A stretch of DNA of 33,315 nucleotides from Planctomycetota bacterium (GTDB lineage: Bacteria; Planctomycetota; Phycisphaerae; SM23-33), in assembly GCA_030635145.1 (NCBI GenBank), contig DAOVZK010000024.1:1-33315 (forward strand), read 5' to 3'. The number at the start of each line of letters is the position of its first letter. Position 1 is the first letter of the stretch. This document shows, piece after piece, positions 1 to 33,315 of the stretch. Made by a program: the position numbers and the translations under genes. The notes below the pieces were generated by a model that saw nothing but the letters and a program-made list of their open reading frames with translations, was not told the origin of the DNA and ran no database searches.

Positions 1-18
1 AAAAAGAGATTTTGGGCA

Positions 19-49
19 GATTGACAGGAAAAAGAGTGTGAACGCTCAC
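19..49 (+). repeat. 31-nt leader repeat, copy 1 (before larE)
   Basis: This 31-nt stretch differs at only 3 positions from the reverse strand of 33222-33252, upstream of argC. Both copies end shortly before a start codon and contain a small hairpin, GAGTG-TGAA-CGCTC here. Two of the three differences fall in the stem and keep pairing by G-U wobble. The start of the repeat (GATTGACAGGA) resembles the degenerate ACAGGATTAACAGGATT intergenic repeat found in many bacterial genomes. Its function is unknown. Confidence 0.6.
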
Positions 50-66
50 AATTTAGGAAGGGCAGA

Positions 67-900
67 ATGGTTAAACCTGAAACAGGAAAACTGGCTGACG
101 AATTACAGCAAAAGCTCAGTCGCTGCCATGAGATTCTTCGCGGGCTGGGCGGGGTGCTTATTGGTTTGTCGGGCGGAGTAGACAGCACGCTGCTGACAGC
201 TATTGCGGTTGAAACTCTCGGTGCTGAGAAAGTCCTCGCCGCCACGGCAACCGGATTCGTCCATGCCGCCAGCGAAGTTACAGCTGCCAAAAAAGCGGCA
301 GAACAACTTGGGGTGAAACTCATCGAGGTAGACGTCAGCGAATTGGACGCCGCCGAGCTTGCGCGCATCAGCGGAAATCCGCGAGACAGATGCTACTGGT
401 GCAAGAAGTTGATTTTCGGGCATTTTTTAAAATTGGCTGAAACTCATGGATATCCTGTCGTCGCGTGCGGTGCAAATAGCGACGATTACGCTCAGCATCG
501 CCCGGGACATAAGGCTGTCGAGGAACTGCAAATTTCCACACCGCTTGCCGACGCCGGGTTTACCAAGCAAAACATCCGCGACATCGCCCGCCACATGAAA
601 CTCGACGTCTGGAACAAACCCCCACAGCCATGCCTCGCCACGCGAGTACCATACGACATAAAACTGACATACGATCTGCTGAACAAAATCGAGGCGGCGG
701 AATCACAGCTGCGACAGATGGGGTTTTCGGATATCCGTTTGCGAGACCATGGGGACTTGGCGAAAATCGAAGTACCAAACGACGAGATTCCACAGGTCAT
801 CGAAAAACGCGACGAGATAATCAAAACCGTCAAATCAACAGGGTACAAATACGTCACGCTCGACCTGCAGGGGTTTCGATCCGGTGCGATGGACGAATAG
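67..900 (+). CDS. larE: LarE-type ATP-dependent sulfur transferase (nickel-pincer cofactor synthesis)
   Basis: 277 residues, the usual size for LarE. The PP-loop ATP pyrophosphatase signature SGGVDS lies at residues 35-40 and adenylates the substrate. Three cysteines stand out: C109 and C112 in RCYWCKK and C189 in PQPCLATRV. The last matches the sacrificial sulfur-donor cysteine of the Lactobacillus enzyme. The three together suggest the variant in which a [4Fe-4S] cluster carries the sulfur (inference from family knowledge). LarE thiolates pyridinium dicarboxylate made by LarB on the way to the nickel-pincer cofactor of lactate racemase-like enzymes. The ATG at 67 follows the ribosome site AGGAAGGG. 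No larB, larC or larA is in the window; they could lie to the left. A related PP-loop enzyme is the main alternative, but the PCLATR block argues for LarE. Confidence 0.88.
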   Translation: MVKPETGKLADELQQKLSRCHEILRGLGGVLIGLSGGVDSTLLTAIAVETLGAEKVLAATATGFVHAASEVTAAKKAAEQLGVKLIEVDVSELDAAELARISGNPRDRCYWCKKLIFGHFLKLAETHGYPVVACGANSDDYAQHRPGHKAVEELQISTPLADAGFTKQNIRDIARHMKLDVWNKPPQPCLATRVPYDIKLTYDLLNKIEAAESQLRQMGFSDIRLRDHGDLAKIEVPNDEIPQVIEKRDEIIKTVKSTGYKYVTLDLQGFRSGAMDE

Positions 901-930
901 CTCCCGCGGGGGCATAGCGCATAAAAAAAA

Positions 931-957
931 GTGCGGGCATCGTCGTGACACCCGCAC
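931..957 (-). terminator. Rho-independent terminator of the LTxxQ gene
   Basis: Perfect 7-bp stem gtgcggg/cccgcac with a 13-nt loop. On the minus strand it is followed by eight T (complement of the A run at 923-930). It lies 25 bp beyond the stop of the minus-strand gene. The + side has only a short T stretch, so weaker termination of larE from the other side is possible. Confidence 0.8.
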
Positions 958-982
958 CTTTTCGTTTGCCTATTATTCCCTA

Positions 983-2068
983 CTATTCGTCGTCGGGATC
1001 TGCGCCGTCATCGTCCTCGCGAGGCGGGGGTGGTCCGTCATCGTCATCGCGGGGCGGGGGCGGTGTGCCATCCTCAGGCCCTTTGCCTTCGGAACCCTTA
1101 CCATCGCGGTTTTCTGGACCTTTCTTGCCGCATTTCCTTTTACCTTTACCGTGGCGGCGCATCTTTTTTGCTTTTTCACGCTGCTCATCCGTCAAAACAT
1201 CATTACGAATTTTCTCGTGGGCAGCCCGCATGATCTTGCGACGTTCTTCCCGCGGTTTGTCTTTCGCTTCCTTGCGGGCAGCAGCCATAATCTTTTCGAT
1301 CTGGGCATTTTGCTCGTCGGTGGTTTTTAATCCCTTGAGGAATTTGTCGCGGTGAGCTTTTCGCCTGCCTTCAAAAAGTTTCTTCGCCTTGTCGCGTTGC
1401 TCCTGAGTCAGAACATCCTTATTGATCTTCTTTCGCATGGTGTCATAAATTGTCTTTTTCTCTTCGCGAGTCTTGGCGGATTTGCATTTCTCGGCAGCTT
1501 CCTCCTTGAGTTTCTTTACTTCAGCGTTTTGCTCATCCGTCAGATTGAGCTTACTGTACATTTTTCCCATGCCTCGATGCCTACGCTTGCCATGCCGACC
1601 TTTACCTTTGTGCATCTTTTTCACTTTTTGCATCTGCTCTTCAGTCAGAACTTCAGACAGCTGTTGTTTGAGGTTTTCGTGAAGCGTCTTGCGGGACTTT
1701 TTTATATCCTTCATCTGGGCCTTGGCAGCCTTAACCGCATCCTTGTCGCCGCTTTTCTTTGCTTCTTTCAGGGCCTTGTGGGCATCACTGAGTTTCTGAG
1801 TGTTTTCCTTCTTCCAATTTTTCACCGCCTGGCGATGAGTGTCCATGATCTGCTTGAGCTGCTCTTGCTGCTCAGGGGTAGCATCAATAGCGTCGTAAAA
1901 TTTCTTACTATGCATCTTTCCGTCAGGTTTACACTTTTTCGCCCTTTGACGTTTTCCACGCCCTGGCCCGTCACCTTTACCTGCAGCATCCGTTTCGGCG
2001 AAAGAAATGTTTCCCAGAAAACAAACCAGCAGCAACGCCATCAGTAATCTCATTGTCGTTTTCATCAT
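983..2068 (-). CDS. Secreted LTxxQ-motif (Spy/CpxP-like) repeat protein with acidic tail
   Basis: 361 residues. Residues 1-25 form a signal peptide (basic start, LLMALLLVCF core, likely cut after SFA), so the protein is exported. The mature part is very rich in Lys and Arg and holds six xTxEQ motifs: TPEQ, LTEEQ, LTDEQ, LTQEQ, TTDEQ, LTDEQ. They alternate in type, which reads as three tandem Spy-like helical units. The last about 25 residues reverse the charge, with two copies of PPPPR plus acidic runs. Spy and CpxP are periplasmic chaperones or stress sensors with one such pair of motifs; the function here is only inferred. The ATG at 2068 has AGGAGAA just upstream. The gene stands alone, convergent with larE. 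Confidence 0.8.
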   Translation of the reverse strand: MMKTTMRLLMALLLVCFLGNISFAETDAAGKGDGPGRGKRQRAKKCKPDGKMHSKKFYDAIDATPEQQEQLKQIMDTHRQAVKNWKKENTQKLSDAHKALKEAKKSGDKDAVKAAKAQMKDIKKSRKTLHENLKQQLSEVLTEEQMQKVKKMHKGKGRHGKRRHRGMGKMYSKLNLTDEQNAEVKKLKEEAAEKCKSAKTREEKKTIYDTMRKKINKDVLTQEQRDKAKKLFEGRRKAHRDKFLKGLKTTDEQNAQIEKIMAAARKEAKDKPREERRKIMRAAHEKIRNDVLTDEQREKAKKMRRHGKGKRKCGKKGPENRDGKGSEGKGPEDGTPPPPRDDDDGPPPPREDDDGADPDDE

Positions 2069-2593
2069 TATTCTCCTAAAATTAGAGTTCCAGTTTCCAG
2101 ACTAGCCCAAGTCCGACAACAGGGATAACGCCACTTGGATTGGTCTATTGCATAAAAGTTTTATTTTTTTATCGGTTTGTAACGCCAATAATAACTGCAA
2201 ATAAATTTCCCTGACTGCAAATTTAATCTTATTATTCAGACGCCAACTTTGCTTGTTGCTGTTAGGTGTTTTACCTGATAAATGTTAGTTTGAGTTCAAT
2301 AAACTCAAATCTTATAAAATAAATAATGCAGCTATAACGCCCTGTATTTAAGGAACTTAGCATTGCAAGAGCGTCGCGAGTAAAAAAATGATCACAAAAC
2401 GTTCTGGAAAGTCGTTGCTGGTACGCTAAAATCCTGCTGGTGGCAGTCATAAGCTTTTGAAATTACTTGAGTTTGATGTTACTGATTTTGTTGTTTGTAG
2501 ATTGTTGTTCTTGTTTTTTTGGAGTTTCCAATTGTCAAATATGGGGAATATTAAATTGGGACATACAGGGTGTCTTCTAGAAGGGAGGCTGTT
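2069..2593. other. AT-rich intergenic region between divergent genes
   Basis: No gene seen. It must hold the promoters of the LTxxQ gene (-) and the GntR gene (+), but neither shows a clear -35/-10 pair. A hairpin TTTGAGTT/AACTCAAA with a 5-nt loop lies at 2289-2309. A short palindrome AGGT-N5-ACCT at 2264-2276 could be a GntR-family operator, which is a weak guess. ACTGCAAAT occurs twice 20 bp apart (2194 and 2214). An in-frame GTG at 2570 would extend the GntR gene into this region but has no good ribosome site. Confidence 0.5.
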
Positions 2594-3358
2594 GTGAGCT
2601 CTCTAGACAGTTCAGGCTCAGCTGGGAGTCCGCTTACCGTTTCGGGATTGGTTCGTGCGTACATTTTGCGTCATGACCTCAAACCCGGTGATCGCCTTCC
2701 GCGGCACGAGGATCTGGCCAACGAGTTAGGTATCGGGTTGCGAAGATTGCGAGAAGGTTTGAGCGTTCTTCGGGATCAGGGTTTGGTTGAAACCAATCGT
2801 AAGGGCGGCACGCGGCTGACGCATTCATCGGTCGGACACTTTACCGAATCGATGAGTTGGCATCTCGAGGCCGCCGGTTGCAGCTATGAAGATTTGCTGC
2901 GTGCAAGGGCGGTTCTGGAGGCGGCCATCGGCATGGAAGCGGCGGTGTTGCGAACGGACGTTGACATCGAGGCGCTCAACGAGTGTCTCGACCTAATGCG
3001 TCGTGCCAAGACTCACGATTTTCATGATGTGGACAAGGCCTTTCACCAGGCGATGCTCGAATGTACGCAGAACCCGGCGATCAAGCTGTTTGGGCAGTTG
3101 CTGGAGTCGCAGCTGGAAATGCGAAAACCCGACGACGATTCCGAGGTTTCCGAGGATCATATCGAACGTCAGATCGACGATCATCACAAGATACATCGCT
3201 GCATTTTGGACAAAGACCCTGCGGGGACGGCGGAATCTTGCTATCTGCATATGCTGCGAGATGAGCTGTTTGGGAAATATGTCGCTGACAAGTCCAAAAC
3301 CGATGACTCTTCCACGGATGTAGACTCGCAAGATTACGTCGACGATGAGTTGACGTGA
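2594..3358 (+). CDS. GntR/FadR-family transcription regulator
   Basis: About 254 residues. A winged helix-turn-helix occupies roughly residues 14-80 (LKPGDRLPRHEDLANELGI, then LRREGL-like recognition helix and EGLSVLRDQGLVE wing), followed by an all-helical FCD ligand domain. In the FCD domain DKAFHQAMLE and the later DDHHKIH and YLHM histidines fit the usual metal and ligand pocket. FadR-group regulators sense small organic acids such as acyl-CoA, gluconate, lactate or uronates; the ligand here cannot be told. The GTG at 2594 is chosen because GGGAGG sits 5-6 nt before it, while the in-frame GTG at 2570 has no comparable site. No metabolic gene lies beside it to name a target, and the next gene is convergent. 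Confidence 0.85.
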   Translation: MSSLDSSGSAGSPLTVSGLVRAYILRHDLKPGDRLPRHEDLANELGIGLRRLREGLSVLRDQGLVETNRKGGTRLTHSSVGHFTESMSWHLEAAGCSYEDLLRARAVLEAAIGMEAAVLRTDVDIEALNECLDLMRRAKTHDFHDVDKAFHQAMLECTQNPAIKLFGQLLESQLEMRKPDDDSEVSEDHIERQIDDHHKIHRCILDKDPAGTAESCYLHMLRDELFGKYVADKSKTDDSSTDVDSQDYVDDELT

Positions 3359-3412
3359 CACCCGGCAGGGTGGGGTTCGGCAAAGTTCACTGCCGCGCGT
3401 TGTGTAAGATCG

Positions 3413-4198
3413 TTAGGTTGGTGAAGGTTTTCCTTGCCGCAGCAGCGTCTTGACCAGCCGCGTTACTCCTGCAATCACGAGGGTTGCAGCCAGTATGAAC
3501 AGCATCAGCCCCCACACATACGTCAGGACATGCCAAAAGTTTCCGTTCATGATATTCCACAGTTCCGTCCATACGGCCCCGACGGCGGCGAAGATTATTG
3601 CAATGCCGAATCCTACGATGATCGACGCACGAAAATCGTGACGTACCGGGGCAAACCTCAAGGTAAACACCGCGGAAAAGTACAAAAATCCCGGCACACA
3701 CCAGTCACCCCAGTCCAGCGTGCCCCAAAGCTCGCACATCCTTCGCAACAGTTTGATCTGATCGACCAGTAAAACCCAGGCGCCGTCCCAGCTGTGCGGA
3801 ATTTCTTTGCTGACGGCGGTAAGTTCCAGATCGCCCAGTTCATAGATCACCTTCGGAATAACATTCTCGCCCAGATAGTGAACACTCACCACCAGCCCAG
3901 CACCACACGCCAACATCGTAAGGACGGTGCAGAACAGCTCGATGGGGAATCCGTTTTTTCCGCTGATGGCGTAGCGGCAGGGGTCTTCGCGGATGTCTTT
4001 GGGGCTTATGATTCCGGCGAAGGCGGGTCGGCCGGTCATTAATCGCCCGGTGTTGTAGGCAAGTTCACCGGCGAGCGTTCCGGGGAGCAATACCCAGTCA
4101 ACCGCAGCTCCGCCGAAACATTTCGTCCAAAAACGATATAACCCCGTCGCAGTTACGAGGATAAAAAACAACCACATTCCAAAAGCAGCATAAATCAT
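3413..4198 (-). CDS. Membrane protein of unknown function
   Basis: 261 residues with about five hydrophobic segments: residues 1-20, about 88-108, 165-180, 192-212 and 225-248. I do not recognise the family. A loop near residue 37 reads LPGTLAGELAYNTGRLMTG, which faintly resembles a metallopeptidase helix but lacks the HExxH histidines, so no activity is claimed. The region between the second and third segments is soluble and probably outside the cytoplasm. The start at 4198 has no clear Shine-Dalgarno site. The gene converges with the GntR regulator and diverges from rpsP across a shared upstream region that holds a triple 11-bp repeat. Base composition and codon use look like those of its neighbours. 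Confidence 0.7.
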   Translation of the reverse strand: MIYAAFGMWLFFILVTATGLYRFWTKCFGGAAVDWVLLPGTLAGELAYNTGRLMTGRPAFAGIISPKDIREDPCRYAISGKNGFPIELFCTVLTMLACGAGLVVSVHYLGENVIPKVIYELGDLELTAVSKEIPHSWDGAWVLLVDQIKLLRRMCELWGTLDWGDWCVPGFLYFSAVFTLRFAPVRHDFRASIIVGFGIAIIFAAVGAVWTELWNIMNGNFWHVLTYVWGLMLFILAATLVIAGVTRLVKTLLRQGKPSPT

Positions 4199-4261
4199 CT
4201 TTATTCATCCATATACAAGGCATTAGGCAAAAGTTTCTGGTATCTGATTACGTTTTCATTT

Positions 4262-4294
4262 TTCCAACAATGTTTCAACAATATTCCAACAATT
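4262..4294. promoter_or_regulatory. Three contiguous 11-bp direct repeats (operator-like)
   Basis: The unit TTyCAACAATn occurs three times without a gap, with CAACAAT at 4265, 4276 and 4287. The 11-bp step puts every copy on the same face of the helix. OmpR/PhoB-type response regulators bind 11-bp direct repeats of this layout (7 fixed plus 4 loose bases), though with other sequences. The site is 64-96 bp upstream of the minus-strand membrane protein and about 110 bp upstream of the rpsP promoter, so it could control either. The regulator is unknown. Confidence 0.5.
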
Positions 4295-4402
4295 GTAAGA
4301 TTATCGGCCTGATTTGCTTGAAAAAATCACCCCGAGTTCAGAAACATTTGCTGAATGAGCGTCCCCGGGGGTATCTTTTACAAAAAATGTCCAAAAAAGG
4401 GG

Positions 4403-4430
4403 TTGCAACCAGTAACTGCAATGCTAAAAT
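4403..4430 (+). promoter_or_regulatory. Sigma-70-like promoter of the rpsP operon
   Basis: TTGCAA (4403-4408), 16-nt spacer, TAAAAT (4425-4430), with TGC directly before the -10 as in extended -10 promoters. Predicted start near 4437, giving a leader of about 60 nt before rpsP. Confidence 0.6.
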
Positions 4431-4462
4431 GATCGATTCCCTGTGGTCGAAGTATATCTACA

Positions 4463-4479
4463 CCCCCGCAGTGCGGGGG
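4463..4479 (+). promoter_or_regulatory. GC-rich hairpin in the rpsP leader
   Basis: Six G-C pairs, CCCCCG/CGGGGG, close a 5-nt loop (CAGTG). The hairpin ends just before the rpsP ribosome site (TTGGAG at 4485-4490) and has no T run, so it is unlikely to be a terminator. It could serve as a leader structure for control of the ribosomal protein operon (inference). Confidence 0.5.
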
Positions 4480-4498
4480 GAAGTATTGGAGAAAATAA

Positions 4499-4756
4499 GT
4501 GGCAGTACGCTTGAGATTAAAACGAATGGGCCGTGCTCACCTGAGCTTTTTTAGGTTGAGTGCGATGGATTCACGTAACCCCCGCGATGGACGTGTCATT
4601 GAGGAACTGGGATGGTATGATCCCAACGCCAAAGACAACGAAGAGCAGGTTTCGCTGAAACGAGAACGAATTGAATACTGGCTCGGCGTCGGGGCTCAAC
4701 CCAGCGACACCGTCAGCGATTTGCTTAAGAAAAACGGCATTGCGGTAAAGAGCTAG
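4499..4756 (+). CDS. rpsP: 30S ribosomal protein S16
   Basis: 85 residues, normal length. The start MAVRLRLKRMGR and the block DSRNPRDGRVIEELGWYDP are S16 hallmarks; the family fits in the lower body of the 30S subunit and helps 16S rRNA assembly. The GTG start at 4499 is supported by the family start MAVRLRL and by TTGGAG upstream. First gene of rpsP-trmD-rplS-yraN, the common bacterial order but without ffh or rimM between rpsP and trmD. trmD follows after 25 nt. Confidence 0.96.
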   Translation: MAVRLRLKRMGRAHLSFFRLSAMDSRNPRDGRVIEELGWYDPNAKDNEEQVSLKRERIEYWLGVGAQPSDTVSDLLKKNGIAVKS

Positions 4757-4781
4757 CTTCATTACAGACTCGGAGTGTTAG

Positions 4782-5495
4782 ATGCCACTACGCGTCGATA
4801 TATTGACTCTGTTTTGTGAGCTGTTCGAGCCCTTTGTTACAACGAGCATTGTCGGACGCGCTGTGAAAAAAGGTCTGGTTGATATCAACCTGACGAATTT
4901 TCGCGACTTTGCCACCGACAAATATGGTTCTGTGGACGACTGTCCCTTCGGCGGTGGTCCTGGAATGGTGCTGATGTGTCAGCCGATATTTGACGCGGTT
5001 GAAAAAGTTCGCAGCACCGGGAATCATGGAAAAGTTATAATGATGACCCCGCAGGGGCGCAGGCTGGATCAACCGCTGGTTGAGCAGCTGGTTCAGGAAG
5101 AGCAATTGGTTCTTCTGGCGGGGCATTATGAAGGTTTTGACGAAAGAATACGTAGCGGTCTCGTTGACATGGAAGTCAGCCTCGGAGATTTTGTCGTCTC
5201 CGGTGGTGAGATACCGATAATGGCGTTAGTTGACGCTATGGTTCGTTTGTTACCCGGAGCGTTGGGTAAAGACGAATCGACAACTGAAGAATCGTTTCAG
5301 CAAGGATTGCTGGAATATCCGCATTACACTCGGCCGCGAGAATTCGACGGGATGAGTGTTCCGGAAGTGTTGCTTAACGGTAATCATGCCCGGATCGACG
5401 AGTGGCGGTTGAAGCAGGCAGAAGAAAGAACACGCCTGCGACGCCCGGATATGTGGGAAGAGTATAAAAGCAACAAGGAAAAGAAAACCAAATAG
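4782..5495 (+). CDS. trmD: tRNA (guanine-N1)-methyltransferase TrmD
   Basis: 237 residues. TrmD methylates N1 of G37 next to the anticodon, using S-adenosylmethionine, and so prevents +1 frameshifts. The trefoil-knot SPOUT motifs are plain: DDCPFGGGPGMVL, LLAGHYEGFDERI and SLGDFVVSGGEIP, followed by the C-terminal helical domain. ATG at 4782 with CGGAG about 8 nt upstream. Sits between rpsP and rplS as in many bacteria. A RimM gene, often a neighbour, is absent here. Confidence 0.96.
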   Translation: MPLRVDILTLFCELFEPFVTTSIVGRAVKKGLVDINLTNFRDFATDKYGSVDDCPFGGGPGMVLMCQPIFDAVEKVRSTGNHGKVIMMTPQGRRLDQPLVEQLVQEEQLVLLAGHYEGFDERIRSGLVDMEVSLGDFVVSGGEIPIMALVDAMVRLLPGALGKDESTTEESFQQGLLEYPHYTRPREFDGMSVPEVLLNGNHARIDEWRLKQAEERTRLRRPDMWEEYKSNKEKKTK

Positions 5496-5520
5496 TTACT
5501 AGATAACGCAGGAGATAACC

Positions 5521-5949
5521 GTGTCGCAGGAACTGATGAACAAAGCTGTAGCAGGAAGCATTAAAACCGAAGTCCCCGAATTTAGCGTTGGGGATACCGT
5601 CAAGGTTAACGTGCGTATCGTTGAAGGCGACAAGGAACGAATCCAGGTATTTGGTGGAGTCGTCATCGCCAAGCGTGGCGGCGGGATCCATGAAACTTTC
5701 ACCGTCCGCCGCATCGTCAACAACGAAGGCGTCGAGCGAGTATTCCCGATTCACTCACCACGCGTTGACTCCGTAGAAGTCGTTCGCCACGGTAAAACCC
5801 GTCGCGCGAAACTTTACTTCCTGCGTGATCGCGTCGGTAAGGCAACCCGCCTTAAGGAAGTTCGCCCGCCAAGCAAGGCTCAGCTGGCAGCCGCCGCCGA
5901 AAAAAAAGCCGCCAAAACCGCAAAAGCTGAAGCAGCTACCGAGGCGTAA
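5521..5949 (+). CDS. rplS: 50S ribosomal protein L19
   Basis: 142 residues. The core (residues 1-115) has the L19 signatures [34 protein letters not shown] and [19 protein letters not shown]19 lies at the 30S-50S interface. A C-terminal Ala/Lys-rich tail of about 25 residues exceeds the usual 115-120 residues and is probably flexible. GTG start preceded by AGGAG with 6-nt spacing. yraN begins at the base right after the stop codon, so the two are very likely translated from one message. Confidence 0.95.
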
Positions 5950-6378
5950 ATGGTTTGGCCCTTTAATACAAAGGGCGACAAACAATCCGGGACAGACCCG
6001 CGAAATTTTTCTAATTCAACCAAGGTGATCGGTGCGCGCGGAGAAAAGCTGGCGGCGAAGTTTCTCCGTAAGCGGGGCTGCAAACTTCTGGCGACAAATT
6101 ATCGCTGCCCGGTGGGGGAGGGCGATATCATTATTCTCGACAAATCAGCTGGCGAGCTTGCGGTTGTCGAAGTCAAAACTCGCAGCGAGGGGCAACGCAC
6201 GCTTCCGGAGTCGGCCGTCAACGCAGAGAAACAAAAACGGCTGCGAAAAATCGCCAAGTATTATCTCGACACCCACGAAACCGGCGAATTGGGGATGCGG
6301 ATTGATGTCGTTTCGATTACAATTCCGACTGCGCCCGGTGCCAAGCCGGAAATTCGTCATATTCCCAACGCGTTTTGA
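5950..6378 (+). CDS. yraN: YraN/UPF0102 family endonuclease-like protein
   Basis: 142 residues. The pattern GARGEKLAAKFLRKRGCKLLATNYR, then VGEGDIIILD and VVEVKTRSE, is that of UPF0102, whose fold is that of Holliday-junction resolvase/restriction-type nucleases. The acidic residues of GEGDII and the EVKTR lysine would be the catalytic set. The cellular role is not settled. The first 25 residues are an extra polar extension. Abuts rplS with no gap. The rnhB gene often found in this cluster is missing. Confidence 0.87.
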   Translation: MVWPFNTKGDKQSGTDPRNFSNSTKVIGARGEKLAAKFLRKRGCKLLATNYRCPVGEGDIIILDKSAGELAVVEVKTRSEGQRTLPESAVNAEKQKRLRKIAKYYLDTHETGELGMRIDVVSITIPTAPGAKPEIRHIPNAF

Positions 6379-6401
6379 GATTTATCCGTAATCAGCAAGA
6401 A

Positions 6402-6492
6402 GAACCACAGATATACACGGATAGACACTGAATGTTTTGAAATTGGCACCAGAAAATATATCCGTGTGAATCTGTGTTAATCCGTGGTTCTC
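6402..6492. repeat. Inverted-repeat intergenic element (ccacagat...atccgtggttc type)
   Basis: Left arm 6402-6423 reads gaaccacagatatacacgga plus ta. The right arm 6458-6492 contains tatccgtgtgaatctgtg and then ttaatccgtggttct. The arms can form a long imperfect hairpin around a loop of about 34 nt. The string atccgtgttaatccgtggttc, in varied forms, is known as a dispersed intergenic repeat in unrelated bacteria. Here it separates yraN from the TatD gene. Confidence 0.65.
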
Positions 6493-6518
6493 TTTATTTG
6501 AAAAGAATTGGAATGTAA

Positions 6519-7304
6519 ATGAAACTAATCGACACACACGCCCATATCGCTCACGGGAGACTTTACCAACAAGTCGACTCCGTCCTTGACCGTGCCGCCG
6601 CAGCCGGTGTCGTCGCCACCATATGCGCCGTCGGTGATCTAGCCGAATCCAAAACCGCTCTCGGGTTAGCGCGAAAATACGCGTCGCAAAACGTTTTCTG
6701 GATAACCGGCATCCACCCGCACGAAGCCAAAGATGCCCCCGCCGAAACTCCCCGCATTTTGGGCGAACTCTACGCCAAAGAGCGTTGCGTCGGTATTGGC
6801 GAAATCGGGCTGGACTATCATTACGATTTCTCACCGCGTCCGCGGCAGCGAGAAGTTTTCGCCACCCAACTGGAAGTCGCAAAAAATCTCAGCGCCGCCA
6901 TCATTATCCACACCCGCGAAGCCTTCGACGAAACGATGGAAATTCTCCGCAGCAGTGGCGTCGATGGTTCGAGGGTAATTTTTCATTCTTTTACCGGCGG
7001 GGAGGATGAGGTGCGAACGGTTTTGGATTTCGGGGCAGCGGTGAGTTTTTCTGGTATCGTTACGTTCAAAAGCGCCGCCGACATCCAACGCGCCGCACTG
7101 CTCGTTCCCGACGACAGAATCCTCGTCGAAACCGACTGCCCTTATCTTTCTCCCGAACCGATGCGAAAGATGAAAACCAACGAACCCGCCAACGTCGCGC
7201 ACGTAGCTGCGTTTTTGGCGAATCTTCGTAATACACCGCCTGAAAACTTCGCCCGGGGAACCACCGAAAACGCGATACGACTTTTTAATCTAAACTTATC
7301 GTAG
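6519..7304 (+). CDS. TatD-family metal-dependent deoxyribonuclease
   Basis: 261 residues, typical of TatD. The amidohydrolase-type TIM barrel is marked by DTHAHI (first metal histidines, residues 4-9), GEIGLDYH (metal-bridging Glu), IIIHTREA, FHSFTG and ETDCPYLSP (catalytic Asp). The last is usually ETDAPYL, so a Cys replaces Ala in a non-catalytic spot. TatD nucleases act as 3'-5' exonucleases in DNA repair and RNA turnover in the cytoplasm. ATG at 6519; the ribosome site is weak (TTGGAA). It follows the hairpin repeat. Confidence 0.93.
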   Translation: MKLIDTHAHIAHGRLYQQVDSVLDRAAAAGVVATICAVGDLAESKTALGLARKYASQNVFWITGIHPHEAKDAPAETPRILGELYAKERCVGIGEIGLDYHYDFSPRPRQREVFATQLEVAKNLSAAIIIHTREAFDETMEILRSSGVDGSRVIFHSFTGGEDEVRTVLDFGAAVSFSGIVTFKSAADIQRAALLVPDDRILVETDCPYLSPEPMRKMKTNEPANVAHVAAFLANLRNTPPENFARGTTENAIRLFNLNLS

Positions 7305-7317
7305 GCTGTTCTAATCG

Positions 7318-7346
7318 TTGATTTTCTTTCGAGGGGTGCTTATGCT
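7318..7346 (+). promoter_or_regulatory. Candidate promoter of the antiporter gene
   Basis: TTGATT (7318-7323), 17-nt spacer, TATGCT (7341-7346), about 40 nt before the start at 7389. Plausible by spacing and match; nothing else supports it. Confidence 0.45.
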
Positions 7347-7388
7347 ATACGCACAGTTTTTTACAAGAACTTTGTGGGAGCGTTTAGT

Positions 7389-8696
7389 ATGGATACTTTT
7401 ACGATTCTGGCGGTTCTGATTTCGCTGACGGCGATCCTGACGTATTGCAATCATCGGTGGCTGAAAATCAATCAGACCATAGGGGTTATGGTGGCGGGGT
7501 TGTCGGTAGCTGTGTTTTTGGTGATCCTCGGATTCTTCGATTCAGACATTCCCAAAAGCTCTACCGACTGGATGACACACCTTAATTTTCAGCATTTGCT
7601 GCTGGACGGGATGCTCGGTTTTCTTCTGTTTGCAGGGTCGCTTCAGGTGGATCTCAAAATGCTGCTGAAACGCAAATGGCAAGTCGGAATTTACGCACTT
7701 GTCGGGGTGATCGGATCAGCGTTTATTATCGCATTTATTTTGCACCCGGTTTCAAAAATGATCGGGCTGCAGCTGTCGTTTATGGACTGCCTGCTCTTTG
7801 GTGCACTTATTTCCCCGACAGATCCGATTGCGGTGCTGGCGATTCTGCGGAAAGTCGGTGCCCCCAAAGATCTCGAAACCGACATCACTGGCGAGTCGCT
7901 TTTTAATGACGGTATCGGCGTGGTGATGTTTATTGTCGTCGCAAAATTGATGATGGGTTCGGATGCCGGTTTTGGAACCGCCATTGGGTTATTCGGAATC
8001 GAGGCATTGGGGGGAATCGGATTCGGGCTGCTCATGGGCTTGGTGTGTTCGCGAATTATCCGCAGTGCCGAGGAGCCGTCGATTCAGATATTAGTCACGC
8101 TGGCGGTGGCGTCGGCGGGATATTTTGTCGCCCAAAAGCTCCACATGTCGGGGCCGTTGGCGATGGTGGTGTCGGGGATCATTATCGGCAATCACGAAAA
8201 CTGGCTGACACGGCATTCTCGAATCGCGCTCGATTCGTTTTGGGATATCATCGACAAAGTCGGCAATGCGATGCTGTTTATGCTCGTGGGGTTGGAGGTG
8301 CTGGTAATTACGCGCGAGGCCTTGCCGGAACTACCGACGTGCCTGCTGGCCGGGGCCGTCGCCGTTCCGATTGTGCTGCTGGCGAGGGCAATTTCGCTGT
8401 ATCCACCCGTTCGGCTGCTTGGAATTATCGCACCCCCTCACAAGCACACGGTGCGAATTCTTACGTGGGGTGGGCTGCGAGGCGGATTACCGCTGGCGAT
8501 GGCACTTTGTATTCCCAAAGCCGCCGACCAAGTCAGCAGGTTGCACATCCACCCGGATCAGGTTACCGACCGGGGGATGTTGATGATGATGACGTATTTC
8601 GTGGTGATTTTCTCGATTGTGGTGCAGGGCCTGACCATAAAAAAAGTGATCGCCAGAGGCATGAAAAAAGAGACGCAAACCGCCAAGGGAAAATGA
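7389..8696 (+). CDS. CPA1-family Na+/H+ antiporter
   Basis: About 435 residues with roughly 12 membrane helices. The CPA1 core motifs are clear: ALISPTDPIAVLAILRKVG, ETDITGESLFNDGIGVVMF (the ND of the ion site) and WGGLRGGLPLAMAL (conserved Arg). These exchangers swap Na+ (or K+) for H+ across the inner membrane to control pH and salt. The ATG at 7389 is preferred to the in-frame GTG at 7374 because GGGAG lies 8 nt before it and the protein then begins MDTFTILAV. The MoxR gene starts 7 nt after the stop, so the two are probably cotranscribed, although no functional link is known. Confidence 0.93.
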   Translation: MDTFTILAVLISLTAILTYCNHRWLKINQTIGVMVAGLSVAVFLVILGFFDSDIPKSSTDWMTHLNFQHLLLDGMLGFLLFAGSLQVDLKMLLKRKWQVGIYALVGVIGSAFIIAFILHPVSKMIGLQLSFMDCLLFGALISPTDPIAVLAILRKVGAPKDLETDITGESLFNDGIGVVMFIVVAKLMMGSDAGFGTAIGLFGIEALGGIGFGLLMGLVCSRIIRSAEEPSIQILVTLAVASAGYFVAQKLHMSGPLAMVVSGIIIGNHENWLTRHSRIALDSFWDIIDKVGNAMLFMLVGLEVLVITREALPELPTCLLAGAVAVPIVLLARAISLYPPVRLLGIIAPPHKHTVRILTWGGLRGGLPLAMALCIPKAADQVSRLHIHPDQVTDRGMLMMMTYFVVIFSIVVQGLTIKKVIARGMKKETQTAKGK

Positions 8697-8703
8697 GCGA
8701 ACT

Positions 8704-9690
8704 ATGAATGAATTTGAATCACAGATCGAGGCGTTCCAACATGATTACGCAAAAATTACCGAGCAGCTCGCCGGCGTGGTGGTGGGGCTTGATACAACTA
8801 TCGACGGTGTGCTGACGTGCCTGTTGTCGGGCGGGCATGTGCTGCTTGAGGGCGTACCGGGAACGGGAAAAACCCTGCTGGTGCGAACATTGTCCGACGT
8901 TCTGGATTTGTCGTTCAGCAGAATTCAGTTCACCCCCGATCTGATGCCAGCCGACATTACCGGCACGGAAATTCTCGACGGTATCGCGACCGGCGACAGG
9001 AAATTCCGGTTCCAGCAGGGCCCGATATTCGCCAACCTCGTCCTCGCCGACGAAATTAATCGGGCCACTCCGAAAACTCAGTCGGCTTTGCTGGAAGGCA
9101 TGCAGGAAAATACCGTTTCGGCCGCAGGGCACTCGCATTGTTTACCCAAACCGCTGATGGTGCTGGCAACGCAGAATCCGATTGAGATGGAAGGTACGTA
9201 TCCACTACCTGAGGCCCAGCTGGACAGGTTTCAGCTGAAACTTTTGATTCCGAGTCCGAGCGTTGATGAGCTGGCGAAAATTTTGGATCGTACAACATCG
9301 GGGGATTCGCAAACGGCAGAAAAAATTCTCGATGCGCCACGAATCGAACAGATGAAGCATGTCGTTCGACAAATCCCGGCGGCCTCGAATATAACGAACT
9401 ACATCGCACGATTAATCGCAGCTACGCACGGGGACTCACCCGACGCCCCGGAATTGGTGCGCCGATACGTGCAGTACGGCAGCAGCCCGCGCGGGGCACA
9501 GAGCATTATGCTCGCCGCCAAAGTCACCGCCCTACGAAGCGGCCGACCGAATGTTGCCTTCGACGATATCGTAACCGTCACCATCCCCTCGCTACGCCAC
9601 CGATTGATCCTGAATTTTGAAGGCCTTACCGATGCCATATCGCCCGACGAAATCATCGCACAACTTCTCGATGAAATTTCCCGGGACTGA
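8704..9690 (+). CDS. MoxR-family AAA+ ATPase
   Basis: 328 residues. Walker A GVPGTGKT near residue 52, Walker B LVLADEIN, the sensor region VLATQNPIEMEGTYPLPEAQLDRF and C-terminal lid. MoxR ATPases act as chaperones that help insert cofactors or assemble complexes. In planctomycetes and others they usually head an operon with DUF58, DUF4159 and von Willebrand-type proteins. Here no such gene follows on this strand; a DUF4159 gene lies convergent just beyond, as if an older cluster had been rearranged. The start ATG is 7 nt after the antiporter stop. Confidence 0.94.
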   Translation: MNEFESQIEAFQHDYAKITEQLAGVVVGLDTTIDGVLTCLLSGGHVLLEGVPGTGKTLLVRTLSDVLDLSFSRIQFTPDLMPADITGTEILDGIATGDRKFRFQQGPIFANLVLADEINRATPKTQSALLEGMQENTVSAAGHSHCLPKPLMVLATQNPIEMEGTYPLPEAQLDRFQLKLLIPSPSVDELAKILDRTTSGDSQTAEKILDAPRIEQMKHVVRQIPAASNITNYIARLIAATHGDSPDAPELVRRYVQYGSSPRGAQSIMLAAKVTALRSGRPNVAFDDIVTVTIPSLRHRLILNFEGLTDAISPDEIIAQLLDEISRD

Positions 9691-9755
9691 TTTTTGGAGG
9701 CATCGCATTTGCAGGGGCGGCCATTGCCGACGATCTTTAGGGGTGCTAGTTTACT

Positions 9756-9773
9756 GGTCGGCAGTGGCCGACC
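9756..9773. terminator. Hairpin between convergent MoxR and DUF4159 genes
   Basis: Perfect 7-bp stem GGTCGGC/GCCGACC with loop AGTG, in the 102-bp gap between two converging stops. It lacks a T run on either strand, so it may end transcripts only weakly or protect 3' ends. Confidence 0.4.
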
Positions 9774-9792
9774 CTACGGTGCCATCACTGCA

Positions 9793-11322
9793 TTAGTGCG
9801 TCAGCGCGTAGGCGAAAATATTCACGCCCAGCCGCAGTGCGTCGATGTCGGAATAACCGCGGTTGTATGCGAATCCCAGTTGCTCCCAACCAGCCGCCAA
9901 GCCCAACGGCGAGTAGATTACCCCTAAATGTCCGTCGATTTTGATTCCCTCGATCAGCGGGGCCGAAAGTTTGCCGCGTTCGGCGTTGACAAGATCGGTG
10001 TATCGAACGGTTTTGATTGTGTACGGCATTTGATACAGCGGCGAGTCGGACGATAGAACTTCGAGCTTCAATTTCGGCAGCACGCGAAAAATTTCGCGTC
10101 GGAAGGCTACATCGAAGGCTTTATTCCCGGCCGCTGCGTCGGCGACCAGCACACCGCCACCACCAAGATACGTTCGCAGCTGCTTGATGTCCCGCTCGGA
10201 AAATTTGAAATCGCTCAGCCCCGTCATATACAAAACCGGATGATTAAAAACGTCCGCGGCCGACAGGTCAACGACCTGTCGCTTAAACTGCACATTCAGC
10301 GTGGTGTTATTCTGGATGTACTTCATCAGATTCCCCATGGCGTGGGGGGTTGGGTCCCAGTCGCCCGGATGCGAAATCTGTGCAACGACAAGCCCATCGC
10401 GGGCGAGTTTATTTTGCTCGGGGTAGATTACCTTGGTTTTCCACGCGCGGGCATACTCAAAATTTGCCAGCACCATCGTAATAAGATTCGTCCCCAGCTT
10501 CAGCCCGTCGTCGCGATGATACAGCGTCCCACCGTCAATTGGATTATTCACAACGTCCCAAGTACAATTCAGGTCGACCTCCGAGAGAATAATCGCGGGG
10601 CGTGTCCCGAGATAGACGGCCTTGATGATAGGGGGAATGGTGCGAATTTCGTCGCCGTTGCGACGGACGCGGACGCTGTCGATTTTGAAGCAGCTCGAAA
10701 ACAGCGGCGAGTCAGTATCGAGATTCTTTAGCGGCCGCTTGGGGAAAATTTTTGCAATGTTCCTTTTCGCTGACTCGTAAAATTCCTTTCGCCCGCACTG
10801 TGCATGCAGCACCAGCGTTCCGCCATCGTAAAGATAGCGGCGGAGTTTGGCGACGAGCTTGTCGGACAGCTCCGGCATCGTTGTCCACCCGGTGATATAC
10901 AGAATCGGCAGCTCGGTGGGATCCCACGAAAACGCCCCGAGATTCGTGGTCATGTAGCGGTATCGGATATTCAGCTTTTTGTTGGCGTAACCCATTAACC
11001 GTTCGATGTCGACCTGCGTAGTGGGGAACCCGGCGGCGCGAACGCGTCGAGCGTTTACGATGCGAAATTTCGGGCCCGTCAATTCGATCATCCCGACGAG
11101 AGCAGGTGGGGCAGGTTGGCGTTTTTTTTCGCTTCGCCGCAGGGGAGTTGCCGGCAGCGGTAGGGGGGGGAGGCTTTCCCCGCCGGTGCGGCGATGCGGT
11201 TTTGCTTTGGGCCGACGAACTTTCGGATTTTTGAAATCTTCCCCGCGGGTGCTGGAAACCCCGAACACGCCCAGCAAACCCACCACGACTATCGCCAAAA
11301 GTATTGTTCGTTTAGACGTCAT
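9793..11322 (-). CDS. Exported protein with two DUF4159 domains
   Basis: 509 residues. Residues 1-28 look like a signal peptide or anchor, followed by a basic, Pro-rich linker to about residue 75. Two related halves follow: PILYITGW...LRRYLYDGGTLVLHA...SPLFSSCFKI, and PVLYMTGL...LRTYLGGGGVLVADA...SPLYQMPYTI. Each also ends in NLITMVLANFEYA or GVNIFAYALTH. This is the DUF4159 pattern, a glutamine-amidotransferase-like fold without known activity, doubled here. DUF4159 proteins usually accompany MoxR and DUF58; the MoxR gene is the convergent neighbour. The gene begins 67 nt after atpA on the same strand, so it may be read from the ATP synthase operon. Confidence 0.82.
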   Translation of the reverse strand: MTSKRTILLAIVVVGLLGVFGVSSTRGEDFKNPKVRRPKAKPHRRTGGESLPPLPLPATPLRRSEKKRQPAPPALVGMIELTGPKFRIVNARRVRAAGFPTTQVDIERLMGYANKKLNIRYRYMTTNLGAFSWDPTELPILYITGWTTMPELSDKLVAKLRRYLYDGGTLVLHAQCGRKEFYESAKRNIAKIFPKRPLKNLDTDSPLFSSCFKIDSVRVRRNGDEIRTIPPIIKAVYLGTRPAIILSEVDLNCTWDVVNNPIDGGTLYHRDDGLKLGTNLITMVLANFEYARAWKTKVIYPEQNKLARDGLVVAQISHPGDWDPTPHAMGNLMKYIQNNTTLNVQFKRQVVDLSAADVFNHPVLYMTGLSDFKFSERDIKQLRTYLGGGGVLVADAAAGNKAFDVAFRREIFRVLPKLKLEVLSSDSPLYQMPYTIKTVRYTDLVNAERGKLSAPLIEGIKIDGHLGVIYSPLGLAAGWEQLGFAYNRGYSDIDALRLGVNIFAYALTH

Positions 11323-11389
11323 TGTTCATTTACTCTAACGTATCGGCAGCGACCGCGTTGCAAAATTTATAGAAAATTTGCGACGGTTA

Positions 11390-13093
11390 CTACGCCCCGG
11401 GAATTTGCCCTTTTCGCCAGGCCTTGAGGTCGTCTTCCCACGCGGTTTTTTTATACTCACCGGCGAGGAAACTTATGCGACGGAGGCGGTCGGTGGGCAT
11501 ATCTTCGTCGGCGCAAAGTTCGCTGTACATGTCTGGCTCCTGCGTTTTTATGTAGTCGATAACCTGCGTTTCAAAAAACGGCACGTCGTCGAGTTTCAGG
11601 TCGTCGAACTCTCCACACCCGGCGATGGCGATGGCGAGCACCTGATCGATGGCGCTCATCGGTTGGTACTGCGGTTGAATCAGCAGTCGCACCATTCGCT
11701 GCCCGCGGTCGAGCTGCCGTTGGCTGGCCGCGTCGAGTTCCATGCCCAGCTGTGCGAAACTTTCCAGTTCGCGAAAGGCTGCTAGTTCCAGACGCAAAGA
11801 CGCCGCGACTTTTTTCATAGCCTTGATGGCGGCTTTGTATCCGACGCGGCTGACGGAAATGCCAACGTTGATCGCCGGTCTCACTCCTGCGAAAAACAGC
11901 GACGGTTCGAGATATATTTGCCCATCGGTAATCGAAATTAAGTTCGTGGGAATGTACGCCGACACCTCGCCTTCCTGCGTTTCGCAAATCGGCAGGGCGG
12001 TCATCGATCCGCCACTGTTTGGCAAGGCGAAAACTTTCAGCGAGTCGGCGTCGTCCATTTTTTTCAGGTCGCTGCAGGCATCATTAAATCCAAGCGGCCC
12101 GAGATATTTTTTAATTTTACCGTCGGCCGGTGCGAGTTTTTCGGGGTCGGAGTCTTTCGGTGCGATGACGTATTGCACGGCGAGTTTGCTGGCGCGTTCG
12201 AGCAGCCGCGAGTGAAGATAGAACACATCGCCGGGGTACGCCTCGCGGCCTGGTGGGCGGCGAAGCAGCAAAGAAATCTGCCGGTACGCGGCGGCCTGCT
12301 TGGATAAGTCATCGTAAACCACCAGGGTAGCCCGGCCTTGATACATGAAATGCTCGGCGATACTGCATCCGGAATATGGTGCGATGTATTGCAGCGTGGC
12401 CGCGTCGCTGCTGGCCGCGGATATGACGATTGTGTAGTCCATCGCGCCGCGTGAGCGGAGGGTTTCTACGACGTCGGCGACGGTCGATTCCTTTTGGCCG
12501 ATGGCAACGTAAATGCAGATTACGTCCGAGTCGCGCTGGGCGATAATGGTGTCGATGGCGATGGCGGTTTTGCCGGTTTTGCGGTCGCCGATGATGAGTT
12601 CACGCTGCCCGCGGCCGATGGGGGTCATGGAGTCGATTGCCTTTATGCCCGTCTGGAGCGGTTCGTCGACGGGCTGGCGGTCGGGAATTCCGGGAGCGGG
12701 GCACTCAACAGGGCGTGAGTCGGTCGCGTTGATTGCACCTTTACCGTCGAGCGGATTGCCAAGCGGATCGATAACCCGCGACAGCATTTCTTCACCGACG
12801 GGAACGTTCAGCAGGCGGCCGGTCCCGCGGACGACCTCCCCAGCTTTTACGTTTTCGCTGCCGGTGTAAATTACCGCGCCGATCGAATTGTCTTCGAGAT
12901 TGAACACCTGGCCCATCGCGCCGGACTCAAACTCGATCATCTCCCCGGCCATCGCATCCGACAAACCGAAAATCTGCGCAATGCCGTCGCCTACTTCCAA
13001 CACACGGCCGACACGGGCGACGTCCAATTTGCTGCGGTAGTTGGTGATTTCTTCGCGAAGTACGCTGGTTATTTCATCGGCACGAAATTTCAT
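11390..13093 (-). CDS. atpA: F1F0 ATP synthase subunit alpha
   Basis: 567 residues, against about 505 usual. It has the non-catalytic nucleotide site GDRKTGKTA (169-177), the [20 protein letters not shown] block (261-280) and the arginine-finger motif SVSRVG near R416. Between [11 protein letters not shown] (293-303) and [13 protein letters not shown] (361-373) lie about 50 extra residues, where most alpha subunits have only a few; this explains the length. The insert is charged and Lys/Asp-rich and would lie on the F1 surface near the nucleotide domain. Follows atpH after 3 nt. Unusually, atpG, atpD and atpC do not follow; the next gene is DUF4159. Confidence 0.97.
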
Positions 13094-13096
13094 ACT

Positions 13097-13687
13097 CTAG
13101 TTTTCCTTGCTTATATTCTGTATCATGCGAGCGATTTCACCGGCGGCGGACAAGTCGTATACCATATCGCCAAGTTGTACAACCATCCCGGCCAGGACGC
13201 AGGAATCCACGACGTTGTGAATTAGCGGTGTAATATCCAACCGAGTGGCGAGGGTGTTTTTTAGATTTTCGATTTGCTCGGGGTCCATCGCAACGGCCGT
13301 CCGAACAGTCACATCCACAATGTTCATTCGCTGCTTCAACAGAGCGTCGTAAGAATCGGACACCGCAGCGATAAGCATCAGCCGATTGTTCCTCGCCAGC
13401 ACTCCAAGCAGCGAAGCTATCACGGGCGAAACTTTTGGATCGTCGCGGCCGGTACCGAAAATTCGTTCGACTAATTCCACACGCTGGTTTGCGTTTGTCG
13501 TCGCCGACACGAAAAGTTCCCGAGCCCCGTCAATGCCACCAATAAGTTTCGCCAGTGCCATTAACTCATCGCGAATTTGCATGGGGTCGTCGTCGGTTAG
13601 TGCGTCGAGTAGGGCGGCGGCGTATTCGTCTGCCAATCGGAGCAAATCCGGATCCATGACCGTCTGGTTTTGCGCATATGCGATCAT
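13097..13687 (-). CDS. atpH: F1F0 ATP synthase subunit delta
   Basis: 196 residues. Moderately conserved, as usual for delta: DEYAAALLDALTDDD near the start, ELFVSATTNANQRVELVERIFG in the middle and ITPLIHNVVDSCVLAGMVVQLGDMVYDLSAAGEIARM at the end (three adjoining parts of the normal C-terminal pattern). Delta joins the top of F1 to the b stator. Its start overlaps the atpF stop by 4 nt (ATGA), showing translational coupling, and its stop lies 3 nt before atpA. Confidence 0.93.
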   Translation of the reverse strand: MIAYAQNQTVMDPDLLRLADEYAAALLDALTDDDPMQIRDELMALAKLIGGIDGARELFVSATTNANQRVELVERIFGTGRDDPKVSPVIASLLGVLARNNRLMLIAAVSDSYDALLKQRMNIVDVTVRTAVAMDPEQIENLKNTLATRLDITPLIHNVVDSCVLAGMVVQLGDMVYDLSAAGEIARMIQNISKEN

Positions 13688-14274
13688 GGTGCATCCGACC
13701 TTTCGGCGATTTTGCTGCAGGCATCGTCGATAAGACGCTGGTGATCCTCGGGGGTGAGGTTGCTTTGCAGAACTTCGGTGGCGATTTGGGCGGCGAGGTT
13801 TGCCGTTTCGCGTTTGAGTTCTTCGCGAGCATCGTTGGTGGCGTTTGCAATATCGTTCTGGGCAACGGTCGCGACCTTAGCGGCCTGTTGGTGGGCATCA
13901 TTCATAATTCGCTGCGTTTCGGCGGCGGCAATTTTGCGTGCCTCCTGCAGCATCTGGTCGGAACGCGCATCGATATCGTTCAGCCGTTCGTTGTAGTCTT
14001 GCAGCATTTCTTCGGCGGTGGCTTGGCGCTTTTCGGCATCGTCGATTTTCGACTGGATGTCATCCTCCCGCCGCCCAATTCGCTCGACTATCGGTTTCCA
14101 CGCATATTTTCCAAGGATTACGAAAAGTATCAGGAAAATTACAAGCGACGCAATCGCCTGCCCAAGATCGCCCACGTACGGAGTTTCCGCGACAGCGAAA
14201 TTGGCAACGCCAAAAACGATGACGCCCAAAATTACAAGGCGAGTGATGCTCAAGTTTTTAATCGGGTACTGCAT
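13684..14274 (-). CDS. atpF: F1F0 ATP synthase subunit b
   Basis: 196 residues. A first hydrophobic stretch (about 10-30, ending NFAVAET) looks like a cleavable signal peptide. It is followed by the true membrane helix IASLVIFLILFVILGKYAW (about 40-58) and then a long charged coiled coil (60-165) with heptad-like KIDDAEKRQATAEEMLQDYNE. This is the b stator stalk. The extra N-terminal segment is not in E. coli b but occurs in some other phyla. No strong ribosome site precedes the ATG. Lies between atpE and atpH. Confidence 0.93.
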   Translation of the reverse strand: MQYPIKNLSITRLVILGVIVFGVANFAVAETPYVGDLGQAIASLVIFLILFVILGKYAWKPIVERIGRREDDIQSKIDDAEKRQATAEEMLQDYNERLNDIDARSDQMLQEARKIAAAETQRIMNDAHQQAAKVATVAQNDIANATNDAREELKRETANLAAQIATEVLQSNLTPEDHQRLIDDACSKIAERSDAP

Positions 14275-14302
14275 AGGTTTGAAAATCCGATTGCATGTAG
14301 CG

Positions 14303-14662
14303 TTAGACGATTTTCAGCACGGCGATGAGGGCAACGACAATTGAAAAGAGCATCGCGCCTTCGATCATTGCGGCCGTGACGATCATGGGTGCGAACATCG
14401 AACCGGCGGCTTCGGGTTGGCGGGCCATCGATTCGATACAGTGTCCACCGACTCGCGCAATGGCATAACCACCACCGATGGCGGCGAGTCCTGCGCCTAT
14501 GCAGGCACCACCAACGGCGAGTCCGGTGCCCGTTGAAATTTCACCCTTCTCGGTGATGTTTGCATGGGCTGGGGCTTCTTGTGGAGTGTCGGCTGCCATC
14601 AAGCAGCACGGGAACGAAAGTACGACGAACGCTACGACCAAAATTTTGATTGCCTTATCCAT
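14303..14662 (-). CDS. atpE: F1F0 ATP synthase subunit c, with N-terminal signal peptide
   Basis: 119 residues, longer than the usual 75-85 because of a signal peptide (1-23, LVVAFVVLSFPCCLMAA) and a linker. The hairpin then has helix 1 (GLAVGGACIGAGLAAIGGG), the polar loop ARQPEA and helix 2 (MIVTAAMIEGAMLFSIVVAL) with the ion-carrying Glu in IEG. The Gln in helix 1 and the Ser/Thr after Glu that mark Na+-type rings are absent (Ile and Gly stand there), so H+ coupling is inferred. Start supported by AGGAG 8 nt upstream. Confidence 0.96.
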   Translation of the reverse strand: MDKAIKILVVAFVVLSFPCCLMAADTPQEAPAHANITEKGEISTGTGLAVGGACIGAGLAAIGGGYAIARVGGHCIESMARQPEAAGSMFAPMIVTAAMIEGAMLFSIVVALIAVLKIV

Positions 14663-14720
14663 AAGTGTGTCTCCTAGAGTCTGTTGGAAAAAGTTAATTG
14701 CAAATTCGTAAGTTGTAAAT

Positions 14721-15662
14721 CTAATGCGACGGTTCTGCGTAAATTCCTAGAAACATCGCGGTCAAAAAAGTGTATATATAAGCCTGCAAACCGGCTACCA
14801 GCAGTTCGAGAACTTCAATTAGTACGCTGCCGATGATGCAAACCGGCCCAATATAAAAGAAATGCACCTCATTTGCAACAGTTGCGTCCATTGCGGTGGT
14901 GTAGGCGGAAACCAGCGTCTGGACGATAAACATCATCATCACGGCCAACATCATGTGCCCGGCGATCATGTTGGCGAACAAACGTACCATCAGCGAGAAG
15001 CATTTGGCAAACACGCCGATAAGTTCGAGGGCAGCTAACGGGACGGCCATGATTTTTCCGGTTGTTCCCGGGATATGCGGTGCGAGAGACAAAAACCACA
15101 GCAGGGGCGACAGCGGCAGAGCGGCGAGCGTTGGTAGTTTGCTGCGTTGGGCAGCCTTGTAAAGACCCGAACCGATAATCGCAATCGCCGCCAGCAGCGC
15201 CAATGCTCCGCATACCGTAAGAATGCTTGTGGGCGTGTGGCCGACGGGATATTTTCCGCCGGTAGCCCAGTACGAAATCGCGGAAAACGGCAAGAGGCCC
15301 GTGAGGTTCATCCCGAGAATGAAAACGAACACCGTCAGCAGAAACGGTAAGAAAACCATCGCCTGCTGTTTGCCCATCGACGGGACTGCAATTTCGTCGC
15401 GGACGAAAAGCACGATAACCTCGATGATACTTCCGCCGATGGAGCGTTTGGGGCCTCCGGGTAATACTACAGCTCCGCTGCTTCGCATTGCCACGCAACG
15501 GCGCGACAGGATCGGCAAGAACACCAGAAGCACGGCGGCCACGAGTAGCATGCTGGCGATCCCGCTGGACATCCACGTGATTTCCATTCCGCCGACGGTT
15601 ATGGAGCACCCCGGCCAGGGGGTATCGACGACGTGATCCAGAATGCTAACCGAACCCAGCAC
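14721..15662 (-). CDS. atpB: F1F0 ATP synthase subunit a
   Basis: 313 residues, longer than the usual 240-270 through an N-terminal extension and a middle loop. The proton half-channel helix carries the essential Arg in FSLMVRLFANMIAGHMML, and the last helix has LEVLELLVAGLQAYIYTFL. Six or so membrane helices. GTG start at 15662 with AGGAGGT 9 nt upstream; it overlaps the atpI stop by one base (TAGTG). Located in the inner membrane next to the c ring. Confidence 0.95.
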   Translation of the reverse strand: MLGSVSILDHVVDTPWPGCSITVGGMEITWMSSGIASMLLVAAVLLVFLPILSRRCVAMRSSGAVVLPGGPKRSIGGSIIEVIVLFVRDEIAVPSMGKQQAMVFLPFLLTVFVFILGMNLTGLLPFSAISYWATGGKYPVGHTPTSILTVCGALALLAAIAIIGSGLYKAAQRSKLPTLAALPLSPLLWFLSLAPHIPGTTGKIMAVPLAALELIGVFAKCFSLMVRLFANMIAGHMMLAVMMMFIVQTLVSAYTTAMDATVANEVHFFYIGPVCIIGSVLIEVLELLVAGLQAYIYTFLTAMFLGIYAEPSH

Positions 15663-16081
15663 TATTGTGTGACCTCCTGCTTGGACAGCTGTCTAAGTGC
15701 GCGGACGATCCAGATGCATTCCAACCCCAAGGCTGTGGCGTAGGTGATGAGCATCCAGACGGTCATGATTTTTGCAGGGAGTTTTGTGATATACCACAGC
15801 AGGGCGGTTAGAGCGGGGCAAAGCAACATTCGTAACATGCTGCTGGCGAGAAATACGGTCGAGGCCATGCTGGCACCGCGGGCGGCGCTACGGGCGGTTA
15901 AAAATCCCGTGGCAATCATTACGAGCAGCACAGCTGCGACGGCGACAAGCTCGGCCCAGACGGCATCCCATCGGCCGACTAACCATGTCGGCAAAATTCC
16001 GAATAACGAAATCACAGCTATTGGTGGAGCGACCCACAACAGCAGCGACTTCAGCGTAATGTTCAGTTCCTTTTGTTCCAT
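15662..16081 (-). CDS. atpI: ATP synthase protein I-like membrane protein
   Basis: About 139 residues with four membrane helices (about 13-32, 42-62, 75-95, 100-125). Position between atpZ and atpB and the overall helix pattern fit the AtpI family, which assists c-ring assembly or ion supply; sequence similarity is weak by eye. The ATG at 16081 is preferred over the TTG one codon earlier because it forms a TGATG overlap with the atpZ stop, a common coupling signal. Confidence 0.75.
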   Translation of the reverse strand: MEQKELNITLKSLLLWVAPPIAVISLFGILPTWLVGRWDAVWAELVAVAAVLLVMIATGFLTARSAARGASMASTVFLASSMLRMLLCPALTALLWYITKLPAKIMTVWMLITYATALGLECIWIVRALRQLSKQEVTQ

Positions 16082-16329
16082 CAATCATTACCGTTTTTAT
16101 TTTGCGATTGGTTTTCGGATGTATCTGCGGGCGGTTTGACCTGCAGTATCAAACGGTAGAGAGCTCCGGCGAACCCCAACGCCAAACCGACAAGCATAAA
16201 CAGCGGAAACGTGCCCAACCAAGCGTCCAGCCCCCACCCACCGGCGACGAAGACTCCGATGATTACGAAGAACTCCATTCCGCACGTGATGTATCGAAAC
16301 CTGTCATCCTGTTGGCCGAAAATCTGCAT
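16081..16329 (-). CDS. atpZ: AtpZ/AtpI family protein (ATP synthase operon gene 1)
   Basis: 82 residues with two membrane helices, MEFFVIIGVFVAGGWGLDAWLG (18-39, shown in full as two halves MEFFVIIGVFV and AGGWGLDAWLG) and FMLVGLALGFAGALYRLI. The G-x-G-LD and GxxxGxxxxLYRL pattern is that of pfam ATPase_gene1 (AtpZ), found at the head of many ATP synthase operons and linked to Mg2+/Ca2+ supply or assembly. A polar Asn/Gln tail ends the protein. First gene of the operon; ATG directly follows GGTAGAGC, part of a possible leader hairpin. Confidence 0.8.
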   Translation of the reverse strand: MQIFGQQDDRFRYITCGMEFFVIIGVFVAGGWGLDAWLGTFPLFMLVGLALGFAGALYRLILQVKPPADTSENQSQNKNGND

Positions 16330-16356
16330 GCTCTACCAATCCATTAACTGTAGAGC
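16330..16356 (-). promoter_or_regulatory. Hairpin beside the atpZ start that competes with the repeat hairpin
   Basis: GCTCTA (16330-16335) and TAGAGC (16351-16356) are complementary and would pair directly before the atpZ ATG, covering its ribosome site. The same TAGAGC is the end of the inverted repeat 16351-16419 and would instead pair there. The two structures exclude each other, so an on/off switch for translation is possible (inference). Confidence 0.4.
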
Positions 16357-16419
16357 AATTAACGTTTAACCTGCAATATGCCTTCTGGCTGCGGCGCATC
16401 TTAATCGTTAACTGCTCTA
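16351..16419. repeat. TA-GAGCA inverted-repeat element, 69 bp, in the atp leader
   Basis: Ends TAGAGCAATTAACG and CGTTAACTGCTCTA match as inverted repeats at 13 of 14 positions. TA at both ends may be a target duplication. The ends resemble those of 21637-21796 and 29546-29706, but this copy is shorter inside. It lies between the predicted atp promoter and atpZ, so it is part of the 5' untranslated leader. Confidence 0.65.
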
Positions 16420-16438
16420 GTGTGTACGAACACCGTAG

Positions 16439-16467
16439 AGGATATTACGGCAGGGCATCAATGTCAA
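16439..16467 (-). promoter_or_regulatory. Sigma-70-like promoter of the ATP synthase operon
   Basis: On the minus strand: TTGACA (16462-16467), 17-nt spacer, TATCCT (16439-16444). Consensus -35 and good spacing; predicted start near 16432, giving a leader of about 100 nt that contains the inverted-repeat element. Confidence 0.65.
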
Positions 16468-16552
16468 GAATACCGCCTCAAAATGCATAAAAATTGCGAT
16501 TTGAAAATTCCAGGCTGCGGTGGGGGGGGGGGAGATGTTCTCGAAAGTACAA

Positions 16553-16591
16553 ATAAAAAACCTAAGCAGATCCGCATGGAACCTGCTTAGG
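16553..16591 (-). terminator. Rho-independent terminator downstream of the PEP-CTERM gene
   Basis: Nine perfect base pairs, CCTAAGCAG/CTGCTTAGG, with a 13-nt loop, followed on the minus strand by TTTTTTATTT. About 220 nt past the stop codon. On its far side runs a string of about ten G (near 16519-16530). Confidence 0.75.
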
Positions 16592-16632
16592 AAATGATTA
16601 TTTCCGCCACAGCAAAGGGCAGAAAAACGGAT

Positions 16633-16702
16633 ACCGGATGTGAGCTTATCCTCATCCGGTAAGTTAGAGGCGTCTCGGGGGCATGCTCAGGGACCCACCG
16701 AG
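16633..16702 (-). other. Two further hairpins in the 3' region of the PEP-CTERM gene
   Basis: Stem ACCGGATG/CATCCGGT (16633-16640 with 16653-16660), and a second, bulged stem of CTCGG...CCGAG within about 16674-16702. They stand between the first and the final terminator-like hairpins. No T run follows either one. Confidence 0.45.
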
Positions 16703-16750
16703 GACCTAAAATTCCATTGTTAAAAAGCGGCAAACAAAACGGAAAATTCA

Positions 16751-16784
16751 CCCGGAGAACAGGGCATTCGCTCTGCTCTCCGGG
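16751..16784 (-). terminator. Strong hairpin just after the PEP-CTERM stop codon
   Basis: A 14-position stem (one mismatch, one G-U) between cccggagaacaggg and ctctgctctccggg, loop cattcg. It starts about 25 nt past the stop. T-rich but interrupted sequence follows on the minus strand, so it may be a leaky terminator or a 3'-end stabiliser. Confidence 0.55.
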
Positions 16785-16808
16785 GTCCATCCTTTTGGAA
16801 CAAATCTA

Positions 16809-18305
16809 TTATTTGGTAGATTTTTTTCTGAGTCTACGTGTGACAATTCCTACCATACCGACACTGAGCAGAACCAATGTTGCCGGTTCCGGAGTGATAT
16901 CTACCTGAGCGATGTAGATGCGGTTGTCAGGGAGGTAGACGTCAGTCAACTGATCGTAAATTCCATCGTTGTTAGCATCAAAAAATAGGTTGCCTGACCC
17001 ATCGACACTGAACATGATTTCCACGGGGTTGATCTGCGAAGCCCCGGCAGCAGCACCGAAGTCGTAGAAGACTACTTCGTCGATGAGGCTTGTTCTTTCC
17101 GTAAGATTACCAAAATCGAGGTCGAGACGAATAACCTGCTGCTGCGTCCATTCGTTGATGTCAAAATCTTCGGAACCATAAGCACCAAGACCAGAGATAA
17201 CACCACCATCTGTGGCATTTTCTGCATATGTGGAGCGATCCATCATGGCGTCCTGATAGAGATACTCGAGAACCTGCTGGTTGTCATCGAGAAGCAATTG
17301 CTTGATTGCGGGGTTAAGCCTGATCTCCTCAGCCGACTTGCCGGGGAAAATGTTCGCCCACAAGCCGCTGCCGTGGCTTTCCGGATCGACTTCGCGGATT
17401 TCCATAGCAGCTGCGATAGTAGCAAGGTCAGCATTGCTGAGTGTTTTGCCGCCGTACTGGAACCAATCCTTCCAGGCCTGGTTTACGGCAGCATCATAAT
17501 CATGTGTGCCCTCGTTATATTTTCCAGGATAGCGAAGGCCGCTAATCGGATCAGTGGCAAGGTCGCTGTAGATATCGTTAGACTGCGCAACCTGCGGATT
17601 CGAGTTGTTGCTTTTGTCAGTACCGGAGAATGTCTGAACATCCTGGTTCCACTTACCGTCATGAATATAGACGTCCATTGTTACGTTGCTGCGGGGGGCG
17701 TTGCTTCCATTGACATTGTTTTTGTTTGTCAACCAAGCCATAGCGTAACCGTTACGGTCGCCATATTTTTCACGGTAATATGCCGCCAATTTTCCATCGT
17801 CAGATACACCACCAGCACCGGAATTGCTGTTGTATTTATCCTTGGTGTAGAAATCTTCCGGGGAGTTGTTCCACTGGCTGTAGTTCATGTAGAATCCCAT
17901 GCGGTCTTCTTTCTGAGTCAGCCAATAGTTGTCTTCAGGCTTAGTGGGATCGGCCGCAGGATTATACTCCGTCGCCCAGTTCATGGGAGACGACGGTTTG
18001 TCGACCGGGAAACTCGATGGAGACCAGTTGATATCCTGATTGTGCATGGTACTGCTGGAGCGTGTCGACCACCAGTTCTTGAACACGCTGATTCTCTGGT
18101 CACCGGGATTCAGGATACCGTTGTTGTCAGTATCGATAAAAATGTACCAGTCTTTCACGTAATCTGAGCGAAGTTCGCGATAACCTGAGTACTCTACCGG
18201 TTCATACGGTGGTGGGGGAGTAGTAGCTGCAAAAGCAGCACTACCGGCAAAAAACAATACCAGCAGCCCCAGAATCATTACCTTTGTTTTGTTTGAGCAT
18301 TTCAT
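16809..18305 (-). CDS. PEP-CTERM sorted exoprotein, otherwise unknown
   Basis: 498 residues. Signal peptide (KTKVMILGLLVLFFAGSAAFA) at the start; at the end TPEPATLVLLSVGMVGIV and then the basic RRLRKKS, the PEP-CTERM signal for exosortase processing and transfer to the cell surface. In between there is no enzyme motif I know. The body is Asn/Asp/Tyr/Trp-rich, as in matrix or cell-surface proteins, with two calcium-loop-like segments, DTDNNGILNPGD and DANNDGIYD. The ATG at 18305 is chosen because AGGA lies 9 nt upstream and the signal peptide then starts correctly. A single gene with structured 3' sequence. No exosortase gene is in the window. Confidence 0.85.
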   Translation of the reverse strand: MKCSNKTKVMILGLLVLFFAGSAAFAATTPPPPYEPVEYSGYRELRSDYVKDWYIFIDTDNNGILNPGDQRISVFKNWWSTRSSSTMHNQDINWSPSSFPVDKPSSPMNWATEYNPAADPTKPEDNYWLTQKEDRMGFYMNYSQWNNSPEDFYTKDKYNSNSGAGGVSDDGKLAAYYREKYGDRNGYAMAWLTNKNNVNGSNAPRSNVTMDVYIHDGKWNQDVQTFSGTDKSNNSNPQVAQSNDIYSDLATDPISGLRYPGKYNEGTHDYDAAVNQAWKDWFQYGGKTLSNADLATIAAAMEIREVDPESHGSGLWANIFPGKSAEEIRLNPAIKQLLLDDNQQVLEYLYQDAMMDRSTYAENATDGGVISGLGAYGSEDFDINEWTQQQVIRLDLDFGNLTERTSLIDEVVFYDFGAAAGASQINPVEIMFSVDGSGNLFFDANNDGIYDQLTDVYLPDNRIYIAQVDITPEPATLVLLSVGMVGIVTRRLRKKSTK

Positions 18306-19495
18306 TTTGAGCATTCCTTTCGGCTGAGCTTTTTGCACAGCAACTTCTTCCCGCCCGGATTCTCTGATTTTCCAGACCTCGTTTTTATACGGTTTTTAGT
18401 TAAAACTTTTGCTGTCGTCTACTTACCGTTTTCGTATAAGTAACCATCGGATTTTGCGCAGCATCTCTGCAAACACAAAACCCACCAAAACAGGGCAGGG
18501 GATACGCTTCCCGCAATTACAAACCTGCAATGGCAAAGTAATTTCAATCCAATTGTCAAAAAGTCGTCAAAACTAACGTTGGGAGATTGAGCTGAGGCGT
18601 GCGAAAGCGTCTGTTAGACATTTTCGATTCATTTCATTATCACAATTTACAATGAGCCTGAGCATCTTTTTACCAAAATCTCCTAAGTTCTCCTAAAATT
18701 TCCAAATCCGTGCCGAACTCAATCGGCGGCGACCATTTCAAAACGTCCTGAGTGTGCCCGAAGGGATGAGAATCCGGACACACCAAGACCACTGAAATGT
18801 TATTATCGTTTTGAGCCGGACCCCACAGGTACGCAAACCGCACCCGTCAGTACCACGAATTCACTTGAGCAGCAAATCCATGACAAAAGTTCGAGCATAA
18901 ATTTTCTTGTCTCCTCTAACATTTTTTCCAAATTTTCCAATCTGTAAGGCGAAGGCGATAACTGAGCTGAGCAAACCACCTAAAACATCGCCGAGCATAG
19001 CGACTCAATGGTCCACCGCCTTGCTTAACCAGACGAAACTTTCACGAATACGGACACCAAAATATGTCCGCCACATGCAACTGAATAATCAGCATTTCAA
19101 CCGATTTGAGCTATTTACATGTGATTTGCAAAAGAAAATTCACAAAAGAGGAAAACCGCGCCGAGCGAGCCTGAGCCTTTTCGAGCAAATATCCCATCTT
19201 TTGCATACTCCGTTTGCAGTCTTCAAACACACTCCGTCTGAGAGCATAGTTAGTTTACCCCGATATATCAGAACTGTCAAGCAGAAAAGGAGGATTTATC
19301 TGGCATGTCGAATAAAAAATCCGCTGTGGTATAAATGTTCAGAAAAAGAGGCCTAGAAAAATTAAGGCTTTTTTTGACACAGTGGGGACTTTTAGTGCTA
19401 TACAGCGAAAAAATAATTTTGCCAATATATGTATGCCCCAGATTAAACGTCCGATAATATAGGTTATGTGACGTAAGTGCTTTTACGAAAGGGGC
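18306..19495. other. About 1.2 kb without a convincing gene
   Basis: The only long open frame (18907-19356, +) starts with TTG, has no ribosome site and reads like translated non-coding DNA, so it is left out. On the minus strand a good promoter lies at 19252-19280. A 35-codon frame starting at 19247 begins about where its transcript would start, without a ribosome site. Possible contents are a long leader of the PEP-CTERM gene, a small RNA or decayed sequence. A weak stem with seven T (near 19352-19376, +) could be a terminator. Confidence 0.45.
19252..19280 (-). promoter_or_regulatory. Promoter-like site with no gene close downstream
   Basis: On the minus strand: TTGACA (19275-19280), 17-nt spacer, TAAACT (19252-19257). 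The next clear gene in that direction is the PEP-CTERM gene, more than 900 bp away. Confidence 0.5.
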
Positions 19496-20509
19496 TTATG
19501 GTTTTTGGGCCAAATTAATGAGATTATTGACTATTTTCAATCCAAGCTCCTGTAGCATTTTCAGGTCATCGGCCGGGCGTTGCCCAGCTGTCGTCAAATA
19601 GTTTCCAATCATACAGCTGGTGGCACCTGCGGCGAAAATGCGGTTTTGCATTGAACCGAGGGTTTTCTCTCGGCCGCCGGCGACTTTTATGTCAAGATCT
19701 GGCAACATCAGCCGGTAAATGGCGATAATCGTGAGGATTTCCATTTTCGGTAAAGTTTCGAGCTCACCAAGCGGAGTTTCCGGGATCGGCGATAGAAAAT
19801 TCAGCGGTACAATGTCGGGTTTGACGACATCCCGCAAAGTTTCAGCCAATTCGATCCGATCCGCCCAAGTTTCGCCCATTCCAAATAAACCACCACTGCA
19901 AATCTTGAAACCAGCGTCCTTTGCCACTTGCAGAGTTTTCAGTTTGGACTCGTAAGTATGTGAAGATACTACGGTTGAAAAAAAGCTGCGGGATGTTTCC
20001 AGGTTGTGGTGATATCGGGTGATCTTGGCTGCGGTTAGCATTTCAGCTTGTTGCTGGGAAAGCTCGCCAAGCGAGGCACAAATGCCAATCTTGGACTCCA
20101 TTTTGCTGTAAATATCGCCTGACGCTTGAATTACGTCATCTATATCGCGTTTTGCGGGCGTTTTTCCGGAATTTACTATACCGATCGAAGCCGACCCAAG
20201 CTCCGCAGCATCTTCGGCAGCCTGAAGCATTTCTGAGACGGGCGTGCGTTTGGATTCCGTTAGATTCGGGGCAGAAACCCCTGACTGAGCGCACCATTTG
20301 CAGTCGTTCGGGCAGGCCCCGAGTTTTCCCGGGACAATGGAGCACAATCGCACCTGATTGCCAAATCGGGCCCGACGTACCTCCCCTGCCAGCTGCAGCA
20401 CTACTTCTGCACCCCCCTGTTGCGACATTTCCACTAAAAAAAGAGCATCATCCCGGGGCAGTGGATTTCCGCCCAGGACGTGCTCTTTGATTTGTTCAAA
20501 TTTCGACAA
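19496..20509 (-). CDS. bioB: Biotin synthase, resembling the anaerobe type
   Basis: 337 residues. BioB is a radical-SAM enzyme that inserts sulfur into dethiobiotin. The SAM-cluster motif is C66-C70-C73 (GACPNDCKWCAQS). Cysteines matching E. coli C128 (GICASLG) and C188 (KICSGG) are present, and GGRE supplies the R260 equivalent. The C97 equivalent is Gly110 (SASIGIVNSG), so one ligand of the classic [2Fe-2S] cluster is missing; an extra Cys, C56, sits in LCSIVPGK. This matches BioBs of strict anaerobes, some of which use a [4Fe-5S] cluster (inference). Start TTG at 20509 without a clear ribosome site, 17 nt after the previous stop, so probably coupled. No other bio genes are present. Confidence 0.93.
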   Translation of the reverse strand: MSKFEQIKEHVLGGNPLPRDDALFLVEMSQQGGAEVVLQLAGEVRRARFGNQVRLCSIVPGKLGACPNDCKWCAQSGVSAPNLTESKRTPVSEMLQAAEDAAELGSASIGIVNSGKTPAKRDIDDVIQASGDIYSKMESKIGICASLGELSQQQAEMLTAAKITRYHHNLETSRSFFSTVVSSHTYESKLKTLQVAKDAGFKICSGGLFGMGETWADRIELAETLRDVVKPDIVPLNFLSPIPETPLGELETLPKMEILTIIAIYRLMLPDLDIKVAGGREKTLGSMQNRIFAAGATSCMIGNYLTTAGQRPADDLKMLQELGLKIVNNLINLAQKP

Positions 20510-20526
20510 TTTATTGCAACTCGAAG

Positions 20527-20829
20527 CTATCGTGCTGCTCTGAATACTGTAGCCAAATTGACCGGGCGAGTAACGGGCAGCACTCTGTTTCTGACAGCGT
20601 CGATGCTGTAGGCCATCAGCTTCTGGTTTGGCACATCAATGATGTAGACAATATCCTGTGAACTGCTTGCCTTGCCGTTAAGCATAATGTATCGCCCTGC
20701 CGGGGCCCTACTGTTGGAATACGCCAACGCCGCGTCATCATTGTCAAGCGAGCTGACAACCATAATACCCAGCAAGCCCGCGGTCAAAAGAAGCACTACT
20801 ATAAGCAGATTTTCGTTATTTTTAATCAT
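20527..20829 (-). CDS. Small membrane-anchored protein, paralogue B
   Basis: About 100 residues. One N-terminal helix (LLIVVLLLTAGLLGIMVVSS), then about 70 residues likely outside the membrane, with the pattern YIMLNGKA...DIVYIIDVPNQKLMAYSID. The same pattern (Y-x-A/L... D-x-x-x-IDxxxQxxxxY/W) occurs in the gene upstream, so the two are probably a tandem duplicate. No family is recognised; the IDxxxQ...Y repeat could be one blade of a beta structure. The ATG at 20829 is preferred over 20835 because AGGAG then sits 7 nt away. bioB starts 17 nt after the stop, hence likely one operon. Confidence 0.7.
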   Translation of the reverse strand: MIKNNENLLIVVLLLTAGLLGIMVVSSLDNDDAALAYSNSRAPAGRYIMLNGKASSSQDIVYIIDVPNQKLMAYSIDAVRNRVLPVTRPVNLATVFRAAR

Positions 20830-20850
20830 TTTCATTCTCCTGATGGGGGC

Positions 20851-21141
20851 TTAGCGTGTGATACTAAAATCGCTCGGCAACGTTCGTTTACTTAGCGGTT
20901 CCAGTTTCTTTCGCCCACTGTTCCATTTCCACACCGCCATCTGCTGAGTGGCCAGATCAATAACGCAAAGAGCATCGAGATCCTTATTAACCTTGGTGGT
21001 CACAGCTACGTAGTTCGTTTTTGGGAAAGGTGTACCCTGCTGCGCTTGTGCCTCGGGCATACTGGTGCTTACCAGCACTCCAATCAAGACGACATTCACG
21101 CATAGCAGCGTAATGATCAAAATTTTCCGGGTTTTATCCAT
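20851..21141 (-). CDS. Small membrane-anchored protein, paralogue A
   Basis: About 96 residues. Basic start MDKTRK, helix ILIITLLCVNVVLIGVLVS, then EAQAQQ (a possible cleavage site), then an external part with NYVAVTTKVNKDLDALCVID and LATQQMAVWKWN. This part resembles the downstream paralogue: both share the D-x-L/V-x-x-IDxxxQxxxxY/W core and end in a short basic tail with F-x-x-x-R. The ATG at 21141 has GGGAG 8 nt upstream; longer in-frame starts lack a site. 21 nt separate it from the next gene. Function unknown. Confidence 0.7.
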   Translation of the reverse strand: MDKTRKILIITLLCVNVVLIGVLVSTSMPEAQAQQGTPFPKTNYVAVTTKVNKDLDALCVIDLATQQMAVWKWNSGRKKLEPLSKRTLPSDFSITR

Positions 21142-21315
21142 TCTCAAATCTCCCATCTCGGCCGCCATATAAACTGTGTCTTTCGGGGGCCGTACCCGTA
21201 TCAGACGTTTTGGTAATCAGTAGCGGTTTCAAAAGCTAAAGACACACCCAAGCTCGCAACGTTAGCCAAAAAATTCTTGATCAGCAAACACGATAAGCAC
21301 GAACGTTCGGCAAGT

Positions 21316-21537
21316 TTAATCTTCCTGGTGCGATCTTTTGGACGATTTCATCGCCACCGCCAACAAGCCAACGAGGAACACGAGAAGAAGAATCACGCCC
21401 TTCCAGTAAAGAGACATTTCTTCCAGTTCAGGACATTCAAAGCCGTCCCCATCGGCCGCCGCTGCGGTGCTGACCAACAGACACCCCAAGGCAAGCGACA
21501 TTATCGCTGATTTTGTTGTAATCGATTTCCTTATCAT
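21316..21537 (-). CDS. Small exported or membrane protein, perhaps leaderless
   Basis: About 73 residues. N-terminal signal peptide (MIRKSITTKSAIMSLALG and LLVSTAAAA), a short acidic outer part with one Cys (DGDGFECPELEEMSLYW) and a C-terminal helix VILLLVFLVGLLAVAM ending in a basic tail. This is the layout of a tiny single-span protein. No family is recognised. The ATG at 21537 lies at the predicted transcription start, so the message would have almost no leader. Other in-frame ATGs upstream lie before or within the -10 box and are unlikely. Confidence 0.55.
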   Translation of the reverse strand: MIRKSITTKSAIMSLALGCLLVSTAAAADGDGFECPELEEMSLYWKGVILLLVFLVGLLAVAMKSSKRSHQED

Positions 21538-21544
21538 GCGTTGC

Positions 21545-21573
21545 ATTATACGCATATAGAACATCGGACACAA
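21545..21573 (-). promoter_or_regulatory. Promoter of the small membrane protein gene
   Basis: On the minus strand: TTGTGT (21568-21573), 17-nt spacer, TATAAT (21545-21550), then seven bases to the ATG at 21537. Confidence 0.6.
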
Positions 21574-21636
21574 TCCCCCATAACTTGTAGACGAAAAAAA
21601 ATGCTGCGATAAAATTCTCCCCCAAAGCGGCTGGGT

Positions 21637-21796
21637 TAGAGCATTTTAAGGTTGAGATGCGATTGTACTGCGTTAGCGAGGACAAGTTTGTCAAGGACGC
21701 TGAAGCAGACATAGTAAGCTATGTCGATGCAAGCGGACGCAGACACACGCCGCCACAGCTAGCAGGACGGTTGCAGAACAAGCTTAAAATGCTCTA
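21637..21796. repeat. TA-GAGCA inverted-repeat element, 160 bp
   Basis: Ends TAGAGCATTTTAAGGTT and AAGCTTAAAATGCTCTA are inverted repeats (16 of 17 match). Inside are further palindromes, such as GACATAG-TAAG-CTATGTC at 21708-21725 and GACAA/TTGTC. It shares ACGCCGCCAC and the overall layout with the reverse strand of 29546-29706, which is almost the same length. No open frame. TA at both ends suggests insertion at a TA site, as with IS630/Tc1-type elements (inference). Its right end supplies the TAG stop of the neighbouring minus-strand gene. Confidence 0.75.
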
Positions 21797-22315
21797 GAGC
21801 AAATCCGTAATATCCCTCGCCATTTTCGCGAATTCAGAACTTGGGACTCCGATAGTCTCCCATTTTTTGCTGCGAGGCTTGGCGGCGGTGAGATAGTCTT
21901 TTAGTGTGACCCCCATGAATGCGTAGTAATTTTCTCGGAAGAAATGCAGATCATCGAACGGTGAATTTTCTGGTGGGCCCTGCAGCCAATACGCAAAAAC
22001 GAAAACACCCCTGAAATTTTCCCTGAAGATTTTTTCCCAGTGCATCAACCCTTCGACGTCTTCTCGCATGACCCAGTTCTCCCATGCTTTTACCCCCCTG
22101 CGTTTTCGGCCGGGTATTATATCCGGAAACTTTCGGCCTTTAACGTCTACCAGTAAATTGCCCCCGGTTTCGCTGTAAACCACAAAATCGAAGCTTTTTA
22201 GCTTTATCGATTTAAACAACGCCCTTTTCTTCTCGTCTACCCCCACGTACGGAATGCCTTTTGTGCGAAGGTAGTCTTCAAACGCTGCTTCGTAATGTAC
22301 GGATCTCTTAACCAT
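21794..22315 (-). CDS. HYExAFE-type protein with nuclease-like fold
   Basis: 173 residues. The start holds HYEAAFEDYLR (7-17), the name-giving motif of a family seen in planctomycetes. The middle has D43 (FDFVVY) and LLVDVKGR with D57 and K59, the spacing of the PD-(D/E)xK nuclease core. Other conserved-looking parts are WENWVMREDVEGL and FVFAYWLQ. Whether it cuts DNA is not known. The stop TAG coincides with the end of the 160-bp inverted repeat, so the original C-terminus may have been a little longer. It follows hisS after a 113-bp AT-rich gap with palindromes and may have its own promoter. Confidence 0.8.
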   Translation of the reverse strand: MVKRSVHYEAAFEDYLRTKGIPYVGVDEKKRALFKSIKLKSFDFVVYSETGGNLLVDVKGRKFPDIIPGRKRRGVKAWENWVMREDVEGLMHWEKIFRENFRGVFVFAYWLQGPPENSPFDDLHFFRENYYAFMGVTLKDYLTAAKPRSKKWETIGVPSSEFAKMARDITDLL

Positions 22316-22347
22316 AATCTATTGCATATATTTTTATATGTACACAT

Positions 22348-22396
22348 CAACCAATGATTAAATAATCATGCTTTTATGAAATCATATGAGCATGAA
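22348..22396. other. AT-rich palindromes between hisS and the HYExAFE gene
   Basis: ATGATTA/TAATCAT with a 2-nt centre near 22353-22368, and CATGCT...AGCATG enclosing ATGA/TCAT near 22367-22395. They lie upstream of the HYExAFE gene and could be operator sites; nothing identifies a regulator. Confidence 0.4.
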
Positions 22397-22428
22397 ATTT
22401 AATATGGATTTAAGCATACTTCTTCCCG

Positions 22429-23748
22429 CTAAGATTTATCCATTCCCCCGAGAACACCCCGTGGGTTAGCGAGAAATTCCACCACCGAAACATCACCCTG
22501 CCCCCCGGACTGCAAATCCTTAAGCGACACCCCGTCTTTGCGAACGATAACGCCCAAGCGGGCTCCGCGACGATTAGCCTCTTTCAGCTGTTTACCGACA
22601 TTTTGCCGCTTAAACGCGTAATCGGCTGCAAATCCATCCCTGCGAAGCTGCCCGACGATTTTCATAACATCGCAGAATGCATCTTCCTCGCCATCTATCA
22701 CAAAAAAGTCCAGCTGGCTCCCCAGCACTTCCGCTGGTATTTTGTCTTTTTCCTGCAGCAGAATCCCCAGCACAACGTCGCCCATTCCGAAGCCAGTTGC
22801 ACCGACGCTTGGTCCGCCAACGACTTCGAGAAGCCTGTCGTATCGGCCTCCACCGGCGAGAGCACGTAGCGAATTTTTGCGATCAAATACTTCATACACA
22901 ACGCCCGTATAATACGCCAACCCGCGAACAATCGTCATGTCCAGCTGTGCGTAGTCGCTAATTCCCATCTGCTCGAGCTTGACGAACAGCTGCTCCAGTC
23001 TGCCGATTTCTTCATCGAGCGCACTGTCGCGAGCAGGAAAAATTTTTCGTATCTCGTCGATGGTTTTCGTACCTTGCAGCGTCATCGCCACGCCCAGCGA
23101 GTCCACACACAACCCCGCCGTTTCGACAAGTTTCGCGAATCCGTCGGCGTCAACTTTGGCGGTCTTGTCCAGCAACGCCAGTCCCGTATCGATCTGGTCG
23201 TCGGCCAATCCGCCCGTTTTCAGAGCAGCTACGGTTATCGGCCTTGAGCCGATCCGCACGCACGCGTCGTCGGGTGTGAGATTTACTTCACGCAAGAAGT
23301 CGACCGCCACGAAAATGCATTCGGCGTCGGCCTGGATGTCGTCAACGCCGATGACGTCTACGTTCCACTGGAAGAATTCTCGCAGCCGCCCTTTTTGCGG
23401 ATTTTCGGCACGGCACAAACGCGGAACCGCGAACCACTTTATCGGGCGAGGTAGCGAATTTATCTTCGCCGCCACCATCCGCGCCAGCGACGGGGTAATT
23501 TCCGGCCGAATCGCAAGGTTCCGCCCTCCCCTGTCGGTGAAATTAAACAGCTGCGACGCAATCTCATCACCGCTCTTGACGGTAAACAAATCCAGATATT
23601 CGAAAATCGGCGCGTCGTACTCCTCGAACCCGTTGCGCAGCGACACTGCTCGCCACGCATCGGTTATGTAGTTTCTGACCCGCATCTCGGCGGGGTAAAA
23701 ATCGCGAGTACCTTTTACCGCCTGAAATTTTTTTCGCTTCTCTGCCAT
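22429..23748 (-). CDS. hisS: Histidyl-tRNA synthetase
   Basis: 439 residues. Class II synthetase: motif 1 region QAVKGTRDFYP, motif 2 CRAENPQKGRLREFFQWNVDV, histidine loops RGLAYYTG and motif 3 AGGGRYDRLLE with GFGMGDVVL. The C-terminal anticodon-binding domain begins near residue 330. The motif-2 entry reads RPEITPSLARMV rather than the RPEGT common in E. coli-type enzymes, so it belongs to a different bacterial or eukaryote-like branch. It charges tRNA-His with histidine. Follows the YkgJ gene by about 75 nt on the same strand. Confidence 0.95.
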   Translation of the reverse strand: MAEKRKKFQAVKGTRDFYPAEMRVRNYITDAWRAVSLRNGFEEYDAPIFEYLDLFTVKSGDEIASQLFNFTDRGGRNLAIRPEITPSLARMVAAKINSLPRPIKWFAVPRLCRAENPQKGRLREFFQWNVDVIGVDDIQADAECIFVAVDFLREVNLTPDDACVRIGSRPITVAALKTGGLADDQIDTGLALLDKTAKVDADGFAKLVETAGLCVDSLGVAMTLQGTKTIDEIRKIFPARDSALDEEIGRLEQLFVKLEQMGISDYAQLDMTIVRGLAYYTGVVYEVFDRKNSLRALAGGGRYDRLLEVVGGPSVGATGFGMGDVVLGILLQEKDKIPAEVLGSQLDFFVIDGEEDAFCDVMKIVGQLRRDGFAADYAFKRQNVGKQLKEANRRGARLGVIVRKDGVSLKDLQSGGQGDVSVVEFLANPRGVLGGMDKS

Positions 23749-23823
23749 CAGATTCTTTTCAACATGATTACGTTATTCAAAACTCTGCGACCCCAGCTGC
23801 CAGAGTGTAGCACAATCGCTCGA

Positions 23824-24315
23824 CTACTTCCGCTTTTTCTTCGGGGTTTTCTTTTTCGATTTCGACGGCAATGTTACATGCCCGAGCTTGATAAGATTTT
23901 CACGCATGCCCTTCTTGGTAACCCCCGCCAGCTCCGCACGGTGCTTGACCATGTCGCGTTCGTAGACGGCAACGCCCAGCGTTTTGCGAGCGTAGGCATC
24001 GAGCTGTTCGGGCGTGAGAAATTCTTCCTGGTATCCGAAGTCTCCACCCGTGGCCTCGCAGCCGTCATAGTCGTAGTTGCGGCAAATCAGTGGGCGATTT
24101 TCGTATATCGTGCAGCGGTGGTTTTCGTCCAGCATTTGGCACTTGTTTTCGATCTGGATGTACCAGTCGTCGTCCTCGTCGATATGCACGCTGACACCTT
24201 CGTGGCAAAGATACCACCTGATATCCTCAAACTCGTCATACTCGTCGGGCTCGTCAATTTCAAAACAGAAATATTGACAACACAAAGCCTTACAATTGCC
24301 ACAAGGGTCGCTCAT
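23824..24315 (-). CDS. YkgJ-family cysteine-cluster protein
   Basis: About 163 residues. Cysteine pattern CGNCKALCCQYFC at the start, then KCQMLDENHRCTIYENRPLIC and R-x-Y: the YkgJ (zinc or iron-sulfur cluster) signature. The middle is very acidic (DEPDEYDEFED, IDEDDD) and the end strongly basic (SKSKKKTPKKKRK). Function unknown; family members are thought to bind a metal cluster. The ATG at 24315 is chosen because GGAG lies 8 nt upstream. Upstream, a -10 box TATAAT (24416-24421, minus) has no good -35. Confidence 0.85.
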   Translation of the reverse strand: MSDPCGNCKALCCQYFCFEIDEPDEYDEFEDIRWYLCHEGVSVHIDEDDDWYIQIENKCQMLDENHRCTIYENRPLICRNYDYDGCEATGGDFGYQEEFLTPEQLDAYARKTLGVAVYERDMVKHRAELAGVTKKGMRENLIKLGHVTLPSKSKKKTPKKKRK

Positions 24316-24527
24316 TAAAATTTCTCCACAATTTTCCACCAGTAATATCGAGGTTTTCTACCTGAAATAGCGATATTTTCCGGTAATTCCGGTGATAAAA
24401 AAACTTTTGGGGGCGATTATAGACAATAATCACAAAAAATCTCGAAAAAATCAACATATGGGGAGTAATTTTCTAATCAAATCGTTGAATTGAGGAATTT
24501 TATCGCTCGCCTCCAACACAGAATTTC

Positions 24528-24555
24528 TTGACAACTATTTCGGAGGAGGTATAAT
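24528..24555 (+). promoter_or_regulatory. Consensus promoter before the cimA leader RNA
   Basis: TTGACA (24528-24533), 16-nt spacer, TATAAT (24550-24555): both boxes match the consensus exactly. The predicted start is about 24562. The spacer holds GGAGGAGG, which has no start codon at a usable distance. Confidence 0.85.
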
Positions 24556-24561
24556 TTTCGG

Positions 24562-24755
24562 TGGCCAGGTATATGAAAGAGGTAATGATGCGGAAGTGCA
24601 AAACAAATTGCAAGAGCGTGACTGTGCAGGAAACGCTCACTCTCCGCGCAGGTGGTATTACCAGCTACCCCTTGTAGTATGCCTCAGGTGTAGCGGACGC
24701 TGTATTTTTTTATTACATGTGCCCTGAGGTTTTACCCCTCAGGGCATTTTTTTTA
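24562..24755 (+). ncRNA. Structured RNA with terminator/antiterminator, before cimA-valS
   Basis: About 195 nt from a consensus promoter to a perfect terminator. Helices seen: TGCAA/TTGCA (24597-24612), GAGCGT/ACGCTC (24614-24638), both closed by GCGGA/TCCGC (24590-24594 with 24643-24647) as a three-way junction, then GGTAAT/ATTACC (24581-24586 with 24657-24662). CCTCAGG (24682-24688) can pair with CCTGAGG (24723-24729), which is also the left arm of the terminator, so an antiterminator form is possible. This is the layout of a riboswitch or attenuator; cimA starts about 220 nt further on. A 34-codon frame (24573-24677) overlaps the helices but has no run of Ile, Leu or Val codons. I match it to no known RNA family. 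A free small RNA is the alternative. Confidence 0.7.
24720..24754 (+). terminator. Rho-independent terminator of the leader RNA
   Basis: Ten perfect pairs, TGCCCTGAGG/CCTCAGGGCA, 7-nt loop TTTTACC, then eight T. The best terminator in the window. Confidence 0.92.
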
Positions 24756-24974
24756 TTACTGAAGTGTTTCCCCTGGATTTTATCGGCTTGGTTTCTTTTG
24801 ATTTCCAAACGTTTATTTGCGTCTGAAAAAAGATGGCCGGGGAAATGCGATAAAAGCTTCTGCCGGGGCAATTTTCTAACTTACAGCACGAGGATGCTTG
24901 GCGTTCTGCGAGCATATCGTGTACTATTACTACCGATTTAACCTTTGATTACAGATAATGTGGAGCCATATGCA
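24756..24974 (+). other. Region between the leader terminator and cimA
   Basis: About 220 bp with no gene and no clear second promoter, so read-through of the terminator may be needed to express cimA-valS. In-frame TTG at 24945 could extend cimA by ten codons but lacks a ribosome site. Confidence 0.45.
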
Positions 24975-26579
24975 ATGACTACCCAAAAGACAAGAATACA
25001 AACATACGATACGACACTGCGAGATGGCACCCAAACTCAGGGCGTGAGCCTTTCACTGAAGGACAAGCTCGAAGTCGCCGAGGCGCTCGACGCTTTGGGC
25101 GTGGACTACATAGAGGGCGGATATCCGCTGAGCAATCCCAAGGACGAGCAGTTTTTCGCGGAAATCCGCAAGATGACTTTCCGCAATGCGAAGATCGCTG
25201 CTTTCGGCATGACGCGCCGTAAAGAAATTAAGGCCGCCGACGATGTCGGTATGCAGGCACTGCTAAACAGCGAGGCCCCTGCCGTTACCATCGTCGGAAA
25301 AAGCTGGAACCTGCACGTTACCGATGTGCTGCGGGTTAGCGAGGACGAAAATTTGCGAATGATATTCGACTCGGTCGAGATCATGGCAAAAGCCGGCCGC
25401 GAAGCAATCTACGACGCCGAACATTTTTTCGACGGATATCGCGCCAACCCGGACTTCGCCATGAAAACCCTGCAAGCTGCCCACGACGCCGGAGCACAGG
25501 CGTTGGTTTTGTGTGATACCAACGGTGGATCGCTGCCTGAGCAGATTACGCAGATATTGCAGGAAATCCGTAAGGTTCTCCCCGACGCCGTTCTGGGCAT
25601 CCACTGCCATAACGACTCCGACCTTGCCGTCGCCAACACCCTCGCCGCTGTCCGTGCCGGCGTCACGCAAGTTCAGGGCACCATAAACGGAATCGGCGAA
25701 CGCTGCGGAAACGCCGACTTAGTGTCGGTGCTGGCGAACCTTGGAATAAAGATGGGCTACGACGTATTGAAGGATGGCTCGATGGAAAATCTGACATCGA
25801 CGTCGCGGTTCGTATACGAAATCGCAAATTTGAACTTCCGCGAAGGCCAGCCGTTCGTCGGATCGAACGCATTCGCGCACAAAGGCGGCATGCACGTCCA
25901 CGCCGTTCAGCGAAACGTGGACACCTACGAGCATATCAGCCCGGACGCCATTGGCAATAAGCGACGCATTCTCGTCAGCGAGCTTTCGGGCATTAGCAAC
26001 ATCGCCGCTACCGTGCCGGCAAAGTTTAACATCGCCGAAGACAAAACCGCCCAACGCCACATCCTCAAAACCATCATGGATCTGGAAAACGAAGGTTACG
26101 AATTCGATGCCGCCGAGGCGAGCTTCGAAATGATCGTTCGCAAGACCCTCGGTGGAAAATGGTACCGCAAGCTGTGGGATCTCGATCATTATCGGTGCGT
26201 GATTTTGCGGCGGCACAACGAAGAAGCGTTGACGGAAGTCACGACTAAGCTGACGATGGACGGCGAATCGCTTCACACTGTAGCTGAAGGCGACGGGCCG
26301 GTCGACTCGCTGATGAATTCGCTCAAGCTCGCACTTCGCAAAAAATATCCCAGCGTCGACGACCTTCATTTGGTGGACTATCGCGTACGGGTAATCAATA
26401 CGTCAGCCGAGACCGCCGCCAGTGTTCGCGTGGTTATCGACTGGCGAGATGCGTCGAATGATACGTATTTCGGGTCGGTCGGTGTTGATGAAAATATCAT
26501 CGATGCTTCGTGGCTGGCGATTGTCGACGCCATCGAGTTTAAGCTGCTAACGGTGGAAGAACTAAGGACGCAAGCATGA
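24975..26579 (+). CDS. cimA: (R)-citramalate synthase
   Basis: About 534 residues. It condenses pyruvate and acetyl-CoA to citramalate, the first step of the threonine-independent route to isoleucine. Catalytic TIM barrel of the LeuA family: TYDTTLRDGTQ at the start, HCHNDSDLAVANTLAAV with metal-binding histidines, and GTINGIGERCGNADLVSV. The linker (about 300-390) and a C-terminal LeuA-type allosteric domain (about 400-530) follow. The length and the RDGTQTQGVSLSLKDKLEVAE start match the CimA branch rather than 2-isopropylmalate or homocitrate synthase, but substrate cannot be proved by eye. ATG at 24975 with GGAG 9 nt upstream. The stop overlaps the valS start by 4 nt (ATGA). Confidence 0.9.
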   Translation: MTTQKTRIQTYDTTLRDGTQTQGVSLSLKDKLEVAEALDALGVDYIEGGYPLSNPKDEQFFAEIRKMTFRNAKIAAFGMTRRKEIKAADDVGMQALLNSEAPAVTIVGKSWNLHVTDVLRVSEDENLRMIFDSVEIMAKAGREAIYDAEHFFDGYRANPDFAMKTLQAAHDAGAQALVLCDTNGGSLPEQITQILQEIRKVLPDAVLGIHCHNDSDLAVANTLAAVRAGVTQVQGTINGIGERCGNADLVSVLANLGIKMGYDVLKDGSMENLTSTSRFVYEIANLNFREGQPFVGSNAFAHKGGMHVHAVQRNVDTYEHISPDAIGNKRRILVSELSGISNIAATVPAKFNIAEDKTAQRHILKTIMDLENEGYEFDAAEASFEMIVRKTLGGKWYRKLWDLDHYRCVILRRHNEEALTEVTTKLTMDGESLHTVAEGDGPVDSLMNSLKLALRKKYPSVDDLHLVDYRVRVINTSAETAASVRVVIDWRDASNDTYFGSVGVDENIIDASWLAIVDAIEFKLLTVEELRTQA

Positions 26580-29548
26580 CAACGGAAATGGAAAAAGTTT
26601 ACGATCCTCGCGGCGTTGAGGCCCGCGTTTACGAGCAGTGGATTGCGTCGAAGGCATTTGAGGCCGACCCCGCAGACGAGCGGGCACCGTTTTGCATGGT
26701 CATTCCACCCCCGAACGTGACGGCGGCGCTGCACCTTGGTCATGCACTCAACAATACGCTGCAGGATATTCTGATTCGATTCCAACGTATGAATCATCGT
26801 GCTACGCTCTGGATGCCGGGCACCGACCACGCCGGTATCGCCACGCAAACCGTCGTCGAAAAACGAATCCTCGCCGAGGAAGGCAAACATCGCAAGACAG
26901 ACTTTACTCGTGACGCATTTATTAAAAGAATCCAGGAATGGAAAGACCAGTACGAAGCGACGATTCTCAACCAGCTCAAGATGATGGGTTGCAGCTGCGA
27001 TTGGGATCGCACGCGTTTCACGATGGACGACGTTTGTGCCAAGGCCGTCCGCGAAACTTTCTTCAAACTTTTCGCCGACGGGCTGATCTATCGCGGCAAG
27101 CGGCTGGTCAATTGGGACCCGGCCACGCAAACCGTTCTCGCCGATGACGAAGTCGAACACGAAGACGTTCATGGGCATTTCTGGTACCTGCAGTACCCGC
27201 TGGAAAAAGCAGTAACCGTTGACGGGCAAATAATCGAGCATGTCACCGTGGCCACCACTCGCCCGGAAACGATGCTCGGAGACACCGCCGTCGCCATGAA
27301 TCCTCGCGACCCGCGGGCCGATGCGCTAGTCGGGCAAACCGTGATTTTGCCGATTGTCGGGCGAAAGATTCCGATCATTGCCGACGAACACGTCGTGCTG
27401 CCAAACCCCGAAAGCGACGACGAAAAAGCAAAATTCTCGACCGGATTCCTGAAAGTCACACCGGCCCACGACCCCGACGACTACCAGATCGGTTTGCGTC
27501 ACGACTTACCAATAATCAACATCATGGCCCCGGACGCGTCGATCTCCAAAGATCACGGCTGGGATGACTGGGCCGAAATCGACAATCCTGACGTCGAAGC
27601 CATCCTCGGTATGGATCGGTTCGAAGCGCGGGCGGCGATTGTGGAATTCTTCCGCACCGAAAATCTGCTGGAAGAAGTTCGCGACTACACGCACCCCGTC
27701 GGGCACAGCTATCGGTCGCACGTGCCGATCGAACCGTACCTTTCCGACCAGTGGTACGTCGCCGTCAAGAAACCCATTGCGGATTTCGGATCGCGGATTG
27801 CGGATTTGAAGATTGAAACAGAACAAAAAGAAACAAAAGAATATGGGATTGCTACGTGTATCGCAGGGACGGACGTGCCCGTCAATTCACTGGCCGGCCT
27901 CGCGCTTACCCCCCTGCTGGAAGGTAAGCTGACGTTTGTACCCGAGCGCTACGCGACTAACTACAAACTATGGCTGAAAAATCTCCGCGATTGGCCAATC
28001 TCCCGCCAACTCTGGTGGGGACACCAGATTCCGGTGTGGTCGAAGGCGGGCGAGCACGAAACCCCCTCCGAAAGTGAAACTATTTCGCAAGTGTTCCAAA
28101 CCGATGACGGGCCGGTGACATATACGTGCGTCAAGCCAGGTTTGGAAAAACTCGAAGCTACACTCGAGGCCGATGGTTGGGTTCGCGACGAGGACGTTTT
28201 GGATACATGGTTTTCGTCTGCACTTTGGCCGTTCAGTACGCTCGGATGGCCGGACAAAACGCCCGAGCTGGAAAAATTTTATCCGGGCAACGTGCTGTCG
28301 ACAGACCGCAGCATCATTACGCTGTGGGTTTCGCGAATGGTGATGATGGGGCAGTACTGCGTGGGCGACATTCCGTTTACGGAGGTGTTCATTCACGCGA
28401 CGATCCAGGACGGGCAAGGCCGAAAGATGTCCAAGAGCCTCGGTAATGGTGTCGACCCGCTGGAAATTATCGAATCACACGGTACCGACGCCATGCGCTA
28501 CACCCTCACGAGCATGACCACGCAAACGCAAGACGTCCGCATGCCGCTGGAGGTGATGACACTCCCCAGTGGCAAGAAGGTCACCACATCACCGAAGTTT
28601 GACATCGGCCGTAACCTTTGCAACAAACTGTGGAACGCCTCGCGGTTTGCCATGATGAAAATTTCCGGTGCCCCCGCATGGAGCATTATTAAACCGCGTG
28701 AAAACCTCGCCGACGCTTGGATACTCTCGCGACTGAACTCCACAATTCGCGACGTGACCAACGCGATGAATTCTTACCGCTTCAGCGAACTTACCGAGAA
28801 GCTCTACCACTTTTTGTGGGACGATTTTTGCGACTGGTATCTCGAAATTGCGAAGGTTCGCATCGCAGCTGGGGAAGATGCGCCCAAGGCGATCGTGGCC
28901 CACGTGCTGGATATGATTCTCCGCATGCTTCACCCGACCATGCCGTTTATCACCGAGGCCATCTGGGAGCAGTTAAACCAGATCGTTCCTGTTCGCGGGC
29001 CGGGGGATGTACCAGCTGACAAATTACTGATTACCGCACGTTGGCCGATGGCCGACGGGCAGGCGATCCAGCCGCACACTGAAACCAGCTTCGCGACTCT
29101 CATGGATATGGTTCGCGGAATTAGAAACGTTCGTACGCAGCACAATGTGGTTCCCGGGCTGAAAGTTGACGTGCAGGCGGAAATCTTAAACGACGCCCCC
29201 GCCGGTGAAATTCTCAAAAACAACGTCGACACCATTCGGGCGTTGGGAAATCTGAACGAAATTACAATATCGAATAAACCGATCACACCGCCGGTAAATT
29301 CCGCGATGATTACGTCGGGCGGAGTGAAACTTTACATTGTGGGAATTGTCGACTCCGCCGCCGAACGTGTGAGACTCGAAAAACAGCTCGCCACGCTGCA
29401 AAAAGGCATCAGCGGTGTTGAGGGCAAACTCAACAACGAAAAATTTGTCAGCAATGCTCCCGACGAAGTTGTTTCGCGAGAGCGCCAGCGGCTGGAAAAA
29501 ATGAAGCAGGAAGCCCTCACCGTTCAGCAGGCGATTGAAGGGTTATAG
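26576..29548 (+). CDS. valS: Valyl-tRNA synthetase
   Basis: 990 residues. Class I synthetase: the HIGH-type motif is HLGH in PPPNVTAALHLGHALN (about 43-58), KMSKS is in GRKMSKSLGN (about 615-624), and the editing domain lies between them. PGTDHAGIATQ, RDWPISRQLWWGHQIP and the C-terminal coiled coil (last 65 residues, KQLATLQKGI...) are ValRS features. Between KKPIA and TFVPERY (about 400-450) there are about 37 more residues than in T. thermophilus-type ValRS. Part is encoded by a tandem DNA repeat at 27776-27807. Starts inside the cimA stop, so it is coupled. The TAG stop is also the first base triplet of an inverted repeat. Confidence 0.95.
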   Translation: MTTEMEKVYDPRGVEARVYEQWIASKAFEADPADERAPFCMVIPPPNVTAALHLGHALNNTLQDILIRFQRMNHRATLWMPGTDHAGIATQTVVEKRILAEEGKHRKTDFTRDAFIKRIQEWKDQYEATILNQLKMMGCSCDWDRTRFTMDDVCAKAVRETFFKLFADGLIYRGKRLVNWDPATQTVLADDEVEHEDVHGHFWYLQYPLEKAVTVDGQIIEHVTVATTRPETMLGDTAVAMNPRDPRADALVGQTVILPIVGRKIPIIADEHVVLPNPESDDEKAKFSTGFLKVTPAHDPDDYQIGLRHDLPIINIMAPDASISKDHGWDDWAEIDNPDVEAILGMDRFEARAAIVEFFRTENLLEEVRDYTHPVGHSYRSHVPIEPYLSDQWYVAVKKPIADFGSRIADLKIETEQKETKEYGIATCIAGTDVPVNSLAGLALTPLLEGKLTFVPERYATNYKLWLKNLRDWPISRQLWWGHQIPVWSKAGEHETPSESETISQVFQTDDGPVTYTCVKPGLEKLEATLEADGWVRDEDVLDTWFSSALWPFSTLGWPDKTPELEKFYPGNVLSTDRSIITLWVSRMVMMGQYCVGDIPFTEVFIHATIQDGQGRKMSKSLGNGVDPLEIIESHGTDAMRYTLTSMTTQTQDVRMPLEVMTLPSGKKVTTSPKFDIGRNLCNKLWNASRFAMMKISGAPAWSIIKPRENLADAWILSRLNSTIRDVTNAMNSYRFSELTEKLYHFLWDDFCDWYLEIAKVRIAAGEDAPKAIVAHVLDMILRMLHPTMPFITEAIWEQLNQIVPVRGPGDVPADKLLITARWPMADGQAIQPHTETSFATLMDMVRGIRNVRTQHNVVPGLKVDVQAEILNDAPAGEILKNNVDTIRALGNLNEITISNKPITPPVNSAMITSGGVKLYIVGIVDSAAERVRLEKQLATLQKGISGVEGKLNNEKFVSNAPDEVVSRERQRLEKMKQEALTVQQAIEGL
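27776..27807 (+). repeat. In-frame direct repeat inside valS
   Basis: ATTGCGGATTT occurs at 27776 and 27797, 21 nt (seven codons) apart, giving IADF...IADL in the protein. Strings such as gcggattgcggattt look like intergenic simple repeats seen in planctomycetes and related phyla, so the segment may be an insertion that kept the frame. Confidence 0.5.
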
Positions 29549-29706
29549 ATCATCTCAAACTTGCCAGTTCGCTTTTTACTGGCTTGCTTTGCCCGTGGCG
29601 GCGTCAGAAACATTTCGGAATATAGGTAATATGCCTCATGTTTCTTCCTTGCCACGAACAAATCCGCAGCGCAAAAATACAAACTGGCAACTTTTCAATG
29701 CTCTAA
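29546..29706. repeat. TA-GAGCA inverted-repeat element, 161 bp
   Basis: The first 24 bases (from TAGATCATC at 29546) match the inverse of the last 24 (to AATGCTCTA at 29706) at 19 positions. Nested inside are TTGCCAGTT/AACTGGCAA, CGTGGC/GCCACG and AAACAT/ATGTTT, so the whole forms one long imperfect hairpin. Its reverse strand shares ACGCCGCCAC and the arrangement of the 160-bp element at 21637. It starts exactly at the TAG stop of valS. Confidence 0.72.
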
Positions 29707-29777
29707 AGTAGTGCGAAAATCATGTTTCGGCTTGCCAGCGTCACCGCTGTCGGCGTACAATTTATTAGTACGTGAAG

Positions 29778-29806
29778 TTGACAGACTCGACACGAAAGGT
29801 GTTATT
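29778..29806 (+). promoter_or_regulatory. Candidate promoter of the bifunctional-nuclease gene
   Basis: TTGACA (29778-29783), 17-nt spacer, GTTATT (29801-29806). The -10 is poor. The start would be about 8 nt before the ATG, and no ribosome site is seen there. Confidence 0.45.
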
Positions 29807-29820
29807 AAAAAAATTAAAAA

Positions 29821-30426
29821 ATGGATGTACCAGTTGAGCTATCTCGAATTTTGATAACCGAGCTCGGTGAGCAGCAGGTTATTTTTCTCCGCGAGATCGG
29901 GGGTGACCGGACGTTCCCTATCATGATCGGAATTTCCGAAGCCCTTGCCATTGACCGCCGCCTAAAGGGCGTAAAATTCCCTCGACCGCTGACGCACGAC
30001 CTGCTTGTTATCATCATCGAGGCGATGGGCGGGCGGCTGGAAAAAGTCGTCATCGACGATTTGGTCGACCACACCTTTTACGCCAAGCTGCATATTTCCC
30101 GGAACGGTGAAACCGTTGAGGTCGACGCTCGCCCATCAGATGCCGTTGCGTTGGTGGCATCAATGGACGTGCCGATGTTCGTCAACGAAAGCATTTTCAG
30201 CAAGGCGATGCAAAAAGATATCGGGACGAAGGAAGATCGCATCAATATCCTCCGCCAACGGCAAACCGATCTTGCCGACAGCATTCTCGAAGTGTCAAAC
30301 ATGATAATCGACGAAGAATTCCTCTCCACCGCCCCGCCGGAAGAAATCGATAAACGCCGCCGCCAACTCGATATGATGCAGACCGAATATCAGGCGATAG
30401 AAGAAGTCCTTCGCAAGCTGGGATAA
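29821..30426 (+). CDS. Bifunctional nuclease (BFN/DUF151) family protein
   Basis: 201 residues. The BFN domain fills residues 1-135: FLREIGGDRTFPIMIGISEA, RPLTHDLLVIIIEAMGG and VEVDARPSDAVALVASMDVPMFV are its signature blocks. BFN proteins have been tied to nuclease activity in plants and are common in bacteria with unclear roles. The last 60 residues form charged helices (RQRQTDLADSILEVSN and PEEIDKRRRQLDMMQ), probably a coiled coil or UVR-like hairpin. No strong ribosome site precedes ATG 29821; see the promoter entry. The gene converges with the lipoprotein gene. Confidence 0.9.
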   Translation: MDVPVELSRILITELGEQQVIFLREIGGDRTFPIMIGISEALAIDRRLKGVKFPRPLTHDLLVIIIEAMGGRLEKVVIDDLVDHTFYAKLHISRNGETVEVDARPSDAVALVASMDVPMFVNESIFSKAMQKDIGTKEDRINILRQRQTDLADSILEVSNMIIDEEFLSTAPPEEIDKRRRQLDMMQTEYQAIEEVLRKLG

Positions 30427-30485
30427 TTTCGCCGCGATCTACTGCAAAGCGTAAAGGTGGCTCTTAAACTCTGATGCTCGCCCGG

Positions 30486-32000
30486 TTATCGCAGCCGGAA
30501 CTTGCCGAGCGAAACCACAACGCCATCCGGGCTTGCGTAGTGTCCGCAGAATGAGTTCTTGCCAGTCCGCGTCAAGAACAGCACGTAGTAGTTACCGTCC
30601 TTGGCCTGCTTGAGTTCCTGTGCAGCGGGAAACACGTTATTAGAGCGGTCGATCTTGTCGAAGTGCCCTATGATTCTGCAAAGCGAGTCTTGCCCTTCAC
30701 GCAACAATCGTTGCGATGGGAAATACGCCAAGTCGTTGTTGGGGGCGTCGGCGGCACGGGGATAAATTGTCGCCTCGGCCTGGCCGCCCTTGTAGAAAAC
30801 CAATCCGCCATACTGGGTTTTGGTGTCCAGCAGGTCATTGTTGGCGAGCAGCCGTAGCTTCTTTTGCGTAAGCGGACGAGAGAGCATTTCGTCGAGCAGA
30901 TAAATATTCCAGAGATCCGGCATGGTAAGGTTGTCGACCTGCAGCCAGAAGTTGTATTTGTTTGGATTGGCCGGATCTTTGACATGCCGGCGTGCCTTGA
31001 GCAGTTGTCCGATTTCGAGAATCAGCTGCGTTCGCTTGAGATGGCTGCGTAGCGGGTCGGTGCCGAGACGGCTTAGCAGATGAAAATCGCGAACGTTGAA
31101 TTCGTATCCATAATCGCGATTCCATTCCCTGAACAACCTCGCAGCTTCGGGAATCAGTTTCCCACGCTGCACGAAAATAATCTCACAATTTTTCAGCTGG
31201 ACTTCGTTCGCGGGGAGATAACCGAAGTTTCGCAGAAAGCATTGGATCGTCTTGACAGCAGTGCTTTGGGGGCTTAAACCCAGCAGTTTTGTGCGAAGTT
31301 TTTTCCCGTCCATTCGCTTGTAAAGAACCTCGAGGGCGGCGCCTTTTTCCGTAAAATCGCGATCCGGTGAATCCAACGCCTCAAACAGGGCAACATCCCA
31401 TATGCGGTTGGTAATCTGCTGAACGGTGTCGCGATAAGTAGTTTCGTTTTTACCGGTCGCGGTGGGTTCTTTCGCCCACGCACGAACAACTCCACCAAGA
31501 GTGTCGGGAACCGGGTTATTGCTCAGCCATTCGAGCACAGCTGCCTGCAATGTCGGATTTTTGTCCAGCTCGGGAATCAGCGGAATTACCTTTGCGACGA
31601 GGTCGGCGTAGTTTTGGTTCAGCAGGAACAGCAGAACTTTTTCGCTGAGCTTCGGGGGACATTTGGGATCGTTCAGCAGTGTGGAAAGGTCTTCGAGAGA
31701 ATTCGGGTCGCCGATAACGGAGTCGTCTTTGTCGAGCACCAGCTGCACAACTTCCAACGAGTCGGTACGCTGTTTGGGCGTAAGCGTATGGTTTTGAACA
31801 CGCGCAAGATTGCGTATGATAATGTTGCTGTCGTGGTGACGGCGGCGGTCGGCGGATCCCATTTGGCGGTATCCTTCGGGTGTCACCGGCGCGGGGGCGA
31901 CTGTTTCGGGCTGGCAGCCCATGAGAAATCCGCCGACAACAATCAGCATCAAAACCCCAGCAAGGCTGGACTTTAAACTAGTACGTTTGAATATATTCAT
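30486..32000 (-). CDS. Large lipoprotein of unknown function
   Basis: 504 residues. Lipoprotein signal with lipobox LMGC, lipidated Cys at residue 29, so the protein is membrane-anchored outside the cytoplasm. Residues 55-260 are helical and carry hints of HEAT-like pairs (LEDLSTLLNDPKCPPKLSEKV, shown as adjoining parts LEDLSTLLNDP and KCPPKLSEKV; LQAAVLEWLSNNP; KGAALEVLYKRM). The C-terminal 130 residues look beta-rich (YGGLVFYKGGQAEATIYP, NYYVLFLTRTG). No enzyme motif is recognised. The promoter at 32104-32131 is about 100 nt upstream. The gene stands alone between BFN and argC. It may be a planctomycete-specific surface protein (inference). Confidence 0.75.
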   Translation of the reverse strand: MNIFKRTSLKSSLAGVLMLIVVGGFLMGCQPETVAPAPVTPEGYRQMGSADRRRHHDSNIIIRNLARVQNHTLTPKQRTDSLEVVQLVLDKDDSVIGDPNSLEDLSTLLNDPKCPPKLSEKVLLFLLNQNYADLVAKVIPLIPELDKNPTLQAAVLEWLSNNPVPDTLGGVVRAWAKEPTATGKNETTYRDTVQQITNRIWDVALFEALDSPDRDFTEKGAALEVLYKRMDGKKLRTKLLGLSPQSTAVKTIQCFLRNFGYLPANEVQLKNCEIIFVQRGKLIPEAARLFREWNRDYGYEFNVRDFHLLSRLGTDPLRSHLKRTQLILEIGQLLKARRHVKDPANPNKYNFWLQVDNLTMPDLWNIYLLDEMLSRPLTQKKLRLLANNDLLDTKTQYGGLVFYKGGQAEATIYPRAADAPNNDLAYFPSQRLLREGQDSLCRIIGHFDKIDRSNNVFPAAQELKQAKDGNYYVLFLTRTGKNSFCGHYASPDGVVVSLGKFRLR

Positions 32001-32103
32001 AGCGTGTTAGTTCCAAATCAATTTTTATATTTTCCTAAGAGCGTAGACTCGCCACACACTTGAGGTATTATCGTCAGGATACAAGCGACTTCTGAACTAA
32101 AAG

Positions 32104-32131
32104 ATTCTAACAACTATGGGCGCAAGTTCAA
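32104..32131 (-). promoter_or_regulatory. Promoter of the lipoprotein gene
   Basis: On the minus strand: TTGAAC (32126-32131), 16-nt spacer, TAGAAT (32104-32109). Leader of about 97 nt. Confidence 0.55.
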
Positions 32132-32168
32132 GCGGGAAAATGGGTTTCGCCGACAAACCACCACCCGA

Positions 32169-33197
32169 TTAGTACAATCCTGTCGTCTCATCCAGGTCGA
32201 ACATCAGGTTCATGTTCTGAATCGCCTGTGTCGAGGCACCTTTTAGCAGGTTGTCGAGGGCACTGAACAAAATCACCTTACCCTTGGCTAACCGGGCAGT
32301 TACGTCGCAATAGTTGGTGTCGGAAACATACCGCGTGGCCGGTAGCTCATCCGTTCGCACTCGCACAAACGGGGCATTTTCGTAGGTGCCCTGCAATGCG
32401 TCCATCAGCTGCTGCTGGGTGGTACCTGCTGTGGGGGTCGCGTAAATAGTCGCAAGCATCCCGCGAGTCATTGGCGAGAGGTGCGGCTGGAACAAAACAG
32501 ACGTATCCTGCCCGCTGATTTTCGTGAGAATTTCTTCCATCTCCGGTGTGTGCCGGTGAGTGGCGACGCCGTATGGCTCGAAATTTTCGTTCCGCTCGGG
32601 AAAATGCTGCTTCAAACTCGGCGTTCGCCCTGCCCCACTTACACCACTGATGGCATTGACGACGATTTGGGTTGGTTCGATTAACCCGGCTTTTAGAACT
32701 GGTGCCAAGGCCAACCCAGCACAGGTCGGATAGCATCCGGGGTTGGCGATCAAAGATGCGGATCGAATATCGTCGGCGAAATACTCCGGTAATCCATAGA
32801 CGGCGTCTTTCAGCCCGGCGTGGTCGGTGTGCTCGCAGTACCATTTTTCGTAAACGGCAGCGTCGCTCAATCGATAGTCCGCCGACCAGTCGATAACCTT
32901 CAGCCCCAACTCCCGCAACGTCGGAACGTAACTCATCGCGACTTTGTGGGGAACGCAGAGCATGGCGAGGTCTGGTTTGAGGGCGGAGATTTTTTCGGGG
33001 GCGAAAAGCTCCTGGGTCAGATTTTGCGTCTTTGTCAGCAGCGGGTGAAACGAGTCCATGGCACCGAGTTCGCTTTCCGGGCCGAAAACTCCGACAATTT
33101 CCGCTTTCGGATGCCGCATCAGCCATCGGATCAGCTCGTATCCCGCGTACCCACTACCGCCGATAACCACAACCTTGATATTTTTATTGTCTGACAT
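32169..33197 (-). CDS. argC: N-acetyl-gamma-glutamyl-phosphate reductase
   Basis: 342 residues. ArgC reduces N-acetylglutamyl phosphate to the semialdehyde with NADPH, the third step of arginine synthesis. NADP-binding start VVIGGSGYAGYELIRWLMRH, catalytic Cys in LIANPGCYPTCAGLAL, and AISGVSGAGRTPS in the substrate site. The ATG at 33197 is chosen because the ArgC fold begins right after MSDNKNIK and GGTGA lies upstream; a longer frame from TTG 33254 would run through a 31-nt leader repeat. Other arg genes are not in the window. Confidence 0.94.
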   Translation of the reverse strand: MSDNKNIKVVVIGGSGYAGYELIRWLMRHPKAEIVGVFGPESELGAMDSFHPLLTKTQNLTQELFAPEKISALKPDLAMLCVPHKVAMSYVPTLRELGLKVIDWSADYRLSDAAVYEKWYCEHTDHAGLKDAVYGLPEYFADDIRSASLIANPGCYPTCAGLALAPVLKAGLIEPTQIVVNAISGVSGAGRTPSLKQHFPERNENFEPYGVATHRHTPEMEEILTKISGQDTSVLFQPHLSPMTRGMLATIYATPTAGTTQQQLMDALQGTYENAPFVRVRTDELPATRYVSDTNYCDVTARLAKGKVILFSALDNLLKGASTQAIQNMNLMFDLDETTGLY

Positions 33198-33221
33198 TTT
33201 TTTCACCGATGCATATTTTGC

Positions 33222-33252
33222 GTAAGCGTTCACGCTCTTTTTCCTGTTAATC
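33222..33252 (-). repeat. 31-nt leader repeat, copy 2 (before argC)
   Basis: On the minus strand identical to 19-49 (+) at 28 of 31 positions, with the hairpin GAGCG-TGAA-CGCTT. It lies 25 nt upstream of the argC start, as copy 1 lies 17 nt upstream of larE. Confidence 0.6.
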
Positions 33253-33286
33253 AAAAAATTTTACCGAAGTTTTATTAAAAAATTCT

Positions 33287-33310
33287 TTTTTGACAGGATT
33301 ACAGGATTAA
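33287..33310. repeat. ACAGGATT-type simple repeat at the window edge
   Basis: ttgacaggattacaggatta contains two direct copies of ACAGGATTA-like units. Related strings occur widely between bacterial genes. The window ends before the repeat is complete. Confidence 0.45.
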
Positions 33311-33315
33311 CTATG

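Follow-up and report, generated by a model that had tools for sequence, protein, structure and literature searches.

A probable leader-peptide transcription attenuator upstream of cimA–valS in Phycisphaerae-type planctomycetes

The enteric ilvGMEDA, ilvBN and leuABCD leaders are ribosome-mediated attenuators of branched-chain amino acid operons. Sense codons that match the downstream gene are a hallmark of leader-peptide attenuation, and in textbook attenuators of the trp type the ribosome itself covers the 5′ strand of the protector helix. Here we analyzed a DNA segment of 33,315 nucleotides (the window) from a draft planctomycete genome of 2.4 Mb, in which it is contig C55, and we conclude from its sequence and that of relatives that an element ahead of the cimA–valS operon is very likely a ribosome-mediated, leader-peptide transcription attenuator. 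It shares with the enteric ilv and leu leaders a short ORF with cognate codons, an antiterminator opposed to an intrinsic terminator, and branched-chain genes as targets. It differs from them in having no Rfam sequence similarity to them, in its targets (cimA, of the citramalate route, and ileS), in the position of the stop codon, which in relatives sits in the antiterminator strand, and in holding the whole ORF inside the protector helix. The 5′ strand of that helix precedes the Shine–Dalgarno sequence, which is also the main architectural difference from the trp-type attenuators: a ribosome translating the ORF has no way of covering this strand, which is not part of it. The element appears to be a topological variant of a known mechanism.

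Classical attenuators have been predicted in Actinobacteria for trp, trpS and leuS, along with ilvB leader peptides (PMC1262725). These share sense-codon leader peptides, alternative hairpins and, in some cases, a place before aminoacyl-tRNA synthetase genes with the element described here, but they belong to another phylum and have other sequences, and actinobacterial ileS is controlled by T-boxes and not by a leader peptide (PMC1262725). The Corynebacterium ilvBNC leader (ilvB-II motif) exerts uORF-based control of branched-chain synthesis (PMC10272879; PMC11857589) and is set apart, by its description, in genes, phylum and sequence. In function, the enteric ilv/leu leaders and the predicted actinobacterial attenuators are the closest systems. 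No leader-peptide attenuation of cimA, or in Planctomycetes, was found in the open-access papers searched; a 2010 comparative survey by Lopatovskaya et al. (doi 10.1134/S0026893310010164), cited in PMC4833913, could contain related predictions. With this element, ribosome-mediated attenuation would reach Phycisphaerae-type planctomycetes, a group for which the open-access papers searched describe none; it would also take in ileS and the citramalate route to isoleucine, which is independent of threonine.

Promoter, leader RNA and alternative helices

A sequence-only reading of the window had described exact TTGACA and TATAAT boxes, about 195 nt of RNA with a plausible three-way junction, a 10-bp terminator with eight T, and a 7-nt segment able to pair with the terminator's left arm instead. 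Its coordinates and pairings all proved correct (Table 1). The promoter matches the consensus at all 12 positions, whereas shuffled sequence gave 1.4 sites of at least 9/12, and comparable promoters likewise precede many of the relatives' leaders. Transcription would start at about 24562, and the resulting 194-nt RNA has a fold that beats 197 of 200 dinucleotide shuffles (z = −2.4).

Table 1. Features of the leader region and downstream genes, in window positions
Feature	Position	Strand	Remarks
Sigma-70-type promoter, TTGACA-N16-TATAAT	24528..24555	+	12/12 consensus match; boxes at 24528-24533 and 24550-24555, spacer 16 nt
Strand 0, AGGTATAT, 5′ side of protector helix 0:3	24567..24574	+	Upstream of leader Shine–Dalgarno
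Shine–Dalgarno AAGAGG of leader ORF	24577..24582	+	Sequence
Leader ORF, MRKCKTNCKSVTVQETLTLRAGGITSYPL then stop	24588..24677	+	Homologous ORF in about 38 leaders
Strand 1, GCGGA, helix 1:2	24590..24594	+	Directly after start codon
Strand 2, TCCGC	24643..24647	+	Directly ahead of sense codons
ATT Ile codon, near-invariant sense position	24657..24659	+	A and T invariant across leaders
Leader stop TAG	24675..24677	+	Relatives: stop inside strand 3 (GCC[T/C]TAGGGC)
Strand 3	24677..24688	+	24677-24684 with strand 0; 24682-24688 (CCTCAGG) with strand 4
Second GCGGAC then U7	24693..24711	+	Sequence; may form an additional terminator with strand 2
Strand 4, terminator left arm and antiterminator partner, TGCCCTGAGG	24720..24729	+	
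Strand 5, terminator right arm CCTCAGGGCA (24737-24746) and U8 (24747-24754)	24737..24754	+	
cimA, (R)-citramalate synthase-type, HMGL-like and LeuA dimerisation domains	24975..26579	+	Pfam
valS, valyl-tRNA synthetase, overlaps cimA	26576..29548	+	Pfam

Helices 0:3, 1:2 and 4:5 make up the default fold of the window RNA, most of the probabilities exceeding 0.9, and so bear out the three-way junction. In the full RNA, strand 0 pairs with its partner in strand 3 at pair probabilities of 0.85–0.99 and strand 1 pairs with strand 2 at 0.93–1.0; in the latter helix, relatives carry compensatory G-C to A-U changes. The terminator 4:5 has 10 perfect pairs. The CCTCAGG segment of strand 3 is complementary to CCTGAGG (24723–24729) within strand 4, so that terminator and antiterminator, which share strand 4, are mutually exclusive in the window and in relatives. 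These pairings recur in relatives at the equivalent place. The attenuator that had been proposed is thereby borne out as a transcription attenuator in the family, alongside the gene association and leader ORF described below.

Covariation was counted in 21 sequences (set A5) whose elements had been extracted by consensus similarity and not by pairing, except that the window's strand 0 register came from its own fold. Helix 0:3 was 93% paired, against 24–58% in slid controls; six of its nine pairs had changed on both sides, and none of 500 shuffles reached its covariation score. Helices 1:2 and 4:5 together were 94% paired with six pairs changed on both sides, and set A3 agrees. The antiterminator 3:4 was also 94% paired (slid controls, 24–59%), but it had just one pair with two-sided change, and its covariation score was equalled or exceeded in 85 of 500 shuffles. 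It covaries little because its letters are also coding (the stop codon) or bound in the terminator. The helices put forward in the sequence-only reading therefore stand, with compensatory changes in 0:3, 1:2 and the terminator and with conservation of 3:4. All four are retained in the window, whose own compensatory changes include GGTAT:ATGCC and a C-G pair replacing U-G in 3:4.

Promoter, structured RNA and switchable terminator are equally the layout of a metabolite-binding riboswitch, in which the terminator would be the expression platform and translation would be uninvolved; the lack of a codon run in the window alone would also suit it. We consider this very improbable. No Rfam riboswitch matches at the gathering score. 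The stretches between strands 1 and 2 and between strands 2 and 3 vary in length and letters, so there is no conserved aptamer core, the conserved columns being confined to strands 0–5 and the sense codons. A reading frame is conserved (start, Shine–Dalgarno, sense codons and stop), and its codons change with the downstream gene. The riboswitch-like character first ascribed to the RNA gives way to what is conserved, namely a translated leader peptide, gene-matched sense codons and helices around the ORF.

In agreement with the initial view that the RNA was undescribed, no Rfam family matched anywhere in the window at gathering scores. Weak matches from a segment search with E up to 10 (trpB, PyrR and Spot 42) fell below the cut-offs; the trpB ncRNA motif (RF04312) scored 33 bits against a gathering score of 59, mainly on the terminator hairpin and U tract, and its upstream structure is not shared. 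A T-box reading uncharged tRNA-Ile or tRNA-Val directly would suit ileS, valS and cimA, which are the kinds of gene under T-box control, and ileS in Actinobacteria is under T-boxes (PMC1262725). Its probability is nonetheless close to nil: as the sequence-only reading had it, no T-box motif is present, the covariance model (RF00230) finding no match at the gathering score or at E up to 10, and a conserved leader ORF occupies the region instead.

Distribution and downstream genes

A BLAST-type search of 99 relatives with the 201-nt DNA returned short chance matches only, those examined lying inside coding genes. Upstream of the relatives' cimA we found a shared layout: promoter, GGCACGCAG, Shine–Dalgarno sequence, ATGCGGAC, a variable segment, GTCCGCGCAGGCATTATT, an Ile/Val codon run, CTGCGTGCCTTAGGGC containing the stop codon, then GGCCCTGAGGC...GCTTCAGGGCC-T(n). 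The window fits this layout, with strands 0–5, the ATG at 24588, the Ile codon and the stop in matching order. A covariance model (R1) was built from 17 leaders, and the 91 bits (E about 1e-20) that it gives the window are partly by construction, since the window is among the training sequences. At E ≤ 0.1, R1 matched 29 of 35 same-family genomes (some weakly). In the class it matched 48 of 298 genomes when the limit was E ≤ 0.01, and phylum-wide 2 of 392 when it was E ≤ 0.001; the leader is missing from some relatives. Among hits whose E was about 1e-6 or lower, about 27 stand immediately ahead of cimA, 9 ahead of ileS and 1 ahead of a DAHP synthase gene; hit G265, in the same range, is probably due to chance. 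Homologues before cimA, which the sequence-only reading had proposed to look for, are thus present in about 27 genomes, and about nine have the leader before ileS. Members reached via cimA include those in Phycisphaerales bacterium fen_1349, Planctomycetota bacterium GSL.Bin20, AS06rmzACSIP_458 and Planctomycetales bacterium CSMAG_2421. The model and the coordinates are supplied for what appears to be an unrecorded RNA family, absent from Rfam.

The cimA gene was identified in 53 of 60 genomes, and in 32 of 34 loci the gene that follows it is valS, in the same orientation. We give very little credence to the idea that a small RNA independent of cimA, bounded by its own promoter and terminator, lies ahead of the gene merely by chance. 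Termination would indeed free a discrete 194-nt RNA, and about 220 nt separate the end of the terminator from cimA in the window; in relatives, however, this distance to cimA or ileS is mostly 20–150 nt, and the element accompanies these genes to different genome positions. A separate cimA promoter had been named as the finding that would point to such an RNA, and none scoring at least 9/12 occurs between the terminator and cimA. Nor is the element 6S RNA (RF00013), which we considered for its size and its own promoter and terminator; the genome's only 6S match is elsewhere, on contig C84.

The leaders before ileS, some of them weak, are L097–L104, L108, L110 and L113. In genus g11 (L049, L056) cimA is preceded only by a terminator-like hairpin, GGCCCTGAGG...CTTCAGGGCC, after a repeat-rich gene; two genomes of this genus carry a full leader before ileS. 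A search for the pattern CTTAGGGC-N-GCCCTGAG revealed no targets outside cimA, ileS and the DAHP synthase case, and its matches in G040, G057 and G063, which have neither leader nor amino-acid gene, look like chance. In the window, a minimal ORF, ATG-CAA-TGA (24971–24979), overlaps the cimA start codon (ATGCAATGA).

Leader reading frame and sense codons

Between the promoter and the terminator lies a short ORF with a Shine–Dalgarno sequence, for which ATG at 24585 is an alternative start. The sequence-only reading had noted that no run of Ile, Val or Leu codons was present. This holds for the window, whose sense region GITSYPL has one Ile and no Val, but the leader ORF and its Ile codon had been overlooked. 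Translated from ATGCGG, the relatives' frame gives peptides such as MRTLWDDIPVLVFPAKDAERVRAGIIAIVIVPCVP, ending in runs such as VRAGIIAIVIVPCVP before the stop, and cognate codons near the 3′ end of the ORF are a property of the family.

Isoleucine accounts for 99 of 379 residues past strand 2 (26%) and for 13 of 736 ahead of it (1.8%; Fisher p about 1e-36, only indicative because the leaders are related), and no leader tested lacks an Ile past strand 2. Valine rises from 8.4% ahead of strand 2 to 17.7% past it, with the same reservation as to p among related leaders. At least two Val ahead of the last three residues were found in 17 of 26 cimA leaders, compared with 0 of 9 ileS leaders. Val-rich runs therefore appear confined to leaders before cimA–valS and missing before ileS. 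A leader of the same architecture precedes a DAHP synthase gene (L105 from about 236; L093 from 1501; G070:C47:75835-76006). Its peptide reads ...ALGFWRRWYYFYSFGHGGS before the stop (codons FWRRWYYFYSF), and with its peptide end, GFWRRWYYFYSFGHGGS, it is probably an aromatic amino acid attenuator. The leader is missing at the DAHP synthase gene of a sister genome (L145). The contrast between ileS (Ile) and cimA–valS (Ile and Val), together with the one aromatic case, indicates that the codons track the gene on a single scaffold, which is the hallmark of leader-peptide attenuation. As for the branched-chain signal originally suggested, the sense codons and target genes point very probably to isoleucine, with valine in addition for cimA–valS.

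Relative to its relatives, among which there is no close relative of its genus, the window has its stop shifted about 9 nt upstream, and because a single Ile codon is left, the sensitivity of this copy, and possibly the exact amino acid sensed, is uncertain. It is unlikely that the element, working in relatives, is in the window species a decayed relic, a fixed partial terminator whose sensing codons have been lost. The one Ile codon and the shifted stop would agree with decay, as would the genome's own ileS (C54/C35), where a promoter is present and the leader is missing. Against this, compensatory changes preserve all four helices, promoter and Shine–Dalgarno sequence are strong, and the sole Ile codon occupies the near-invariant position.

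The conserved VRAG-I-I end of the peptide might alternatively arrest the ribosome when a metabolite or stress is sensed and so bring about antitermination; RAGP in SecM offers a comparison for such a motif. The RAG peptide is conserved with synonymous third positions in its Ala codon (GCA/GCC/GCG), and the window retains it despite the lost Ile run. We nevertheless find arrest highly unlikely: relatives with otherwise intact leaders have REG, RAR, RDG or RAD in its place, the nucleotides that encode RAG double as strand 2, and codon runs matched to the downstream genes would not be needed for arrest alone.

Ribosome position and proposed mechanism

Strand 3 lies 24 nt past the Ile codon in the window and mostly 20–38 nt past it in relatives, so that a ribosome at Ile would leave strand 3 free and one at the stop would cover it. 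Folds were computed for the RNA downstream of the ribosome only, with the polymerase just past strand 4 and 13 nt protected from the A site. A ribosome at Ile gave a predicted probability of 1.00 for 3:4 in the window, and most relatives gave the same; a ribosome at the stop gave 0 in the window, a value that follows from the mask. By computation, then, the Ile position frees the antiterminator strand and the stop position covers it. When the truncated window RNA was folded under the Ile-stall mask with base pairs permitted between RNA on either side of the ribosome, 3:4 did not form; this fold was set aside as uninformative in favor of the downstream-only folds. In equilibrium folds the full RNA mostly favors the terminator, and does so even when the ribosome sits at Ile, so the decision would have to be kinetic, as it is in known attenuators.

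We propose that polymerase starting at about 24562 would produce the leader RNA with its short ORF. With no ribosome, helices 0:3 and 1:2 would pair, leaving strand 4 free to form the terminator with strand 5. When charged tRNA-Ile is plentiful, the ribosome would reach the stop and cover strand 3, and the terminator would form again. When tRNA-Ile is short (in relatives, tRNA-Val too), the ribosome would stall at the codons just past strand 2 and open helix 1:2, which would in turn open the protector 0:3. Strand 3, thus freed, would pair with strand 4 before strand 5 is synthesized, giving read-through into cimA and valS. The ORF, codon bias, exclusive helices, gene association and spacing are derived from sequence, with covariation in all helices except the antiterminator; from these we infer stalling, read-through and the destabilization of 0:3 by a stalled ribosome.

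A more specific joint picture is possible, and we offer it tentatively: with the protector 5′ strand outside the ORF, starvation would be relayed only via the nested start-codon helix 1:2; the scaffold would have been re-used with exchanged codons (Ile for ileS, Ile and Val for cimA–valS, aromatic for DAHP synthase); and the window species would run on its single Ile codon or on RAG arrest.

Just past the antiterminator strand, the second copy of strand 1 at 24693–24711 may form a second terminator using strand 2. Its GCGGAC-T stretch is also seen in leaders L062–L064, L086 and L038.
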